The translations under genes and the position numbers were made by a program. The notes under the pieces were generated by a model. That model did not search any database. It was not told the origin of the DNA and saw only the letters and a program-made list of their open reading frames with translations. From positions 124,001-188,000 of the forward strand of contig NZ_JAIQZB010000005.1 in the NCBI RefSeq assembly GCF_020164555.1: a stretch of 64,000 nucleotides of DNA. Direction: 5' to 3'. Positions within the stretch are counted from its first letter, which is position 1. Each line of letters opens with the position of its first letter. This stretch comes from Salegentibacter lacus (GTDB taxonomy: Bacteria; Bacteroidota; Bacteroidia; Flavobacteriales; Flavobacteriaceae). Shown here piece after piece: positions 1 through 64,000 of this stretch.

Positions 1-7
1 ATAAAAT

Positions 8-1147
8 ATGGGTAAAAAAATAAAATTAGGAGTACTAGGTGGCGGTGGCGATTCCCTTATTGGGGTTCTACACCGCGTAGCCTCTTCTATGTATGATAAA
101 TTTGAATTTGTAGGTGGAGTTTTTAATCCTGACCTGGAAGAAAGTAAAAAGTTTGCACAGGAGTTGGGAATTGGAACCGATAGGGTTTATAAAGACCTGG
201 ATCATTTAATAGCTGAAGAAGCAAAATTGCCGGAAGAAGACCGTATAAAAGCTGTTTCAATTCTTACACCTAACTTTTTGCATTTTCCAATGGCAAAGCA
301 GCTTTTGGAAAACGGTTATCATGTGATTTGTGAAAAACCAATGACTACCACTTACGAGGAAGCTAAGATACTTGAAGACACGCTCATAAAATCTAAAACC
401 ATTTTTGCGGTAACATACACTTATACAGGTTACCCAATGATTCGCCAGATGAAAGAAATGATCGCTGCAGGCGAGATTGGCAAAATTCAAAAGGTAGACG
501 TGCAATATTACCAGGGATGGATAAATTCAATTATTCACGATAAAGATGAAAGAAACAGTATTTGGCGCCTTGATCCTGAAAAAGGAGGTATCAGCTGCTG
601 TATTGGTGATATTGGTACACACGCTTTTGATATGATAGAGTATGTTACAGGCCTTGAGGTAAAAGAACTTTTAGCCGATCTAAACTATGTTTATTCAGAT
701 AATAAAATGGATGTAGATGGAACTGTGCTACTTCGTTTTTCAGAATTTGTAAAAGGAGTGCTTAGATCCAGCCAGATCGCTACGGGAGAAGAAAATAATT
801 TTGCTGTAAAGATTTACGGAACAAAAGCCGGCCTAAAATGGGAACAGGAAAACCCGAATTACCTCTACAAACTGGAAGACGGGCAACCAATGAAGGTTTT
901 AAAACCCGGGCACGAATACAATTCAGCGCTTTCTTTAGACGGTACCAAACTGCCTCCGGGACATCCCGAAGGTATCTTCGATTCTATGGGAAACATTTAT
1001 AAAGGAGTTGCAAGGGCAATTAATGGAGAAAAATACCACCCAGCCGAATTTCCTACAATGAAGGATGGAATTCGCGGAATGAACTTTATCGAAAAAGTAG
1101 TAAACTCTCATGCCAAAGGAAATGCTTGGGTAAAGTTGGACGCATAA
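8..1147 (+). CDS. Gfo/Idh/MocA-family NAD(P)-dependent sugar oxidoreductase
   Basis: Predicted cytoplasmic dehydrogenase of sugars or sugar derivatives. The N-terminus carries a Rossmann nucleotide-binding stretch (KLGVLGGGGDSLIG, residues 6-19, a glycine-rich variant), and the family signature CEKPM at about residues 108-112 contains the catalytic-site lysine. The C-terminal half has the alpha/beta Gfo/Idh/MocA domain. At 379 residues it is normal family length. The ATG at 8 is followed by a lysine-rich start and there is no room for anything upstream in the window. It lies 12 bases before a TIM-barrel isomerase gene and then a DUF1080 lipoprotein gene, so the three are probably cotranscribed. 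In Bacteroidota such trios are linked to 3-keto-glycoside breakdown; the exact substrate cannot be read from the sequence. Confidence 0.9.
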   Translation: MGKKIKLGVLGGGGDSLIGVLHRVASSMYDKFEFVGGVFNPDLEESKKFAQELGIGTDRVYKDLDHLIAEEAKLPEEDRIKAVSILTPNFLHFPMAKQLLENGYHVICEKPMTTTYEEAKILEDTLIKSKTIFAVTYTYTGYPMIRQMKEMIAAGEIGKIQKVDVQYYQGWINSIIHDKDERNSIWRLDPEKGGISCCIGDIGTHAFDMIEYVTGLEVKELLADLNYVYSDNKMDVDGTVLLRFSEFVKGVLRSSQIATGEENNFAVKIYGTKAGLKWEQENPNYLYKLEDGQPMKVLKPGHEYNSALSLDGTKLPPGHPEGIFDSMGNIYKGVARAINGEKYHPAEFPTMKDGIRGMNFIEKVVNSHAKGNAWVKLDA

Positions 1148-1159
1148 AATAGTAACATT

Positions 1160-2215
1160 ATGAAAACAGTAAAAGGACCTGCGGTTTATTTAGCGCAATT
1201 TATGGATTCCGAAAAGCCATTCAATAGTTTGGATGGTTTGTGCGAATGGGCTGCAGATTTAGGATATAAAGGAATACAGATCCCAACCTGGGAATCGGCT
1301 TTAATCGATTTAAAAAAGGCAGGGGAAAGTAAAGATTATTGCGACGAAATTAAAGGAAGAGTAGAATCGTACGGACTGGAAATCACCGAGCTCTGCACCC
1401 ATTTACAGGGGCAACTTGTTGCAGTTCATTCTGCTTACGATACAATGTTCGATAATTTCGCACCCAAAGAAGTTAAAGGCAATCCCAAAGCCAGAACCCA
1501 ATGGGCAGTTGAGCAAATGAAAAGCGCAGCCCGTGCCAGCAGGCATTTTGGTTTGGATGTTCACGGGACTTTTAGCGGATCTCTACTCTGGCACACTGCG
1601 CATCCCTGGCCACAAAGACCGCAAGGCCTTGTAGAAATGGGGTTTAAAGAACTTGCAAAACGCTGGACTCCTATTTTAAATGAATTTGATGAACAGGGCG
1701 TAGATGTTTGCTACGAAGTTCACCCTGGAGAAGATCTTCACGACGGAGTAACTTTTGAACGTTTCCTGGAAGCGACAAATAATCACAAACGAGTAAATTT
1801 ATTGTATGATCCCAGCCATTTTGTATTGCAGCAATTAGATTATATTTCTTACATAGATCATTATCACGAATTTATTAAAATGTTCCACGTAAAAGATGCC
1901 GAGTTTAATCCCACCGGGAAAAAAGGCTCTTTTGGTGGTTATGGCGACTGGATAGATCGTGCGGGAAGATATAGACATCCCGGGGACGGCCAGGTAGATT
2001 TTAAAACCATATTTTCTAAATTAACCGAATATGGATGTGATGTTTGGGCGGTTCTTGAATGGGAATGCTGCATCAAATCGCCCGAACAGGGCGCTCGCGA
2101 AGGAGCCCCGTTTATTCAAAATCATATTATTGAAGCTACCCAAAAGAAATTTGATGATTTTGCCGGAAGCGAAATTGACGAACAAAAATTAAAAAGAATC
2201 TTAGGACTTAATTAA
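1160..2215 (+). CDS. sugar phosphate isomerase/epimerase family TIM-barrel protein
   Basis: Xylose-isomerase-like TIM barrel of 351 residues, with no signal peptide. Metal-ligand motifs of the family are visible: the CYEVHPGED segment near residue 190, YDPSH near 216, the FHVKDAEF stretch near 246 and the WAVLEWE strand near 300. Such proteins isomerise, epimerise or eliminate on keto-sugars using a divalent metal. The gene begins 12 bases after the Gfo/Idh/MocA gene and ends 9 bases before the DUF1080 lipoprotein gene, so one transcript is likely. The context points to downstream processing of an oxidised sugar. Family assignment is confident; the substrate is unknown. Confidence 0.88.
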   Translation: MKTVKGPAVYLAQFMDSEKPFNSLDGLCEWAADLGYKGIQIPTWESALIDLKKAGESKDYCDEIKGRVESYGLEITELCTHLQGQLVAVHSAYDTMFDNFAPKEVKGNPKARTQWAVEQMKSAARASRHFGLDVHGTFSGSLLWHTAHPWPQRPQGLVEMGFKELAKRWTPILNEFDEQGVDVCYEVHPGEDLHDGVTFERFLEATNNHKRVNLLYDPSHFVLQQLDYISYIDHYHEFIKMFHVKDAEFNPTGKKGSFGGYGDWIDRAGRYRHPGDGQVDFKTIFSKLTEYGCDVWAVLEWECCIKSPEQGAREGAPFIQNHIIEATQKKFDDFAGSEIDEQKLKRILGLN

Positions 2216-2224
2216 ATATATAGA

Positions 2225-2992
2225 ATGAAAAAAACAAGTTTAATTTTAGCAACGGCTGCAATTATGGCCACAGCATGTAAATCTGATAAGGAACAACAGG
2301 AAACAAAAGAGGCATATGAAGCTGATGCAGCCAATGACACTACTGCAATGGCTAGCAATGATGATAACTGGACCGAATTATTTAATGGGCAGAGCCTTGA
2401 AGGCTGGAAAGCTTTTAACGCCGATTCTATTTCAGACCAGTGGCAGGTAGAAGATGGTGTGCTTGCTTTTATTCCTGCCGAAGGAGAACGCGAAAGTTCT
2501 GAAAACCTTATTTCTGAAAAAACCTACACTAATTTTGAACTTTCCCTGGAATGGAAAATTTCAGAAGGAGGAAATAGCGGAATTATGTGGGGTGTCCAGG
2601 AAAGTGAAGAGTTCTCTGAACCTTATTTAACCGGACCGGAAATCCAGATCCTGGATAATGATTTACACCCAGATGCAAAGAATGGTGAAGTTAGACAGGC
2701 AGGTGCCCTTTACGATATGATGCCGCCAAGCGAAGATAAAACTAAGAACGCAGGAGAATGGAACCAGACGGTAATAAGAATTAACCACGAAACCAATAAA
2801 GGTTCGGTTCGTCTAAACGGAACTTTGATCAATGAGTTTGCCGTTCACGGGGAAGAATGGAGTAAACTGGTAGAAAACTCAAAGTTTAAAGATTGGGAAG
2901 ATTTCGGGAAAAACCGGGAAGGCCACATTGCCCTCCAGGACCACAGTGATAAAGTTTGGTTTAGAAATATTAAAATTAAAGAACTGGAATAA
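2225..2992 (+). CDS. DUF1080 (3-keto-disaccharide hydrolase-like) lipoprotein
   Basis: Exported lipoprotein of 255 residues. The signal peptide ends in a lipobox (MATAC, Cys18), followed by an acidic, low-complexity linker to about residue 48. The DUF1080 concanavalin-like beta-sandwich then starts with the typical WTELFNGQSLEGWKAF and ends with a KVWFRNIKIKEL strand; GNSGIMWGVQ lies in the middle. Some DUF1080 members have been shown to hydrolyse 3-keto-glucosides, so a role in releasing keto-sugar for the two upstream cytoplasmic enzymes is plausible (inference). It is the last gene of the trio, and a hairpin with a T-tract follows it. Confidence 0.88.
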   Translation: MKKTSLILATAAIMATACKSDKEQQETKEAYEADAANDTTAMASNDDNWTELFNGQSLEGWKAFNADSISDQWQVEDGVLAFIPAEGERESSENLISEKTYTNFELSLEWKISEGGNSGIMWGVQESEEFSEPYLTGPEIQILDNDLHPDAKNGEVRQAGALYDMMPPSEDKTKNAGEWNQTVIRINHETNKGSVRLNGTLINEFAVHGEEWSKLVENSKFKDWEDFGKNREGHIALQDHSDKVWFRNIKIKELE

Positions 2993-3012
2993 TCCAGAGT
3001 CTCTTTTGATTT

Positions 3013-3066
3013 AAAAGCTGATTGAAATTCATAGCACTTATATTGAATTTGCAATCAGCTTTTTTG
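3013..3066 (+). terminator. intrinsic terminator after the keto-sugar operon
   Basis: A 12-base arm (AAAAGCTGATTG at 3013) is repeated inverted at 3052-3063 and runs into a T-tract. The loop of about 27 bases is long. It lies 20 bases after the DUF1080 stop codon. Confidence 0.65.
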
Positions 3067-3112
3067 TTTTAGGTGTTGCCAAACAATTTGTACCTTGAAT
3101 AAAAACTAAGCT

Positions 3113-4324
3113 ATGAGAACCGAAAAAGTAAACTTTAAAAATAAGAATGGCGATGATCTATCTGGTTATTTAGAACTCCCTTTTAATCAGGAACCTCATA
3201 ATTTTGTGCTTTTTGCTCATTGCTTTACCTGCAATAAAAATTTCTTTGCTGCTAAAAATATTAGTCGCACCTTGGCGCGAAACGGTTATGGGGTTTTACG
3301 TTTCGATTTTACGGGATTGGGAGAGAGTGAGGGAGAGTTTTCAGACAGTAATTTCTCCGGAAATATCCAGGATCTTATTGCGGCGGCTACCTATTTGGAA
3401 GAGGAGTATAAAGCTCCCAGCTTAATAATAGGACATTCACTGGGTGGAGCTGCAGTTTTATTTGCGGCCAAAGAATTGAAATCGGTTAAAGCGATTACAA
3501 CAATAGCGGCACCTTCTACTACTGCACACGTTCAACATTTAATACAAAATAATGTTGAGGAAATTGAGAAAAACGGAGAAGCTCAGGTAAATATCGGGGG
3601 ACGACCTTTTAAGATCAAAAAGCAATTTCTTGACGACATTGAAAAACATAAGTTAAAACCTTACCTCGCCGATCTTAAAAAATCACTTCTGATTATGCAC
3701 TCACCACAGGATAATATAGTGAGCATTAAAAATGCTGAAGAATTATATGTAGCGGCAAGGCACCCTAAGAGTTTTATCTCCCTTGACGGAGCAGCGCATC
3801 TACTTGCTGCCAAAGGTGACGCTACTTACGCCGGTAATGTAATTGCTACCTGGGCTGCACGATATTTGGAAATTCCGAAGAAAGAAATTCCGGAATCTGA
3901 TGCAGATGTTGTGGCGGGATTAGAGAAAGAAGATGCTTTTACTACAAAAATGAAAGCCGGAAACCATAGCTTCTTGGCCGATGAACCCATAAAAGCCGGT
4001 GGAAAAGACTACGGACCTACTCCATATCAGCTCTTATCTTCCGGTTTGGCTTCCTGTACTTCTATGACGCTTCAAATGTATGCTAAGCGAAAAAAATGGC
4101 CTTTAGAAGATGTGGAAACACACGTTTATTATTCTCGCGAACATCAGGCAGATTGCGAAAAATGTGAAGAGAAAGCTTCAAAAATAGATACTTTTAAAAG
4201 AGAAATTAAACTTTATGGCGATTTGGATGAAAAACAGAAAAAACGATTGCTAGAAATTGCAGACCGTTGCCCTGTTCATAAAAGTTTAACTTCAGCAACA
4301 AACATAAAAACCAAATTAATCTAG
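3113..4324 (+). CDS. alpha/beta hydrolase fused to OsmC peroxidase domain
   Basis: Two-domain cytoplasmic protein of 403 residues. Residues 1-255 form an alpha/beta hydrolase with the nucleophile elbow GHSLGG (Ser109) and a late catalytic His in the DGAAHLL segment. Residues from about 270 form an OsmC/Ohr-type domain with the two family cysteines, Cys315 (ASCTSM) and Cys386 (RCPVHKSL), which reduce organic hydroperoxides. The fusion is a recognised architecture, although the hydrolase substrate is unknown; it may release acyl or ester hydroperoxides for the OsmC half (inference). It is a single gene with terminators before it and promoter sequence after it. Its position next to superoxide dismutase suits an oxidative-stress role. 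Confidence 0.9.
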   Translation: MRTEKVNFKNKNGDDLSGYLELPFNQEPHNFVLFAHCFTCNKNFFAAKNISRTLARNGYGVLRFDFTGLGESEGEFSDSNFSGNIQDLIAAATYLEEEYKAPSLIIGHSLGGAAVLFAAKELKSVKAITTIAAPSTTAHVQHLIQNNVEEIEKNGEAQVNIGGRPFKIKKQFLDDIEKHKLKPYLADLKKSLLIMHSPQDNIVSIKNAEELYVAARHPKSFISLDGAAHLLAAKGDATYAGNVIATWAARYLEIPKKEIPESDADVVAGLEKEDAFTTKMKAGNHSFLADEPIKAGGKDYGPTPYQLLSSGLASCTSMTLQMYAKRKKWPLEDVETHVYYSREHQADCEKCEEKASKIDTFKREIKLYGDLDEKQKKRLLEIADRCPVHKSLTSATNIKTKLI

Positions 4325-4360
4325 ACTGAAACCCGGTGTTTGTTAACCTATCCTTAAATC

Positions 4361-4392
4361 TTTGGCTATACAACGGGATACGATTAATTTAG
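4361..4392 (+). promoter_or_regulatory. Bacteroidota-type promoter for the Cu/Zn SOD gene
   Basis: TTTG at 4361-4364 is separated by 20 bases from TAATTTAG at 4385-4392. This matches the TTTG-N19-21-TAnnTTTG consensus with one mismatch, and lies about 30 bases before the start codon. Confidence 0.6.
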
Positions 4393-4422
4393 TAATGTTA
4401 AATCTAAAAACCAATCCAGATT

Positions 4423-5019
4423 ATGAAACGAATAAGTTTATCACTAGTATTTTGCGCCTCATTATTTATAATAGGTTGTAAAAACGACAAAAAAGAAAAC
4501 GATACTGAAAATGCTGCCGAGACAGAAATGAATTCTGAGATGGAAGCACAGCAGGATGAGGAAGAGGTTAAAGAAATTACTGTTCCTCTAGAGCCTAAAA
4601 GTGGAAGCGAATTAGGTGGCGAAGTAACTTTTACTCAAGAAGATGGCGAAGTTACTATGGAAGCTACAATTACAGGTTTAGCTGAAGGTCAGCACGCGAT
4701 CCATATTCACCAGAAAGCAGATTGCTCTGCTGAAGATGGAACTTCTGCAGGTGGCCACTGGAATCCAACCAACGAAAAGCATGGTAAATGGGGTGATGCT
4801 GAAGGTTACCATAAAGGTGATATTGGAAACTTTGAAGTTGATGCTAATGGAGAAGGAACTGTTAGTATGACTACCGATGAATGGTGTATAGGTTGTGACG
4901 ACGATAATAAGAACATCGTTGGAAAAGCCATTATAGTGCACGACGGAGTAGACGACTTCACTTCGCAACCATCTGGAGCTGCAGGCACAAGAGTTGGATG
5001 TGGTATAATAGAAATGTAA
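4423..5019 (+). CDS. Cu/Zn superoxide dismutase lipoprotein
   Basis: Envelope enzyme converting superoxide to oxygen and peroxide. The signal peptide ends in a lipobox (FIIGC, Cys19), followed by an acidic linker to about residue 55. The SOD fold shows the copper ligands (HAIHIH and GGHWNP) and the zinc-site histidines and aspartate (EKHG, YHKGDIGN). The VHDGVDDF segment and the active-site arginine in GTRVGCG are also present. A CxxC pair (WCIGC) sits where the classical enzyme has a single loop. At 198 residues it is normal for a lipoprotein SOD. It has its own promoter at 4361 and a perfect terminator, so it is monocistronic. Confidence 0.95.
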   Translation: MKRISLSLVFCASLFIIGCKNDKKENDTENAAETEMNSEMEAQQDEEEVKEITVPLEPKSGSELGGEVTFTQEDGEVTMEATITGLAEGQHAIHIHQKADCSAEDGTSAGGHWNPTNEKHGKWGDAEGYHKGDIGNFEVDANGEGTVSMTTDEWCIGCDDDNKNIVGKAIIVHDGVDDFTSQPSGAAGTRVGCGIIEM

Positions 5020-5041
5020 TTTCTTTTACATAAGTTTTAAT

Positions 5042-5074
5042 AAAAAGCGGCTAATTGCCGCTTTTTATTTTTTT
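5042..5074 (+). terminator. intrinsic terminator of the SOD gene
   Basis: Perfect 10-bp stem (AAAAAGCGGC at 5042-5051 with GCCGCTTTTT at 5057-5066), a 5-base loop and a further T-rich run to 5074. Confidence 0.9.
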
Positions 5075-5164
5075 CGGGAAATACTTTTTTCTACATTTAC
5101 TCACTATAAGTGAGACTTTAAGACTTTTCCCCAGGTAAATCACTGAGTAAGCCACTATTATTTT

Positions 5165-5695
5165 ATGCAACAAGACGCCTTAATTCTAGAACTTCAAAAT
5201 GGCAATGAACGTGCTTTTGAACGTATTTACCACTTATATTCAGAAAGTACCTACGGGATTATTTACAGTATAATTAGAGATGAAAGTATTGCCGAGGAAG
5301 TTCTTCAGGATGTATTTTTAAAAATCTGGGATAAAGCCCCTAGTTATAACTCAGATAAAGGCCGTTTTTTCACCTGGATTCTTAATATTGCACGTAATAC
5401 TTCCATAGATAAAATAAGATCTAAAGATTTTAAAAACGATCAACAAAACCTTAAGACAGATAACTTCGTAGATATATTAGAGGCAAAGACTAATTTCTCT
5501 GAAGCAGTAGATACAATTGGACTTAAAAAGTACATAGACGCCTTAAAGCCGGTTTGTAAAAAGTTAATTGATTATCTATTTTTTAAAGGCTACACACAAA
5601 AAGAAACTTCAGAAGAATTAGATATGCCGCTGGGAACCGTTAAAACCCGAAATCGGGTTTGTATAGATAAATTAAGAGCAATGGTAGTTAAGTAA
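5165..5695 (+). CDS. ECF-type RNA polymerase sigma factor
   Basis: Sigma-70 family factor of 176 residues. Region 2 spans about residues 10-75, with the core-binding segment ending in EEVLQDVFLKIWDKA and the promoter-melting FFTWILNIARN. Region 4 has the helix-turn-helix YTQKETSEELDMPLGTVKTR near the C-terminus. The stop codon overlaps the ATG of the next gene by one base (TAATG), so the pair is translationally coupled to its anti-sigma partner. A weak TACATTTA element at 5092 could be the promoter. The stress it responds to is unknown; oxidative-stress genes lie immediately upstream. Confidence 0.92.
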   Translation: MQQDALILELQNGNERAFERIYHLYSESTYGIIYSIIRDESIAEEVLQDVFLKIWDKAPSYNSDKGRFFTWILNIARNTSIDKIRSKDFKNDQQNLKTDNFVDILEAKTNFSEAVDTIGLKKYIDALKPVCKKLIDYLFFKGYTQKETSEELDMPLGTVKTRNRVCIDKLRAMVVK

Positions 5696-6498
5696 TGGAT
5701 ATTCAAAAGTACATATCGTCTGGAATTCTTGAACTGTATGTTTATGGCGCACTTTCTGAAAAAGAAAGTCGCGAAGTTAGTCGTGTACTAAAAGAGTATC
5801 CCGAAGTTAAAACCGAGGTTGAAGAAATTGAAAAAGCTTTACTTACTCTATCTTCTGCAGCGGCCCCAAACAATGCTGAACATTTAATTTTCTCAATTAA
5901 AGAGAAATTAGCTAAATCTTCAAAGGCACCTACGCCGGTAACAACTCCTGTTAGATCTATTAACTGGATCACTTATTCAGGTTGGGCAGCAAGTTTATTA
6001 TTACTTATAGGACTTTTCGTTTTCTTTAATCGAACCAACGATCTAAGAGACGAATTAAGTGCCGAACGAGCCAGAAATGCTCAAATGGAAGAACAAATTG
6101 CCAACGCACGTGAAAATGCTGAAAAAGCTGAAGAACTGCTTGCGGTAATTAGAGATAGAAACGTAGAGCGAGTGCCTTTAAGAGGCCAGAATGTAGCTCC
6201 TGAGGCATTTGCCTCCGTTTACTGGAATACGCAGGAAAACACTGCTTATATAGACGCTAAAGATTTACCCCAACCGCCGCGCGGAAAAGTATACCAGGTT
6301 TGGTCACTTACTATGCAACCACTTACACCAACCAGCATAGGATTGTTGGATGATTTTGAAGCTGACGGTAATAAGGTTTTCAGTCTTGAAAATCCAAACC
6401 AGTCTGAGGCTTTCGGGATTACTTTAGAACCCGAAGGTGGTAGTGAAACCCCAACAATGGAACAATTATATGTTTTAGGTACGGTAGCCGCACCTTAG
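5695..6498 (+). CDS. membrane anti-sigma factor (RskA-like)
   Basis: Single-pass membrane protein of 267 residues. A cytoplasmic N-terminal anti-sigma domain covers about residues 1-80 (SSGILELYVYGALSEKE). One transmembrane helix lies near residues 97-112, followed by a short coiled coil rich in Arg, Glu and Ala. The C-terminal RskA-type domain has the typical GKVYQVWSL and later GGSETPT segments. No HxxxCxxC zinc motif is present, so it is not a ZAS-type factor. One-base overlap with the sigma gene supports a sigma/anti-sigma pair. It probably holds the sigma factor until an envelope signal triggers release (inference). Confidence 0.88.
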   Translation: MDIQKYISSGILELYVYGALSEKESREVSRVLKEYPEVKTEVEEIEKALLTLSSAAAPNNAEHLIFSIKEKLAKSSKAPTPVTTPVRSINWITYSGWAASLLLLIGLFVFFNRTNDLRDELSAERARNAQMEEQIANARENAEKAEELLAVIRDRNVERVPLRGQNVAPEAFASVYWNTQENTAYIDAKDLPQPPRGKVYQVWSLTMQPLTPTSIGLLDDFEADGNKVFSLENPNQSEAFGITLEPEGGSETPTMEQLYVLGTVAAP

Positions 6499-6567
6499 AT
6501 TATCCTTACTATAAAATCTGGAAAACAAACAGGAGTTCTTAAGTTGTTTTAATCTCAAACATTGGTT

Positions 6568-6611
6568 AAAAAAAATGAAGGCTCGCCATATTTCTATACG
6601 GCAAACCTTCA
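6568..6611 (-). terminator. intrinsic terminator of the LytT operon
   Basis: Read on the minus strand, TGAAGG pairs with CCTTCA with an inner GCC/GGC pair, followed directly by eight Ts (A68-A75 on the plus strand). It lies about 140 bases downstream of the response-regulator stop codon. Confidence 0.75.
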
Positions 6612-6750
6612 CATAACCAACCAAAAAAATAAAATTCAGAAAACCAGGGGGCTAACAAAAACAAGTTATTTTGAGATTCCCGTTTTTCATCAATATTTAC
6701 GGAGAAATTGGAGTGAAGGTTTTAATATCTTCTTTTTTAACATTTTAAGC

Positions 6751-7503
6751 TTAAGAAATCCAGCGTTTAAAATCCTTAACCCTTTCACGACTCACAATAA
6801 GCTGAAATTCAGTAAAAGCATTTAGTTTCACTTCTAAACGGCTATTGGTATAGCTAATAATATCTTCTATACAGTCAATATTTACAATGGATTTGCGATT
6901 GATTCTGAAGAATTTTTCAGGATCCAACTCATTTTCTAAGTTTTCAAGGGAGATATCTACCGGGTAATTTCTTCCGGTCGTTGTAGTGAGATAAGAAGCT
7001 TTATTTTCAGAATAAAAACAGCAAATTTCATTGGTAGCGATAATCTTTAAATGTTGACCTACTTGAATGGTAAACCGGGTTTTGTAATCTGGTTTGCTTT
7101 CGGTCTCCAACATCTTTCTAAATACATTAAAATCTATCTGGGAGTTATTTTTTAGATAATTTTCCCTGAATTTACGCACTGCATTGGTCAGCTCTTCTTC
7201 ATCTATAGGCTTCAGTAAATAATCAACACTATTCAGTTTAAAAGCTTTTAAAGCATATTCATCATAAGCAGTGGTAAAAATAACGGCGCTGCTAATTTTC
7301 ACCTTTTCAAAAATTTCAAAAGAAATTCCGTCACTAAGTTGAATATCAAGGAAAACAAGATCCGGTTCTGGATTTTCTTTAAACCAGGCAACACCTTCAT
7401 TTACTGAATGTAACATCGTATTAACCTCTAAATCGAGCTTTTTCAGCATTCTTTCCAAACGTCGGGCAGCAGGTTTCTCGTCTTCAACAATAACTATTTC
7501 CAT
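6751..7503 (-). CDS. LytTR-family response regulator
   Basis: Two-component regulator of 250 residues. The receiver domain (residues 1-120) has the acidic pocket (VEDE, residues 6-9), the phosphoacceptor Asp53 (FLDIQ) and the LKPID lysine. The LytTR DNA-binding domain occupies about residues 145-245 (FFRINRKSIVNI; LIVSRERVKDFKRW). The start is placed at 7503 (MEIVIVEDE) rather than the longer frame to 7563, because that extension lies inside the upstream 2TM gene. The chosen ATG overlaps the 2TM stop by one base (TAATG). It is cotranscribed with a 2TM protein and a LytS-like kinase, its likely partner. Confidence 0.93.
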   Translation of the reverse strand: MEIVIVEDEKPAARRLERMLKKLDLEVNTMLHSVNEGVAWFKENPEPDLVFLDIQLSDGISFEIFEKVKISSAVIFTTAYDEYALKAFKLNSVDYLLKPIDEEELTNAVRKFRENYLKNNSQIDFNVFRKMLETESKPDYKTRFTIQVGQHLKIIATNEICCFYSENKASYLTTTTGRNYPVDISLENLENELDPEKFFRINRKSIVNIDCIEDIISYTNSRLEVKLNAFTEFQLIVSRERVKDFKRWIS

Positions 7504-7796
7504 TATTCCCAACGCTGTTTTTCTTCTTTTTCCATATACTCCTGAATCTTGCGTTCTTCCCATCGCTTATCGAACATAGGGTTCAATCTAAAAGCTTTTA
7601 AAGCGTCGAAGGCCAAACCGATTCCCCAACCTCCTACAACCCATAAAAACCAGGGATATACCCATTGATTCGTATAGTAATTGATTCCCGCTAGAAATAA
7701 ATTCACCAAAATATAGGAGAATAAATGATTGTAGAATTCCCGCAATTCTTTAACCCGCTCCCGGGCTTTTAAATATTTATCTTCTGAAGTTTCCAT
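7503..7796 (-). CDS. 2TM-domain small membrane protein
   Basis: 97-residue protein with a basic amphipathic N-terminus (YLKARERVKELREFY), two transmembrane helices (about residues 27-45 and 48-66) and a charged tail (WEERKIQEYM). It belongs to the 2TM family often encoded beside LytTR regulators in Bacteroidota. It is clearly paralogous to the C-terminal 99 residues of the histidine kinase just upstream. It sits between kinase and regulator genes, 2 bases after the kinase and overlapping the regulator start by one base. Its molecular role is unknown; a membrane sensing or scaffolding part of the signalling complex is a guess. Confidence 0.85.
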   Translation of the reverse strand: METSEDKYLKARERVKELREFYNHLFSYILVNLFLAGINYYTNQWVYPWFLWVVGGWGIGLAFDALKAFRLNPMFDKRWEERKIQEYMEKEEKQRWE

Positions 7797-7798
7797 AA

Positions 7799-9124
7799 TT
7801 AGTTGATTTTATCTTTTTGCATTAATTCCTTAATTTTTCGCTCTTCCCAATTTTTACCGAGTAAAAGGTTATAGTTAAAAACTGACAGACCGTGAAAAAA
7901 CACGCCTATTCCCCAACCAATTGCCGGGAAAACAACCCATATAAATCCGCTATAGGTCAAGTAATTAAACAATCCCAGAACAGGAATTACAATCAGGTAG
8001 GAAGTTAAATTTCCATAGAATTCGCGCTCTGCTTTTACTTGCTTCTTTGCCCGTAAATAAGCGTCCTCTTTGGCATAAACCGGTGCTTGCTTTTCCATTT
8101 TTACAATTTTAGTTAATAAAGGAAGTTTTACAATAAATACATTATGAGAATTATCGATTTCTATCTTCCTATCGGTAAGCAAATGATAACGTTGCTTAAT
8201 ATTAGAAAGCCCAACTCCACTTCCCCGCTTTAGAATCGCTTTGGGCTGAAGATTATTTTTCACCACCAAATTTCTATCTTCTTCTATAATGCTAATCTCT
8301 AAAGGATTTTCAGAATTTACCGTATTGTGTTTTATGGTATTTTCCAATAGCAATTGAAGCGAAAGTGGAACAACCTTGGCTTCCGGATTTTTTAATACCG
8401 AAGGAAAATTAAACACAATAGCATCTTCAAAACGCATCTTCAGCAAATCCATATAGGTTTTAGCGAATTTTAATTCTTCTTCAAGGTCCACCAGTTCTTT
8501 ATTTTTCTGTTCCAAAACATAGCGGTAAACTTTGGAAAGCGCGCTTGTAAACTTCTGAGCCTGCTCCGGATTTTCATCGATTAACGCACTTAAAACATTT
8601 AAACTATTGAATAAAAAATGAGGATCTAATTGATTTTTAAGGGCATCAAATTTTGCCGAAGCCGTACCGGCGATTATCTTTTGTTCTTTTACTTTCTTTT
8701 CCTGTAAAGCCTTGTAAAAATAAATAAGATGAAAAAACAAGGAAATAATGGTCGTAAAAAGCAATGGAAAAAGATAAAATGACATCCTCTCATTGCCAAA
8801 AAATTCCTGAAATGCAACCCCTTCATAAACTACGTGATGCAGTAACCGACAAATAAAGTATCCTATTAATGTTAAAATTACTGAACCAAAAGCCCCCAAA
8901 AGCACTTTTTTTATGTTGGCATTTTCCCAGGTTATCTTTGCTCCAAACCACCAGAAATAACTGGCGTTTAAATAGGTGAGAATAAAACTGTAGGAAAAAT
9001 AAAGAAGCCAGGTTTCCAGCTCCAGCAATTCTTCAAAATTAAATCCACTGAAGAGAATTTCCAGAAAAAAGATCACCAGGGTAATCGTGATACTGATTTT
9101 TAGAACTTTGAGAAAGAATTTCAT
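7799..9124 (-). CDS. LytS-like histidine kinase with fused C-terminal 2TM domain
   Basis: 441-residue sensor kinase. About four N-terminal transmembrane helices (within residues 5-137) precede a His_kinase module with phosphoacceptor His169 in LDPHFLFNSLN. The ATPase part has the N-box-like LLLENTIKHNTV and a GSGVGLSNIKQRYHLL G-box. After the usual end of such kinases (IVKLPLLTKIVK), the frame continues from Met343 into a full 2TM domain (YLRAKKQVKAEREFY; GWGIGVFFHGL; WEERKIKELM). Members of this kinase family normally stop before that, so this looks like a fusion of two neighbouring genes. It heads the operon with the 2TM gene and LytTR regulator. Confidence 0.9.
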   Translation of the reverse strand: MKFFLKVLKISITITLVIFFLEILFSGFNFEELLELETWLLYFSYSFILTYLNASYFWWFGAKITWENANIKKVLLGAFGSVILTLIGYFICRLLHHVVYEGVAFQEFFGNERMSFYLFPLLFTTIISLFFHLIYFYKALQEKKVKEQKIIAGTASAKFDALKNQLDPHFLFNSLNVLSALIDENPEQAQKFTSALSKVYRYVLEQKNKELVDLEEELKFAKTYMDLLKMRFEDAIVFNFPSVLKNPEAKVVPLSLQLLLENTIKHNTVNSENPLEISIIEEDRNLVVKNNLQPKAILKRGSGVGLSNIKQRYHLLTDRKIEIDNSHNVFIVKLPLLTKIVKMEKQAPVYAKEDAYLRAKKQVKAEREFYGNLTSYLIVIPVLGLFNYLTYSGFIWVVFPAIGWGIGVFFHGLSVFNYNLLLGKNWEERKIKELMQKDKIN

Positions 9125-9284
9125 CGATTTCTATTTACAAGGCTAAGATGCGAGAAAGTCATTTTCTTTACTAATTAAAATTTCTGAATTGTAGAAAATC
9201 TAAACTGAACTGTTTTTGTTCTTTAGAACCGGTTTAAACTATAGGGAAAACTCGGGTTTAAATTTTCCTTAACATAAAAATCAA

Positions 9285-9292
9285 TAATTTAG
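9285..9292 (+). promoter_or_regulatory. candidate promoter -7 element for the hemerythrin gene
   Basis: TAATTTAG, identical to the -7 element of the SOD promoter at 4385 and one base from consensus, lies 23 bases before the start codon. The upstream element is only a weak TTTT at 9263-9266. Confidence 0.4.
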
Positions 9293-9315
9293 AACCTTAA
9301 CCAACACCCTAAATT

Positions 9316-9750
9316 ATGAATATTTTTGAAGCATTACGCCAGGAACACGAAATACAACGCCATCTTGTAGCCAAGTTGGTAGAAACCCAAGGCGATACCG
9401 AAGAAAGAAAAAAGATCTTTGAGCAGTTAAAACACGAATTAAAGATTCACGCTGATGCTGAAGAAAGGCACTTTTATATCCCTCTAATCAAGAAAGACCT
9501 TACACAGGAAAAAGCCAGGCACAGTGTGGCCGAACATCACGAGATGGATGAGCTTATTGAGCAATTGGAAGATACAGAAATGGACGCTTCTAACTGGCTG
9601 AAAATCGCAAAAGAGCTTGAGCATAAGGTAATTCATCATTTAGATGAAGAAGAGCAGGAAGTTTTTCAAATGGCCGGAAAAGCCCTAACCGATAACCAAA
9701 AGACCAGCCTTGCCGAAGATTATAACAAGGAAATAAAGAAAATGAGATAA
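9316..9750 (+). CDS. hemerythrin HHE-domain protein
   Basis: Small soluble four-helix protein of 144 residues. It has the spaced His/Glu ligands of a di-iron HHE cation-binding domain: QEHEIQRH near residue 10, HELKIHADAEERHFY near 40-53, AEHHEMDE near 75 and HKVIHHLDEEE near 105-115. Such proteins bind oxygen or nitric oxide, or protect iron-sulphur centres; which applies here cannot be told. It is a monocistronic gene facing the NADH dehydrogenase gene, with a shared terminator between them. A candidate promoter resembling that of the SOD gene lies just upstream. Confidence 0.9.
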   Translation: MNIFEALRQEHEIQRHLVAKLVETQGDTEERKKIFEQLKHELKIHADAEERHFYIPLIKKDLTQEKARHSVAEHHEMDELIEQLEDTEMDASNWLKIAKELEHKVIHHLDEEEQEVFQMAGKALTDNQKTSLAEDYNKEIKKMR

Positions 9751-9775
9751 TACTGGAAATGAAAATTTGAATACT

Positions 9776-9814
9776 AAAATGCAGTTAAGCGAAAATTTCA
9801 CTTAACTGCATTTT
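9776..9814. terminator. bidirectional terminator between convergent genes
   Basis: Perfect 14-bp inverted repeat (AAAATGCAGTTAAG at 9776-9789 with its complement at 9801-9814) with an 11-base loop. A T-run follows on the plus strand and A/T-rich flanks on the other side. It separates the hemerythrin gene from the oppositely oriented NADH dehydrogenase gene. Confidence 0.88.
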
Positions 9815-9817
9815 TAT

Positions 9818-11125
9818 TTATATCTCTTCTTTATCTACTTTCATTTGATTTTCATAACCTTTAAACGGTCTGATTATCAGTCGGGCGGCCTTATCGTAAT
9901 TCCAGTAATTATAAAGCCAGTTAAAGAAAGTCACTAAACGGTTTCTAAAGCCAATAAGGAACCAAAGGTGTACGAACATCCAGATGAACCAGGCGAAAAA
10001 TCCACTAAACGAGCCCTGTTCTAGATCTACAACCGCACGGTTTCTTCCAACCGTGGCCATAGTTCCTTTATCTTTATATTTAAAAGGTTCAAGTTTTTTA
10101 CCTTCAACGATATTCATAATATTTTTTGCCAAATGTTTCCCCTGCTGAATTGCCGGCTGGGCAACCATAGGATGACCTTTCGGGTAATCTTTGGTTTGCA
10201 TTAAGGCGATATCACCAATGGCGAAAACATTATCATAACCATTAATTTGATTAAAAGCGTTCACCTCATACCTGTTTGCTTTTTCTACTAAAGCTTCAGC
10301 ACTTAAGCCTTTTACCGGTGCCCCAGTTACTCCAGCGGCCCAGATAAAAGTTTCAGTTTTTAAGGTAAGATCTGTATTGGTTGTTACTAAATGCCCATCA
10401 TATTCTTCTACCATTGTATTCAGGTGAACTTTCACTCCAAGTTCTTCAAGAAATTCGTGGGCTTTTCTGGATGCTTTTTCACTCATTGGCGGTAAAACCC
10501 TATCCAGGCCTTCCAGGAGATGAATATTCATCTCAGTTGGATTTATATCAGGATAATCGTTGGGCACAATATGGTTCTTCAATTCAGCAATTGCACCACT
10601 AAGTTCTACTCCGGTTGGGCCTGCTCCTACCAAAACAAAGTTCAGCAGTGCTTTTCTTAGTTCTGGATCATCAGTAATTACAGCCTGTTCTAAATTTTCG
10701 AGAATTAGACTTCGAATATTCAATGCCTGCGGAACGGTTTTCATCCACATCCCGTTCTTCTCAATACTTTTATTTCCGAAGAAATTGGTTTTAGAACCGG
10801 TAGCAATCACCAGGTAATCGTAAATCAAATCCCCAATAGTAGTTTCTATATAGCTTTTTTCAGTATTAATAGATTTAACCTCGGCCATCCTAAAAATACA
10901 TTTCTTACTATTTCGCGTAATCTTGCGCATAGGATAAGCAATAGAATCTGGCTCTAAACCAGAGGTAGAAACCTGGTAAAGTAAAGGCTGAAAAGTATGA
11001 TAATTGTGACGATCTAAAATCACAGTTTGCACATCTTCGCCTATTAGTTTACGTACCATTGCCATTCCAGCAAAGCCGCCACCAATAATAACGACTCTCG
11101 GTAAATTTGTTCTTGGAATATTCAT
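9818..11125 (-). CDS. ndh: type II NADH:quinone oxidoreductase (NAD(P)/FAD-dependent)
   Basis: Non-proton-pumping NADH dehydrogenase feeding electrons to menaquinone at the inner membrane. The FAD site VVIIGGGFAGM is at residues 11-21, the NADH site VLVGAGPTGVELSG follows near 165, and a C-terminal GDIA segment contacts the flavin. The C-terminal aromatic helix (FFAWFIWMFVHLWFLIGF) is the usual membrane anchor. The start is set at 11125 (MNIPRTNLPRVV), giving 435 residues as in relatives. The frame stays open to 11185, but that extension looks unconserved. It is a single gene with divergent sigma-factor gene upstream. Confidence 0.88.
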   Translation of the reverse strand: MNIPRTNLPRVVIIGGGFAGMAMVRKLIGEDVQTVILDRHNYHTFQPLLYQVSTSGLEPDSIAYPMRKITRNSKKCIFRMAEVKSINTEKSYIETTIGDLIYDYLVIATGSKTNFFGNKSIEKNGMWMKTVPQALNIRSLILENLEQAVITDDPELRKALLNFVLVGAGPTGVELSGAIAELKNHIVPNDYPDINPTEMNIHLLEGLDRVLPPMSEKASRKAHEFLEELGVKVHLNTMVEEYDGHLVTTNTDLTLKTETFIWAAGVTGAPVKGLSAEALVEKANRYEVNAFNQINGYDNVFAIGDIALMQTKDYPKGHPMVAQPAIQQGKHLAKNIMNIVEGKKLEPFKYKDKGTMATVGRNRAVVDLEQGSFSGFFAWFIWMFVHLWFLIGFRNRLVTFFNWLYNYWNYDKAARLIIRPFKGYENQMKVDKEEI

Positions 11126-11301
11126 AAAGGTTTGTTTTCCTCGATAATCGAGATTTAAAATACCTTCTTTTATGGAGGTAGTCACCCAAATTTAAGTTTT
11201 CTCCTGCTTTGGCTGAAAAAATATGGCTGCATTAACTATACTTTATACTTTTTTGTAACATTGCAGCCTCTTATACTACATATAAGAGCTAACCAATTAA
11301 T

Positions 11302-11796
11302 GTGGATAAGGAATTAGAACATCAGTTTGTAAAAAACCTGGAGAAACACCAGAATATTGCGCATAAAATTTGCCGTATATATACGAATAATCAAGATTCG
11401 CATAATGATCTTTTTCAGGAAATTACCATTCAGCTCTGGAAAGCTTACCCCAAGTTTAGGGGTGAAGCAAAATTTAGCACCTGGATGTACAGGGTTGCCC
11501 TAAATACTGCCATCACGTTATACCGAAAGAAAAAAAGAAGTATAAAAACGCAGGATTTTGATACGGTAGATTTTAAGATAAAGGCGGAGGAATATGACGA
11601 TGAAACCGAGCAGCAATTAAAAGTGATGTATTCTGCAATTCAAGAATTAAATGATATTGAAAAGGCCCTTGTTTTCTTATACCTCGAAGATAAAAATTAC
11701 AGGGATATTTCTGAAACCCTTGGTATTACTGAAGTAAATGCACGAGTGAAGATGAACAGGGTGAAAACGAAGTTAAAAAACATTTTAAATCCGTAG
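11302..11796 (+). CDS. ECF-like RNA polymerase sigma factor, GTG start
   Basis: 164-residue sigma-70 family protein. Region 2 covers about residues 15-85 (DLFQEITIQLWKAYPKF; FSTWMYRVALNTAI). Region 4 near the C-terminus has YRDISETLGITEVNARVKMNRV. The GTG at 11302 is chosen because the overlapping ATG at 11300 runs into a stop after five codons, and the GTG gives the conserved N-terminus. It is followed 6 bases later by a small membrane protein gene that may act as its regulator, forming a second sigma module within 6 kb of the one at 5165. The signal it responds to is unknown. Confidence 0.88.
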   Translation: MDKELEHQFVKNLEKHQNIAHKICRIYTNNQDSHNDLFQEITIQLWKAYPKFRGEAKFSTWMYRVALNTAITLYRKKKRSIKTQDFDTVDFKIKAEEYDDETEQQLKVMYSAIQELNDIEKALVFLYLEDKNYRDISETLGITEVNARVKMNRVKTKLKNILNP

Positions 11797-11802
11797 AGAA
11801 TA

Positions 11803-12441
11803 ATGGATGGACTGGATTTATTAAAAAAGGATTGGAAAAAACGGGAAGGTAATATTCCTCAACTTTCCTATAATGAAATTTACAAGATGCTGTGGAAGCG
11901 CTCATCTTCAATTGTAAAATGGATTTTTGTAATTAGTATTCTTGAGTTTCTATTTTGGGCACTCATTAATATTTTTATGGCCGATCATGAATACTGGGCA
12001 GAGATGGAACGGATTCATCTTAAAGAATTTACGGTAATAACTTATGTCATTAATTATGCAATAACTTTTTTCTTTATTTTTTGTTTTTATAAAAATTATC
12101 GAAGAATATCTTCTACTGATAATGTAGCAAAATTGATGAAGAATATCTTACGCACCAGAAAAACGGTAAAATATTATATAGGTTACGTTTTAATTTCAAC
12201 AGCACTAATTACAGTTATTTACACCTATTTTTTTATGAATTATCACGCAAGTACCACTGTGGTAGAGGATGTAGAAAAATACAGTTTTACGCCGCTACAA
12301 TGGCTAATGTTTGCTGGAATAATTTTAGGTGGGTTAGCAGTTTTCCTCGGAATTATATGGTTATTCTACCGGGTTGTTTATGGGATTTTGTTACGCCGAT
12401 TGAATAAAAACTACAAAGAGTTAAAGAAATTAGAGGTTTAG
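11803..12441 (+). CDS. membrane protein paired with the sigma factor (possible anti-sigma)
   Basis: 212-residue protein with a soluble, basic N-terminus (MDGLDLLKKDWKKREGNIPQ) and about four transmembrane helices (near residues 39-58, 76-93, 125-145, 165-190). It has no recognisable enzyme motif. It starts 6 bases after the sigma-factor gene, and similar genes accompany such sigma factors in other Flavobacteriia. A role as membrane-bound anti-sigma factor through the N-terminal segment is therefore plausible but unproven. A hairpin terminator lies downstream at 12647. Confidence 0.7.
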   Translation: MDGLDLLKKDWKKREGNIPQLSYNEIYKMLWKRSSSIVKWIFVISILEFLFWALINIFMADHEYWAEMERIHLKEFTVITYVINYAITFFFIFCFYKNYRRISSTDNVAKLMKNILRTRKTVKYYIGYVLISTALITVIYTYFFMNYHASTTVVEDVEKYSFTPLQWLMFAGIILGGLAVFLGIIWLFYRVVYGILLRRLNKNYKELKKLEV

Positions 12442-12550
12442 ATAACTACCTAGTTATTATAATTTGAAAGTAGAATCACCTTTATTATTTATTATTCCTA
12501 AATCGTTATTCATAACTGGTTTCAGGGTCTAAGTTTAGCTGAAAGTTAGA

Positions 12551-12569
12551 TGCTGAATCAAGTTCAGCA
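12551..12569. repeat. short palindromic element (REP-like)
   Basis: TGCTGAA and TTCAGCA flank a 5-base spacer in the middle of a 261-base intergenic region. The sequence resembles short palindromic repeats that I recall being dispersed in flavobacterial genomes. I see only this one clear copy in the window. Confidence 0.4.
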
Positions 12570-12646
12570 GGACTGTTCTTTCTAGGCGAAAGTGGTGATT
12601 AATAATACCAGCGCCAGTTTAAACTTCAGGCTATAAAATAGAAAAT

Positions 12647-12679
12647 GGCTGTTTGAGTTAATCAAACAGCCACTTTTTT
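12647..12679. terminator. terminator between convergent genes
   Basis: Perfect 10-bp stem (GGCTGTTTGA at 12647-12656 with TCAAACAGCC at 12662-12671), 5-base loop and six Ts on the plus strand. Four As precede it on the plus strand, so it may also serve the minus-strand lpd transcript weakly. Confidence 0.82.
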
Positions 12680-12702
12680 ATATAAAACTTTCTTAAAATT
12701 GT

Positions 12703-14109
12703 CTATACGTGAAGCGCACGGTTATCGGTAGCGGCCAGGGCGGCTTCCTTAACGGCTTCAGCATAAGTTGGGTGAGCATGACTCATTCTAGCGATATCTT
12801 CAGCAGATGCTCTGTATTCCATTGCGGTCACAGCTTCAGCAATAAGATCGGCAGTACGGGCACCAATCATATGTACACCTAAAACCTCATCGGTTTTTTC
12901 ATCGGCAAGGATTTTTACAAATCCGTCTGTATCTCCACTTGCTCTGGAACGTCCAAGAGCACGCATAGGGAATTTACCTTCTTTATATTTAACGCCATCT
13001 TCCTTAAGTTGTTCTTCGGTTTTACCTACAGAAGCAACTTCAGGCCAGGTATAAACCACACCCGGAATCAGGTTATAATCAATATGTGGTTTTTGTCCGG
13101 CAATTGTTTCAGCAACAAAAGTTCCCTCTTCTTCGGCTTTATGAGCCAGCATCGCACCTTTTACCACATCACCAATAGCATAAATGTTATCTGTATTGGT
13201 TTGCAGATGTTCGTTTACCTCAATTCTACCTTTATCATCAACTTTTACTCCGGCAGCATCAGCATTTAAACCATCGGTAAAAGGTTTACGTCCTACTGAA
13301 ACAAGGCAGTAATCTGCTTTTATTTCAATTTCTTTATCCTTTTTATCGTCAGCTTTTATAATGATCTCATCATCTTTACGCTCTACTGATTTCACTTTGG
13401 TAGAAGTATGGAATTTTACACCCTGCTTCTTAAGTACTTTTTGAAGTTCTTTTGAAAGTGCAGCATCCATTGTAGGAATAATTCGGTCTAAAAATTCAAC
13501 AACAGTAACCTCAGCTCCCAAACGACGGTAAACCTGACCTAATTCCAGGCCAATTACACCACCGCCAATTACGACCATATGCTTAGGAATTTCCTTTAAT
13601 TTTAAAGCTTCAGTAGAAGTAATTATTCGTTCTTTATCCAGCTCGATAAACGGAAGGTTGGCCGGTTTTGAACCTGTAGCGATAATTGTTTTCGCAGCCT
13701 CGATGGTTTCAGTTTTACCATCGTTTTTCTCAATATTGATGTGGGTTTTATCCTTAAAAGATCCAACACCTTCAAAAACATCAATCTTATTTTTATCCAT
13801 CAGGAACTTCACCCCGTCGCAAGTCTGGCTCACAACCGAAGATTTACGTTCCATCATTTTTTTAAGGTTTACTTTTACCTCACCCGGTATATCTATCCCA
13901 TGTTCTTCAAAATGTTCTACAGCATCGTGGTAATGGTGAGAAGAATCCAGTAGAGCTTTACTTGGAATACAACCTACATTTAGGCAGGTTCCACCCAGAG
14001 TTGAATATTTTTCTATGATAGCAGTTTTCATTCCCAGTTGCGCGCAGCGTATAGCGGCCACATATCCTCCCGGGCCAGAACCTATAACTGCAACATCATA
14101 TTTACTCAT
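12703..14109 (-). CDS. lpdA: dihydrolipoyl dehydrogenase (E3)
   Basis: Flavoprotein of 468 residues that reoxidises lipoamide in 2-oxo acid dehydrogenase and glycine-cleavage complexes. The FAD site VAVIGSGPGGYVAA is at residues 6-19, and the redox-active disulphide lies in GGTCLNVGCIPSK near residue 40. The NAD site is VVIGGGVIGLELGQ near 180, and the C-terminal catalytic His-Glu pair lies in HAHPTYAEAVKEA near 447. No E1 or E2 gene is nearby, so it is probably a shared E3. It has its own strong promoter at 14149 and is separated from the dehydrogenase gene upstream by 88 bases. Confidence 0.96.
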   Translation of the reverse strand: MSKYDVAVIGSGPGGYVAAIRCAQLGMKTAIIEKYSTLGGTCLNVGCIPSKALLDSSHHYHDAVEHFEEHGIDIPGEVKVNLKKMMERKSSVVSQTCDGVKFLMDKNKIDVFEGVGSFKDKTHINIEKNDGKTETIEAAKTIIATGSKPANLPFIELDKERIITSTEALKLKEIPKHMVVIGGGVIGLELGQVYRRLGAEVTVVEFLDRIIPTMDAALSKELQKVLKKQGVKFHTSTKVKSVERKDDEIIIKADDKKDKEIEIKADYCLVSVGRKPFTDGLNADAAGVKVDDKGRIEVNEHLQTNTDNIYAIGDVVKGAMLAHKAEEEGTFVAETIAGQKPHIDYNLIPGVVYTWPEVASVGKTEEQLKEDGVKYKEGKFPMRALGRSRASGDTDGFVKILADEKTDEVLGVHMIGARTADLIAEAVTAMEYRASAEDIARMSHAHPTYAEAVKEAALAATDNRALHV

Positions 14110-14148
14110 AATTCTATTTTTTATGTTGATTTTTTAACAAAGTGAACA

Positions 14149-14179
14149 CAAAAGTACAACTATTCGGGGCAATGACCAA
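14149..14179 (-). promoter_or_regulatory. Bacteroidota-type promoter for lpdA
   Basis: On the minus strand TTG (14179-14177) lies 20 bases before TACTTTTG (14156-14149), a perfect TAnnTTTG. The start codon is 40 bases downstream. Confidence 0.7.
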
Positions 14180-14197
14180 TGCTCATAAAATTATGAT

Positions 14198-15556
14198 TTA
14201 GGCTTTAACATAAACTGTTTTCTTATTAACAAACTCCATCATTCCTTCTTTAGCTAACTCGCGGCCATAGCCAGATCGCTTGGTTCCACCAAAGGGAAGT
14301 CGGGGATCAGATTTTACCAGCTCATTAACAAAATAGGCGCCATCTCTAACCTTATCAGCCATTTGCATAGCTTTTTCAATATCCTTTGTAAAAACCGTAG
14401 TTCCCAGTCCAAACTTTGATTTCTCTGAAAGTTCAAAAGCTTCTTCTATGCTTTTTACTTTAATAATCGCTGCGAGTGGTCCAAATGTTTCTTCATCGAA
14501 AGCGGCCATTCCCGGTTTTACATTTCCAAGTAAGGTAGGCTGATGGAAACAATGATCCTGTTCCCCACCAAGTAACAATTCAGCTCCCTGTTCCAAAGAT
14601 CTTTTTACCTGACTTTGAAGTTGATCTGCGAGATCTTTTCTGGCAAGCGGACCAACCTGGGTAGTATCGTCCATAATATCTCCTGCCTTTAACTCACTTA
14701 CTGCAGCCTTGAATTTAGAAACAAACTCATCGTAAATTCCTTCCACTAGAATAAAACGTTTCGCGGCGATACAGCTTTGTCCGCAGTTTAACATCCTTGC
14801 AGAAACTGCTGTTTTAACAGCGCGATCTATATCGGCATCTTCCCAAACAATAAAAGAATTATTACCGCCTAACTCGAGTAAACTCTTTTTTATATATTTT
14901 CCCGAAAGTTGCGCCACTGCCGATCCTGCAGCTTCACTTCCGGTTAAGGTAACCGCTTGAACTGCATCGTGAGCGATAATCATTTCGGTTTGATCGTGAT
15001 GTACAATTAAATTCTGAAAAACTCCTTTTGGATATCCAGCTTTTGTAAAAACCTCTTCAATCTTTTTAGCACAGCCAAAAACATTTGGTGCGTGTTTTAA
15101 AATTCCGGTATTTCCAGCGGTAAGTGTTGGTGCGGCAAACCTAAAAACCTGCCAGAATGGAAAATTCCAGGGCATAATAGCGAATACACTTCCTATGGGA
15201 TCGTGCCTAACATAGCTATGAGTGGCATCTGTTTTTATCTCTTCAGGAGCGAGAAATTCTGCAGCATTTTCAGTATAATAATCACAAACCCAGGCGCATT
15301 TATTAACCTCAGCCCTGGATTCAGAAATTGGTTTCCCCATTTCCTGAGTAATCATTTGTGCATACTCTTCAACATTATCCCTTAAAACCTGTGCGGCTTT
15401 CTTTAAAAGTTCGGTTCTTGAAGAAAGAAGTGTCTTGCTCCAATCCTTAAATGCTTCTCCTGAAAGGTCTAAAACCTTTGTAGTTTCTTCTGCTGTTTGC
15501 GCAGTATACTTTCCAACCTGTTCTCCGTTATAGGGGTTTGTGCTATAAAATTCCAT
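14198..15556 (-). CDS. NAD(P)-dependent succinate-semialdehyde-type aldehyde dehydrogenase
   Basis: Aldehyde dehydrogenase superfamily enzyme of 452 residues, matching the shorter GabD/Sad-like group. Visible motifs are the nucleotide-binding AIMPWNFPFWQ near residue 126, the general-base glutamate in LLELGGNN near 227, and the nucleophile cysteine in NCGQSCIAAKR near 262. EETFGPLAA follows near 358. Oxidation of succinate semialdehyde or a similar omega-oxo acid to the carboxylate is the expected reaction. It lies just past the terminator of the transaminase/decarboxylase operon, so it is separately transcribed or reached by read-through. It could still complete that pathway by oxidising the aldehyde made by the GabT-type enzyme (inference). 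Confidence 0.9.
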   Translation of the reverse strand: MEFYSTNPYNGEQVGKYTAQTAEETTKVLDLSGEAFKDWSKTLLSSRTELLKKAAQVLRDNVEEYAQMITQEMGKPISESRAEVNKCAWVCDYYTENAAEFLAPEEIKTDATHSYVRHDPIGSVFAIMPWNFPFWQVFRFAAPTLTAGNTGILKHAPNVFGCAKKIEEVFTKAGYPKGVFQNLIVHHDQTEMIIAHDAVQAVTLTGSEAAGSAVAQLSGKYIKKSLLELGGNNSFIVWEDADIDRAVKTAVSARMLNCGQSCIAAKRFILVEGIYDEFVSKFKAAVSELKAGDIMDDTTQVGPLARKDLADQLQSQVKRSLEQGAELLLGGEQDHCFHQPTLLGNVKPGMAAFDEETFGPLAAIIKVKSIEEAFELSEKSKFGLGTTVFTKDIEKAMQMADKVRDGAYFVNELVKSDPRLPFGGTKRSGYGRELAKEGMMEFVNKKTVYVKA

Positions 15557-15614
15557 TGTGTTTTATTTTTTATTAGGACTGACATGAATTAGAAATGAAA
15601 ATAAGGAACTAACT

Positions 15615-15669
15615 AAAAAAACCTGGTGTTATGAATAATAGCAAAATCCATTATTTATAACACCAGGTT
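15615..15669 (-). terminator. strong terminator ending the transaminase/decarboxylase/C45 operon
   Basis: Perfect 13-bp stem (15620-15632 with 15657-15669), extended inward by a wobble pair and six more pairs. On the minus strand it is followed by a run of six Ts. It lies 35 bases after the C45 gene stop and 59 bases before the aldehyde dehydrogenase start. Confidence 0.9.
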
Positions 15670-15703
15670 CTATAGGAATATATTTAAACTCAATAAATAA
15701 AAA

Positions 15704-16954
15704 TTAACTCCTCCAGGAATCGGCATATCCTGTTCCCATTTTACTCCAGAAACCGGCGACTGCCTGCCAGGAGACTTCTCCATTATTAATAATTTTGCCT
15801 CTTAATTTTTCAAGCTCCTTCTCATTTGTTGAAGGATGGGCCTGAGCCATAGCATTCACCATAATTTCGGTTACAGTTTCCTGCCAATCTACATTTTCGG
15901 CGTATTGCTCTTCAAATGGATCTTCTACCGTTTGAGCAATTTCCGCAGCTGGCTGGTTCCACCATTCAGTTGCAACCTGAGCTGGTTCGTAATTTATTAA
16001 CTTATAAACTTCCTTAAAGTTTTCGAAAGTTTGTTGCACCGAAGCTTCAGGCCAGCGAAGTACTACTTTTCCATCTAGCGGGTGGTAAACCGAGGTGAAT
16101 AAAGTTCCGAAACCTTCCTTGAATTTAGTATTATAAAGCGGTGCCTTAAGAAAGGCATTGGCTACCTGAGTGGAATCCACTCCTTTCTCTGACAACATTT
16201 TATTCAGAAAAGAAGATCGTTCCATCGTTTTATTAAACGCTGCATTTTCCGGCCAGTCTACAGTTCCCTGGTGATTCGTTGAAAAAGAAGCATCAGTAAT
16301 CACTGGTGCTTTATCTGGTGCCAGTTGTACGGTCTTAAATTTCCCGGTTTTGTCTACTACGGTTACGTTATAAGACATATGTGAAGGAATCCTGATTAAA
16401 GCTGCAACAGCTTCATCAACATCACTACAAAATTCTAAAACATAACGCAAAATAAACGGAATACCAAAACCTACTCCTACCTCCTTTCGACCTCCGAAGG
16501 TAAGCGAAATGGCCAGGCCATCTTCATTCATACCATCTACTGCGCCAATAAGGCAATCGCTGGTTACGATTACTTTTTTATTATTCCAGGAAGTTAGCAA
16601 TTGGGTTCCTTCCATTAAATCTGGATGGAAATCGTAATTTCTAACCAACTGAATTTCCTCTCCCGTAGTAACCGCCTGTGAGCAACCACTTATATAAGCA
16701 GGAGGCTGAAAGCCTGTTAAGAATCGTGCCGCTACCTTATCTCCTTTTGCAAGTTTGCATAAGCGCTGATAAGTAGGCCACATCTCTGGCATATACTTTT
16801 TAAGTGCTTCCTGCGAAGTTTTAAGATCTGGGTAATTGGTTGTTCCTTTTGAATTAAGCCAGCTTTTATAAGCGGGCCAGTGAGTATTATATAATTTTTG
16901 CCATTTAGAACCCGGTTTTCCGGGTTCAGAAATAGCATTAAAATGTAACTGCAT
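15704..16954 (-). CDS. C45-family autoproteolytic acyltransferase/hydrolase (Ntn fold)
   Basis: Relative of isopenicillin N acyltransferase, a cysteine Ntn-hydrolase that cleaves itself and acts on amide bonds. The expected Gly-Cys cleavage site is visible as YISGCSQAVT, with Cys91 the predicted new N-terminal nucleophile. It is followed by the oxyanion-region LVRNYDFHPD. The start is set at the ATG at 16954 (416 residues); a TTG at 16999 would add 15 residues. There is no signal peptide, so it is cytoplasmic. It is the last gene of the six-gene operon and may release or transfer the acyl group placed by the ATP-grasp ligase upstream (inference). The substrate is unknown. Confidence 0.85.
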   Translation of the reverse strand: MQLHFNAISEPGKPGSKWQKLYNTHWPAYKSWLNSKGTTNYPDLKTSQEALKKYMPEMWPTYQRLCKLAKGDKVAARFLTGFQPPAYISGCSQAVTTGEEIQLVRNYDFHPDLMEGTQLLTSWNNKKVIVTSDCLIGAVDGMNEDGLAISLTFGGRKEVGVGFGIPFILRYVLEFCSDVDEAVAALIRIPSHMSYNVTVVDKTGKFKTVQLAPDKAPVITDASFSTNHQGTVDWPENAAFNKTMERSSFLNKMLSEKGVDSTQVANAFLKAPLYNTKFKEGFGTLFTSVYHPLDGKVVLRWPEASVQQTFENFKEVYKLINYEPAQVATEWWNQPAAEIAQTVEDPFEEQYAENVDWQETVTEIMVNAMAQAHPSTNEKELEKLRGKIINNGEVSWQAVAGFWSKMGTGYADSWRS

Positions 16955-17040
16955 AGATATGGGGTTTAAATAACTACTTGTACTTTTTAGGTTCGGCAAA
17001 GTAGTTTTAATTCCTTTTGAACCTTCAATAAGCCAGCATT

Positions 17041-18831
17041 TTATTTAGTTAAAGTTCCGGATAATTTTGGCTTTTTCTTATCCTCAACCATTTCAGAGGC
17101 ATACTGTCCACGAATAGCTTTAATCCAATGCTTCGCCCTGTTATTCAGCTGAAAATCGTCGGTCATCATACGGCCACGACTAACCAAAATTCCCATATCT
17201 GCACCTTCGTAGAGGTAGTCCCCTTTACGACTAATACGTAAGAAAAAAGCTTCATTTTCATTTTCTACCGCCCTACGGTGGGTATCCATCCTGTCGAACT
17301 GAATATGGCCTGTATCATACATTCTATAAATACCCGATTTTGGTGCATGAGTGATATATTCTATAGTGTCTTCTGTATGTTTAACGATTAGCTGGCTCCA
17401 TCCATCAATATTTTCCTGGCGGGCCCAACGATCATTTATAGCGTCAATATCAAGATCATAATCAATATCCATCCATTCCAAAATATGGAAAACGAATAAT
17501 GGTGCATCTGCAAGCGCAAAAACAGCATGATTGGTTATGGAGCTAGCTCCCGTAACTCGCGGGTTTAATTCCCCTAAATAAATCTCTCCATTGTCCTGGT
17601 CTATTAGGAAATCAAGTTCAAAATATCCTTTATAACCTTCTTCCCGTAATTGATTTCCAAATAACTGGGTATATTCTATTGCTTTATCTCTTAGCTCAGG
17701 AGTAAACGCATTAGGGTAGATTTCGTTTCCACACCATCCACCTTCATAAGGAGTAAGTTCTTTAAAACCTACCAATTCTGTCATTAGCGGAGCAACGATG
17801 GTACCGTGTCTGGTTACACAAGCTTCTATAGCAGAACCTCGGCAACGAATACGCTTCATCACTTTAACTTCGTCTTCCTTTTCTATTTCTTCAGCATGTT
17901 TTTGATATTCCTCTTCATTCGAAATAAAGAAAGTAGTATGGCCAGAGTCACCAAAAGGGGTTTGGATAACCAACTCGTTTCCTAGATGCTTTGAAACCTC
18001 TCTCAAATGCTCAAAATTATCAATCTTTGTAAGTACATAAGGTACGCAGGCAACTCCTGCTTTCTCTGCGATCCGGTTGGTATTTACCTTATTATCCAGA
18101 AAAGTTCGCATTTCAGCTTTTGGAAACATAATTTCTAAGCCAAGTTTCTCTGCAAGCTCTTCGGTTTTCTCATTAAACATAAGGAACATGGCTTTACCAG
18201 CCCTTCCGTCTACAGATCTTGTTTTTAGGTAATCCTGAACTTCAGGATGCTGTAATAGATAATTGTTTATATCTTCTATACCTTCAAAATCATCGTGAGG
18301 AATTTCGGTTTTAGGAGAAAACACATTAGGATGAAGGCCGTCAAAACATTCGATATGGCAAATAAATTTGAATCCTTTGATCCACTCATCAGCACCTAAA
18401 AGATTGAAGTTTGTGGCACTTATAAAATATAAAGGCTCCTCGTTCTTATGGAAAGACCTTCTAATATCTGAAACTCCATTCAGCGCATTCTTGCTTTTGT
18501 ATTGTCTGGGGGCATTCGTAGCTAATTTTTTATCTTTTACCTGCTTAGGTCCAACCGCTTTTTTACTTTTAATAGTTTTTGCCTTTTTAGCAGCAGAATC
18601 TGTAGTAGCTTTTTTCTTTTTATTAGCTGAAGAAGCAGGAGCTTTTCCCTGCTGCGCTGTAGAATCTGAAGGCACAGATTTCTTCCCTTTTAAAGGCTTT
18701 TCTTCTGTAACTTTTAATTTGCTATCTTTTTTAGCACTACGTTCCGGGGATACCGGTTCTTTTTTAGGTGTAGTTTTCTTTTTATTAGTTGCTCCTTTTT
18801 TATTGGAGGCTTTTGGTTTTTTAGATTCCAT
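17041..18831 (-). CDS. ATP-grasp ligase with histone-like basic N-terminal tail
   Basis: 596-residue protein. The first 110 or so residues are dominated by Lys, Ala, Ser, Thr and Pro (many KK runs), like H1-type nucleic-acid-binding tails. The rest is a biotin-carboxylase-like ATP-grasp domain: ELVIQTPFGDSGHTTFFI near residues 300-317, the VMKRIRCRGSAIEACV strand, and the metal-binding FELDFLIDQDNGEIYLGELN with ELNPRVTGAS. No biotin-carboxyl carrier or carboxyltransferase gene is nearby, so a carboxylate-amine ligase is more likely than a carboxylase. It starts 4 bases after the decarboxylase gene and is followed by the C45 hydrolase gene. The substrate is unknown. Confidence 0.85.
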   Translation of the reverse strand: MESKKPKASNKKGATNKKKTTPKKEPVSPERSAKKDSKLKVTEEKPLKGKKSVPSDSTAQQGKAPASSANKKKKATTDSAAKKAKTIKSKKAVGPKQVKDKKLATNAPRQYKSKNALNGVSDIRRSFHKNEEPLYFISATNFNLLGADEWIKGFKFICHIECFDGLHPNVFSPKTEIPHDDFEGIEDINNYLLQHPEVQDYLKTRSVDGRAGKAMFLMFNEKTEELAEKLGLEIMFPKAEMRTFLDNKVNTNRIAEKAGVACVPYVLTKIDNFEHLREVSKHLGNELVIQTPFGDSGHTTFFISNEEEYQKHAEEIEKEDEVKVMKRIRCRGSAIEACVTRHGTIVAPLMTELVGFKELTPYEGGWCGNEIYPNAFTPELRDKAIEYTQLFGNQLREEGYKGYFELDFLIDQDNGEIYLGELNPRVTGASSITNHAVFALADAPLFVFHILEWMDIDYDLDIDAINDRWARQENIDGWSQLIVKHTEDTIEYITHAPKSGIYRMYDTGHIQFDRMDTHRRAVENENEAFFLRISRKGDYLYEGADMGILVSRGRMMTDDFQLNNRAKHWIKAIRGQYASEMVEDKKKPKLSGTLTK

Positions 18832-18835
18832 AATT

Positions 18836-21592
18836 TTAATTTTTTAAGTTAGTGATCTTTTTCTTCGCGTTGTTTCCCATAGAGCCCATAGAACTCACTG
18901 TCTTTTGACGGTTCAGCACATTGTCCTTAAAAATTCTTAGACCGAGATCTGCCCGGTACCCGTGAATTTCAGATACATCTAATGCAGTAAGAAATCTTAT
19001 AATTTCTTTACTTACTACCTGGCCGGGAACAAGTACCGGAAATCCCGGCGGATAAGGGATTATAAAAGATGAAGCTACCAGGATCCTATTTTCCTCCATA
19101 GCGGGCAAACACTCCAGCAGCGGCATATATTCATAATTTTCTTCGTTGTAAGCGAGGAAAAATGCCTCTCTTATATTACCCCCAGGAACCCCGGGAACAG
19201 CCTGAAATGAATGGTGGAAATAACTAAAATCTGGCAATGGCGGAAAATCTTCGGTTAAAGATTTAATGCGATCCTTACGGTTATTCCCCTCTTTCTGGCT
19301 AAGAGTCTTGAATTCCTGATCTAACTCATCGGCTATCTTTAATAATGCATTGGTTAAATAGGTGACACTTCCCCTCGTGGTCCCAATATTCGTCATAAAC
19401 AAAACCGTATTTCTGGAGGTTTTATTTATTTGAATATTAAATTTATCCATTAGATACCTGTTCTTAAAGGTATCACCATCTACTCCGGTTCTTCCTATAT
19501 GCAAGGTGATTTTGGTAGGGTCTAAAACAAATTCATCCTGCTCCCAGGCGGTTTCCATCCTGTTCCAACCTTCCTTTGAATTATAATATTCCTTTATGCC
19601 CGATTTGCGGTACTGCTCCGGGATAAAATCGCTTATAGTTAGCACATCAAAATATTTCTTCAATTTAGGATGATCATTGACCTTAGCCCTTAAAACCATT
19701 GCCAATTCCACACTTTTTTCTACTAACTCATAACCTTCAAATTGAACCTGCCTTCTTCCAACGTCAAGGGAAGCAAGCATCTGGTAATTAGGAGAAGTTG
19801 AAGTATGCGTCATATAAGCTTCCATGAAGGTATTCTCGCTTTTTTTACGAAAATCCTCGTCCCATATATGTATCATAGAACCCTGGCGGAAACTACTAAG
19901 GGTTTTATGCGTACTTTGGGTAGAATATACCCTTATGCGTACCTCATCTGGATTTGGCAGGCTTGGAATTTCATTCTTTTTAAGCCCTTTAATATGAGCG
20001 TTGTATTCTTTACGGTAACTTTCACTTTGGTATTTATCACATAATTTCTGAGCAACAAACATTCCAGTACGTTGCTTGTAATTATATGTAAAACCGGCAA
20101 ATGCAAACCAGGCTTCATCCCATAGAAAGATCATATCTGGCTTAATGGCCAGTATTTCCTGCATTACTTTTTCAACATTATAAACCAGTCCGTCAAAAGT
20201 GCAATTGGTTAACAAAAGCATTTTTACAAGGTTTAATCTTCCTGCCTTTTTTAATTGAAGAAGTTTTTCCTTTATCTGCTCCAGCGGCACCGCGCCATAC
20301 ATTGAATATTCTTCAATTGGATAAGAATCGAGATAAACCGGATAAGCTCCTGCCAATACAAGTCCGTAATGATGCGATTTATGGCAGTCCCTGTCAATTA
20401 AAATCACATCTCCAGGTTTCACCAATGCCTGCACTACAATCTTATTGGCGGTAGAAGTACCGTTGGTTACAAAATAGGTATTTCTTGAGCCGTAGGCTTC
20501 ACTGGCTTTTTGTTGTGCTTTTTTAAGTGAGCCGGTTGGTTGCAATAAGGAATCTAAACCGCCGGTGGTAGAAGATGTTTCTGCCAGAAACATATTTCGG
20601 CCGTAAAAATTTCCAAAATCGTTGATCCATCTGGATTTAAAAACTGAATTACCCCGGGAAATTGGCATCGCATGGAAAATTCCGGTAGGTTTTTTACTAT
20701 AATCTTTTAAAGCTGAAAAAAATGGAGTTTCATAACGCTCGCTTATTCCCCGAATTACTGTAAGGTGTAACTCCTGTAAATCTTCAGTTCGGTAAAAAAT
20801 TCTTCTGAAGGTTTTTAAGGTACTGTCCTTTAAATTACTTAAAGCCGTATCGGTTACATAATAGGTATCCAGTTCTGGCCTGAATTTTTTTACCATGGTT
20901 CCTAAAATCGGCCCTAATTCAGTAGGCGATTTAGAACCATAATTCAATTTCAATATATTCTGAATAAAAGGTTTTATTGCAGGAGTAATCTTTTTTGAAT
21001 GATAGGGAGGCGCATAGCGAATTACAACCGCCTGAATATTAAAATTAAACTGAAGGGCAATTAAAGCATCTTCAAAAGAACGTTGTACTACAATTCCATA
21101 GGCAAACTGCTCGTTAGACAGACGCATTTCTTTAAGGTCATGCCGAAGTTTATTTTCTTCTGCCTGAGAAATATCTTCTACAAACATGACTTCAAAATAA
21201 TTCTTCTTAGCTACTTCGGTATATTCTCCTTTATCGCTAAGATCAGTTCCCGGATCTTCATCTTCCAAAAAATCGGGATTGCTTCTATACCTGTCACTTA
21301 CCAGGTTCTTTGTGATCTCTGCTATTTTATGTGAGAGAGCGGTATGTTCCTGTCTTTCTAACATTTCACGCAGTGAGTCGATACAGGATAAACCTGGAAA
21401 TGCAAAGAAGCATTCTACACCCTCGAGATCTTTTAAAAGCTGCCGAAGATTTTTTTTATGTGCCTTTTCATCTTCTGACCCACGAGGAGTAGAATGAAGT
21501 TTTGTAGACTCACTTTTTAAAGTATTCCAGGATTCCACTCTAAGTTGAGCGATATTATAATAATGTGCACTGTCTATTTTTTTCTCTGGCAT
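18836..21592 (-). CDS. Orn/Lys/Arg decarboxylase-fold PLP enzyme, long form
   Basis: 918-residue fold-I PLP enzyme. Residues from about 120 to 260 resemble the receiver-like wing domain of acid-type Lys/Arg decarboxylases. The core has FVTNGTSTANKIVVQAL, DRDCHKSHHYG (ring-stacking His), TNCTFDGLVYN and LWDEAWFAF. The PLP lysine is Lys563 in STQSTHKTLSSFRQGS. The C-terminal domain ends around 890. The family decarboxylates lysine, arginine or ornithine; residue choice alone does not tell which. It is about 160-200 residues longer than the E. coli enzymes, mostly in the N-terminal region. The gene is packed 2 bases after the VOC gene and 4 bases before the ATP-grasp gene. Confidence 0.87.
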   Translation of the reverse strand: MPEKKIDSAHYYNIAQLRVESWNTLKSESTKLHSTPRGSEDEKAHKKNLRQLLKDLEGVECFFAFPGLSCIDSLREMLERQEHTALSHKIAEITKNLVSDRYRSNPDFLEDEDPGTDLSDKGEYTEVAKKNYFEVMFVEDISQAEENKLRHDLKEMRLSNEQFAYGIVVQRSFEDALIALQFNFNIQAVVIRYAPPYHSKKITPAIKPFIQNILKLNYGSKSPTELGPILGTMVKKFRPELDTYYVTDTALSNLKDSTLKTFRRIFYRTEDLQELHLTVIRGISERYETPFFSALKDYSKKPTGIFHAMPISRGNSVFKSRWINDFGNFYGRNMFLAETSSTTGGLDSLLQPTGSLKKAQQKASEAYGSRNTYFVTNGTSTANKIVVQALVKPGDVILIDRDCHKSHHYGLVLAGAYPVYLDSYPIEEYSMYGAVPLEQIKEKLLQLKKAGRLNLVKMLLLTNCTFDGLVYNVEKVMQEILAIKPDMIFLWDEAWFAFAGFTYNYKQRTGMFVAQKLCDKYQSESYRKEYNAHIKGLKKNEIPSLPNPDEVRIRVYSTQSTHKTLSSFRQGSMIHIWDEDFRKKSENTFMEAYMTHTSTSPNYQMLASLDVGRRQVQFEGYELVEKSVELAMVLRAKVNDHPKLKKYFDVLTISDFIPEQYRKSGIKEYYNSKEGWNRMETAWEQDEFVLDPTKITLHIGRTGVDGDTFKNRYLMDKFNIQINKTSRNTVLFMTNIGTTRGSVTYLTNALLKIADELDQEFKTLSQKEGNNRKDRIKSLTEDFPPLPDFSYFHHSFQAVPGVPGGNIREAFFLAYNEENYEYMPLLECLPAMEENRILVASSFIIPYPPGFPVLVPGQVVSKEIIRFLTALDVSEIHGYRADLGLRIFKDNVLNRQKTVSSMGSMGNNAKKKITNLKN

Positions 21593-21594
21593 AA

Positions 21595-22011
21595 TTAATC
21601 TTTTGAGTGTAAAGCAAGCTTGTTTCCTTCAGAATCAATAAATATGGCAAAATGTCCCGATTCAGGATTAATCAGGGTTTTGGTCATCACAATTCTTCCT
21701 CCGGCTGCTTCTACTCTATTTAAAATACGGTTTAGGTCTTTTCCTGCATTAAGATAAAGCAGGGGGCCTATAATCCCGGGTATAGAATTTGGTCCCGTAA
21801 CAATCGCCCCTCCAATACCCTTTTCTGCAGGGAAAAAAGCCATCGCATAATTCCCGTCAAATTGGGTTTCCATATCAATATTAAAAATGCGGTTATAAAA
21901 ATCTACCGCTTGTTGGAAATTAATTGCAGGAATTTCAAACCAGCTTATAAAGTCCTTTACAGGTTGTTCTTCCTGTTTATCCTTTTTCTTCTTTTGTGTT
22001 GTTCCTCCCAT
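21595..22011 (-). CDS. VOC-superfamily protein (glyoxalase-like)
   Basis: 138 residues with a lysine-rich N-terminus (QKKKKDKQEEQ) and one vicinal-oxygen-chelate unit. FISWFEIPAINFQQAVDFYN begins the first beta-alpha-beta module, and GHFAIFIDSEGNKLAL ends the second. The group resembles small VOC proteins of unknown activity, sometimes called lactoylglutathione-lyase-like. It sits inside the operon with 16 bases to the hydrolase gene and 2 bases to the decarboxylase gene, so it is part of the pathway or protects it from a reactive aldehyde (inference). Confidence 0.85.
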   Translation of the reverse strand: MGGTTQKKKKDKQEEQPVKDFISWFEIPAINFQQAVDFYNRIFNIDMETQFDGNYAMAFFPAEKGIGGAIVTGPNSIPGIIGPLLYLNAGKDLNRILNRVEAAGGRIVMTKTLINPESGHFAIFIDSEGNKLALHSKD

Positions 22012-22027
22012 AGTCCTTGTTTTTTAA

Positions 22028-22960
22028 TTATGCGCCAAATCCTTTATAACCTGTAGGGTTTGCTGGTGGTTCATATTCATGTTCTTTCATTTTTAATTCT
22101 GCCAGGTTATCCAACCTCGTAGGCTTTATAAGTGGACCGAGTGAATTAAGATAAGGCAGCTGCGCTCCGTGTTGATAAATATTAAATTGACCAATATGAT
22201 CTCTAAAACTTTTTAAGGGCTGGCCCAAGCGTAAAACTCCAAGTTCCCGACTTCTTCTAACACGACTGATGTTAAGTTCCAGGGGAAAAATCTCTTCATT
22301 TCCTTCGGCCTGATAAATCACACGACCATCGGGTCCACAAACGAGCGACCTTCCATTACCCCCGGATTCGAGTCCGTTTACATCAAAGAAGTAACACTGA
22401 TTTACCGCGGCCATAGCCCTTACAATAGACAATTCAATATCCCTGTCTATAGTTCCTGTCATAGTTGGGTGCAAAATAACCTCAGCTCCCATTACCGCGA
22501 GCGTACGCACTGTTTCAGGAAACCACATATCATAACAAACAGATAGCCCGAATTTTGCAACTCCCGGCACATCAAAAACGCAAAAATCTGAACCCGGAGT
22601 AACCCCTACTTCATAAGGATAGAAAGGGAACATTTTTCTGTAACGTGTAACAATTTCCCCTTCAGGATTAATTACCGTTGCAGTGTTATAGATTTTACCT
22701 TCGCTTTTCTCGAAGATGGAACCCGGTAATAACCAAACTCCATGTTTTTTGGCCATAGCCTGCATCTCCCTTTCAAATTCTCCCGGAATTTCCTGCGCAT
22801 TATGGGTTAATGGGCCGTAGCCGCATAACTCACTAAAAACCACCATATCTACCCAGGGGTAAAGACTCATGGTAATATCAAGTTTCAGCTTCATCATCTC
22901 GACATTCGAGGCGACGGCGGAAACCTTCATCTGTATTCCTGCAATTGCAAATGGATTCAT
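22028..22960 (-). CDS. carbon-nitrogen hydrolase (nitrilase superfamily)
   Basis: 310-residue cytoplasmic amidase/nitrilase-fold enzyme with the complete catalytic triad: Glu44 (VFSELCGYG), Lys109 (RYRKMFPFYP) and Cys142 (LSVCYDMWFPE). It resembles the amidase and carbamoyl-amine hydrolase branches of the superfamily. Hydrolysis of an amide or N-carbamoyl bond on a polyamine-like intermediate is a reasonable guess given the decarboxylase in the same operon. It begins 180 bases after the transaminase gene, where an internal promoter could exist though none matches consensus well, and ends 16 bases before the VOC gene. Confidence 0.88.
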   Translation of the reverse strand: MNPFAIAGIQMKVSAVASNVEMMKLKLDITMSLYPWVDMVVFSELCGYGPLTHNAQEIPGEFEREMQAMAKKHGVWLLPGSIFEKSEGKIYNTATVINPEGEIVTRYRKMFPFYPYEVGVTPGSDFCVFDVPGVAKFGLSVCYDMWFPETVRTLAVMGAEVILHPTMTGTIDRDIELSIVRAMAAVNQCYFFDVNGLESGGNGRSLVCGPDGRVIYQAEGNEEIFPLELNISRVRRSRELGVLRLGQPLKSFRDHIGQFNIYQHGAQLPYLNSLGPLIKPTRLDNLAELKMKEHEYEPPANPTGYKGFGA

Positions 22961-23140
22961 ATTTAATTTTTTTATTATTATCCGTAGAAAATATTTCCCC
23001 CGGATGCTTCTAATGGATTTCTTCTATTTTGCTAGTGCCCACCAATTAGTAATCTCATTAATTAATATCTACACTAAAATTATGCGGAGGATTTCATTCA
23101 ATGTTCTTTAAAAAATGAACTTCAACCTACCCGATAAAAT

Positions 23141-24448
23141 TTAAGTATGTTTTCTTATTTGATTTTCCAGAATATCCAGAGCTCTATTTAGTTGTTCATC
23201 GGTAATTACAAGTGGACATAATATTCTTATTACGTTTTTAAAGGTACCGGCGCTTATTAGAATTAAACCTTCCTTTGCACATCCTTTTACGATGTTAGCG
23301 CAGAGTTCTGTATGTGGGTTGCCGGGATCGTTATCCTTTATGAATTCTATTCCTATCATAGCACCTAATCCTCTTATATCCCCAATTTCAGGACATTCTT
23401 TCCTGAAAATTTCCATCCGGTCTCTGATGAGCTTACCTATATAAATTGCTCTCTCATTAAGGTTTTCATCCTTCATTAACTGGATAGTAGCCAAAGCTGC
23501 AGCACAACAAACAGGGCTACCAATATAGGTGCCGCCAATAGTGCCCGGTTCTGCAGCATCCATAATTTCAGCTCTACCAAGTACCGCAGCAATTGGAAGC
23601 CCGGAGCCCATAGATTTTGCATAAGTGCTAATATCAGGTTGTACTCCATAATGTTGCCAGCTGGCCCAATGCCCTGTACGGCAAAAACCGCTTTGAATCT
23701 CATCAAAAATTAACAAAACACCATGTTCATCGCAAAAGGAGCGAAGTCCTTCCAGGTATTTTTGAGGAATTGGATTAAAACCTCCTTCTCCCTGAATTGG
23801 CTCAACAATTATAGCTGCAACGCTATTTATATCAACCATACTATGGGCACTTTCCCTAAGCCTTTTTAGCTCTGTTTCTACAAATTCCTCCATATTCTGG
23901 GTGCCGTGATATTTGTAAAAATTTGGAAAAGGAATTCGGTAAACTTCAGGAGCAAAAGGCCCTGAAGAAAATTTGTAATTTACCTTACTGGTTAGGCTCA
24001 TCCCCATTAATGTTCGCCCATGATATGCTTCTGTATAACAAATTACAGCAGGTCTTTTTGTGGCCTGGCGTGCAATTTTAATGGCATTCTCTACGGCTTC
24101 TGCTCCGGTGCTAATAAGCATCGCTTTCGTTTTCCCCCCGTGCGGAAGAATTTCAGCAAGTTCTTCACAGAGCTGAATGTAAGGCTCATAAGTCACTACA
24201 TTAAAACTGGTATGAAGATACTTTTCAGCCTGTTCCTGGATAGCTTTCACTACAGGTTCGGGACAATGGCCTGCATTTACAACACCAATCCCACCTGCAA
24301 AATCTATATGTTCCTTTCCATCTACATCTGTTATTATTGCTCCTTTAGCCTCTTTAACCGTGGCTGTATTAAAAACGCCAACCCCGTTGGCGACAATGTT
24401 TTTTCTCCTATCAAGGAGTTGCTGAGATTTAGTTTTTTCTTCAGTCAT
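23141..24448 (-). CDS. class-III omega-aminotransferase (GabT-like)
   Basis: 435-residue PLP enzyme of the 4-aminobutyrate transaminase group. Motifs include the phosphate-binding STGAEAVENAIKIAR, EAYHGRT near residue 140, VEPIQGEGG, the PLP-contacting FDEIQSGFCRTG and the Schiff-base lysine Lys278 (YAKSMGSGLP). The start is set at 24448 (MTEEKTKSQQ); the frame extends to 24523, but the added residues look like non-coding leader. It is the first gene of the operon running to 15704. Expected reaction: transfer of a terminal amino group from an omega-amino acid or capped amine to 2-oxoglutarate, yielding a semialdehyde for the nearby dehydrogenase. Confidence 0.9.
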   Translation of the reverse strand: MTEEKTKSQQLLDRRKNIVANGVGVFNTATVKEAKGAIITDVDGKEHIDFAGGIGVVNAGHCPEPVVKAIQEQAEKYLHTSFNVVTYEPYIQLCEELAEILPHGGKTKAMLISTGAEAVENAIKIARQATKRPAVICYTEAYHGRTLMGMSLTSKVNYKFSSGPFAPEVYRIPFPNFYKYHGTQNMEEFVETELKRLRESAHSMVDINSVAAIIVEPIQGEGGFNPIPQKYLEGLRSFCDEHGVLLIFDEIQSGFCRTGHWASWQHYGVQPDISTYAKSMGSGLPIAAVLGRAEIMDAAEPGTIGGTYIGSPVCCAAALATIQLMKDENLNERAIYIGKLIRDRMEIFRKECPEIGDIRGLGAMIGIEFIKDNDPGNPHTELCANIVKGCAKEGLILISAGTFKNVIRILCPLVITDEQLNRALDILENQIRKHT

Positions 24449-24873
24449 AAATATCTGATTGTTCAGTTGAATGGTTAATCTAAAAGTTAGTAAAAGCTGT
24501 GTAGAGATAAATGAGCAGGCCACACCTCGTTTCGCTGCTTGTTAATATACAATATTATTTTCTTATTCCGGAAAGCTTTTTTACTGAAAATCAGCAAGAA
24601 AGGCTGTTTACGGCTTATTAAATGGGTTTGAAGAGCGGGATAATTAGTATAAAACCTAAACCAAAGTTCTATTTTTAAATGCTTTTATTTCTTTAATATT
24701 CAATTATTTACAATCCATATTTCTTTGAATCAAAAATTAGATTTTAAAATATTGAAACACCTCCAGGAATTGGGAAGTTAAAATTTTAAAAAAAAAGATG
24801 ATCTCAGACTTCTGAAACTACGATAAGTAGGATTATTCCTACTATACTGAAACCTGTTGTGCCTACAAAAGTT
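24449..24873. other. 425-base intergenic region between the transaminase operon and the Lrp gene
   Basis: AT-rich, with no ORF of note. It should hold the promoter of the six-gene minus-strand operon; the best element is a one-mismatch TAACTTTT on the minus strand near 24481-24488. A 7-bp hairpin (AGTAGGA at 24826-24832 with TCCTACT at 24837-24843) lies 30 bases after the Lrp stop, but its nearest T-run on the minus strand is about 30 bases further, so it is only a doubtful terminator. Confidence 0.5.
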
Positions 24874-25332
24874 TTAAAGAGGAACCGCTGTAGTGCTTTT
24901 CACAGGACTAATTATAAAAGTACTTTGGGTGCTTCCAATATGATCTAAATTGGTGAGCTTGGTAACCATAAATTCACGGTAAGCTGCCATATCTTTCACC
25001 AACACTTTTAATATATAATCGTATTCACCGCTTACGTGATAACATTCTAAAACCTCAGAAAGCTTTGCGGCTTCAGCTTCAAATTTGGTTAAATAAGACC
25101 GGGAATGTTGAATGAGTTTAATCTGGCAAAAAACCATAAAACTTTTTTCCACTTTATCAGGGGAAACCAAAGCTACATATTTCGAAATAACCCCTTCTCG
25201 TTCAAGGCGCTTAACTCTTTCAAAAACAGCCGTTACAGAAAGCTGCATTTTACTAGAGATCTCCTTGTTGGTCATTTTGCTGTCCTCCTGAAGATGTTTT
25301 AAAATCTGAAGGTCTTTTTGATCTAATTTCAT
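24874..25332 (-). CDS. Lrp/AsnC-family transcriptional regulator
   Basis: 152-residue regulator. The N-terminal helix-turn-helix has DLQILKHLQEDSKMTNKEIS and LSVTAVFERVKRLEREGVI. The C-terminal RAM/AsnC effector domain has the typical CYHVSGEYDYILKVLV. The start at 25332 (MKLDQKDLQIL) is taken over the longer frame to 25371, because the domain begins here and a perfect TAGATTTG -7 element lies 27 bases upstream. It is divergent from the Met-gamma-lyase-like gene and points towards the transaminase operon. It may therefore sense an amino acid and control either or both (inference). Confidence 0.93.
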   Translation of the reverse strand: MKLDQKDLQILKHLQEDSKMTNKEISSKMQLSVTAVFERVKRLEREGVISKYVALVSPDKVEKSFMVFCQIKLIQHSRSYLTKFEAEAAKLSEVLECYHVSGEYDYILKVLVKDMAAYREFMVTKLTNLDHIGSTQSTFIISPVKSTTAVPL

Positions 25333-25358
25333 AATGAAAAATATTCTATGCTTAACTT

Positions 25359-25366
25359 CAAATCTA
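25359..25366 (-). promoter_or_regulatory. -7 promoter element of the Lrp gene
   Basis: CAAATCTA on the plus strand reads TAGATTTG on the minus strand, a perfect TAnnTTTG, 27 bases before the chosen ATG. No clear -33 element is visible. Confidence 0.5.
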
Positions 25367-25436
25367 AACAATTATTGATTATAATTCTATAGCATCTAAT
25401 TTATATAGTTTTATTTACTGAAATTATATTTTTTAG

Positions 25437-25467
25437 TTGATTTTTATTCATATAGAGCTTAATTTTG
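25437..25467 (+). promoter_or_regulatory. Bacteroidota-type promoter for the Met-gamma-lyase-like gene
   Basis: TTG at 25437-25439, 20-base spacer, then TAATTTTG (25460-25467), a perfect TAnnTTTG, 26 bases before the ATG. Confidence 0.75.
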
Positions 25468-25492
25468 AGATTAACCTATAAAATCAAATTCA

Positions 25493-26707
25493 ATGAAATA
25501 CAAACCCGCAGATAGCATCCAGGACCTTCAATATTTTGGCGAATTTGGAGGCGTTAATCCTTCCATATCCGATTCCTCTACTTATACATTTCTTTCAGCA
25601 AAAACCATGTTCGATACTTTTGAAGGAAATTCAGAAGGTTGCTACCTTTATTCGAGACATTCTTCTCCTTCAAATTTATATTTGGGCGAAGCCCTTGCAG
25701 CAATGGAAGGCACCGAAACCGCCAATGTAGCTGCCAGCGGAATGGGCGCTATCACCTCTACCCTGCTTCAGTTATGCCAGGCCGGCGATCATATTGTTTC
25801 CAGCCGCACCGTTTACGGCGGGACCTATGCATTTATGAAAAATTTTATACCGAAGTTCAATATCAAAACTTCCTTTGTAGATATTACTAATCTTGAAAGC
25901 GTTGAAGCAGCGATCACAAAAAACACAAAAGTGCTTTATTGCGAGTCGGTGAGCAATCCGCTTTTAGAAGTTGCCGATATTGAAGCTTTAGCCAAAATCG
26001 CAAAAAAACACCAGCTCACTTTTGTGGTAGATAATACGTTCTCCCCGCTTTCTATTAATCCGAAAGAATTGGGTGCAAATGTTGTAATTCATAGCCTAAC
26101 CAAGTTCATTAACGGCAGCAGCGATACCGTTGGCGGTGTTACCTGTGGAAGTCAGGATTTCATTAACGCACTTCGCAGCGTTAACGATGGCGCCAATATG
26201 TTACTTGGACCAACGATGGATAGTATGCGGGCGGCTTCGGTTTTAAAGAATTTGAGGACGCTTCACATCAGGATAAAACAGCACAGCCATAATGCAATGT
26301 TTTTAGCTGAAAAATTCCAGGAAGACGGCTTGAGAACGGTTTATCCCGGATTAAAAAATCATCCCGGCCACGATATCTTTAAGAAGATGATGAATGAAGA
26401 TTACGGTTTTGGTGGTTTGTTGACCGTTGATGTAGGCAGTCTTGATAAAGCCAATGCATTAATGGAATTGATGCAGGAGAAAAACCTGGGCTATCTGGCG
26501 GTAAGTCTGGGCTTCTATAAAACATTATTTAGTGCTCCCGGTAGTTCTACTTCTTCAGAAATTCCAATTGAAGAGCAGGAAGAAATGGGCTTAAGCAATG
26601 GCTTAATTCGTTTTTCTATTGGATTGGATAATGATATAGAACGGACTTATAAAATGATGAAATCCTGTATGAAGGAAGTTGAAATTTTAAGCAAAGAAAT
26701 GGTTTAG
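25493..26707 (+). CDS. Cys/Met-metabolism PLP enzyme (methionine gamma-lyase-like)
   Basis: 404-residue fold-I PLP enzyme of the trans-sulphuration family. Visible are YSRHSSPSNLYLGEALAAMEG near residue 60 (tyrosine-phosphate contact), ASGMGAITSTL, the aspartate of VVDNTFSPL near 182 and the PLP lysine in HSLTKFINGSSD near 206. GSSTSSEIP follows near 355 in the C-terminal domain. Likely reactions are gamma- or beta-elimination of methionine, homocysteine or cysteine, or gamma-replacement; the sequence does not separate these. It is a single gene with its own promoter and terminator, divergent from an Lrp-type regulator, a common pairing for amino-acid catabolic genes. Confidence 0.9.
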   Translation: MKYKPADSIQDLQYFGEFGGVNPSISDSSTYTFLSAKTMFDTFEGNSEGCYLYSRHSSPSNLYLGEALAAMEGTETANVAASGMGAITSTLLQLCQAGDHIVSSRTVYGGTYAFMKNFIPKFNIKTSFVDITNLESVEAAITKNTKVLYCESVSNPLLEVADIEALAKIAKKHQLTFVVDNTFSPLSINPKELGANVVIHSLTKFINGSSDTVGGVTCGSQDFINALRSVNDGANMLLGPTMDSMRAASVLKNLRTLHIRIKQHSHNAMFLAEKFQEDGLRTVYPGLKNHPGHDIFKKMMNEDYGFGGLLTVDVGSLDKANALMELMQEKNLGYLAVSLGFYKTLFSAPGSSTSSEIPIEEQEEMGLSNGLIRFSIGLDNDIERTYKMMKSCMKEVEILSKEMV

Positions 26708-26733
26708 AATAAAAATTCATATAAACTCTTTAT

Positions 26734-26774
26734 AGCCCTTACAGAAAACTTTAAAGCTGTAAGGGCTTTTTTTT
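26734..26774 (+). terminator. intrinsic terminator of the Met-gamma-lyase-like gene
   Basis: Perfect 11-bp stem (AGCCCTTACAG at 26734 with CTGTAAGGGCT at 26757), 12-base loop and eight Ts. It begins 27 bases after the stop codon. Confidence 0.92.
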
Positions 26775-26805
26775 GTATTTCTTATATTTATTAAAATTTT
26801 TAGCT

Positions 26806-27051
26806 ATGGATTTGAACGTGAAGAAAAAAATAATTGAATTGGTAAAAAAGTCTAAAAACAGCGTTTTTCTATATCTATAGCAAATTTACACCATTATGGA
26901 TAATAATAATTCAGAAGAAGGAGAGCTACTAAACCTTCTTAATGCTGAAGAGAAAAAAGAAACCTATCAAAGTTTAAAAGATATTGAAAATCCTGATAAA
27001 TTAATGAGTAAGGATAAGGCTATGGAACAAATACCGAAAAAGCTCGGATGA
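26806..27051 (+). pseudogene. remnant of a ParE/RelE-system antitoxin, interrupted by one stop
   Basis: A single frame from the ATG at 26806 reads MDLNVKKKIIELVKKSK and onward for 24 codons to a TAG at 26878, then continues in frame through MDNNNSEEGELL (ATG at 26896) to the TGA at 27049. The C-terminal end (YQSLKDIENPDK, SKDKAMEQIPKKLG) resembles the tail of short antitoxins paired with ParE/RelE toxins in Bacteroidota. The 51-codon second part could in principle still be translated alone. The stop overlaps the ATG of the toxin remnant (ATGA), the usual TA arrangement. There is no sign of a functioning pair, as the toxin is frameshifted. Confidence 0.6.
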
Positions 27052-27337
27052 AATTAGAAATTAAGTGGTCTCCAAGGCTCTCGATAATTATGTGATAATT
27101 CTTAAACGAATACAACAACACTTAGAGATACTCCCGCTAAAAATTTTCGAAGTAGATTTCAGGGTATTCTTAATTTATTAACTAAATTTCCAGAATTAGG
27201 TACGCTGCAGGAGATAACAAGTGATTTACGTGCAATAAATATTATACCGAAGAATTACTATCTTTTATAAATCGACCAATACTAGTTTGCAAATAATAAA
27301 CGTCGTTGACAACCGATGGCGTAATAAAAATTTTTAA
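27048..27337 (+). pseudogene. frameshifted ParE/RelE-family toxin remnant
   Basis: Reading across frames gives a recognisable RelE/ParE-like protein. It begins MKLEIKWSPR (27048), then after a shift ALDNYVIILKRIQQH. After another shift comes NFRSRFQGILNLLTKFPELG and TSDLRAINIIPKNYYL, and after a third FYKSTNTSLQIINVVDNRWR and the stop at 27335. At least three frame changes separate the pieces, so no full toxin can be made. It sits directly behind the antitoxin remnant with an ATGA overlap. The decay suggests an old acquired toxin-antitoxin module. Confidence 0.72.
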
Positions 27338-27349
27338 ATTCATTCAATT

Positions 27350-27928
27350 TTGAAAAAAATACTACTCCCGCTATTCTTTACATTTTTCAGCCTTAGTGCT
27401 TTTTCGCAAACCCAAAATGAAGTGCGACTTTATTACGGATTTACCAATAGTGATTTACTAAGAAGTGATGAAATTGCTGGCGGTGGCAGTACTGAGATTG
27501 AAAATTCTTATGAATTTGGATTTCGCTATTTACTTGGAATAACAGATAATTTAGCCCTGGAAACCGGACTTAACTACTGGCGCGGAGATGTGATGATAAC
27601 TTCGGCCCCAATGCCGGAACAAACTACACGCTCGGAAGAATTACAAACCACCTCTATTCCTATTTATGCCAATTATACTTTTTTAGATTATTTCTTTGTA
27701 AATGGAGGTCCGGTTATGGACTTTCAAGGTTCAGAAAGTGAATCTGTAGATCCACAGGCGGGAATTGGAGTCGGTTTTGGATTAGGCGCCCAATATACTT
27801 TTAATAACTTCAATATCTACCTAAATCCTAATTTTAGAAGATACGCGGTAATTCCGTTTGAAGAGAAAAATTTTCATCAAAAACTTACCACCTTTGGAGT
27901 ACAATTTGGAGTTGGATACAAATTTTAA
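27350..27928 (+). CDS. outer-membrane beta-barrel protein (OMP_b-brl type)
   Basis: 192-residue exported protein, TTG start at 27350, with a signal peptide of about 19 residues (FSLSAFSQ). The remainder alternates hydrophobic and polar residues in eight or so strands (VRLYYGFTNSDLL; YEFGFRYLLG; LALETGLNYWRG), ending in VQFGVGYKF with a C-terminal aromatic residue typical of barrels. Ligand and function are unknown. It follows the decayed toxin gene by 12 bases without a clear promoter, and the next gene is an NhaC antiporter 137 bases on. Confidence 0.8.
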   Translation: MKKILLPLFFTFFSLSAFSQTQNEVRLYYGFTNSDLLRSDEIAGGGSTEIENSYEFGFRYLLGITDNLALETGLNYWRGDVMITSAPMPEQTTRSEELQTTSIPIYANYTFLDYFFVNGGPVMDFQGSESESVDPQAGIGVGFGLGAQYTFNNFNIYLNPNFRRYAVIPFEEKNFHQKLTTFGVQFGVGYKF

Positions 27929-27963
27929 TCAATTTATAGTTATATAGAAAACTTGCTCATTTT

Positions 27964-28044
27964 CCTGTAAAATCGTAAAATTACAGGCGAATAGAAAAAT
28001 TTGATTAAAATAAATTCAACCGAAAACCTTTTTAATAAGGTTTT
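27964..28044 (+). other. two hairpins in the leader of the nhaC-like gene
   Basis: CCTGTAA (27964-27970) pairs with TTACAGG (27981-27987), and AAAACCTT (28023-28030) pairs with AAGGTTTT (28037-28044) with a 6-base loop. The second ends 21 bases before the antiporter ATG. Either the second is a weak terminator of the barrel gene or the two form a regulatory leader. I cannot match them to a known riboswitch. Confidence 0.4.
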
Positions 28045-28065
28045 ATATATATACTTCAAGGCTTA

Positions 28066-29553
28066 ATGGAAAACCAAAACCCGTCCCAAACTGAACAAAT
28101 TCCTACTAATAAAGAACTTGGTATTTGGCCTGCATTAATTCCTGTTTTTGCACTTATCGCAATGCTTGCTTTTAATGTTTTTGTTTTTGGAGACGATTCC
28201 TTAAGTGGTTCCAATCAGTTTGTATTATTACTCGGCGGTGCTGTAGCGGCTATAGTTGGGTATTTCCATAATGTGGAATACGATAAAATGATCGATGAAG
28301 TTGCCGGAAACATTCAAAGTACTGCCGGTGCGATTCTTATTTTATTAATGGTAGGTGCTCTGGCAGGAACCTGGCTTATTTCTGGAATTATCCCCACCAT
28401 GATCTACTACGGATTACAAATCTTGAATCCTACGATCTTTCTTGCTGCCTGTGTAGTTATTTGTGCTGTAATTTCAGTAGCAACCGGAAGTAGCTGGACT
28501 ACTTCTGCAACTGTTGGTATTGCATTAATAGGAATTGCTGAAGCTTTAGGAATTTCGATAGGAATGACCGCAGGGGCAATTCTTTCTGGAGCCTATTTTG
28601 GTGATAAATTATCGCCTTTAAGCGATACTACCAACCTTGCACCTGCAATGGCGGGAACCGATCTTTTCACTCACATTCGGTATATGACGCTTACCACGGT
28701 TCCTACAATTACAATAACGCTTATTATTTTCGTAATTATAGGACTGAATTTAGATACTTCCGGGACTACCGATACTTCAGCTATACTTGCTTCCATAGAA
28801 AATTCATTCAGAATATCCCCCTGGTTATTTTTAGTTCCAATAATTGTAATCGTCTTGATTATAAAAAAGACTTCCCCACTAATTGCTCTATTGTTGGGAA
28901 CCTTGCTTGGTGCGGCCGCTGCGTTATTCTTTCAACCAGGTATTGTAGCGCAAATTGCAGGAACCAATGACCTCAATTTTATTAGTGGCTACCGCGGCGT
29001 TATGCAAGCCATTACTGTGGAAACCGCTGTAGAAACAGATAATGAAAATTTAAACGATTTATTTTCTGCGGGAGGAATGGCAGGAATGCTGGGGACCATT
29101 TGGTTAATTATTTGTGCGATGGTTTTTGGTGGAATTATGGAAGCTATTGGAGCACTTGCGCGAATTAGTAAAGCCTTATTAAACCTATTTCATACAACCT
29201 TTGGTTTATTTGCCAGTACGGTTTTTAGCTGTCTTGCTTTAAATGCAACCGCTTCCGATCAATATTTGGCCATTGTAGTTCCGGGAAAAATGTTTGCTAA
29301 AGCTTATCGGGATAAAGGCCTGGCTCCAGAAAATTTGAGTAGAACACTGGAAGATTCTGGTACGGTAACTTCGGTATTAGTTCCGTGGAATACCTGCGGG
29401 GCATATCATAGTGGAGTATTAGGCGTTCCTACACTTAGTTATGCAGGTTATGCTTTCTTCAATTATCTAAGCCCATTTATGACCTTGCTTTTTGCTGCTT
29501 TCAGTATAAAAATCCAGGAATTAAGTGAATCTACCAAAACGCAAACGGCTTAA
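28066..29553 (+). CDS. nhaC: Na+/H+ antiporter, NhaC family
   Basis: 495-residue inner-membrane carrier with about 11-12 hydrophobic helices. It exports sodium in exchange for protons, which fits a marine lifestyle. Recognisable NhaC-type segments are the SVATGSSWTTSATVGIA stretch near residue 143, GAYFGDKLSPLSDTTNLAPA near 182 and NATASDQYLAIVVPGKMF near 400. EDSGTVTSVLVPWNTCGAYH follows near 430. The N-terminus is a short soluble tail rich in Gln and Pro. The gene stands alone, with hairpins in its leader and a peroxiredoxin gene starting 186 bases downstream from its own promoter. Confidence 0.93.
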   Translation: MENQNPSQTEQIPTNKELGIWPALIPVFALIAMLAFNVFVFGDDSLSGSNQFVLLLGGAVAAIVGYFHNVEYDKMIDEVAGNIQSTAGAILILLMVGALAGTWLISGIIPTMIYYGLQILNPTIFLAACVVICAVISVATGSSWTTSATVGIALIGIAEALGISIGMTAGAILSGAYFGDKLSPLSDTTNLAPAMAGTDLFTHIRYMTLTTVPTITITLIIFVIIGLNLDTSGTTDTSAILASIENSFRISPWLFLVPIIVIVLIIKKTSPLIALLLGTLLGAAAALFFQPGIVAQIAGTNDLNFISGYRGVMQAITVETAVETDNENLNDLFSAGGMAGMLGTIWLIICAMVFGGIMEAIGALARISKALLNLFHTTFGLFASTVFSCLALNATASDQYLAIVVPGKMFAKAYRDKGLAPENLSRTLEDSGTVTSVLVPWNTCGAYHSGVLGVPTLSYAGYAFFNYLSPFMTLLFAAFSIKIQELSESTKTQTA

Positions 29554-29684
29554 AAGCACCGTATATACTGGAAAATAATTGTTAAATAAGACTTATCTAT
29601 TTCTTATTGTTTCAACGATAAGAAAAACCTATTATCGCATAGTATTTTAAAATTTCAATAATTTTTACAAGGGTAAACTTTCCT

Positions 29685-29692
29685 TAAATTTG
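29685..29692 (+). promoter_or_regulatory. -7 promoter element of the peroxiredoxin operon
   Basis: TAAATTTG matches TAnnTTTG perfectly, 46 bases before the ATG. A T-rich stretch stands at the -33 position without a clear TTG. Confidence 0.55.
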
Positions 29693-29738
29693 CACAAGAA
29701 TTACAACGAAAGTTAAACCAATAAAAAACAGAATTAAT

Positions 29739-30377
29739 ATGTCATTAGTAGGAAAAAAATTTCCAAATTTAAGCGTAAATGCAATGGATGAAATGGGTGA
29801 TACCTTTCAACTAAATATTTTGGAAGAAGCACAAAAGAACAAGAAAAAAGTATTGTTGTTTTGGTACCCTAAAGATTTCACCTTTGTTTGCCCCACAGAA
29901 TTACACGCTTTCCAAAAAGCAGCAGAAGAATTTGAAAAACGAAATGTAATGGTAGTTGGAGCTTCTTGTGATACTCCAGAAGTGCATTTCGCCTGGCTAA
30001 GTACTCCAAAAGATAATGGAGGGATTGAAGGCGTTAAATACCCAATCCTTGCAGATTCTAACAGAAACCTAAGTTCCCGTCTTGGAATTTTAGATATCAC
30101 CGGAGAGTCCTATGACGAAGAAACCGGAGATGTTACTTTAGAAGGAGATAACGTTACTTACCGTGCAACTTACCTTATTGACGAAGATGGAAAAATCTTC
30201 CACGAAGGAGTTAACGATATGCCACTTGGTAGAAACGTAGCAGAATTCTTAAGACTTGTAGACGCTTACACTCACGTACAGGAAAAAGGTGAGGTTTGTC
30301 CTGCAAACTGGGAAGAAGGTAAAGATGCAATGAACGCCGATAGAGACGGAGTTGCTTCTTACCTAAGCTTAAACTAA
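29739..30377 (+). CDS. 2-Cys peroxiredoxin (AhpC/TSA family)
   Basis: 212-residue cytoplasmic thiol peroxidase reducing hydrogen peroxide and alkyl hydroperoxides. The peroxidatic site is Cys51 in KDFTFVCPTELHAF, and the resolving cysteine is Cys187 in KGEVCPANW, so the typical 2-Cys dimer mechanism applies. It leads a peroxide-defence run: 22 bases on comes a thioredoxin gene, then a small DUF6952-like gene, and after a terminator a Tpx-type peroxidase. The thioredoxin is the likely electron donor (inference from order). A consensus promoter precedes the gene. Confidence 0.95.
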   Translation: MSLVGKKFPNLSVNAMDEMGDTFQLNILEEAQKNKKKVLLFWYPKDFTFVCPTELHAFQKAAEEFEKRNVMVVGASCDTPEVHFAWLSTPKDNGGIEGVKYPILADSNRNLSSRLGILDITGESYDEETGDVTLEGDNVTYRATYLIDEDGKIFHEGVNDMPLGRNVAEFLRLVDAYTHVQEKGEVCPANWEEGKDAMNADRDGVASYLSLN

Positions 30378-30399
30378 GAAAAAAGGGAAAGAAATTGTT

Positions 30400-30714
30400 A
30401 TGATAAAAGAATTAGAACAGGATAATTTAAACGAGATAGTTTCAGATAACGAAACCGTTGTGGTACAGTATATGGCCGGATGGTGTGGTAACTGCCGATT
30501 GATGAAGCCTAAATTCAAGAAATTGGCTTCAGAAAATGAGAACGCTACGTTCTTATTGGTAGATGCCGAAAAATATCCGGAATCACGAAAACTGGCTAAA
30601 GTTGATAACTTACCAACTTTTGCCACATTCAAAAACGGAAGTCTCGTAAACCAGGTACAAACCAACAAATTTGAACCTCTAAAAGACCTAGTAAATGAAG
30701 TTACCAGTAATTAA
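30400..30714 (+). CDS. thioredoxin-family protein
   Basis: 104-residue thioredoxin fold with the active site WCGNC (Cys29, Cys32; the usual centre is GP, here GN) and the cis-proline in NLPTFATF near residue 70. It is cytoplasmic, with no signal peptide. It lies 22 bases after the 2-Cys peroxiredoxin gene and overlaps the next small gene by 20 bases, so the three are one operon. The protein probably supplies electrons to the neighbouring peroxiredoxins. Confidence 0.92.
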   Translation: MIKELEQDNLNEIVSDNETVVVQYMAGWCGNCRLMKPKFKKLASENENATFLLVDAEKYPESRKLAKVDNLPTFATFKNGSLVNQVQTNKFEPLKDLVNEVTSN

Positions 30715-30943
30715 ACATTTAGCTCGAGAGAACGAAGTTCAAAAACTGGAGCATACCATAGAAGTACTCGAAAGCTATACTGAACACCGTTCAGTTAAAG
30801 ACGAGGAAATGGATGTGATAGGTGAATTGATTTCGAACTTATGTGGCGCTGTAGAAGTTAAGCATTCAATAGATGGAGGAACTCCAGAAAAAGATGCCTG
30901 CAACAACTTTATGCAAAAAGTAGTTGGTTCTATAGACCGTTAG
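30695..30943 (+). CDS. DUF6952-like small protein
   Basis: 82-residue protein without signal peptide or membrane helix, largely helical and charged (LARENEVQKLEHTIEVLES; SVKDEEMDVIGELISNL), with two cysteines at about 50 and 68. It overlaps the thioredoxin gene by 20 bases in another frame, so translation is coupled. Proteins of this type, which I recall as DUF6952, regularly follow Prx and Trx genes in Flavobacteriia. The function is unknown; a partner or redox-regulated accessory is possible. A terminator follows at 30969. Confidence 0.75.
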   Translation: MKLPVIKHLARENEVQKLEHTIEVLESYTEHRSVKDEEMDVIGELISNLCGAVEVKHSIDGGTPEKDACNNFMQKVVGSIDR

Positions 30944-30968
30944 GAATCGCGTTTTGAATATAATTTAA

Positions 30969-31005
30969 AAAGGGCTGTCTTATATTAAGGCAGCCCTTTG
31001 TTTTT
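30969..31005 (+). terminator. intrinsic terminator of the Prx-Trx operon
   Basis: Stem of 9 bp (AAAGGGCTG at 30969 with CAGCCCTTT at 30991) extended inward by a wobble pair and four further pairs to a 3-base loop, then five Ts at 31001-31005. Confidence 0.9.
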
Positions 31006-31074
31006 ATGATAATTTTAGTAAATCCCTAAAAGAGATGTTCTAAATTTAGCAATCCAATCTTATAATAAACATCC

Positions 31075-31575
31075 ATGTCGCAGATAACTTTAAAAGGTGA
31101 AAAAATTAACACCTATGGCAGCCTTCCTGAAAAAGGCGAGAAAGCACCACATTTCGCACTTATTAAATCAGATCTTAGCACCGCAACTTTAAATGATTTT
31201 AAAGGCAAGCGCGTGATCCTAAATATTTTCCCAAGCATTGATACAGGGGTTTGTGCAACTTCGGTAAGAAAATTTAACGAACGTGCTACTGAACTTGAGA
31301 ATACCGTTGTACTTTGTATTTCCCGGGATTTACCATTTGCACAAAAGCGTTTTGTAAATGATGAAGGTTTAGAAAATATAATTAACCTCTCAGATTTTAG
31401 AGATCGAAACTTCGGCAAAGATTACGGACTGGAAATTATGGACGGTCCTTTTGAGGCTTTGCTTTCCAGGGTTGTAATTGTATTAGATGAAAACGGAAAC
31501 GTTATTCATAGCCAACAAGTTCCGGAGATTGGTGAAGAACCAGATTATCTTGCTGCACTTAAAACCCTGTTATAA
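31075..31575 (+). CDS. tpx: thiol peroxidase (Tpx type), resolving cysteine replaced
   Basis: 166-residue peroxidase. The peroxidatic cysteine Cys60 is in the classical SIDTGVCATSVRKFN, and the non-essential conserved Cys81 is in VVLCISRDLPFAQ. The position equivalent to the E. coli resolving Cys95 (RFCGAEGL) is Val94 here (RFVNDEGL). It may therefore resolve through Cys81 or work as a 1-Cys enzyme. The stop overlaps the ATG of the DgkA-like gene by one base (TAATG). It is a cytoplasmic lipid-hydroperoxide reductase fitting the Prx/Trx operon upstream. Confidence 0.94.
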   Translation: MSQITLKGEKINTYGSLPEKGEKAPHFALIKSDLSTATLNDFKGKRVILNIFPSIDTGVCATSVRKFNERATELENTVVLCISRDLPFAQKRFVNDEGLENIINLSDFRDRNFGKDYGLEIMDGPFEALLSRVVIVLDENGNVIHSQQVPEIGEEPDYLAALKTLL

Positions 31576-31937
31576 TGCGGGATAGTTTCCTCGGAAAAAG
31601 AATTAGAGGAGGCGGCTATGCCATTAAAGGTGCCTGGTTGTTATTAAAACATGAGCAAAGCATACAGGTGCAATTTGTGCTTGCCATAATTATGTGTATT
31701 GCCGGTTATTTCTTTGATATTACCAAATCCGAATGGATGTTTCAGTTTTTAGCGATAGGCCTTGTAATGACTGCTGAAGGTCTAAATTCAGGAATAGAAG
31801 CAATGGCAGATTTCGTGCATCCAGATTTTCATAGCAAGATTGGGCATATTAAGGATATTGCTGCCGGCGCTGTATTTATTGCGGCCTTAATTGCAGTAAT
31901 AATCGGTGCGTTTATTTACTTTCCTTATATTTTTTAA
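31575..31937 (+). CDS. diacylglycerol kinase/undecaprenol kinase (DgkA type)
   Basis: 120-residue small inner-membrane kinase with three hydrophobic helices and an N-terminal amphipathic helix. The family signature EGLNSGIEAMADFV near residue 67 contains the catalytic glutamate and the Glu/Asn metal ligands, and GHIKDIAAGAV follows. In Gram-negative bacteria it phosphorylates diacylglycerol; in many others it phosphorylates undecaprenol. Its start overlaps the tpx stop, so the two are coupled, although a functional link is not obvious beyond lipid peroxide damage. Confidence 0.9.
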   Translation: MRDSFLGKRIRGGGYAIKGAWLLLKHEQSIQVQFVLAIIMCIAGYFFDITKSEWMFQFLAIGLVMTAEGLNSGIEAMADFVHPDFHSKIGHIKDIAAGAVFIAALIAVIIGAFIYFPYIF

Positions 31938-32100
31938 AATAATTCCTGGTTTAGCTTTCACAACCTAAGGCTTTTAAATTCTGAGGCATTTTAAGCTTTA
32001 CTTCTCAAAAAATAATTGCTTAGATTTGAACGTTTAAGCATACAAAACAGCACCCGCTAAACTGAAAGCAATTTTCTTTATTTTAGACGGGGCTAATTTG

Positions 32101-32108
32101 TATTTTTG
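32101..32108 (+). promoter_or_regulatory. -7 promoter element of ftsK
   Basis: TATTTTTG, a perfect TAnnTTTG, lies 22 bases before the ATG at 32131. Because it overlaps the upstream frame extension (open from 32098), it supports the later start. Confidence 0.55.
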
Positions 32109-32130
32109 CTCAAAATCCTACTTATCATCT

Positions 32131-34500
32131 ATGGCCAAAAAGAAAACCAGGACTAAAACAAGCACCGGGAAAAAGTCGACTAAATTTTCCTTCAAACTTA
32201 ACCGGCAACAAAAGGTAGTTTTAGGCAGTTTTTTAATGTTATTTGGCCTTGCTTTAAGCGTAGCATTCATTTCATTTCTATTCAACTGGCAGGTAGATCA
32301 AAGCACACTTGGTGAATTCTCAAACCGGGAAATAGAAACCAAAAACTGGCTAAGTAAATTTGGTGCTGCAGTTAGCGACTTTTTTATGTACCAGGGTTTT
32401 GGCGTTGCCGCTTTTATCTTTTCAATTTTAGTAAGCTACACCGGTTTTCATCTTTTTCTTGGCGTAAAATCTACAAAACTTAGGGAATCCTGGTTTTGGG
32501 GAATTTTAATTATGCTTTGGCTTGCTATTTTCTTCGGATTTTTCGCTGCAGAAAATCCGCTTCTTGGTGGCAGGATCGGGTTTGAAATGAACGATTTTCT
32601 TCAGGATTATTTAGGTTTTTTCGGAACGATCTTGTTGATGTTGTTTCTGTTTATTGCCTATCTCACTCTAAGATTGAAGATTACACCAGAATTAATTGGA
32701 AGCTTTCTGAAATCTAAAAAAGACAGTCTCAACAAGGAATTTCAATCGAATAAAGAAGAGCTTTCAGCTACAGAGGAAGAAACAGACTGGAAAGAAAAAT
32801 CAATCCCAAAAACTGAAAAACCCGCTCAAAAATCTTCAGCAGAAATAAAACTGGATACCACTCCCCCAAAAGAAGAAAAACCTACTCCTACTCCAAAACC
32901 AAAGTCGGCTGAGCCCGAAGAGGTCGAGATGGAAGTAGAAACAGCGCATGAAGAAGAGCTGGATGAAGATAAAATAAGCAATAAAATCGTTAAGGATTTT
33001 GGTGAATTTGATCCCACTTTAGAATTAAGCAATTATAAATTTCCAACCCTGGACCTGCTCCAGGAATATGGTGGCGGTATTACGGTAGACCAGGAAGAGC
33101 TTGAAGGGCATAAAAACCGTATTGTAGATACGCTTAAAAATTATAAAATTGAAATTGCACAAATTAAAGCAACCGTAGGTCCCACGGTAACGCTATACGA
33201 GATTGTACCCGAGGCCGGAATAAGGATTTCAAAAATTAAAAACCTGGAAGACGATATTGCGCTTTCCCTTTCAGCATTGGGAATTCGTATAATTGCTCCA
33301 ATTCCTGGAAAAGGTACTATAGGTATTGAAGTTCCGAATAAAAACGCAACTATTGTTTCTATGCGTTCGGTAATTGCTTCGCCTAAATTCCAGAATGCCG
33401 AAATGGAATTACCAATGGCACTTGGGAAAACTATTTCTAACGAAACTTTTGTGGTAGACCTGGCAAAAATGCCGCATATGCTTATGGCGGGGGCTACAGG
33501 ACAGGGTAAATCGGTTGGATTAAATGCCATTCTTACTTCCCTACTCTACAGCAAACATCCTGCAGAAGTAAAATTTGTGCTGGTAGATCCTAAAAAAGTA
33601 GAACTTACGCTTTTCAATAAAATTGAAAGACATTACCTAGCTAAACTTCCGGATTCCGGAGACGCAATTATTACCGATAATACTAAAGTTATCAATACCC
33701 TAAATTCTTTATGTATTGAAATGGATAATCGTTACGAGCTGCTTAAAGATGCGATGGTTCGTAATATTAAGGAATACAACGTTAAATTTAAAGCAAGAAA
33801 ATTAAATCCGGAAAACGGTCATAAATTCCTTCCCTACATCGTTCTGGTAGTAGACGAATTTGCCGATTTAATTATGACTGCCGGAAAAGAAGTAGAAACC
33901 CCAATTGCCCGTTTAGCGCAGCTGGCCCGAGCGATTGGAATTCATTTAATTATTGCTACACAAAGACCATCGGTAAACGTGATTACCGGAATTATAAAAG
34001 CCAACTTCCCTGCCAGGATCGCCTTTAGGGTGACTTCAAAGATAGATTCCAGGACCATTTTAGATGGCCAGGGGGCAGATCAGCTAATTGGGCGTGGAGA
34101 TATGCTATTTACGCAGGGAAATGAGTTAAGACGTTTACAATGTGCTTTCGTAGATACGCCGGAAGTGGATAAAATCACCGAATTTATTGGTTCGCAAAAA
34201 GCTTATCCAGAAGCCCACCAACTTCCTGCTTACGAAGCAGATGATAGTGGCACAGGTGTTGATATAGATATTAGCGAAAGAGATAAACTCTTTAGAGAAG
34301 CTGCCGAGGTGATCGTTACCGCTCAACAAGGCTCGGCTTCTTTGCTGCAACGTAAACTAAAATTGGGTTACAATCGCGCCGGTAGAATCATAGATCAATT
34401 AGAAGCAGCCGGTATTGTAGGACCTTTTGAAGGTAGTAAAGCCCGACAGGTTTTAGTGACCGATCTTGCAGCCTTAGATCAATTATTAAATGAAGAATAA
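32131..34500 (+). CDS. ftsK: FtsK/SpoIIIE DNA translocase
   Basis: 789-residue division-septum DNA pump. A basic N-terminus (MAKKKTRTK) and about four membrane helices up to residue 185 are followed by an acidic/proline-rich linker (TPPKEEKPTPTPKPK region). The RecA-type motor has Walker A GATGQGKS (about residues 454-461), Walker B VLVVDEFADL and IIATQRPSVNVITG. The C-terminal gamma winged helix (GSASLLQRKLKLGYNRAGRII) binds orienting DNA sites. The start is taken at 32131, because the longer frame from 32098 overlaps the promoter. It is followed by lolA (15 bases), lptF/G and ribB, a stable flavobacterial cluster. Confidence 0.95.
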   Translation: MAKKKTRTKTSTGKKSTKFSFKLNRQQKVVLGSFLMLFGLALSVAFISFLFNWQVDQSTLGEFSNREIETKNWLSKFGAAVSDFFMYQGFGVAAFIFSILVSYTGFHLFLGVKSTKLRESWFWGILIMLWLAIFFGFFAAENPLLGGRIGFEMNDFLQDYLGFFGTILLMLFLFIAYLTLRLKITPELIGSFLKSKKDSLNKEFQSNKEELSATEEETDWKEKSIPKTEKPAQKSSAEIKLDTTPPKEEKPTPTPKPKSAEPEEVEMEVETAHEEELDEDKISNKIVKDFGEFDPTLELSNYKFPTLDLLQEYGGGITVDQEELEGHKNRIVDTLKNYKIEIAQIKATVGPTVTLYEIVPEAGIRISKIKNLEDDIALSLSALGIRIIAPIPGKGTIGIEVPNKNATIVSMRSVIASPKFQNAEMELPMALGKTISNETFVVDLAKMPHMLMAGATGQGKSVGLNAILTSLLYSKHPAEVKFVLVDPKKVELTLFNKIERHYLAKLPDSGDAIITDNTKVINTLNSLCIEMDNRYELLKDAMVRNIKEYNVKFKARKLNPENGHKFLPYIVLVVDEFADLIMTAGKEVETPIARLAQLARAIGIHLIIATQRPSVNVITGIIKANFPARIAFRVTSKIDSRTILDGQGADQLIGRGDMLFTQGNELRRLQCAFVDTPEVDKITEFIGSQKAYPEAHQLPAYEADDSGTGVDIDISERDKLFREAAEVIVTAQQGSASLLQRKLKLGYNRAGRIIDQLEAAGIVGPFEGSKARQVLVTDLAALDQLLNEE

Positions 34501-34515
34501 CACCTAATTACTAAG

Positions 34516-35157
34516 ATGAAAAATTTAATTTTTATTACGCTCGCTATTTTCACCATAAGTTTGCAAGCGCAGAATTCCACAAAAGCAGGGAGCCTTCTAA
34601 ACGAAGTTTCTTCAAAGGTTAAAGGTTACAACAATATGGTGATAGATTTTAAGTACACCTTGCAAAACAATGCCGCCAACGTAAACCAGGAAACTCGTGG
34701 TGATGTAAGCATTAAAGGTGAAAAATATGTACTAAACTTAATGGGGACAACCCAAATGTTTGATGGGAAGAAAATCTATACCATAATTCCCGAAGATGAA
34801 GAGATAAATATTTCTACCTATGTTGAAGAGGAAGAGAATAATATTACTCCTTCTAAAATGTTCACTTTCTATGAAGAAGGCTATAATTATGAAATGGATG
34901 CCGCTCAAAATTTAAATGGTCGCAAAATTCAATATGTAAAGTTAACACCCAAAGACAGCAATGCCGAAGTTAAAAATATTCTACTTGGGATAGACAGCCA
35001 AACCAAGCATATTTATAACCTTATCCAAACCCAGAATAACAACACCAAAATAACTATTACCGTAAAAAGCTTTAAAACCGATCAGGAACTCGCGCAAAAC
35101 CTTTTTACTTTTGAAGAAGATCGTTACGAAGATTTTTACATCAATAGATTAGACTAA
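34516..35157 (+). CDS. outer-membrane lipoprotein carrier LolA-like protein
   Basis: 213-residue periplasmic protein with a signal peptide of about 18 residues (TISLQAQ). It has a LolA-type half-barrel with strands such as MVIDFKYTLQNN, GDVSIKGEKYVLNLMG and TQMFDGKKIYTIIPEDEEI. The fold carries acylated lipoproteins from the inner to the outer membrane. It is 15 bases after ftsK and one base before the LptF/G gene, so one operon. Related Bacteroidota proteins are annotated as LolA-like or outer-membrane lipoprotein carrier. Confidence 0.85.
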   Translation: MKNLIFITLAIFTISLQAQNSTKAGSLLNEVSSKVKGYNNMVIDFKYTLQNNAANVNQETRGDVSIKGEKYVLNLMGTTQMFDGKKIYTIIPEDEEINISTYVEEEENNITPSKMFTFYEEGYNYEMDAAQNLNGRKIQYVKLTPKDSNAEVKNILLGIDSQTKHIYNLIQTQNNNTKITITVKSFKTDQELAQNLFTFEEDRYEDFYINRLD

Positions 35158-35158
35158 A

Positions 35159-36607
35159 TTGAAAATATTAGACCGGTACATACTCACCAGTTACCTAAAA
35201 ACGTTTTTTACAGTTTTTATCATCCTAATGTTCATCTTTGTACTTCAAACCATTTGGTTGTACATAGGTGAACTGGCCGGGAAAGATTTGGATACCGAGA
35301 TAATTTTTAAATTCCTTCTCTATTTTTCTCCCAAACTGGTGCCACTGGTTTTACCGCTTACCATCCTGCTTACTTCCATAATGACTTTTGGTAATTTTGC
35401 CGAAAATTATGAGTTTGCAGCAATGAAATCTTCCGGGATTTCACTTCAAAGGGCAATGCGTAGCCTAACTTTTTTCATCTTATTAGTGAGCGTTACCGCA
35501 TTCTTTTTTGCCAACAATGTAATCCCTGCCGCTGAATATAAATCGATAAATCTCAGGAAAAATATTGCTAAGTTAAAACCGGCAATGGCCATTACCGAAG
35601 GTGTTTTTAACGATCTGGGAACCATAAATATTAAAGTTGAAGACAAAAGCGGTGATAACGGCCAATATCTTACGGATGTTATTATTCATAAAAAAACGGC
35701 TCGCAGCGGAAACTTTACAGTAATGAAAGCCAAAGAAGGCGAATTAATGGGTAGTACAGATTCTGAAGTACTTTCACTAATCTTGAAAGATGGTAATTAT
35801 TACGACGAAATTCAACCTACAGATTATTCTAAAAGAAGAAATAAACCTTTTGCCAAGAGTTATTTTGAAGAATACACGATAAATCTGGATCTTTCCGATT
35901 TTAATAATGTAGACCTGGAAGATGAAAGTTACAGCAATACCCAGGGAATGCTTAATATTTCTGAACTTAAGCAAAGTTTAGATTCATTTTCTATAGCCCA
36001 TAATGAAAAGAAAGAAAGTCTGAGTGAAAATTTATACCGCCGTACAGATTTTGACAATATAGAGATTAATCTTAATCCTTCAGATTCCGTAAAAGAGATT
36101 GAGAATACTATTCTTGAAGAATACGATACTTACCAGGCGATTCAAATTGTTAATCTGTCATTAGGATCTGTAAACGGGGCGCTTTCACATCTAAATATTA
36201 AAAGATCTGAATTAAAAAATTCTACCAAACAACTTAATAAATTCGAAATAGCCCTTCACGAAAAATATGTTTTGGCTGCGGCCTGTATTATTTTGTTCTT
36301 TGTAGGTGCACCTTTAGGCGCCATAATAAGAAAAGGAGGAATGGGATTACCTATGGTTGTTGCTGTTCTACTTTTCCTAACTTATCACTTTATAGGCATT
36401 TTCGCTAAAAATAGTGCAGAAGATGGCAGTATTAGTCCGTTTTGGGCTACCTGGCTTTCCACTTTAATTATGCTGCCATTGGGAATTTATCTTACTTACC
36501 GGGCCACTACCGATCAGGGTCTTTTTGCTTTTGATACTATTACCGAACCTATACGGAAAGGCCTTAAAAAAGCTGGTATAATTAAGCCGAAAAGAAAAAT
36601 AGATTAA
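35159..36607 (+). CDS. LptF/LptG-family permease
   Basis: 482-residue inner-membrane component of the LPS transport ABC system. About three transmembrane helices lie in the N-terminal 120 residues, then a periplasmic beta-jellyroll domain (GVFNDLGTINIKVEDKS; YLTDVIIHKK). It ends with about three helices (FFVGAPLGAIIRKGGMGLP; FLTYHFIGIFAK). TTG at 35159 is the likely start, immediately after the lolA stop. A long insertion between about residues 255 and 345, coiled-coil-like, separates jellyroll and C-terminal helices. A partner LptG/F is not in this window. Confidence 0.88.
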   Translation: MKILDRYILTSYLKTFFTVFIILMFIFVLQTIWLYIGELAGKDLDTEIIFKFLLYFSPKLVPLVLPLTILLTSIMTFGNFAENYEFAAMKSSGISLQRAMRSLTFFILLVSVTAFFFANNVIPAAEYKSINLRKNIAKLKPAMAITEGVFNDLGTINIKVEDKSGDNGQYLTDVIIHKKTARSGNFTVMKAKEGELMGSTDSEVLSLILKDGNYYDEIQPTDYSKRRNKPFAKSYFEEYTINLDLSDFNNVDLEDESYSNTQGMLNISELKQSLDSFSIAHNEKKESLSENLYRRTDFDNIEINLNPSDSVKEIENTILEEYDTYQAIQIVNLSLGSVNGALSHLNIKRSELKNSTKQLNKFEIALHEKYVLAAACIILFFVGAPLGAIIRKGGMGLPMVVAVLLFLTYHFIGIFAKNSAEDGSISPFWATWLSTLIMLPLGIYLTYRATTDQGLFAFDTITEPIRKGLKKAGIIKPKRKID

Positions 36608-36608
36608 A

Positions 36609-36616
36609 TATCTTTG
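36609..36616 (+). promoter_or_regulatory. -7 promoter element of ribB
   Basis: TATCTTTG, a perfect TAnnTTTG, 21 bases before the ATG at 36638 and overlapping the preceding stop region. No clear -33 box. It supports the chosen start over a TTG at 36614. Confidence 0.45.
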
Positions 36617-36637
36617 CAGCCCAAAATAACACACAAC

Positions 36638-37786
36638 ATGGCTCAGGAAACCACTACCGAAACTCCCTTTAAACTTCACAGCATCCACGAAGCGATAGAC
36701 GATATTCGTGAAGGCAAGGTTATTATTGTGGTAGATGATGAAGACAGGGAGAATGAAGGAGATTTTGTTGCAGCCGCAGAAAAGGTGACTCCGGAAATGA
36801 TCAATTTTATGGCTACTCACGGCCGCGGACTCATTTGCGCACCAATTACAGAAGAACGTTGTAAAAACCTGAAACTGGAAATGATGGTGAGTAACAATAC
36901 CGATCCTATGGAAACCGGTTTTACCATCTCTGTAGATTTGCGCGGTAAAGGTGTTACTACGGGAATTTCAGCATCAGACCGGGCTAAAACTATTCAGTCG
37001 CTTATAGATCCCGAAACAAAACCAATAGACCTAAACCGTCCAGGGCATATTTTTCCGCTTAAAGCCAAAGAAGGCGGTGTTCTAAGAAGAACCGGACATA
37101 CCGAAGCTGCCATAGATTTTGCAAGACTTGCCGGTTTTGAGCCTGCAGGAGTTATTGTGGAGATTATGAATGAGGATGGTTCTATGGCCAGGCTTCCACA
37201 ACTAATGGAAGTTGCCGAAAAATTTGATCTTAAAATTGTTTCAATTGAAGCTTTGGTAGCTTATAGAATGCAGCACGATTCTTTAATCGAGAAAAAAGAA
37301 GATTTTGATCTTGAAACCCGTTTTGGAAAATTTAGATTAAGAGCATATCGTCAAACTACAAATGGCCAGGTTCATCTGGCGCTTACCAAAGGAAGCTGGA
37401 AAAATGATGAAGAAATTCTGGTTCGCGTAAACTCTACTTTGGTAAATAATGACATCCTGGGAACGCTTACCAATGATGCTGATAAGAAATTGGATAGCAT
37501 GTTTAGGGCTATTAATGATGAAGGCCGTGGGGCTATTGTTTTTATAAACCCTGCTATACAGTCTTTAAACTTACTGGCCCGCCTTGCTGAGCTAAAAGAA
37601 CGCCAGAAAAAAGGCGAAGTAAAAGCTCCGCCAATTAATATGGACAATAAAGATTTTGGTATTGGGGCCCAGATTTTACACGACCTGGAAATTCATAAAA
37701 TCAAGTTGCTTTCTAACACTCAACAAACTAAACGTGTGGGGATGATTGGTTATGAGCTTGAAATTACCCGCTACGTAAATTATTAA
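36638..37786 (+). CDS. ribB: 3,4-dihydroxy-2-butanone-4-phosphate synthase with degenerate GTP cyclohydrolase II domain
   Basis: 382-residue riboflavin-pathway enzyme. The N-terminal DHBP synthase domain is intact: [14 protein letters not shown] near residue 34, [12 protein letters not shown] near 60, the FTISVDL segment, [14 protein letters not shown] near 134 and [14 protein letters not shown]. The C-terminal GTP-cyclohydrolase-II-like domain (from about residue 208) has lost the zinc cysteines: the place of the Cys-rich GDVFGSLRCDCG motif reads [17 protein letters not shown] separate RibA is therefore needed. The start is at the ATG at 36638. The stop shares TTAA with the convergent nitroreductase gene. 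Confidence 0.93.
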
Positions 37787-38415
37787 TTCATTTCAATAAT
37801 TACATCACCAAGCGGTCTTCGTACCTTTTTAAATTCAGAAAACATATCGTCTTCTGCGCGATAACCAACGGGCAAGGCCAACACCGATTTTAAATTATGT
37901 ACCTCTAAATCTAGAAGTTCGTCATACTTATCGGGCTCAAAACCTTCCATTGGGCAGGCATCTATTTCTTCGGTAGCACAAACGGTTAAAAGCGTACCTA
38001 AGGTTAAATAAGCTTGATTTATAGCCCAGGAGTGCACTTCCTCTTCTGCTTTAGATTCAAAACTATCTACCAAAGAGTTTTTAAAAGGATCTAAAATCTC
38101 ATCTGGAGTTTCCCTGATATGTTTTACCCTTTTAAAATATTGCTCAATAAAATGTTTGTCTACTTTCTTCTCAATACAAATCACCAGAACATGAGAAGCA
38201 GTATTTAATTGTTGTTGCTCCCAGGAGGCAGATTTCAGCTTTTCCTGAAGATCCTTATTGCGCACCACCACCATTTTTAAAGGTTGCAAACCATAGGAAG
38301 TTGCGGTGAGGTTAAAAGCTTCTTTAAGAATGTCTATTTTCTCTTCAGAAAGTATTTTATTTGGATCGAACTTTTTGGTAGCATAACGCCATTGTAAAGC
38401 TTTAATATTGCTCAT
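37783..38415 (-). CDS. NAD(P)H-dependent nitroreductase-family oxidoreductase
   Basis: 210-residue flavin-dependent enzyme of the nitroreductase fold, cytoplasmic. FMN-binding features include the N-terminal basic stretch (LQWRYATKKFDPNKIL) and YGLQPLKMVVV near residue 41. AYLTLGTLLTVCATEEIDACPMEGFEPDKY follows around 135-160, and the final ADDMFSEFKKVRRPLGDV is typical of NfsB-like dihydropteridine reductases. The in vivo substrate is unknown (nitroaromatics, quinones and flavins are known). The last four bases are shared with the ribB stop on the other strand. A perfect TACCTTTG element lies upstream. Confidence 0.9.
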   Translation of the reverse strand: MSNIKALQWRYATKKFDPNKILSEEKIDILKEAFNLTATSYGLQPLKMVVVRNKDLQEKLKSASWEQQQLNTASHVLVICIEKKVDKHFIEQYFKRVKHIRETPDEILDPFKNSLVDSFESKAEEEVHSWAINQAYLTLGTLLTVCATEEIDACPMEGFEPDKYDELLDLEVHNLKSVLALPVGYRAEDDMFSEFKKVRRPLGDVIIEMN

Positions 38416-38440
38416 TTTTCAATTCTTATTTTAAGATTTT

Positions 38441-38448
38441 CAAAGGTA
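38441..38448 (-). promoter_or_regulatory. -7 promoter element of the nitroreductase gene
   Basis: CAAAGGTA on the plus strand reads TACCTTTG on the minus strand, matching TAnnTTTG exactly, 25 bases before the ATG. No -33 element is evident. Confidence 0.45.
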
Positions 38449-38541
38449 AACAATAAGGTTTAATGCCTAAACCATCCACAATAAATTAAACATATAGGTA
38501 AACTATTATTCTTTATCTTCGTGTTATAATCGGCGCAGTTT

Positions 38542-39174
38542 ATGAAGTTTTTTAAAAAACTAATCCTTGCTTTTTCACTTTTCGTTATTTTAAGTATCCT
38601 CATTATATTTGGGTTAGAAGCTTATATCCTAAAAGAAACATCTAATCTTATTTATTCTGAAATTTCAGAAATTCCTTCAGCTAAAACAGGAATAATTCTG
38701 GGAGCGAGCGTACATTCAGACGGAAAATTATCGCCTATTCTCGAGGATCGTGTAGAAACTGCCTACCAACTTTACAAACAAAATAAAATTGAAAATTTTC
38801 TAATAAGCGGTGATCATAGAACCGATGATTATGACGAAGTAAATTCGATAAAGAATCATCTGGAAAGAAAAGGTGTCCCTCCTGAAGATATTATTTTAGA
38901 TCATTCCGGGTTTGATACGTATGACAGTATGTTTAGAGCTAAAGCTGTATTTGAAATTGAAGACGCTATCGTAATTACTCAGAAATTTCATTTACCCAGA
39001 AGTCTTTATATTGCTAAAAACCTGGATGCTGAATATAAAGGTTTAGAAGCTGCTCCTGTAGCATATACTTCTTCTGAAACAATTAAACGCCGGGAACAAT
39101 TGGCTAATTTTAAAGCTATTTGGGAGCTTATAATTAACCAGCAACCTACCACACTGGAAAAACAGCCTGATTAA
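38542..39174 (+). CDS. SanA/YdcF-family (DUF218) membrane-anchored protein
   Basis: 210 residues with a single N-terminal transmembrane anchor (about residues 7-27) and a periplasmic DUF218 domain. Conserved segments are GIILGASVHSDGKLSPILEDR near residue 52, FLISGDHRTDDYDEVNSI, DHSGFDTYDSMFRA and ITQKFHLPRSLYIA near 147. It is close to SanA, which affects envelope permeability and vancomycin sensitivity in enterobacteria; the biochemical activity is unknown. It stands alone between the divergent nitroreductase gene and a small membrane-protein gene. Confidence 0.87.
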   Translation: MKFFKKLILAFSLFVILSILIIFGLEAYILKETSNLIYSEISEIPSAKTGIILGASVHSDGKLSPILEDRVETAYQLYKQNKIENFLISGDHRTDDYDEVNSIKNHLERKGVPPEDIILDHSGFDTYDSMFRAKAVFEIEDAIVITQKFHLPRSLYIAKNLDAEYKGLEAAPVAYTSSETIKRREQLANFKAIWELIINQQPTTLEKQPD

Positions 39175-39240
39175 AATTGCTCAAGTTTTTAGCAATTTTT
39201 TTCTATCTTTAAGTAACCTAACCATAAATCCAAAAAAATT

Positions 39241-39597
39241 ATGCTTCAGTGGATAGTGCATATCGTTATAGATGGTCTGGTTTTACTCGCCGCAGCCAAT
39301 ATGATGCCTAAAGTGAAACTCGAGGGCTTCAAAACGGCTATTATTGTAGCACTTATTATTGGCTTACTCAGTTTCTTATTAAGTTGGGTTCTAACGTTAT
39401 TACTAAATGTAGCAACCTTCGGAATTTTTTATTTCCTGGGATTAGGATTTATAATCAGGGTTATTGCCTATGCCATCATTATTGAAATAGCCGACCAGTT
39501 AAGTTCAGATTTTAAAACAAAAGGTTTTCTTCCTTCGCTGTGGCTTGCCGTTTTTATCGCCCTTGTTGGTGCCATCGTAGATGCGATTTTATTTTAG
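39241..39597 (+). CDS. small four-helix membrane protein (holin-like family)
   Basis: 118 residues, almost all hydrophobic, forming about four membrane helices (around 5-20, 32-56, 58-82, 95-117). It resembles bacterial phage-holin-family/DUF-type membrane proteins, but no phage genes surround it, so that label should not be taken functionally. It ends 12 bases before an AraC-type regulator gene, suggesting cotranscription. The function is unknown. Confidence 0.7.
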   Translation: MLQWIVHIVIDGLVLLAAANMMPKVKLEGFKTAIIVALIIGLLSFLLSWVLTLLLNVATFGIFYFLGLGFIIRVIAYAIIIEIADQLSSDFKTKGFLPSLWLAVFIALVGAIVDAILF

Positions 39598-39609
39598 GCA
39601 AAAGACAAG

Positions 39610-40611
39610 ATGAAAATTAAAATAAAACGTAATAATGCTGAAGGAATTCACCAGGCTTTAAACCAAACCTTAAAAACAGAATTTTCCAAAGACGATTTCG
39701 AGTACTTTAGTTATTTTACGAAACCTGCTGGAGTTTTATCTCTTAAAAGTTTTGAATTTGATAAGGGATTTAATTTCAATATTTTAAAGGGAGATATTAA
39801 TTCGCTACTTAAGTTTGAGTTCGAAGAGGATAACAACAATTACCTGAGGTTTTTCTTTGTCAAAAAAGGAGAATTAATACATACCGTTTCTGCAAGCATA
39901 CGCTATAGGCTCACAGATAATTATTCTTGCATGGTAGCCGCCAAAGATCAACAGGACCAAATTTTTACTTTTCCAGCCCAAAAAGATGTAGAAATCCTGT
40001 TTTTACAAGTAGAGACCAAAAGCTTTTCAATAGATTTTAAATCAGATATTTTTAGTCTTCCACAGGATATTGGGGATGTATTGATGAATAAAAAAATGGA
40101 TAGCCATATTATTTACCATAGCCTTTATACGCTGAATATTGCTGATACTATTGAAAAAATAATTAAAACCAAAAAAGAAGGTATCGTTAAACGTTTTTTT
40201 CTAGAATCTAAAGCCCTGGAATTATTATGGCTCCAAACTGAGCAATTTAAGCAGGAAAAAAACGAGGGTTATAATCCAAAAGTTTTAAGAAAACACGATA
40301 TCATTATTATTAAAAAAGCTAAAGATTATATTCATGAAAACCTTGATAATAAACTTACCCTATCTTTAATTTCGCGTTCAATAGGTACAAACAGCACAAA
40401 ACTTAAAACCGGGTTTAAACAATTGTACGGTAAGACTTTTACCCAAATTATGAGAACAGAAAGATTAAATAAAGCTAAAGCCTTACTGGATAAGGGGGAA
40501 TTAAGTGTAAAAGAAATTGCATATTCTTGTGGGTATAAGAGTACTTCAATGTTCAGCACCAGGTTTAAAGAGCGATTTGGAACTACGCCCAGCAAGTATA
40601 AAAACTCTTGA
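39610..40611 (+). CDS. AraC-family transcriptional regulator
   Basis: 333-residue DNA-binding protein. The N-terminal 210 residues form an unassigned sensor-like domain without a recognisable cupin motif. The C-terminal pair of helix-turn-helix units is clear: KLTLSLISRSIGTNSTKLKTGF and LSVKEIAYSCGYKSTSMFSTRF, ending FGTTPSKYKNS. It is 12 bases downstream of the small membrane-protein gene and 172 bases upstream of a cluster of envelope genes which it may control (inference from position). An inverted repeat lies in that gap. The effector is unknown. Confidence 0.9.
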   Translation: MKIKIKRNNAEGIHQALNQTLKTEFSKDDFEYFSYFTKPAGVLSLKSFEFDKGFNFNILKGDINSLLKFEFEEDNNNYLRFFFVKKGELIHTVSASIRYRLTDNYSCMVAAKDQQDQIFTFPAQKDVEILFLQVETKSFSIDFKSDIFSLPQDIGDVLMNKKMDSHIIYHSLYTLNIADTIEKIIKTKKEGIVKRFFLESKALELLWLQTEQFKQEKNEGYNPKVLRKHDIIIIKKAKDYIHENLDNKLTLSLISRSIGTNSTKLKTGFKQLYGKTFTQIMRTERLNKAKALLDKGELSVKEIAYSCGYKSTSMFSTRFKERFGTTPSKYKNS

Positions 40612-40631
40612 ATAGTTGTTTTTAGGTCTTA

Positions 40632-40672
40632 ATTAGATGAAATTTTACTTAAATAATTAAATAGCATCTAAT
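40632..40672. promoter_or_regulatory. inverted repeat upstream of the envelope cluster
   Basis: ATTAGATG (40632-40639) and CATCTAAT (40665-40672) form an 8-base inverted repeat with centres about three helical turns apart, followed by a one-mismatch -7 box, TATTTTTA, at 40679. It could be an operator for the AraC-type regulator; AT-rich chance occurrence is possible. Confidence 0.3.
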
Positions 40673-40783
40673 CTGTTGTATTTTTACACCATCAGAAATA
40701 TTTTATTATTAATTCTCCCCCAACTCTCAATTTTAAAAAGTATTTAAACCTGCATAACAAGGTATTCACATTAATTTTTTAAT

Positions 40784-41011
40784 ATGCGTTTCGTAAAATC
40801 CATTTTATTAATACTCCTGATAGCAGCAGCTATAATTTTTGCTTTTCAAAATCTTGAAACGGTGAATCTAGCTTTTTTAAGTTGGCACCTGGAATTACCT
40901 TTATCATTTCTTAGTATTCTACTTTATATACTGGGAGCTGTATCTGGCGGTTTACTTTTTTCCATCTTAAAAAGATTAGCTACTGACAGAAATAATAATA
41001 CCCAGCTTTAA
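40784..41011 (+). CDS. LapA/DUF1049-family membrane protein
   Basis: 75-residue protein with two transmembrane helices (about 4-20 and 40-60) and the family feature FAFQNLETVNLAFLSWHLELPLS between them. LapA-domain proteins of E. coli take part in control of LPS assembly, but the Bacteroidota members are uncharacterised. It is the first gene of a plus-strand run of eight envelope or stress genes after the AraC-type regulator, 83 bases before the next. Confidence 0.82.
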   Translation: MRFVKSILLILLIAAAIIFAFQNLETVNLAFLSWHLELPLSFLSILLYILGAVSGGLLFSILKRLATDRNNNTQL

Positions 41012-41106
41012 ATGTAAATAAGCCGTTTTTATCATTTAAAAAACCGAACAACTAAATTTTATTAATGAAGCATTTTTAAAATGCAACTCTACAATTGATT
41101 AAAAAT

Positions 41107-42273
41107 ATGAATAAATTACTACTATCTACTATATTAACTGTCTTAAGCTTTACCGCCTCTGTTAGCCAGGAAAGAAGTGTGAAGATTGATTTTGAATCTG
41201 GAACATTTTACAATAATCCAAAAGTCCCCTTTGATGAAAGCCTAACAATAGTAGGCGAAACCGGGAAAGATATTGAACTGGTTAAGGTTAATATCTTTTA
41301 TGAAGACAAAGATTATATTTTAGATTCTTATGTATGGAACAGGATTGAAAGCAATACCTCAGAAACTTTTAATATTGTTATTCCTCCCGTCTTAAAATCT
41401 AATACAAAATATGATTTCGAAATTATTACTTATAAGCTTTTAAACCGGGCACAAAAAAATAAACTACTAAGTAATTTAGAGAATCGCATACGCTTCCTCC
41501 TAATGAACAATATTTATTTTGACGGCAAAAATGTGGTTGTAAATAAACCTAAAAATGTTTTTAATGAATTAGAAGATCTAATTCATGAATCCTTAAAATA
41601 CCAGGAATCAAAAAGCTTAATTCCAATAGAAGCACCATCCTCTTTAGTGCTTCAGGAATTAAAGAAACAAAGTGACTTCAAATTTAACAGGCTTTTCAAA
41701 CAATCTAATAGAGATGAAAAAAATGAGCTTACAAACCAACTTATTGCAAAAAAGGTAGATCACCTGGTGGCATTAATTAGCTCTGAACTTGCCCCTTTCT
41801 TTAATAGCGAACTTGTACAACATCACAAACAAGTTAATATTAAATCTGTTAAAACCGATAAGGAAGCTTTTACCCTGCCTATAAACTTTGGTATGTATGC
41901 CTGGAGTAAAACGGTAGATATCAATAACACTTCAGCAGAAAATGTAGACTTTACCCCAGGAATTGGCTTAACCATTCCTTTTAATAATAAGAGTAGACTG
42001 GCAACAAAATCTCGTGTATTAGATTCTTTTGGTTTTTCTGCAGGAGTTTTATTGGAACCTGTTGTAGATGCTGAAGGAACAGAATATGTAACCCCAGGAA
42101 TAGACTTACCGTTGTACACAGGGCTTGGTTTCAGATTTTTTAAAGTGGCTCGCTTTAATGCAGGAGTATTAATAATTGGAGAGAAAGGAACACAAGACTT
42201 TAATAATTTATCTATTTTACCAACGGCTGGATTAGCCTTAGAACTTGATTTATGGTTAGGAATAAAAAAATAA
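41107..42273 (+). CDS. exported protein with C-terminal barrel-like region, unknown
   Basis: 388 residues; signal peptide to about residue 20 (LSFTASVSQ). I do not recognise the family. Residues 20-110 are beta-rich (VKVNIFYEDKDYILDSY), residues 110-240 are helical and charged, and the last 140 show alternating strands (LPINFGMYAWSKTV; FTPGIGLTIPFNNKS; GFSAGVLLEPVV; AGLALELDLWLG) like an outer-membrane barrel. The start at the ATG 41107 is preferred over the TTG at 41095. Its last 22 bases overlap the next gene, an OmpA-like lipoprotein, so the two are coupled and may form one envelope complex (inference). Confidence 0.65.
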   Translation: MNKLLLSTILTVLSFTASVSQERSVKIDFESGTFYNNPKVPFDESLTIVGETGKDIELVKVNIFYEDKDYILDSYVWNRIESNTSETFNIVIPPVLKSNTKYDFEIITYKLLNRAQKNKLLSNLENRIRFLLMNNIYFDGKNVVVNKPKNVFNELEDLIHESLKYQESKSLIPIEAPSSLVLQELKKQSDFKFNRLFKQSNRDEKNELTNQLIAKKVDHLVALISSELAPFFNSELVQHHKQVNIKSVKTDKEAFTLPINFGMYAWSKTVDINNTSAENVDFTPGIGLTIPFNNKSRLATKSRVLDSFGFSAGVLLEPVVDAEGTEYVTPGIDLPLYTGLGFRFFKVARFNAGVLIIGEKGTQDFNNLSILPTAGLALELDLWLGIKK

Positions 42274-43511
42274 AAGTAATTGGTTTAATAATTCTAATTG
42301 CTGCAACAATTACCGCTTGCAATGTTCAGAAAATAAATTATGCCGGTTTATATGTAGATAAGGATTACGCGCCAATTATGGCAGCACAACCCAATGGCAA
42401 TAAATTAAGCGACAGCATTTTAGAGAATAAAGAAATTTCAATATCTAAAGTTGAAATAGATTCCCTGGTAAACTTATCCCGGAAGTCGATTTTATCTAAT
42501 CTTCCTGCAGAAAATCAATATCTAAAGCAAGTTAGAGAACGACTTGGCGATATGTCTGATTCTTTGCAGTTATTGCATTTAGAAATTCGTATGCTACAGC
42601 AATATCCTGTTAATGATACAGATAGTAGCTTTATCAAACTAAAATTAAACCATCTCGAGGTTCTAGATAGTCTTAGGAATAAAAAGGACACCATATCTCA
42701 ATTAAGAGAGCAGCTAAAAAATGATAGAGATGCTGTCTATAAAACAAAAACAGACAGTTTAAAGCAGCGAAAAGATAAACTGCAATCGCTTCAAAATTTG
42801 CAGCAAAAACAGGATAGTATCTACCTTCTTGAAGAAACTATAAGAATTCAGGAAGACGAAATTCAAGCTGGGGATAAAGAATTTCTTTATCAGGAACTTA
42901 GGGAGAAAGATGAGATAATCCGGCAATTACAAAAGCAACTCATATTAGATGAGAAAAGGCCACAACTAACAGACACTGTTCATGAGGTAAAGGAAATTTT
43001 AGTACCCTCTGGAGAAAACACCAATTTAGAAGCGATATATAAAGAGCTTAATATTAAAAACGATACCATTAGGCAACTGCGTAGAAAGTTAAACTCTGTA
43101 CCGGACACAATTCAAAAAACAGATACGGTTTATAAAACTGTTCAGGTACCGGCGTTACAAGCCAGGGAACTTGATTCGGTACTAATAACAGCATATTATG
43201 ATATGGGTAAGACAACACCCAGCAACAATATTATGGGAAGGATCAGGGAAATAGCACAAAACGAATCGATTGAAAAAGCAATACTTTCGGGCTATACAGA
43301 TGTTTCCGGAAATACTATAGTGAATAAAAAGATCACTAATTCCCGACTGGATTACATTAAAGATACCGTAGCCGAATTTTTACCTTTAAATAAAATATTT
43401 CTGCAAAATTTTGCCGACACCTTTGCTTCAAATAAAATTGTAAACAGCGAACGCAGGGTTGAAATAACATTTTATGTAGATTTAGGAGGAAAATTAAAAA
43501 CCCTAAATTGA
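42252..43511 (+). CDS. OmpA-like lipoprotein with long coiled coil
   Basis: 419 residues. The signal peptide has a lipobox (TITAC, Cys23). Residues about 90-310 are strongly coiled-coil, rich in Asp-Ser-Leu/Lys-Gln heptads (QLREQLKNDRDAVYKTK; KDEIIRQLQKQLILDE). The C-terminal 105 residues form an OmpA-type peptidoglycan-binding domain (ILSGYTDVSGNTIVNKKITN; SRLDYIKDTVAEFL; NSERRVEITFYVDL). It probably spans from outer membrane to cell wall. It overlaps the previous barrel-like gene by 22 bases. The pair resembles an OMP plus wall-anchor unit. Confidence 0.8.
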   Translation: MVRNKKIKVIGLIILIAATITACNVQKINYAGLYVDKDYAPIMAAQPNGNKLSDSILENKEISISKVEIDSLVNLSRKSILSNLPAENQYLKQVRERLGDMSDSLQLLHLEIRMLQQYPVNDTDSSFIKLKLNHLEVLDSLRNKKDTISQLREQLKNDRDAVYKTKTDSLKQRKDKLQSLQNLQQKQDSIYLLEETIRIQEDEIQAGDKEFLYQELREKDEIIRQLQKQLILDEKRPQLTDTVHEVKEILVPSGENTNLEAIYKELNIKNDTIRQLRRKLNSVPDTIQKTDTVYKTVQVPALQARELDSVLITAYYDMGKTTPSNNIMGRIREIAQNESIEKAILSGYTDVSGNTIVNKKITNSRLDYIKDTVAEFLPLNKIFLQNFADTFASNKIVNSERRVEITFYVDLGGKLKTLN

Positions 43512-43582
43512 ACAAAACAAGTTCGGGATAAAATTCAAGACATATAGAACTCGATGATCAAAATCACATCTCAAACTAATCA

Positions 43583-44353
43583 ATGAAAAACTTAACTACT
43601 TTTCTATTACTTATACTATCAACTTATTGTTTTGGACAATTTAATGAAACTATTAGAACCGGAAGGCCCGGCCAGTCTATTGGCGCGTTTACCGTAGGTT
43701 CTAATGTGCTGCAATTTCAACAGGGGCTTGACTATTTTGGCACTTCAGAAGCAAATTTACCCGAAGGTTTTATTTCTAATAACGTTATTAGGTATGGTAT
43801 TTTAGAAAGAGTAGAACTTAGTGCGGTTATTGACTATAAATACCAGGAATTTGAGCTTAATAATAACACCAGGAGCCTGGAAGGATTAAGTAATTTACAT
43901 TTAGGGTTTCGGGTAAATATAAATGATCAAAAAGAATGGCTTCCTGCTACAGCATTCCAGATGCGATTAAAATTACCTAATATATCTGATGATTTTGGAA
44001 GTGAGTATTTAGCACCGGCTATGGTTTTTGTGGCCAATTGGGGTTTGCCAAAAAATATGAGCCTAGCCACAAACTGGATTTTATCTTATAGCGGCAATGA
44101 TCCCAAACCAACCGGAAAATATGTAATTAATTTTGGTTTTCCCATCTACAAACAGCTTAGTGGATTTATAGAAAATTATGGCCAGGTAAACCAATCGGTC
44201 TACCAAACCAGGTTCGATACAGGATTAGGTTACCTAATTAACAACAACGTTTCTGTAGATCTTTTTGCCGGGTTTGGAGATAATCAAAATGTAACCGACT
44301 ATTTTGTGAGTACAGGTATAAGCTGGAGAGTCTTTAAATCAAAAACTGAATAA
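43583..44353 (+). CDS. transporter-like outer-membrane barrel (phenol MetA_deg type)
   Basis: 256 residues with signal peptide (ILSTYCFGQ, about 19 residues). The pattern is of the outer-membrane transporter family PF13557: TIRTGRPGQSIGAFTVG near residue 25, LQFQQGLDYFG, IRYGILERVELSAVIDY, LHLGFRVNIND, and ending YFVSTGISWRVF. About twelve strands are likely. The substrate is unknown. It is one base before the MscS-like channel gene in the same cluster. Confidence 0.78.
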   Translation: MKNLTTFLLLILSTYCFGQFNETIRTGRPGQSIGAFTVGSNVLQFQQGLDYFGTSEANLPEGFISNNVIRYGILERVELSAVIDYKYQEFELNNNTRSLEGLSNLHLGFRVNINDQKEWLPATAFQMRLKLPNISDDFGSEYLAPAMVFVANWGLPKNMSLATNWILSYSGNDPKPTGKYVINFGFPIYKQLSGFIENYGQVNQSVYQTRFDTGLGYLINNNVSVDLFAGFGDNQNVTDYFVSTGISWRVFKSKTE

Positions 44354-44354
44354 T

Positions 44355-45239
44355 TTGGAAAAGACAAGTGATTTTTACAATAATATTTTAGAATATTTTA
44401 GGTTAAACTATCTTAACCTGGCCTTCACCATTTTATTTTTAATTGTTGGTTTTTTTATCGCCAATTTTATAAAGCGAAAAATAAGACTGCGTTTAATAAA
44501 AAAATCACCCAACCATATTACCGCTACTTTTATTTCTCAAATTACCGGATTTACACTTAAGTCCATTATCATTTTAATAACCCTATACCTACTGGGCTTA
44601 GATGATTTTACGAATAAGGTATTAGCAGGAGCAGGTCTTTTAACTTTTGTAATAGGTTTTGCTCTAAAAGATATTGGAGAAAATTTTCTTGCAGGAATTA
44701 TCCTGGCTTTTAAAAGTCCCTTTAGGTTAGACGATTTAATTGAAGTAAATAGTATTGAAGGCTTTGTGAAGGATATTAACATTAGAGAAACTCTTATTAA
44801 AACTCCCGATGGGAAAGATGTCTTTCTACCAAATTCTATCATTCTAAAAAATCCGTTGTTTAATTATACTTTAGACGGATTTCTACGCTATGAGTTCACA
44901 CTGGGTATCGCCTACGAAAATAATCCTACAGAGGCCATTAAAAACATCCTAGAAACAGTAAATAAGGTAGATGGAGTTTTGCTAGGAAACAAAAAACCAG
45001 CGATTATTATTAGTGAATTGGCTACAAACACTATAAATATAAATGTAAAATTTTGGGTAGACACCTTTAGCACTTCAAAACGATCGGTACATCATAGCAT
45101 TCGCTCCCAGGTGATGAATAACGTAATCGCAGCACTGGTTTCACAAGGTTTTAGTTTACCTGCCTCCATTCTTGAATTAAAAAATTATGATGCTTCAAAT
45201 TCTTTGCATCTCAACATACAGAAAGAAGATAACAACTAG
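44355..45239 (+). CDS. MscS-family mechanosensitive channel
   Basis: 294 residues; TTG start at 44355. Two to three N-terminal helices lead to the pore-lining helix AGAGLLTFVIGFALKDIGENFLAG near residues 90-113. The beta domain follows (SPFRLDDLIEVNSIEGFVKDINI; VFLPNSIILKNPLFNY), then a C-terminal alpha/beta vestibule. The family releases osmolytes under hypo-osmotic stress at the inner membrane. It follows the barrel gene by one base, so a shared transcript is expected. It is short compared with larger MscK types and matches MscS (286 residues). Confidence 0.92.
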   Translation: MEKTSDFYNNILEYFRLNYLNLAFTILFLIVGFFIANFIKRKIRLRLIKKSPNHITATFISQITGFTLKSIIILITLYLLGLDDFTNKVLAGAGLLTFVIGFALKDIGENFLAGIILAFKSPFRLDDLIEVNSIEGFVKDINIRETLIKTPDGKDVFLPNSIILKNPLFNYTLDGFLRYEFTLGIAYENNPTEAIKNILETVNKVDGVLLGNKKPAIIISELATNTININVKFWVDTFSTSKRSVHHSIRSQVMNNVIAALVSQGFSLPASILELKNYDASNSLHLNIQKEDNN

Positions 45240-45314
45240 AAAAAACCAATATTTAATTAAATAAAACTAATAAAATCAAGTAGAACCATTATCGTCAACT
45301 AAAATATAACTAAT

Positions 45315-45728
45315 ATGAAATTTATAAAATTGCTATCAATCGTTTTTATTCTGGCTACAATGACTTCCTGTTCAGAAACTATTAAGTTTCCTGTTTCTAA
45401 AGTTGCTCCTGCCGCAGATATTTCTGCAGAAATTAAAAAACAAGGAGAATCAAACTACGAAGTTACAATAGAAGCTAATAACCTTGCTGCACCAGAAAGA
45501 TTAGAACCTCCAAAAAAATTATATGTTATATGGGCAGTTTCAGAGGCCGGGGTGGTTAGAAACGCAGGTCACTTTACCCAGGAAAATGCTGAAAAATCTA
45601 ATTATAAAGCTTCATTTCCTTACCAACCGGTAGAAGTTTTTATTACCGCAGAAAATGAAGAAGGAAATTGCCTTCCATCTGGGACCGAAATTACAAGAGC
45701 TACCCTATTAGTTCCTGAAAAAAATTAG
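45315..45728 (+). CDS. small lipoprotein, unknown
   Basis: 137 residues with signal peptide and lipobox (TMTSC, Cys19). After that comes one small beta domain (ISAEIKKQGESNYEVTIEANNL; PPKKLYVIWAVSE; SFPYQPVEVFITAENE). I do not recognise the family with confidence; such lipoproteins are common in this cluster type. Membrane location is likely outer membrane or periplasmic face. It is 75 bases after the MscS gene and 67 bases before the coiled-coil gene. Confidence 0.7.
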   Translation: MKFIKLLSIVFILATMTSCSETIKFPVSKVAPAADISAEIKKQGESNYEVTIEANNLAAPERLEPPKKLYVIWAVSEAGVVRNAGHFTQENAEKSNYKASFPYQPVEVFITAENEEGNCLPSGTEITRATLLVPEKN

Positions 45729-45795
45729 CAAAATTTTAATAAAGCGTCATCCGAAAAGCTGTAAGAGTAGGAAATAAAACACAAATATTAAACAA

Positions 45796-46080
45796 ATGAA
45801 TCAAGAAGAATTTAAAGCAAAAGCAAAACAATCAATAGATGAGGTTTCTGCTAAAATTAACGAATTAAAAGCTAAAAGAGAAGCTGCAAAGGAAGATGCA
45901 AAAGCGGAATATGATGAAACGCTGCGAGACCTGGAAGCCAAAAAAATTGACCTGGAAGCTAAATATGAAGATTTAGAAAATGCATCTGAAGAGAAATGGG
46001 AAGAAGTAAAACAGGCTTTCTCATCTGCTTCAGATTCTTTTAAAGAGGGATTTGATAAATTAAAATCCTTATTCGCTTAA
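45796..46080 (+). CDS. small coiled-coil stress-type protein
   Basis: 94 residues without signal peptide. It is nearly all helix and highly charged, with repeating Lys-Ala/Glu heptads (ELKAKREAAKEDAKAEYDE; LRDLEAKKIDLEAKYEDLE) ending in an amphipathic FKEGFDKLKSLF. It resembles the sll1863-type and late-embryogenesis-like stress proteins that guard membranes, but the match is one of composition. It lies in the envelope-gene cluster, with a short hairpin terminator just behind it. Confidence 0.72.
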   Translation: MNQEEFKAKAKQSIDEVSAKINELKAKREAAKEDAKAEYDETLRDLEAKKIDLEAKYEDLENASEEKWEEVKQAFSSASDSFKEGFDKLKSLFA

Positions 46081-46087
46081 AATTATA

Positions 46088-46125
46088 AGCAGGCTTCAAC
46101 TTAAAATGTTTAATCCTGCTTTTTT
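46088..46125 (+). terminator. terminator after the coiled-coil gene
   Basis: AAGCAGG (46088-46094) pairs with CCTGCTT (46115-46121), followed by a T-run to 46125. The 7-bp stem and 20-base loop make it modest. Confidence 0.5.
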
Positions 46126-46139
46126 ATTAATTCCAAAAA

Positions 46140-46943
46140 ATGAAAAAAAAGCTATTTACTTTTCTATTCTTTGTTTGTGCTATTGGCTCACAGCAAAAAT
46201 TATTTTCCCAGGTATTGCATACAGAGAATTTTAATGTAGTAATAGATACAGCACAAATTGTAAAAGGGAACTTCACGCCAAGTTTTAGATTTAGAAATTT
46301 AAAGGAAGAATTTCTTGAAATAGAAAATACGGCAGATATTTCAATTCGAATAAAAAATCATGCCTTTACTATCGCCAATAAAATTGAATACAGCTTTTTT
46401 GGTGATAAAAGCCTAATGAGTGGTGGTTTTTTATATTTAGAATATATGAATCTGCAAAGCAAAAAGATAGCATTGGAACCTTTTTACCAGATGCATTGGA
46501 ATGAAGTAAGAGGACTGGATAGAAAATATGCAGCTGGCTTAAACTTAAGATGGCGAGCCATTGTAAAAGAACAGACTGCTTTGTTTTTTGGTATTGGTAG
46601 TTTATACGAATTTGAGCGTTGGGACTACTCCGGTGTAAAAGATAAGCTCTTGCCGCTAAACTTATCTCCCATTGAAGTAAATAAGGTACGAGGTAATTCT
46701 TATATAAGTTTAAAACAAAATCTCGGTGATTTATTCGATCTGGATATTAGCGGCTATTACCAACCTACCTATTCTTCGCCATTCAAAAATTATAGGCTGG
46801 CAAGTAGTTTTGAACTAACCTACAATTTTACACAATATTTAGGATTAAGATTTCTATATCAAAATATCTATGATTCATCACCAATAGTGCCTATTGATAA
46901 TTTATTTCATGATGTTAACTTTGGAGTAACCATCTCCTTTTAA
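46140..46943 (+). CDS. DUF481-like outer-membrane barrel protein
   Basis: 267 residues with signal peptide (QQKLFSQ, about 25 residues). Beta-strand repeats read as in the DUF481/YdiY-like barrels: TPSFRFRNLKEEFLEIENTA, FTIANKIEYSFFG, KIALEPFYQMHWNEVRG, LFFGIGSLYEFERWDY, ending VNFGVTISF. Proteins of this kind are induced by salt in some bacteria; the function is not known. It is the last gene of the envelope cluster, facing the convergent PepSY gene. Confidence 0.72.
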   Translation: MKKKLFTFLFFVCAIGSQQKLFSQVLHTENFNVVIDTAQIVKGNFTPSFRFRNLKEEFLEIENTADISIRIKNHAFTIANKIEYSFFGDKSLMSGGFLYLEYMNLQSKKIALEPFYQMHWNEVRGLDRKYAAGLNLRWRAIVKEQTALFFGIGSLYEFERWDYSGVKDKLLPLNLSPIEVNKVRGNSYISLKQNLGDLFDLDISGYYQPTYSSPFKNYRLASSFELTYNFTQYLGLRFLYQNIYDSSPIVPIDNLFHDVNFGVTISF

Positions 46944-47035
46944 GCCATCTGAATCAGGTTTATATTTTTTTATACTACTTATAGAATATTATTTTTAGCT
47001 AGAATTACCAATTTAATTCTTAATAAAAGTTTGTT

Positions 47036-48160
47036 CTATTTTTTAATAGCTGCTTGTTTTTTGTTTCTTCTACCGTACCAAATAAGAAAACCAGTAACGG
47101 GTAGTGCGGCCACAAACAGGCTGGCAAAAAAAGCGATAATCTTACCGGTAATCCCAAAATATTGCCCGGTGTGTAAACCATACGTCATTTCCTGTAATTT
47201 CATCCCGGCACTTTTGCTGGAGTACTCGTGATCTTCTAGTAATGCCCCGGTTTTAGGATGAAAATAGAAATTTGACTGATGGTCATAATCCAGCGCATCA
47301 GGATAGGAACCCGTGGTTATTGGCGCGCTTCCACCCTGCTCCCAAACAAAGAACATTTCATCTTCAGGCTTTAGTTTTAAGGTTCTAGCTAAAGCAATAT
47401 CCATAGCATTTTCAGAATATTCGGCCTCTTCAAACTGAATATTCAATTCATCTTTCGGCTTTTCCTGCCAAAAGTTTGCCAGATCATACAGGCCGTGATT
47501 CATCCATTCATAAGAAAAACTAAGTCCTGTAATGGCAACAAACAAGGCAATTAATGAAATATACAATCCGGTTACGCTATGCCAGTCATAATTAACGCGC
47601 CGCCACTTTGCATTCCATTTAATTTGAAGTTTTTTATTAAGGTTTTTTTGTTTTTTTGGCCACCAGAGTATTATTCCTGAAATAAGCATAAAAACAAAAA
47701 TGAGCGTGGAGATCCCAACCACCTGTTTTCCTATTTTCTCCGGAAGCCAGAGATGCATATGCAAATCTTCCACGATAAGAAAAAAGTCATTTTCAAGATT
47801 TTCTTTCTGAAGAAATTCAGCAGAATAAGGATTAAAATAAATATGATGCGGCACTTCGTCTATTAGTGTATACACAAAAGCAGACCTATCCCTGCCCTGG
47901 TAAACTACCATTCCCGGTTGGGCTTCAGGGTAAAGACTTTTAGTTCTATTTTGAAGACTGGAAGGTGCAACATATGCTGAAGCTTCAGGAGTTACTTTTC
48001 GGTAATCCCTGGTGATATCTTTAATTTCATCGTGAAAAACAAAGATGCAACCAGTAACAGCCACTATAAAAACAATAAGACCGGAACCAAGTCCCAGCCA
48101 TAAATGAAGTTTAGCAATAAACTTCTTAGAGCTTTTATTTTTTGCTTTTTTATTCTTCAT
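47036..48160 (-). CDS. PepSY-domain membrane protein (PiuB-like)
   Basis: 374 residues with four transmembrane helices (about 20-42, 147-168, 199-221, 340-365). The first is followed by a PepSY-type periplasmic domain, and histidines lie near the helices (AKLHLWLGLGSG; VEDLHMHLWLPEKIG; WHSVTGLYISL; YGLHTGQYFG). The family accompanies TonB-dependent siderophore receptors and is thought to reduce ferric siderophore or heme at the inner membrane. It is downstream of such a receptor gene, but a terminator at 48260 divides them, so it likely has its own promoter. Confidence 0.88.
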   Translation of the reverse strand: MKNKKAKNKSSKKFIAKLHLWLGLGSGLIVFIVAVTGCIFVFHDEIKDITRDYRKVTPEASAYVAPSSLQNRTKSLYPEAQPGMVVYQGRDRSAFVYTLIDEVPHHIYFNPYSAEFLQKENLENDFFLIVEDLHMHLWLPEKIGKQVVGISTLIFVFMLISGIILWWPKKQKNLNKKLQIKWNAKWRRVNYDWHSVTGLYISLIALFVAITGLSFSYEWMNHGLYDLANFWQEKPKDELNIQFEEAEYSENAMDIALARTLKLKPEDEMFFVWEQGGSAPITTGSYPDALDYDHQSNFYFHPKTGALLEDHEYSSKSAGMKLQEMTYGLHTGQYFGITGKIIAFFASLFVAALPVTGFLIWYGRRNKKQAAIKK

Positions 48161-48259
48161 AGAAAACTACTTGGGAACAAGCTCAAGAACCATTATTAAT
48201 TGGAAAATATAATTTGATTTTCGAAGCAGGCTTCCGAGCATTTAATCTCGATTATCGAG

Positions 48260-48301
48260 AAAAAAGTCACCACCAAAACTCAAAACAATTTTAGTGGTGA
48301 C
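48260..48301 (-). terminator. terminator of the TonB-dependent receptor gene
   Basis: On the minus strand an 8-bp stem (GTCACCAC arm at 48266-48273 with GTGGTGAC at 48294-48301) extends inward by four A/T pairs and runs straight into six Ts. Confidence 0.82.
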
Positions 48302-48319
48302 CAAAGAAATTCTATTTAA

Positions 48320-50800
48320 TTAAAAATTATAAGTTAAGCTTGCTGCAAAGTTTCTTGGTCTTTGCGGATTTATTGTAGACCAACCGGTATAGTATTCTTC
48401 ATTTGTAAGATTATTTAACTTCAAATTAATCCCAAATTTATCTACATTATAAAACAAAGAGGCGTTTAGAATAGTATACGATGGTAGCGTGAAAACTCCT
48501 GCGGTTTGGCGATTAAAGATCATATTCTCACTGGCATAATTTCCACCAAAACCAAGTCCGAAACCTTCAAGATTTCCTTGTGCGAAACGATAGCTTGCCC
48601 AGAAGTTAGCTAAAGTTTCAGGACCCGCTGACTCCGGTCTTCTTCCAAGAAAATCAGTTTGATCAGATTCGGTTAATTCGCTATCATTATGACTAAACCC
48701 GGCAATTAAATTTAAACCTTCAAAAGGGCTTGCGGTAATACTGGCTTCAAATCCACGGCTATATTGTTCGCCATCCTGCACAAGATTAAAAGGATTTTCA
48801 GCATCCTGCATTACTATATTAGAAACCTGAATATCGTAATAACTTAAAGTAGCTGAAAGGTGGTTATTCAGCAAATTAAATTTAGTTCCAACTTCAAATT
48901 GCTTTGCTCTTTCCGGATCAAAAACCAGAGTTCTGGTTTCCCCGGTTTCAAGGTTGGCTACCTGTGTTGGCCCAACATTACTAAAACCATCCATATAATT
49001 TGCGAAAAGTGCTACTTTATCTAAAACCGGCTGATAAACCACTCCAAATTTTGGAGATAGTGCAGTCTGGCTATTGGTTTCAGTCTCAAACTGGTCTAAT
49101 CTTAAGCTGGTCATTAAAGCAAGCTGCGGAGTGAAGTTAAGAACGTTAGAAATATACGCGCTATAAATATCTTCTTCAGCAATATTGTTATTTCGGTTTA
49201 CATTTTCTAATAAACCGGCCGTGGCTTCTTTACTAAGAATTCCGCTATCATTATCTGTAATATAATTTGCCGGCTCGTAAATTCCAAAAACACTTTCGTT
49301 TACATTTTGCAAACTTGCATTCCCAATATAGACATCACCATTTTTAACATAACCCGTATTATTGTCTATCACTCTTCTATTAAAGTAATCCAGGCCAACT
49401 ACGATACGGTTACGCATTCCTGCAATTTCAAAATCTCCAATGAAATTCTGTTGAATATCAGTACTTAAAGTTGTAGAATTTTGATTGCTTATATAGCGAG
49501 TAAAAATAAGTCCTTCATTAAGATTAGTTACTTCTCCCGGTACTTCTTCCCTACCCTGCTTAAAGCGGGTTGTTTCATATAAATATGAATAATTTCCCAA
49601 AGCTTTAGCCGAACCAGTTGAAACCGCTGTTTGTGAAGTCCATTGGTCTGAAAGTTCATAATTCATTTGTGCCTGTAAACTAAAGGTTGGGTTTTCTACA
49701 GTAAGGTCATTGCTGGTGTAAGAATTCTCATGGTTATAGCCCAATTCTTCCAGGTTAGTAGCTGTAAGTGGTGCTCCCCTATCTACAAATAGCATTAAAG
49801 GATTAGTACTTTCAGAATCATAAAACTCAGTGTTTACAAAGAATGAAAGTTTATCATTTACCTTATAACTTAACGAAGGCGCTACAAACAGAGACTTATT
49901 AAAACCTGCATCCTGGAAGCTATTTTCGGTATGATACGCAGTATTTATCCTTAAAGCAACGTCGCCGGTTTCATCAAGCGGAGTGTTCACATCGGCAGAC
50001 ACACGGTTAAGTCCGAAGCTTCCTAGGGTATAAGAAATATTTCCACCAAAGTAATTATAGGGTTTTTTGGTAGTAATATTTATTAGTCCGCCATAAGAAA
50101 CCAGGCTACTACCATATAAAGTTCCCGAGGGTCCTTTAATCACTTCAATATTTTCCATATTGGCAGGATCCGGGCTTCCGTTAGTTAGAGCCGGTAAACC
50201 GTTAACTAAAGTTGGTTGCACGGGAAAACCTCTAAGAGAAAAATATCCTGCACCATCATTGCCACGCCCTGTAGATTCCCAAAGTTTGGTAAGTCCCGAA
50301 GCATTTTTAACGGCATCGTCAAAATTTGTAACCACTTGCTCCTTTAAAAGTTCGGACGTGATATTATTATAAACCTGCGGATTCTCTATCTTTTTAAGTG
50401 GCATTTTAGCTACACTTACACTGGTATTTCGGGTGAATCTATTTCCGTTTCCATTTCCCCTCAATACAACAGTACCCAGTTGCTCTTGCTTCCCTATTAA
50501 AATAATAGAAGGAATATTTGTGGTTGTACCTGGCTGTACATTAACCTTTAGATTTTGGGTTTCATATCCTACATAAGAAACCTGGATGGTATAATTTCCC
50601 TCTGGAATATTTTTTAAACTAAATTCTCCCCGGTTATTGGTTTCATCCCCAATTTGAAGACCTTTAACTTCTATATTTACATTAGACAATGCATTTGCCT
50701 CGCTATTTACTACACTACCTTTTATTGCCCCGGTGCTTTGAGCAAAACTAAACTGAATAGCAAAAAGAAATAGGATAATGAGGTTCTTTGAAAGCTTCAT
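48320..50800 (-). CDS. TonB-dependent siderophore receptor
   Basis: 826-residue outer-membrane transporter. Signal peptide to about residue 20 (AIQFSFAQS), then a carboxypeptidase-regulatory-like domain (GAIKGSVVNSEANALSN; GEFSLKNIPEGNYTIQVSYVGY) up to about 108. The plug has YFSLRGFPVQPTLVNGLPAL and MENIEVIKGPSGTLYG, and a 22-strand barrel ends in FAASLTYNF. The siderophore-type plug and PepSY neighbour point to ferric siderophore uptake; the ligand is not known. A consensus promoter (50840-50869) and a palindrome upstream of it suggest iron regulation (inference). Confidence 0.95.
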   Translation of the reverse strand: MKLSKNLIILFLFAIQFSFAQSTGAIKGSVVNSEANALSNVNIEVKGLQIGDETNNRGEFSLKNIPEGNYTIQVSYVGYETQNLKVNVQPGTTTNIPSIILIGKQEQLGTVVLRGNGNGNRFTRNTSVSVAKMPLKKIENPQVYNNITSELLKEQVVTNFDDAVKNASGLTKLWESTGRGNDGAGYFSLRGFPVQPTLVNGLPALTNGSPDPANMENIEVIKGPSGTLYGSSLVSYGGLINITTKKPYNYFGGNISYTLGSFGLNRVSADVNTPLDETGDVALRINTAYHTENSFQDAGFNKSLFVAPSLSYKVNDKLSFFVNTEFYDSESTNPLMLFVDRGAPLTATNLEELGYNHENSYTSNDLTVENPTFSLQAQMNYELSDQWTSQTAVSTGSAKALGNYSYLYETTRFKQGREEVPGEVTNLNEGLIFTRYISNQNSTTLSTDIQQNFIGDFEIAGMRNRIVVGLDYFNRRVIDNNTGYVKNGDVYIGNASLQNVNESVFGIYEPANYITDNDSGILSKEATAGLLENVNRNNNIAEEDIYSAYISNVLNFTPQLALMTSLRLDQFETETNSQTALSPKFGVVYQPVLDKVALFANYMDGFSNVGPTQVANLETGETRTLVFDPERAKQFEVGTKFNLLNNHLSATLSYYDIQVSNIVMQDAENPFNLVQDGEQYSRGFEASITASPFEGLNLIAGFSHNDSELTESDQTDFLGRRPESAGPETLANFWASYRFAQGNLEGFGLGFGGNYASENMIFNRQTAGVFTLPSYTILNASLFYNVDKFGINLKLNNLTNEEYYTGWSTINPQRPRNFAASLTYNF

Positions 50801-50839
50801 TAGTGTTTGTTTTTATTTAGATTGATTTTAAATACCGGG

Positions 50840-50869
50840 CAAATGTATAAAGCAATTTCAATTTTCAAA
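50840..50869 (-). promoter_or_regulatory. promoter of the TonB-dependent receptor gene
   Basis: On the minus strand TTTG (50869-50866), 18-base spacer, TACATTTG (50847-50840), a perfect TAnnTTTG. It lies 40 bases before the ATG. Confidence 0.65.
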
Positions 50870-50880
50870 AGCTTATTTAT

Positions 50881-50903
50881 AATTATTTTAAATAAAAATA
50901 ATT
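50881..50903. promoter_or_regulatory. 23-base palindrome upstream of the receptor promoter
   Basis: AATTATTTT and AAAATAATT surround a 5-base centre, 12 bases beyond the -33 element. Position and shape suit a Fur-like or other repressor or activator site, but the site is wholly A/T, so chance is possible. Confidence 0.3.
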
Positions 50904-51007
50904 TCTGAAAGCGCAGAATTTTGGTTGTCAAACATATGGATCACAAAAATTTATACTGCTAAAAGCACATTTGATCTTTTCTTAACTACTGCCGCTTACT
51001 AATCTTT

Positions 51008-51015
51008 TATATTTG
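51008..51015 (+). promoter_or_regulatory. -7 promoter element of the HAD hydrolase gene
   Basis: TATATTTG matches TAnnTTTG; the ATG is 18 bases on. A second match (TAAATTTG at 51021) is too close to the start to serve unless the mRNA is leaderless. Confidence 0.4.
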
Positions 51016-51032
51016 CCGCTTAAATTTGCGCT

Positions 51033-51845
51033 ATGATAAAATTGATTGTTACCGATATGGACGGAACTTTGTTGAACGACCAGCACGAGATTCACCCAGA
51101 CTTTTGGGAAATAGAAGAATTATTAAACAATAAAGGAATTATGTTCGCTGTGGCCAGTGGCCGTCAGTTTTACAATCTAGAGAGCAAATTTGACCGAATT
51201 AAAGATCGAATGATGTTTTTTGCCGAAAATGGTACCCACGTGGTGCATAAAGGAAAAGATTTGTACGTAAATCCTTTAGATAAAACTGCCGCGATGGATT
51301 TTGTAAGAAAGGGCAGGGAACTTTCCGAAACTCATTTAGTGTTGTGTGGAAAAAATTCAGCATATATAGAAAGTAAAGACGATAGCTTTTTTAACGAAAT
51401 CAATAAATTTTACAAGAGAATTGAAAAAGTTGACGATCTTACTAAAGTAGACGATACGATTTTAAAAGTTACTTTCTGTAACTTTAATGGTGTTGAAGAG
51501 CATACTTACCCGCATTTTGAAGAACATGCAAATGATTATAAAGTAGCGATAGCGGCCAATGTATTTATAGATATTACATCTATAAGTGCAAATAAAGGAA
51601 ATGCCATAAGCGGCATACAGGAAGAATTAAATATTACTTCCGATGAAACTCTTGTTTTTGGCGATTACCTCAACGACCTGGAAATGATGCAAAACGCGAA
51701 ATACAGCTACGCGATGAAAAATGCGCATCCCGAAATTATTAAAGCAAGTAAATACCTAACCACTTTCGATAATAACGAAAATGGAGTCTTAAAAACCATT
51801 GAAGAATTAGGCTTGCTTAAAGAAGAATACGCAGTAAAAGGTTAA
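51033..51845 (+). CDS. Cof-type HAD-IIB phosphatase
   Basis: 270-residue cytoplasmic phosphatase. HAD motifs: I, VTDMDGTLLND (Asp8 nucleophile, Asp10); II, AVASGRQF near residue 41; III, a lysine in SANKGNAISGIQ near 190; IV, FGDYLNDLEMM near 210. The cap domain between motifs II and III is of IIB type. It probably removes phosphate from sugar phosphates or flavin nucleotides; the substrate is unknown. It has a consensus promoter and overlaps by four bases with the convergent VOC gene, sharing TTAA. Confidence 0.92.
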   Translation: MIKLIVTDMDGTLLNDQHEIHPDFWEIEELLNNKGIMFAVASGRQFYNLESKFDRIKDRMMFFAENGTHVVHKGKDLYVNPLDKTAAMDFVRKGRELSETHLVLCGKNSAYIESKDDSFFNEINKFYKRIEKVDDLTKVDDTILKVTFCNFNGVEEHTYPHFEEHANDYKVAIAANVFIDITSISANKGNAISGIQEELNITSDETLVFGDYLNDLEMMQNAKYSYAMKNAHPEIIKASKYLTTFDNNENGVLKTIEELGLLKEEYAVKG

Positions 51846-52282
51846 ATTTTACTGTCGTTTACCTCAATCCAATACCCATCGGGATCCTGAAAATAAATTT
51901 GCTTGATCCCGTCGGGACGGTTGGTTATAGTATCTTTTTCTCCATTCCAGTTTTCAAAAGGAATATTTTTAGACTGCAAAAATTCCATAAATTCAGATAA
52001 TTTATCGGTATTAAAAGCGGTATGCACGCCTTTATTCTTTTCAACCACTTCCTCGCTTTCAACCAAGTGCAATTGCACCCTATTATTTAGCTGAAACCAT
52101 TTTATGTGGTCTCCAAGTCCGCCATTAGATATTTGCTCCAAGCCCAGGATATTTCCGTAGAAATCTACCGAAGTCTTTAAATTTTTCACCCTAATAGTAT
52201 CGTGATCTTTTCTGAAATTAAAAGCACTATTAGGCGAAGTAGCTGCAAATAAAATAATTGTTGGTAGACTGTTATTTTTCAT
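51842..52282 (-). CDS. VOC-superfamily protein
   Basis: 146 residues. One glyoxalase/bleomycin-resistance-like unit runs from about residue 25 (TIRVKNLKTSVDFYGNILGL) to the end (IKQIYFQDPDGYWIEVNDS). Likely metal-binding residues are His in RVQLHLVE near 70 and the final Glu. The start at 52282 is taken rather than the longer frame to 52321. It is a single gene, function unknown, facing the HAD phosphatase gene with a four-base shared end. Confidence 0.82.
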   Translation of the reverse strand: MKNNSLPTIILFAATSPNSAFNFRKDHDTIRVKNLKTSVDFYGNILGLEQISNGGLGDHIKWFQLNNRVQLHLVESEEVVEKNKGVHTAFNTDKLSEFMEFLQSKNIPFENWNGEKDTITNRPDGIKQIYFQDPDGYWIEVNDSKI

Positions 52283-52428
52283 AATGATGATTTTTTCTTC
52301 AAAATAGTAATTAAACCCCACTTTTTTGCAAATTAAGAATTAGCTTAAATAAATATCTAAAATTTACGTAAATTTAGTTTGATTAAATTTCTGATTATCA
52401 GATCATAAAACCAAAAAAATTAATAATC

Positions 52429-52829
52429 ATGAAATATTTCCTTTACCTAATGGCTTTCCTGAGCTTTCCGGTATTTACCCAGAACACCCGACAACCAGAA
52501 GATTATACTATTGACTTACTGGGAAGCTTTCCGTGAGGCGCTTTATGAGGAAATGGGTGACCCGGTAAAAGATTCCATCGCACTTTATAATAAATCACCG
52601 CTTTTCACGCTGACCAGGTTAAATCCTGTAATGGTTTTACAAGGCGCTAACGATCCCAGGGTGCTCCAGGTAGAATCTGATGAAATTGCAGCAGCTTTAA
52701 AAGAAAATGATGTACCGGTAGAATATATTGTTTTTGAAGATGAAGGCCACGGATTTATTAAAAAAGAAAATAAAAGGTTACAGGCAAATTAGGGAATGCC
52801 TGGATAAATACTTAAAAGAAGAAGACTAA
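52429..52829 (+). pseudogene. remnant of an S9-family prolyl oligopeptidase gene
   Basis: The ATG at 52429 opens a 35-codon frame with a signal peptide (YLMAFLSFPVFTQ) ended by TGA at 52534. In the overlapping frame from about 52511, YWEAFREALYEEMGDP and VMVLQGANDPRVLQVESD follow, then VPVEYIVFEDEGHGFIKKEN. These are the C-terminal S9 peptidase motifs, including the catalytic Asp and His. A further shift gives YRQIRECLDKYLKEED to the TAA at 52827. About 500 residues of propeller and hydrolase, with the nucleophilic serine, are missing. The gene is a deleted and frameshifted relic. Confidence 0.75.
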
Positions 52830-52928
52830 AATCTGCAAATATTGTAGGTAAACTCCAAAACTCGGGTTAAACATTTAGTACCGATTTCAAAAAGCCTTAT
52901 CTTGGTCTTGCAATCGCAATAACTGACT

Positions 52929-54794
52929 ATGCTGTATATTTTACATCATCCTGATGATAGGGAAAAAGTGGAAGAAGACATTTTTCCGCTATTAGAAAAT
53001 ACCGAAAAACAAACCATAGATTATCCCCACACCGAATTCGAAGCTGGAGAGGATGATATTATAGTTACTTATTTAAGCGATGAGTTTTTAAGGGAATTTT
53101 TACCGAGAGCTGCAAAAAAGAACCAGAAAGTTGGTATTCTTCCACACCCCGAAAACACTTATACTACAAAGGGTTTGGGAATTGCCAATGATCCTGAGGA
53201 AGTATTAGAAGAAATTCTTGAGAATAAGGAAGCGCATAAGCTGGATATGCTCTATTGTAATGATATTCCTATATTCCAATCGGTTAATATAGGAAACGTT
53301 TTTATTTTCACTGAAGATCATCAGAATAACAATTTCGTTCGGGAAGTTTATTCTTTCTTCAAAAATATCAGGCATCTATCTTCTCTTTCTCATCACTCGT
53401 ATGAAATAAGTTCAGAAGATGAAAAAATAATTCATACTTCGGCCCTGGGGATAATTGTAGTAGAACATGCACTAAGCTCTGTTGTTGCTAGAAGGCTAGT
53501 CTCAGATAGCTCTTTGAACGACGGAATGTTTACTGCACTTATTATTTCGCCTACCAATTTATTACAATTAATATGGTTTTTATTGCGCAGCTTACTTCCA
53601 GGCGGAAAACAATTAGATAAAACTCCCTCTTTTATTGGAAGAATAAAAATAGCCAACCTAAACATCAAAAATTCTTCTGAAATAGAATTTACGATAGATG
53701 GAGAAAAAGAACAAGCTAAGGAAATATCGCTTAGAGTAGAACCCGAATCTCTTTACCTCGCACAAGCCAGTAAGTATTGCACAGAAAAAGAAGAAGCTAA
53801 TTTAAAAAAGAGCAACAAAACAGAAACTCTACCCATAGGCGAAAAGCGCAGAGAATTAACCAAACGTAAGCTACCTATTCTTCCCAGGGCTACTACCGAG
53901 GAATTTCAGGAATTATTTAAAGTATTGCGGGAAAATTCTAAAACCAGTTCCATGTATGTGGTGATGATGATCCTTTCAACACTCATTGCCACTTTCGGAC
54001 TTTTCGCAGATTCTTCTCCAGTAATTATTGGAGCTATGATTCTGGCGCCTATTATTTCTCCTATCGTTTCTTTTGCTATGGGTATGGTGCGTTACGATAC
54101 CAATATGCTTAAGAGGGGGATTATTACCATTCTCATTGGTACAGGTGTTTCCTTAATGTTCTCAGCCGGAGTTAGTCTAATTATCCCCATAAAACTGATC
54201 ACTTCTGAAATTGATGCGCGCCTATCTCCCACTCTTTTAGATATGGGAATTGCAGTAGCATCTGGTGTGGCCGCGGCTTATGCCCACGCCAAAGAAGGAA
54301 TCGCAAAAAGTCTCGCGGGAGTTGCCATTGCGGTTGCCCTGGTGCCACCATTGGCCGTTGCCGGAATTGGAATTGGCTGGTGGGACTGGCAGGTATTTTC
54401 GGGAGCCTTTTTACTGTATTTAACCAACCTTGCCGGAATTATCATGTTTGCCGGAATTACGTTTCTTATCCTCGGTTTTGCGCCTTTTAAACGTGCAAAA
54501 CTCGGTTTGGTTTACACCTTAATTTTAATTGGAATGGTCATGGTGCCTCTTTCTCTCTCTTTTAATCGAATTAAAAAAGAAGCCAGTATTACCCGGGAGT
54601 TAGAAGGTTCTACCATCAACGAATTGGTTATTAGAGACGTAAAGGTAAGATTTGGAGATCCTTTGCGTGTTTCCCTTACACTTGTTGGGCCGGAAAATCT
54701 TGGAGGAGATGAACTTAGGGAAATTAAAGAAAAACTAGAAAAGGATATTGGAGAACCTATTCAGTTAGAAGTAATTTCTGCTCGTGGCTTTTAA
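52929..54794 (+). CDS. DUF389 membrane protein with degenerate DAGK/YegS-like N-terminus
   Basis: 621 residues in two parts. Residues 1-275 align by eye with a diacylglycerol/lipid-kinase fold: VGILPHPENTYTTKGLGI and DPEEVLEEIL resemble the family GTGNDFARSLGI and D-A-L segments, and IEFTIDGEKEQAKEISLRV resembles its C-terminal strand. The GGDGT nucleotide loop is absent (YLSDEF in its place). Residues 325-545 are a DUF389 domain with seven or so helices (DSSPVIIGAMILAPIISPI; GVAIAVALVPPLAVAGIGIG). About 75 residues of soluble tail follow. The function is unknown. It is monocistronic, with 285 non-coding bases behind it. Confidence 0.82.
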   Translation: MLYILHHPDDREKVEEDIFPLLENTEKQTIDYPHTEFEAGEDDIIVTYLSDEFLREFLPRAAKKNQKVGILPHPENTYTTKGLGIANDPEEVLEEILENKEAHKLDMLYCNDIPIFQSVNIGNVFIFTEDHQNNNFVREVYSFFKNIRHLSSLSHHSYEISSEDEKIIHTSALGIIVVEHALSSVVARRLVSDSSLNDGMFTALIISPTNLLQLIWFLLRSLLPGGKQLDKTPSFIGRIKIANLNIKNSSEIEFTIDGEKEQAKEISLRVEPESLYLAQASKYCTEKEEANLKKSNKTETLPIGEKRRELTKRKLPILPRATTEEFQELFKVLRENSKTSSMYVVMMILSTLIATFGLFADSSPVIIGAMILAPIISPIVSFAMGMVRYDTNMLKRGIITILIGTGVSLMFSAGVSLIIPIKLITSEIDARLSPTLLDMGIAVASGVAAAYAHAKEGIAKSLAGVAIAVALVPPLAVAGIGIGWWDWQVFSGAFLLYLTNLAGIIMFAGITFLILGFAPFKRAKLGLVYTLILIGMVMVPLSLSFNRIKKEASITRELEGSTINELVIRDVKVRFGDPLRVSLTLVGPENLGGDELREIKEKLEKDIGEPIQLEVISARGF

Positions 54795-54853
54795 GATGTG
54801 TGGAATATAGCAACACTTTTGTAGCTTAATTCCCATTTATTCGAATCCAATTT

Positions 54854-54957
54854 AAAACTCATCTATTTTTTAAATCTCATTTTCTTAAAAGAGAGCAAAT
54901 CCAGCAAGGTGATAAATTACTGTTTATAAGCTATTTGATGAGTTTTTATTTTTTACA
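54854..54957 (+). other. long-loop inverted repeat in the 285-base gap
   Basis: AAAACTCATC (54854-54863) and GATGAGTTTT (54937-54946) are perfect 10-base complements, 73 bases apart, with a T-rich tail to about 54954. It could be a terminator for the DUF389 gene or a small structured RNA. Nothing else is seen between 54795 and 55079. Confidence 0.3.
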
Positions 54958-55079
54958 AATTTCATCGAAAATGAGAATCATATAAAAATTTAGAACTTTC
55001 TAAGGTTGGCCGCAGTTGGCGCAAAAGTTGAATAATTCTGGCTGGAAGAAAAAAATTCCATCAAAAAACAGTCAGAAAT

Positions 55080-57014
55080 ATGAAGAGATCTATACTCCTA
55101 CTCTTTCTAGTTAATCTTATTTGTGCCAGTGTATTTGGCCAAAATTATTCCTACGACAGTATTTACCAACCCATTCCCGGGATTACGGGTAAAGCTCAGT
55201 TTACTTACAAACTAGCCAGTGAAGACAAGAGAATTAAAGATGGTGAATTCACTTTCCTAAGGGAGAATAAAGACAGCCTGGCTGAAACTTCTGCCACCTA
55301 TAATCTATGGGAAGGAAAATATGCAAATAATCAAAAAGTCGATGACTGGAGTTATGAGGTTAAACACCACATTGTAAAAATCAATGAAATTTCTGATGTA
55401 GAGTTAGATTACGATATCGTTACTGAAGATGAGATCATGGAATTATCTTACAGCAATGGCTATCCTTCGGGAGATCTTCTTATGGAAACTATATTATATG
55501 TAGATGGAAACCGGGTGAAAACGCTGGAATATCTCAAAACCCAATTTCAAAATGAAAAAATGACGGGTAGGTTCGATTATATAATTGCAAACCGGGAGAA
55601 TGATAGTATTTCAGTAATTGGCAATATGATAAATGGATTAATGGATGGCATCTGGGAATTTAATTATTTCACCGAAGACTTTCAGGAAATTCGCACTTAC
55701 GACAGAGGGATTCTATTAAGTCTACAACGTAATGAAAATGGACGAAAAATAGAAGAAATAGAATATCCGCTGAGTGACGGGCTACAAGCTGCACTAGCCA
55801 ACAAACAAACCGATGTTGAACTTGTAAACCGTCCTTTAAGCTTAACTTTTAGTGATGGCTATCCTCGTACTTCAAAATATATTCAGGCTCAGAAAAAAGG
55901 GGAAAAGCTTATTCAAAATATTTTCAAAGCTATTTTTAAATACGACCCACAAATAGATCCCCTGGAACAACTTCCCTTAGGCGCCAATAGAGCCTTCTAT
56001 CCACTTAATTCTGAAGAAGAAAATGCCCTAGAGAAATGGAAGGAAATTGAAAATAAATATCGAAAGAATATAGACAGTATAACCAGCCTGGAAATTGAAA
56101 ACTTAAACCTGGTTGAAAACAATGCTATACAAAAAGCACTAATGTGGAAACAAAAACAGGATTCATTAAATGAATACATAAAACCCTGGAACGATATTCT
56201 TTATAAAGATCAGTTGCCTTTTTACAATCGTAAAGGTTTATTAGTAAACTACGCAAAAGAATTATTAGCTAAAGACACCCTTAATGTTCAGGGAGAAAGA
56301 ATTATTTATGATTACAGCAGTGAAGAACAATCTGATAATTTTTTACTGTATGTAACAGAGAATTTTAAAAAAAGAAATGAACTGGCAGATAGTTTAATTT
56401 TAAATCTAACTTCTGCTATAGAAGATTTAAGGCTGGATAAGGAAATTGGGCGTCTGAATAACGAAGTTTCTCGCACCCGTAAAAACTTAGACGAACTTTA
56501 CAGTAACAAACTTGGTGATAAATCTCTTGATGAAATCGTAAAACAAACCAAGAGTAATTTTTATCGGGACAGCTTACCACAGTTAGTTAATAGTTTCCTG
56601 GAAGAGCCTGAAGATGATGTCGTACAAATAGAGCGTGGAAATTCTATTTTAAGGCAATTACAACTTTTAGAAACAATTTGGGAAACCGGGGAACGCATCA
56701 CAAAATTAGAAGGTAGGATAGACACCCTTTATACTGAATATACTTTTGATCCCTTTACCTACAGCGACCAGGTTCCTGTGAGAAAAAAGAAAACTTTATA
56801 CAACGAAATTAATAACACCATTATTGAAGGTTTAAAAGATCAGGCCCGGGCAGCACATCGTGATCCCGAAGAAGTCTTAAAAAAGTTTAATGCGATTCTA
56901 CGAATGCAGGACAGATTGATTTTTATGGAAGATAAGAATACAAAAAGCCTGGAGAGAAAATTACGTAGAACCGACTCTTTTAATGAGAAATTAGAACTAC
57001 TTAGAAGCCTGTAA
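55080..57014 (+). CDS. large exported coiled-coil protein, unknown
   Basis: 644 residues, signal peptide of about 20 residues ([10 protein letters not shown]). I do not recognise the family as a whole. Residues 25-240 contain repeats reminiscent of MORN/YwqK-type beta hairpins ([31 protein letters not shown]). Residues 325-640 are helical and highly charged with coiled-coil segments ([31 protein letters not shown]). There is no membrane helix after the signal, so the protein is periplasmic or surface-attached. The stop overlaps the ATG of the DUF2490 gene by one base (TAATG), so they work together. Confidence 0.7.
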
Positions 57015-57838
57015 TGAAGAATATATTTACGCTATTCGTTCTATGTTTTATCACATTTTCTTCATTAGCACAGGAAGAAAATGAACCTTCTGTTTTAGAT
57101 AATAATTACGAAAAAGAATTTACCCATACCACCGGGCTTTGGACAGGATTATATACCAAATATCGACTTAACGAAAAGCTATTCTATTATGGGGAATATC
57201 ATTTTAGACGTAGAAATAATTTTGTGAACGATATGGCTCAAATCTATCTCAGGTTTGGTCTTACCTATTTAATAAATCCTAAAGTAGAACTTACAGCAGG
57301 TATCGTAACTCCATTTTATTGGGCCCCGGAGCAGGATTTAGCCAACCAGGATAATATAGTGCCACAGTATAGGCTCTGGCAACAAATTGTATTAGTACAA
57401 CCATTTGAAAGATTAAAGATTAATCATCAATTTAGGTTCGAGCAACGGTGGAAAAGGGATTATGTAGAGGAATCTCCTTTTAAATTAACCCATAGATTTC
57501 GGTACAAATTAACCGCTTACTACCCTCTTAATAATTACAAGCTAATCAACAATACATTGTTTCTTTCATTTTATGAAGAAGTATTTGTACAGGCCGGGAA
57601 ATCTATTACCTACGACTATTTGGAGGATAACAGGATGTTTCTTGGGCTAGGTTATATCTTAAATGAAAATATTCAATTTCAAGTAGGATATATGTGGACA
57701 TTTAGGTACAAAGACGGACCTTATAGTTTTGAACACAGGCATATTCCAAGAGTTAGTGTGTATCACAATTTAGATTTTAATCGTAGAAGAATTGAAAAAC
57801 AAAAGGAAAAAATAAAAGTTTTAGAAAATGAATTTTAA
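57014..57838 (+). CDS. DUF2490 outer-membrane barrel protein
   Basis: 274 residues, signal peptide of about 19 residues (FITFSSLAQ). DUF2490-type strands: GLWTGLYTKYRLNEKLFYYGEYHFRR, IYLRFGLTYLINPKVELTAG, INHQFRFEQRWKRDY, LTHRFRYKLTAYYPL, MFLGLGYILNENIQFQVGYM. The last 20 residues are a charged coil (RRRIEKQKEKIKVLENEF), uncommon at a barrel C-terminus. It is coupled to the preceding coiled-coil gene by a TAATG overlap. Its role is unknown; a pair of periplasmic coil and outer-membrane barrel fits an envelope scaffold. Confidence 0.82.
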   Translation: MKNIFTLFVLCFITFSSLAQEENEPSVLDNNYEKEFTHTTGLWTGLYTKYRLNEKLFYYGEYHFRRRNNFVNDMAQIYLRFGLTYLINPKVELTAGIVTPFYWAPEQDLANQDNIVPQYRLWQQIVLVQPFERLKINHQFRFEQRWKRDYVEESPFKLTHRFRYKLTAYYPLNNYKLINNTLFLSFYEEVFVQAGKSITYDYLEDNRMFLGLGYILNENIQFQVGYMWTFRYKDGPYSFEHRHIPRVSVYHNLDFNRRRIEKQKEKIKVLENEF

Positions 57839-57955
57839 CATGGCTATTCCTTTGAGTTAAATCTCTCTAAAAAAAAGAAATTAATTATCAATATTTTTTG
57901 TGTCACAATATGATATTTTTAGATTGTGCCCCATTAAAAACTTTAAACAAAGATT

Positions 57956-58435
57956 ATGATTAAATCAAAGAAAATTGCAGGTTTATTATTTGCTTTTGCT
58001 TTAGGAACAGCAGGTGTAGTTGCCCAAACTCAACAGCTTCCACAGCAACAGCAACAAACTGTAGAGGTAGATGTTAGTGACGAGGAGCTTTCTAATTTTG
58101 CTGATGCCTATCAAAAGATTAGAATGGTAAACCAACAGGCGCAACAGGAGATGGCGAAGAAGGTAGAAGATAGCGGGTTTGATATTCAGCGTTTTAACGA
58201 AATTCACCAGGCTTCTTTAGATCCAAATGCTGAAGTTGACGTAACTGAAGAAGAAAAAACTAAGCACGCCGAGGTTGTTGCAGAGATTGAAGGCATGCAA
58301 GGCGAATTTCAGAAAGAAATGGAAAGTGCTATTTCAGAAGAAGGTCTTGATGTTGCACGTTACGAGAAAATCGCAATGGCACTACAAACCGATACTGAAC
58401 TACAACAGAGATTACAGCAGTTAATGCAAGGATAA
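57956..58435 (+). CDS. DUF4168-like periplasmic protein
   Basis: 159 residues with a signal peptide of about 22 residues, then a Gln-rich stretch (QTQQLPQQQQQT). The rest has two copies of a helical DUF4168-type unit: ELSNFADAYQKIRMVNQ...SGFDIQRFNEI at about 43-85, and HAEVVAEIEGMQGEF...EGLDVARYEKIA at about 102-142. A last acidic, Gln-rich helix ends LQQLMQG. The family is of unknown function. It is a single gene with a strong terminator at 58463. Confidence 0.85.
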   Translation: MIKSKKIAGLLFAFALGTAGVVAQTQQLPQQQQQTVEVDVSDEELSNFADAYQKIRMVNQQAQQEMAKKVEDSGFDIQRFNEIHQASLDPNAEVDVTEEEKTKHAEVVAEIEGMQGEFQKEMESAISEEGLDVARYEKIAMALQTDTELQQRLQQLMQG

Positions 58436-58462
58436 TTTCTAATTACGCTTTAGAAATTTTAT

Positions 58463-58496
58463 AAAAAAAGGCCTCCACCTAGGAAGGCCTTTTTTT
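58463..58496 (+). terminator. intrinsic terminator of the DUF4168 gene
   Basis: Perfect 12-bp stem (58463-58474 with 58485-58496) containing AGGCCT arms and ending in seven Ts. Confidence 0.9.
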
Positions 58497-58569
58497 ATGT
58501 TTATTTTATAACTTGATTTTTGGTTTAAACTGCAACTATGCTATATTTTTAGCAAGACACCATTAATAA

Positions 58570-59244
58570 TTGCTTTTGAAATTCACTCCTAAAACATACC
58601 TTATATTAATAGCCATAATTCTAATTAGTCAATGGAATTATGGCACCCTCTATGCCCAAAAAACAATGAAACAAAAAGACAGCTTAAAGTTTGAAAATAA
58701 AATAGTCCCAGATGAAATTTGGAGGGAAACCTATGTGGCACTTTCCCACTACCCCGAATTAAAAGACACGCCTATTGAATTCAAATTCAAAAAGAAGATT
58801 CAGAAATCTTTTATGCAGGCACAGCCAAAAGTTGCCGGTTTGCTAAAGAACAAAAAGAATCGGTCTTACTTTGTTATGATAAGCGAGCATATAAAAATTG
58901 AAGATGAAGTCTTTGACGTTAAGAATGTACCTTCCGAAGTATTAATAGGCTGGATTGGTCACGAACTGGGGCACATTATGGATTACCGTGAGCGCAGTGC
59001 ATTAAATATGGTTTGGTTTGGCATTAAATACCTTACTTCAAAAAGATACATACAGGAAGCAGAAAGAGCTGCAGATGCTTATGCGGTAAACCACGGACTT
59101 GGAAAATATATTATTGCGACTAAAGATTTTATATTGAATCACACGCATCTTGCAGATTCCTACAAAGCCCGAATCAAAAAACTTTATCTCTCACAAGAAG
59201 AAATTATGGCGTTAATTGATGAAATAGACAAGGACGACGATTAA
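58570..59244 (+). CDS. exported HExxH metalloprotease-like protein
   Basis: 224 residues; TTG start at 58570 with an N-terminal hydrophobic segment (about 10-28; cleavage after YAQ is likely). The zinc motif HELGH (His131, Glu132, His135) is followed by AERAADAYAVNHGLG, where a Glu about 30 residues on is the usual third ligand in M48-like gluzincins. It is much shorter than typical M48 proteases and lacks their helical bundle. Substrate unknown. The last four bases are shared with the convergent GH3 gene (TTAA). Confidence 0.78.
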   Translation: MLLKFTPKTYLILIAIILISQWNYGTLYAQKTMKQKDSLKFENKIVPDEIWRETYVALSHYPELKDTPIEFKFKKKIQKSFMQAQPKVAGLLKNKKNRSYFVMISEHIKIEDEVFDVKNVPSEVLIGWIGHELGHIMDYRERSALNMVWFGIKYLTSKRYIQEAERAADAYAVNHGLGKYIIATKDFILNHTHLADSYKARIKKLYLSQEEIMALIDEIDKDDD

Positions 59245-60767
59245 GTTTGCTGCTCTTTAACGAATTTCTCCCATTTCGCAAATTTCTCTTCGTCCATTAC
59301 TTTTTCCATTTTCACCTGTCCGCCTTTTTTCTTGTTAGCGGCGCTCCATTCTGGAAAAATATCAGGATGCACTTTGGTTACCTTAACTCCTTTTAAGGCT
59401 TTGGAACGTGCTACTTTGTAATTCTTATTGGCATTTTTGAGAGATTCATCTAAAGCTTCGGTAAGGTCTTCTTCTGAGGTTTCACCTTCAGTTCCTAAAT
59501 ACCAGTGGTGATGGAATTCTCCATCAATTCTCACGGCTGCAAGAGTAAATTCTGGAATTTTAATGTCAAATTTATCTTCAAGCTCCTGCACCGCATCATT
59601 CATCTTATTTACTGAAAGTTGAGATCCAACAACGTTTAAGAAGAATTTGGTTCTTCCGGTTATTTTAATTTCGTGACGGACTACATCGGTAAATTTAATG
59701 GTGTCACCAATTAAGTATCTCCACGCGCCTGAAACTGTACTAATTAAAAGAATATAATCTTCCTCTTCTTTTACTTCAGAAATTGAAATTACAGGAGCAT
59801 CATTAGTTATAGAACCGTCTTGGTTTATGTATTCAGCCTCGAATGGAACAAATTCAAAATAGATTCCATTGTTTAGGGCAAGCTTCATAGAATGCGTTCC
59901 CGGTCTTTGTTGGTAAGCTATAAATCCTTCTGAAGCCAGATAGGTATCAATTATGGTAATTGGGTGTTTTAAAAGTGCATTAAAACTTTTTTCGTAAGGT
60001 TCAAAAGCCACACCTCCAGAAGTATAAACTTGTAGATTTGGCCAGATCTCGTGAATATTATCAACTTTATGATATTCAATCACCTTTTTCATCATAAGTT
60101 CTAACCAGGAAGGGATCCCGCTTAAGGCGCCAATATCCCAGTTTTTTGCATTTTCTGCGATGCGTTGCACCCTATCGTCCCATTCTGGAATCTTTGAGAT
60201 CTCATCACCGGGTTTATAATAACCTTTAAACCAGAAAGGGATTTTGCTGGCAGATATTCCGCTAATTTCTCCCTCTTCGTGGTCGCCCTCCTTCTGAAGA
60301 TCGGTAGAGCTACCTAACATCATGATTTCTTTTTCAAAGAAATCGTTAGGAAGATCAAAATTACTTAAAGCGCCTACCTGGTCAATTCCGGTTTGTCTAA
60401 TGGCATCTACCATATCTTCAGTTACCGGAATACGCTTACTCGATTTACCGGTAGTACCAGAACTTAGCGCGAAATAGGGAGGTTTTCCAGGCCAGGTTAC
60501 ATCTTCTTCACCTTCGTGCATTTTATACCACCATTCATCATTAATTTTGTTATAATCGAAATAAGGGATTTTTTCAGCAAACATTTTTGAAATATCATCA
60601 GCCTTTAAAATTGCCTCAAAATCATAGTGCTTCCCAAACTGAGTATCCTTTGCTTTTTTAAGCAGTTTTTTTAATACTTCCTGTTGCGCTTCCTGTGCTT
60701 CGGGTTCAGAAACAACAGAATCCCTAAAATCTATTAATTTTTTTAAAATTGAACCTATTATGGCCAT
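59241..60767 (-). CDS. GH3-family acyl-acid amido synthetase
   Basis: 508-residue adenylate-forming enzyme of the GH3 superfamily. Motif 1 is FALSSGTTGKSSKRIPVT near residue 75-92 (phosphate loop). Motif 2 is TYLASEGFIAYQQR near 283, and motif 3 is YLIGDTIKFTDV near 355. In plants GH3 joins amino acids to indole-acetate or jasmonate; bacterial members also form acyl-adenylates, but their substrates are largely unknown. There is no signal peptide. It stands alone between convergent and divergent genes, so the context does not tell. Confidence 0.88.
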   Translation of the reverse strand: MAIIGSILKKLIDFRDSVVSEPEAQEAQQEVLKKLLKKAKDTQFGKHYDFEAILKADDISKMFAEKIPYFDYNKINDEWWYKMHEGEEDVTWPGKPPYFALSSGTTGKSSKRIPVTEDMVDAIRQTGIDQVGALSNFDLPNDFFEKEIMMLGSSTDLQKEGDHEEGEISGISASKIPFWFKGYYKPGDEISKIPEWDDRVQRIAENAKNWDIGALSGIPSWLELMMKKVIEYHKVDNIHEIWPNLQVYTSGGVAFEPYEKSFNALLKHPITIIDTYLASEGFIAYQQRPGTHSMKLALNNGIYFEFVPFEAEYINQDGSITNDAPVISISEVKEEEDYILLISTVSGAWRYLIGDTIKFTDVVRHEIKITGRTKFFLNVVGSQLSVNKMNDAVQELEDKFDIKIPEFTLAAVRIDGEFHHHWYLGTEGETSEEDLTEALDESLKNANKNYKVARSKALKGVKVTKVHPDIFPEWSAANKKKGGQVKMEKVMDEEKFAKWEKFVKEQQT

Positions 60768-60875
60768 AATACTGATATTTATTGGTGGTTATTTTCAAAA
60801 AATGAAGATAAAAAAAACCAAAATCAACACTATTAATGTCTTAACAATTATCAATATTTTAACCTTTATAACAGG

Positions 60876-62435
60876 CTAAGAACTCTGTAGGCTTTCCACG
60901 CATTTTTCTGCACATCTTTCGCCGTCTATAGCTGCTGAAATAATACCTCCGGCATAACCGGCGCCTTCCCCGCAGGGATAAAGTCCTTTTATCTGCACGT
61001 GTTCAAAACTATAAGGATCTCGTGGAATTCTAACCGGTGATGAAGTGCGGGATTCGGGAGCGTGAACCACGGCTTCGTTCGTTAAAAAGCCGCGCATGCT
61101 TTTATTGAATTCTTTGAATCCTTCTTGCAAAGTTTTATGAATAAAATTAGGGAAAACTTTTCCTAAATCAGCCGAAGTAACTCCGGGTTTGTATGAAGTT
61201 ACCGGCAGGTTTGAAGAAACTTTCCCCTGGGTGAAATCTACCAAACGCTGCGCTGGAACTTTTTGTGTACTGCCACCTTCCAACCAGGCTTTTTGTTCTA
61301 TTTGCTTCTGGAATTCCATAGCCGCCAGCGGATTCTTTTCTGAATCTTTAAAATCTGGAAGCCTTAACTCCACCACAATTCCTGAATTGGCTGTAGGTTG
61401 ATCGCGTTTGCTGGGAGACCAGCCATTGGTAACTACTTCCCCGGGAGCCGTGGCACAGGGAGCGATAATTCCGCCGGGGCACATGCAAAATGAATACATT
61501 CCTCTTCCTCCTATTTGCTTAACAATACTATAAGGCGAAGGCGGAAGAAATTCTCCCCTGGAATCACATTTATACTGGATTTGATCTATAAGTTCCTGCG
61601 GGTGTTCTACCCTAACCCCAAGCGCAAAAGCTTTCGCTTCAATCTTTATATTTTTTCTATGCAGAAGTTCAAAAATATCACGAGCTGAATGTCCTGTAGC
61701 CAGGATGATTTTCTTCGCTTTAATAGTTTCACCTTTTAGAGTTTTAATTCCTGAAACTTCATTATTCTCAATAAGAATATCGGTTAGCCTGGTTTCAAAA
61801 AGAACTTCTCCTCCGCAGGCGATAATACGTTCGCGTATATCTGCAATAATTGCCGGTAGCTTGTTTGTTCCAATATGCGGGTGCGCATCTACCATAATTT
61901 CAGGCGTAGCGCCAAAACCTACAAGTAATTTCAGAATTCGATCTACATCGCCACGCTTTTTAGATCGTGTATATAGTTTACCATCACTGTAAGTTCCGGC
62001 GCCACCTTCTCCAAAACAATAATTGGAATCTTCATCAACAATATGTTCAATGTTTAGCGCTTTTAGATCCCGACGGCGCGTTCTTACGTCTTTTCCGCGT
62101 TCAATGATAATCGGTTTAAATCCCAATTCAATACAACGCAATGCGGCAAATAAACCAGCAGGACCAGCTCCCACAATTACGACTTCCTCTTTATTATTTA
62201 CATCCTGATAATCTGGGAGGAATATCTTTTCTTCGGTAAAATCTTCATTTACATAAACATCAACCTTTAAATTAATTTTTATTGCTTTCTGCCTGGCATC
62301 AATCGAGCGCTTTAAGACTTTTACGTAATTAATATCCTTCGAAGCAATACCGCCGTGACTGGAGACTGCTTTCATAAGTTTTTGCTGATTTGCAGCTTCT
62401 TCAGGAGTTAATCTTATTTGGTACTGGTACTTCAT
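60876..62435 (-). CDS. FAD-dependent dehydrogenase, COG2509 type
   Basis: 519-residue flavoprotein. An N-terminal small domain (residues 1-90; VRLT-like start QIRLTPEEAANQQKLM and later KRSIDARQKAIKINLKVDV) precedes the FAD site VVIVGAGPAGLFAALRC near residue 90-106. A GEGGAGTYSDGKLYTR stretch follows near 150, and KIILATGHSARDIFELL lies near 250. A cysteine-rich FCMCPGGIIAPCA lies near 318. PCGEGAGYAGGIISAAIDG ends the FAD domain. The enzyme is present in many bacteria as an uncharacterised FAD-dependent dehydrogenase. A consensus promoter element lies at 62452. Confidence 0.88.
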   Translation of the reverse strand: MKYQYQIRLTPEEAANQQKLMKAVSSHGGIASKDINYVKVLKRSIDARQKAIKINLKVDVYVNEDFTEEKIFLPDYQDVNNKEEVVIVGAGPAGLFAALRCIELGFKPIIIERGKDVRTRRRDLKALNIEHIVDEDSNYCFGEGGAGTYSDGKLYTRSKKRGDVDRILKLLVGFGATPEIMVDAHPHIGTNKLPAIIADIRERIIACGGEVLFETRLTDILIENNEVSGIKTLKGETIKAKKIILATGHSARDIFELLHRKNIKIEAKAFALGVRVEHPQELIDQIQYKCDSRGEFLPPSPYSIVKQIGGRGMYSFCMCPGGIIAPCATAPGEVVTNGWSPSKRDQPTANSGIVVELRLPDFKDSEKNPLAAMEFQKQIEQKAWLEGGSTQKVPAQRLVDFTQGKVSSNLPVTSYKPGVTSADLGKVFPNFIHKTLQEGFKEFNKSMRGFLTNEAVVHAPESRTSSPVRIPRDPYSFEHVQIKGLYPCGEGAGYAGGIISAAIDGERCAEKCVESLQSS

Positions 62436-62451
62436 TTTAAAAATTCTACCA

Positions 62452-62459
62452 CAAAAATA
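62452..62459 (-). promoter_or_regulatory. -7 promoter element of the COG2509 gene
   Basis: CAAAAATA reads TATTTTTG on the minus strand, a perfect TAnnTTTG, 17 bases before the ATG. No clear -33 box. Confidence 0.4.
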
Positions 62460-62605
62460 TACTTTTCAAATTTGTTAAGTGAATTTTTAAAAATTGAGAT
62501 ATCTATTAAATTAAGAACAATGCGACTAACTTTTTTTTAGGCAGTGGCAAATTATTAACTTATTTTGTGCAATCTTTATAAACCCAAATCTTATTACAAA
62601 ATTAA

Positions 62606-63178
62606 ATGAATTTGACCTCACGCTACCCTATGGTTTCTTACGAAGAAGCCTCTCCTGAAGTACAGGAAATTTACGACGACACCAAGAAAACCCTTCAACT
62701 CCCATTTGTTTTAAATTGGTTTAAATGCCAGGGAAATAACGCTACTTTGTTAAAAGGTAACTGGAGCAAACTAAAGAACACTTTAATGGAAGGTGAAGTA
62801 CCAAATGTGCTTAAACAACTCATTATTTATAATGTATCCAAGCAACGTGGTTGCAATTACTGCTCTCATGCTCACGGAATTTTCGCCGATAGTATGAGTG
62901 CGATGATCTCGGAAGAAGAAGGTTTTAAGGCGACAGAAAATATAGATTCTCCTTCTATGCCGGCAAGTTTTAGAATTGCCGTAAAAATCGTTACTAATGC
63001 CGCACTCAATCATAACGAAGTTTCAGATGAAGATTTTCAGGAATTGGAAAAAGCAGGATTTTCCCCAAGGGAAGTCCAGGAATTAATGGCTCAGGCCGAT
63101 TTAGTGAATATGCTAAATACCATAGCTGATGTTTCTGGAATTAAAATAGACAACGAATTACTGGAAACTCCGGAATAA
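62606..63178 (+). CDS. carboxymuconolactone-decarboxylase/AhpD-like protein
   Basis: 190 residues, cytoplasmic, all-helical. The AhpD-type redox motif CNYCSHAH (Cys83, Cys86, His90) is preserved and predicts a thiol peroxidase or reductase rather than a decarboxylase. The flanking segments are KQLIIYNVSKQRG and ISEEEGF. It starts from the ATG at 62606 and ends 10 bases before the histidine kinase gene, so the two are probably cotranscribed; a redox signal to the kinase is conceivable (inference). Confidence 0.88.
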   Translation: MNLTSRYPMVSYEEASPEVQEIYDDTKKTLQLPFVLNWFKCQGNNATLLKGNWSKLKNTLMEGEVPNVLKQLIIYNVSKQRGCNYCSHAHGIFADSMSAMISEEEGFKATENIDSPSMPASFRIAVKIVTNAALNHNEVSDEDFQELEKAGFSPREVQELMAQADLVNMLNTIADVSGIKIDNELLETPE

Positions 63179-63188
63179 TTTCATTTTA

Positions 63189-64000
63189 ATGGAATCCCTA
63201 CAAGATAGAACCTCCCGGGTTTACAGAATCACTTACGAAACTTTTTCTAAATTTAGCAACAACCTAAACCGTTGTAAAAGTCTGGAAGAAGTTTCGCAGG
63301 TTTCAGTGCGTTTTTTAAAATACCTACTGAATTTTCATCTTTTCAGAATAAGCGTAAATCAGGCAGATTCTTATTTGGTTTATTGCCAATGTAATTCAAA
63401 GGGACACTTTGAACTTATTCAGCGAGAAAATCTACTGCCGTACGAAGTAAAAATTCTGGATGATAATATTCCTGTTCGAACCGAAAATATTCCTTCTGAG
63501 CTAAACGAAAAAATCACTGCTAACATTTTAGAATCTCCGGCATTATGGTGCTGGACTTTTAAAAAAATGGATGTAGATTTCACCGTTTCCCTCGTAGCCG
63601 ATGAAAACAAGGCTTTTGATGTTGGAGATATTGAAATACTGAAATTGATAAGCGATAGTTTCCAGGCAAAATTTCAGGAAATTTACCTGAAAGAAGAGGT
63701 CTTTCATAAAAATCAGTCGTTGTTACAAGCATTAGACGTTATTAAAAACCAGAATAAGAAAATCAACCAGATCGTTGAAAATCAAAAGCAAACCATTGCC
63801 GATCGAACCAAAGAGGTGGTTGAAAAAAATGAAAAATTATTGCATATTTCAGCATTAAACGCACATAATGTAAGGGAGCCATTATCCAGGATTCAGGGAA
63901 TTGTTCAGCTTTTTGAAGTTTTTGACGACAAAACCTGTAGAGAAGATCTGCTGCCAAAACTTAAACAGTCTTCAGAAGAAATGGATCAGGTTTTGCGAGA
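63189..64000 (+). CDS. histidine kinase, N-terminal part (truncated by window end)
   Basis: First 270 residues of a soluble sensor kinase. Residues about 20-180 form a GAF-like sensor region, with coiled coil about 190-225 (QALDVIKNQNKKINQIVEN; TKEVVEKNEKLLHISAL). A dimerisation-phosphoacceptor helix with the histidine in LNAHNVREPLSRIQGIV follows at about 226-242. The ATPase domain lies beyond 64000. There are no membrane helices. The start ATG is 10 bases after the AhpD-like gene stop. The signal and response regulator are not seen. Confidence 0.85.
   Translation, partial: MESLQDRTSRVYRITYETFSKFSNNLNRCKSLEEVSQVSVRFLKYLLNFHLFRISVNQADSYLVYCQCNSKGHFELIQRENLLPYEVKILDDNIPVRTENIPSELNEKITANILESPALWCWTFKKMDVDFTVSLVADENKAFDVGDIEILKLISDSFQAKFQEIYLKEEVFHKNQSLLQALDVIKNQNKKINQIVENQKQTIADRTKEVVEKNEKLLHISALNAHNVREPLSRIQGIVQLFEVFDDKTCREDLLPKLKQSSEEMDQVLR

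Follow-up and report, generated by a model that had tools for sequence, protein, structure and literature searches.

What could a decarboxylase, an ATP-grasp ligase, two candidate amide hydrolases and a transaminase accomplish together when their genes lie in one run, as they do in Salegentibacter lacus? On the minus strand of the 64-kb window (the whole stretch of DNA that was analysed), six open reading frames were found exactly where an earlier note had placed them, with intergenic gaps of 180, 16, 2, 4 and 86 bases from the transaminase gene to the C45 gene. Pfam matches (PF00202, PF00795, PF00903, PF01276, PF02786 and PF03417) agreed with all six gene names (Table 1), and the described layout was borne out.

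Table 1. Features of the gene run and its flanks, in window coordinates
Feature	Position	Strand	Support
Class III aminotransferase P0007, GABA-transaminase-like	23141-24448	-	PF00202, 405.6 bits
Carbon-nitrogen (CN) hydrolase P0001	22028-22960	-	PF00795, 110.6 bits
Small VOC/glyoxalase-fold protein P0002	21595-22011	-	PF00903, 28.3 bits
Orn/Lys/Arg-type PLP decarboxylase P0003, of the Rv2531c kind	18836-21592	-	PF01276, 264.5 bits
ATP-grasp ligase P0004	17041-18831	-	NF005096, 827.5 bits; PF02786 weak, 24.6 bits against 19.8
C45 Ntn-hydrolase/acyltransferase P0005, optional member	15704-16954	-	PF03417; NF040521
Rho-independent-type terminator between C45 and ALDH genes	~15618-15671	-	hairpin followed by T run
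Aldehyde dehydrogenase (ALDH) P0006, succinate-semialdehyde-dehydrogenase-like	14198-15556	-	PRK09406, 506.5 bits, below cut-off of 730
Lrp/AsnC-family regulator P0008, upstream of operon	24874-25332	-	PF01037 and PF13412

Gene arrangement and conservation

The strong terminator said to end the six-gene run was confirmed, its hairpin scoring −29.4 kcal/mol (z = −7.7, 200 shuffles); a simple terminator scan of the window had missed it. The participation of the adjacent ALDH, also proposed earlier, was supported by the relatives, in which this gene closely follows the C45 gene (median gap of 75 bases, 43 pairs) or the ATP-grasp gene (44 bases, 19 pairs), and it is a seventh member of the operon despite the intervening terminator in the window. 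The Lrp/AsnC-family gene adjoins the operon in 11 of 99 loci, and its product is possibly a local regulator outside the conserved core. Consensus promoters were uninformative (28 in the window versus 34.8 in shuffles).

The gene order, whole or partial, was found across Bacteroidota and also in metagenome bins labelled Ignavibacteria, Calditrichaeota, Balneolaceae and Acidobacteria, and reduced or rearranged versions of the cluster occur on plasmids of rhizobia, Roseobacter, Shinella and Cupriavidus. The earlier note had staked its reading on conservation beyond close relatives, and the order did extend to distant bacteria. Since it recurs in relatives, the arrangement is not due to chance. 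The view that the genes form one functional unit was supported. Among the 66 genome loci with full flanks (presence being scored at the threshold used), the decarboxylase was present in 65, the CN-hydrolase and the transaminase in 59 each, C45 in 45 and ALDH in 44, and 53 had a VOC gene in the orientation of the ATP-grasp gene and no more than 6.5 kb from it; the ALDH cluster was found in 74 of 99 loci.

Co-occurrence was evaluated in 247 genomes of the same class, 20 of which carry the ATP-grasp gene. All 19 genomes with the decarboxylase were among these 20, as were 14 of the 15 with the CN-hydrolase subfamily and 12 of the 13 with C45, and the association also held for unlinked genes (G211, G034 and G210). 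Six of the 20 carry neither the operon-type CN-hydrolase nor C45, having the decarboxylase and ATP-grasp genes, with the VOC gene beside them in five. In a seventh genome, G031, a frame-broken CN-hydrolase gene directly precedes the ATP-grasp gene, and no decarboxylase was found at the locus or elsewhere in the assembly. A search of the phylum to which the Acidobacteria bin belongs matched 2 of 247 genomes, namely the bin itself and a weaker relative (587 bits, below the cut-off, with one internal stop), and the NF005096 profile matched none of 14 control genomes.

An apparent decarboxylase-ATP-grasp fusion of 1465 residues (L026) was rejected as an artefact, its first ~900 residues being a wrong-frame reading of high-GC DNA. 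At L033, C45 was seemingly hidden by a wrong-frame error and was revealed by tblastn of the region. In five loci, the place of C45 is occupied by a protein of 220-235 residues (c13), one scanned member of which had no Pfam or NCBIfam match.

A probable GABA end of the pathway

The transaminase scored 503.6 bits against TIGR00700, for which the cut-off is 506.65, and showed 42% identity to PuuE and 43% to GabT. Equivalents of E. coli GabT I50, R141, E211, K268 and R398 were kept in all 65 aligned transaminases (65 of 71 cluster members, those 421-469 residues long); we take I50, R141, E211 and R398 to be the GABA-site residues, and PatA differs at I50 and R141, having F and K there. The ALDH shares 31% identity with PuuC and 32% with GabD, and its profile scores were nearer to succinate semialdehyde dehydrogenase (SSADH) models, all below cut-off (506.5 bits for PRK09406, 474.6 against 855 for PRK13968 and 343.6 against 646.35 for another), than to the PuuC model (232.3 bits). 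GabD R165 and R283 are presumably the two arginines that bind succinate semialdehyde; the R165 equivalent is present in all 63 short ALDHs and in 2 of the 11 long ones, and that of R283 is replaced in the window. By its profile and residues, the window ALDH is thus only SSADH-like, lying below the SSADH cut-offs and missing one substrate arginine. Four of five scanned divergent ALDHs from the same slot matched lactaldehyde dehydrogenase best, none over cut-off.

Other loci pointed in the same direction as the transaminase. At L113, a GabD-type SSADH occupies the ALDH slot (717.5 bits, cut-off 646.35), and at the Roseobacter locus an upstream gabT is over the equivalog cut-off. Weaker support for a GABA end came from Cupriavidus pBB1, where gabT and SSADH genes lie ~17 kb away on the opposite strand (the GabT protein being over the TIGR00700 cut-off), and from the MocR-family regulators adjoining both Cupriavidus loci, which are over the PdxR cut-off and below those of rhizopine MocR and GabR. 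Because the GabT residues are kept in 65 of 65 transaminases and the ALDHs are mostly succinate-semialdehyde-like, the pathway probably ends in the conversion of GABA to succinate. The earlier proposal that the transaminase and ALDH deaminate and oxidise the still-capped amine was not sustained as written; since both resemble enzymes of the GABA end, they probably act mainly after cap removal. The reading that we favour, with a probability of about 0.4, is a catabolic operon that would convert an arginine/ornithine-family amino acid via an amide-capped intermediate into GABA and then succinate.

Decarboxylase, ligase and hydrolases

The decarboxylase has the OKR_DC_1 domain and the PLP lysine (K563, in 34 of 34 decarboxylases chosen for alignment) of fold I Orn/Lys/Arg decarboxylases, and is the only OKR_DC_1 protein in 19 of the 20 ATP-grasp-positive genomes, the remaining one having none. 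Its best solved relatives were 9n0n and 9n0o (E = 3e-235, over residues 13-899), structures of Rv2531c of Mycobacterium tuberculosis, whose activity is described as unknown in the review PMC12910592. Six specific NCBIfam decarboxylase models were matched, all far below cut-off; activity on ornithine, lysine or arginine is putative. The same capped route could start from lysine, passing through cadaverine and 5-aminovalerate to glutarate: the best NCBIfam score was that of lysine decarboxylase LdcC (209 bits), and family assignment barely separates GABA from 5-aminovalerate transaminases. We consider this very improbable, as the LdcC score falls far short of the 968 cut-off, the solved structure ranking next to Rv2531c is the arginine decarboxylase 6q6i, and the Shinella and Roseobacter contexts indicate arginine/ornithine and GABA.

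The ATP-grasp enzyme exceeded the cut-off of NF005096, a model named 'biotin carboxylase' (827.5 bits against 684), and carries a lysine-rich N-terminal tail of ~110 residues. Its AlphaFold model (pLDDT 84.9) suggested tied best folds of PurK, biotin carboxylase and PylC (Z 21-23, rmsd 3.7-4.8, 9-17% identity). In biotin carboxylase NPRI is followed by QVE, which we take to hold bicarbonate, whereas the window enzyme reads NPRVTGAS, with TGA at that place (G319 invariant and its neighbours similar in 36 aligned sequences). A biotin carboxylase role was rejected because the QVE motif is missing and the PurK and PylC folds fit equally well. PylC caps the side-chain amine of lysine.

In the CN-hydrolase, E44 and K109 were found in 72 of 72 aligned sequences and C142 in 71, the exception being a gap. 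C45 scored 168.7 bits against NF040521 (cut-off 85), and C91, the nucleophile cysteine, R105, D108 and N227 were invariant in 35 aligned sequences. Its fold was closest to that of isopenicillin N acyltransferase (2x1c; Z 29.5, rmsd 3.3, 304 aligned), and the Penicillium enzyme shares the fold and the Cys, Arg, Asp and Asn set at 14% identity. C45 was absent from 18 of 19 tested genomes whose locus lacks it in place; it is dispensable to the operon, so that the role of usual hydrolase is better ascribed, as a candidate, to the CN-hydrolase.

The CN-hydrolase, class III transaminase and ALDH also form one unit in DavB-DavA-DavT-DavD, a lysine degradation route. The operon differs in having no flavin monooxygenase in the run, none of nine window proteins scanned with Pfam being a DavB-like lysine 2-monooxygenase, and in its extra decarboxylase, ATP-grasp and C45. 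A PLP-based analogue could be envisaged in which oxidative decarboxylation by the PLP enzyme yields an omega-amino amide, the CN-hydrolase cuts this to GABA or 5-aminovalerate, the transaminase and ALDH finish, and ATP-grasp and C45 protect the side-chain amine. Such a scheme would lead from amino acid to carboxylate without a missing step, and is in keeping with the occurrence of the CN-hydrolase subfamily in 14 of the 20 genomes that carry ATP-grasp, the AS-family amidase beside three rhizobial clusters without CN-hydrolase, and the preference of the window ALDH for the SSADH over the PuuC model. We know of no oxygenase activity for this decarboxylase fold, and the CN-hydrolase accompanies ATP-grasp and C45 without a nearby decarboxylase on pBB1 and Shinella-type loci while six genomes have the decarboxylase without the operon-type CN-hydrolase, all of which make the scheme rather improbable.

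For an arginine/ornithine substrate, the favoured catabolic reading draws on plasmid context. On Shinella-type plasmids, arginine/ornithine enzymes sit in the place of the decarboxylase, a single run on the Shinella plasmid encoding an ornithine-racemase-like/arginase-family fusion, D-amino acid dehydrogenase, 5-guanidino-2-oxopentanoate decarboxylase, ALDH, an agmatinase-family protein, ATP-grasp and C45; the replacement is local, plasmid XES5 having a decarboxylase elsewhere. Arginase-family proteins were found in 20 of 20 cluster genomes. An agmatine deiminase route was rejected, PF04371 being missing at 1e-20 from 12 of the 20, including the genome of the window. That genome has a separate pair of arginine-decarboxylase-like (below cut-off) and agmatinase genes, and since this agmatinase gene lies beside the arginine-decarboxylase-like gene in an apparent polyamine locus, it is non-discriminating.

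In a possible, if doubtful, reading the core builds an amide: the decarboxylase and ATP-grasp would make an N-acyl amine as store, osmolyte or signal, recycled by the CN-hydrolase, C45, transaminase and ALDH, with a rhizopine- or opine-like module on rhizobial symbiotic plasmids. The six genomes without CN-hydrolase and C45 argue for it, as do the Rhizobium leguminosarum OyaliB cluster, which directly adjoins nifHDKEN and has a peptide-type ABC importer and an amidase, and the importers at the Roseobacter, WSM1689, SM11 and pBB1 loci. On the other hand, most full-flank loci have GABA-transaminase-like and many have SSADH-like genes in the same run, which indicates breakdown; WSM1689 has no nif genes within 12 kb of its ATP-grasp gene, and the conserved run showed no exporter. 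According to PMC8305402, a symbiotic-plasmid ATP-grasp/biotin carboxylase gene, possibly of this family, is up in a Paraburkholderia phymatum nifA mutant; the accessible part of the fitness-data paper PMC9007349 has nothing on the cluster.

A proposed capped-amine route

Starting from the observed gene set, from the way it is conserved and co-occurs, and from the family and active-site features of its enzymes, we infer a substrate, a cap, an order of steps and a conversion of the capped amine to an acid as follows. The decarboxylase would act on an amino acid, with ornithine and arginine as the likeliest, to give putrescine or agmatine, and the ATP-grasp enzyme would couple this amine to a carboxylic acid; if PylC and PuuA are a guide, that acid may itself be an amino acid. 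The far end of the capped amine would be converted to a carboxylate, either by the same transaminase and ALDH acting twice or by enzymes elsewhere. Release of the omega-amino acid would then fall to the CN-hydrolase and, optionally, to C45 as well, and the GabT-like transaminase and SSADH-like enzyme would finish the conversion.

The E. coli gamma-glutamyl-putrescine (Puu) pathway follows the same proposed logic, in which an ATP-dependent ligase joins amine and acid, a hydrolase frees GABA and a GABA transaminase follows, but its ligase PuuA is glutamine-synthetase-like and its hydrolase is PuuD, and the operon, unlike it, carries its own decarboxylase. At E = 1e-3, BLAST gave no match of P0004 to E. 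coli PuuA or of C45 and the CN-hydrolase to PuuD, and no PuuB-like oxidase was found by Pfam among the nine window proteins scanned. A counterpart of the gamma-glutamyl-putrescine route, analogous and not homologous, as had been suggested, is still the best reading.

In its favour we counted the gene order, co-occurrence, GabT residues, L113 SSADH, Roseobacter gabT, Shinella run and PylC fold. Against it stand the lack in the operon of an enzyme dedicated to making a carboxylate from the amine or its capped form, the GABA-type arginine that the transaminase keeps and PatA lacks, and the six of 20 genomes with neither hydrolase, which the catabolic scheme leaves unexplained, along with G031 as a seventh. 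The frequent absence of C45, the ALDH lacking one substrate arginine, the lactaldehyde-dehydrogenase-like ALDHs, the local nature of the Shinella-type replacement, the separate arginine-decarboxylase-like/agmatinase pair and the unknown activity of the solved relative were also counted against it.

No description of the gene set was found in searches of an open-access library. The operon unites, in a single pathway that lends itself to testing, four families found without an assigned role: Rv2531c-type decarboxylases, the NF005096 ATP-grasp enzymes with their misleading name 'biotin carboxylase', a CN-hydrolase subfamily and a C45 subfamily. It does so across marine Bacteroidota and plant-symbiont plasmids. 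It is conceivable, though unlikely, that this is a widespread unrecorded pathway in which ATP-grasp caps the amine from an Rv2531c-type decarboxylase and, on rhizobial symbiotic plasmids, the amide doubles as a nutrient or signal made in nodules, in the manner of a rhizopine; if true, the Rv2531c decarboxylase family would gain its first biochemical setting.

Gene content and order of the operon

The six genes and the gaps between them lie exactly where the earlier note had placed them, and their family assignments are listed in the table. The ATP-grasp protein has its nearest named relatives in Salegentibacter (up to 96%). Beside the operon, a pair of an Lrp gene and a methionine-gamma-lyase-like gene was found in 11 of 99 loci, mainly in Salegentibacter and Gillisia.

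Features of the operon and of related loci (positions without a prefix are those of the window; L, locus around an ATP-grasp relative; G, genome)
Feature	Location	Strand	Assignment or observation
Operon	15704-24448	minus	six genes, transaminase to C45
Transaminase		minus	class III, nearest to GABA transaminase (TIGR00700, 503.6 bits versus cut-off 506.65)
CN-hydrolase		minus	no close named family (Pfam, NCBIfam)
VOC protein		minus	Pfam, NCBIfam
OKR decarboxylase		minus	Pfam, NCBIfam
ATP-grasp protein		minus	NF005096, 827.5 bits (cut-off 684)
C45 acyltransferase/hydrolase		minus	168.7 bits (cut-off 85)
ALDH	14198-15556		succinate-semialdehyde-dehydrogenase-like, past the strong terminator
ATP-grasp tail	18502-18831	minus	about 110 low-complexity residues rich in lysine, serine and alanine; length differs among relatives
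VOC start	21962-22011	minus	short lysine-rich stretch
Methionine-gamma-lyase-like gene	25493-26707		divergent from Lrp gene
APC-type amino acid permeases	L116:8390-9832; L100:14125-15525		within the run; below all cut-offs
Decarboxylase match	G210:C20:477128-479836		two internal TAA stops
Decarboxylase match	G228:C236:1908-4319		internal stops, one TAG and one TAA
c13 ORF cluster	L069:11590-12291 and relatives		220-235 residues
Shinella racemase	L123:15779-17566		'Alanine racemase'; ornithine-racemase-like domain (393, cut-off 480) fused to arginase-family domain
OyaliB cluster	L129:5469-28132		conjugative plasmid

A scan of GTDB contigs gave 129 places with an ATP-grasp relative, 80 of which were kept, and 19 regions from 247 genomes of the class (Bacteroidia) were added. 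The 99 loci, with one contig counted twice (L034 = L111) and many truncated by contig ends, were clustered by ORF (ATP-grasp 98, decarboxylase 85, CN-hydrolase 77, ALDH 74, transaminase 70, VOC 70, C45 57). After the duplicate was dropped, 66 of 98 loci had flanks of 6.5 kb or more upstream and 4 kb or more downstream; these held the decarboxylase in 65, the transaminase and the CN-hydrolase in 59 each, VOC in 53, C45 in 45 and ALDH in 44, the last count being low because some loci hold an ALDH of another subfamily at the same place. Transaminase, CN-hydrolase, decarboxylase, ATP-grasp, C45 and ALDH occurred together in 31 of the 66. Gaps were short, with medians of 18 bases from decarboxylase to ATP-grasp (88 pairs), 3 from transaminase to CN-hydrolase (68 pairs) and 3 from VOC to decarboxylase (67 pairs). 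The conservation of gene order that the earlier note wanted checked was borne out, and partial order was also seen on contigs labelled Ignavibacteria, Ignavibacteriae or Ignavibacteriota (L074, L076, L091, L092), Calditrichaeota (L087), Balneolaceae (L107, L110) and Acidobacteria (L112), all of which are metagenome bins, so some of these labels may be wrong. One Eudoraea bin (G502) carries two cluster copies, both without C45 (L072, L077), and the run includes an APC-type permease in loci of Algoriphagus and in a Flammeovirgaceae bin.

Co-occurrence, likely core and optional members

Among the 247 class genomes (the handles indicate an identical draw in every search), ATP-grasp was found in 20, the decarboxylase subfamily in 19, all within those 20, the CN-hydrolase subfamily in 15 (14 within the 20, the other being G072) and the C45 subfamily in 13 (12 within, the other being G051). 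By genome, hypergeometric P values were 2e-27 for the decarboxylase, 2e-17 for the CN-hydrolase and 2e-14 for C45; counted by genus they were 4e-18, 9e-15 and 7e-11, with kinship among genera not removed. The association persists where the genes are unlinked on the DNA: in G211 some 44 kb separate the decarboxylase from ATP-grasp, and the CN-hydrolase is on a separate contig, as are the CN-hydrolase of G034 and the C45 gene of G210. The distribution is patchy, with ATP-grasp in two of seven genomes of the window's own family, the window's included. In 19 of the 20 positive genomes the sole OKR_DC_1 protein is this decarboxylase; the exception, G031 (L034/L111), has its CN-hydrolase in two pieces in different frames directly before ATP-grasp, and no decarboxylase was found between the two or elsewhere in its 460-contig assembly.

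At the thresholds used, neither the CN-hydrolase subfamily nor C45 was found in six of the 20 (G041, G100, G115, G164, G168, G220), all six of which have the decarboxylase beside ATP-grasp and five of which have VOC. When 19 genomes (20 loci) picked for C45 missing from its usual place were searched, C45 was not found at 1e-20 in 18, of unstated completeness, and the 19th (G511) carries it near the cluster on the opposite strand. From both results, the decarboxylase and ATP-grasp look like the core, the CN-hydrolase a usual and C45 an optional member. The six reduced genomes would be accounted for by a core that makes an amide, with breakdown genes added in most lineages, a reading that we consider unlikely.

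In reduced loci L035, L036 and L040, the gene for c32, a urea transporter that carries an M23 peptidase domain (Pfam, L036 member), is divergent from VOC-decarboxylase-ATP-grasp. In five loci c13 takes the position of C45, with ATP-grasp on one side and ALDH on the other, and in two it stands farther downstream; the one member scanned had no Pfam or NCBIfam match.

Active sites and structural models

All 65 aligned transaminases keep the positions of E. coli GabT I50, R141, E211, K268 and R398, of which we take I50, R141, E211 and R398 to be GABA-site residues; PatA, a transaminase of putrescine, differs in having F in place of I50 and K in place of R141. Among 74 ALDHs, GabD R165 is kept in all 63 short ones and in two of 11 long ones, the other nine having H, and R283 is replaced in the window's ALDH; both arginines presumably bind succinate semialdehyde. 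Of five divergent ALDHs scanned, that of L113 is GabD-type and over the succinate-semialdehyde dehydrogenase (SSADH) cut-off, and the other four score highest as lactaldehyde dehydrogenase, none over any cut-off. Also kept were E44, K109 and C142 of the CN-hydrolase (alignment), C91, R105, D108 and N227 of C45 (35/35) and the PLP lysine of the decarboxylase (34/34 selected sequences).

The ATP-grasp model (pLDDT 84.9) gave similar scores (Z 21-23) against PurK, biotin carboxylase and PylC. The C45 model (pLDDT 84.0) best matched isopenicillin N acyltransferase (Z 29.5, rmsd 3.3, 304 aligned; best other protein Z 24.5). The amide that this acyltransferase removes, an alpha-aminoadipyl amide, is a homologue of gamma-glutamyl amides, which makes a capped amine a plausible substrate of C45.

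Plasmid contexts and a proposed route to GABA

The ATP-grasp family was found in 32 of 72,556 plasmid records. In 11 loci inspected from 10 records, C45, decarboxylase and CN-hydrolase lay on the same strand within 6.5 kb of ATP-grasp in 10, seven and four loci, respectively, the CN-hydrolase being divergent in the three Shinella-type loci (Shinella zoogloeoides, 'Roseateles' XES5, Sinorhizobium RAC02). The Roseobacter ponti locus holds gabT, CN-hydrolase, decarboxylase, ATP-grasp, C45 and an oligopeptide-type importer, with a glutamate-synthase-like gene on the opposite strand. Shinella-type loci hold a permease, an agmatinase-family protein, 5-guanidino-2-oxopentanoate decarboxylase (Shinella, 737 bits; cut-off 500), ALDH, ATP-grasp and C45, and also D-amino acid dehydrogenase (Shinella, 473.5 bits; cut-off 383), racemase and RidA. 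Since the XES5 plasmid encodes an OKR decarboxylase at another site, the replacement of the decarboxylase in this type is only local. On Cupriavidus necator pBB1, CN-hydrolase, ATP-grasp and C45 are accompanied by a ThDP enzyme, a PuuC-like ALDH (54% identity to the E. coli protein), an importer and a MocR-family regulator, with gabT and SSADH genes about 17 kb away on the opposite strand; the two Cupriavidus regulators scored above the PdxR cut-off and below those for rhizopine MocR and GabR. In Rhizobium leguminosarum OyaliB, decarboxylase, ATP-grasp, C45, importer, amidase and regulator adjoin nifHDKEN, a placement for which the amide-making core would likewise account. WSM1689 has the same cluster, and no nif gene was found within 12 kb of its ATP-grasp. 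A second OyaliB ATP-grasp copy (L126) has transposases alongside. Related decarboxylases on their own branch (L131, L132, L133; 41-44% identical) adjoin AspT-type antiporter genes, in one case together with aspartate 4-decarboxylase.

Our main reading, at a probability of roughly 40%, is that an arginine/ornithine-family amino acid would be converted through a capped amine to GABA and on to succinate. Such a starting compound is suggested by the Shinella-type loci, and for ATP-grasp, a ligase that goes together with a decarboxylase, the straightforward role would be capping. The transaminase residues, L113 and the Roseobacter gabT support GABA as the end, pBB1 more weakly. A step from amine to carboxylate would be missing from the set unless transaminase and ALDH act twice. 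Oxidative decarboxylation of the amino acid to an amide would fill this gap, but it fits badly with loci that have the CN-hydrolase and no nearby decarboxylase, and we regard it as quite improbable. Confidence in the capped route to GABA is lowered because the pBB1 gabT is 17 kb off, the regulators, judged against the model cut-offs, fit PdxR best, and G031 is without the decarboxylase.

The decarboxylase groups with Rv2531c, the activity of which is called still unknown in an excerpt of a 2026 review (PMC12910592). Neither the family name PRK06524 of the ATP-grasp protein in open-access literature nor a description of the gene set in open-access full texts was found. The earlier note had proposed a counterpart of the gamma-glutamyl-putrescine (Puu) pathway of E. 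coli with unrelated ligase and hydrolase. BLAST comparison with the Puu proteins upheld the latter part, the operon being no member of that pathway by ligase and hydrolase; it may nonetheless work like the Puu pathway.
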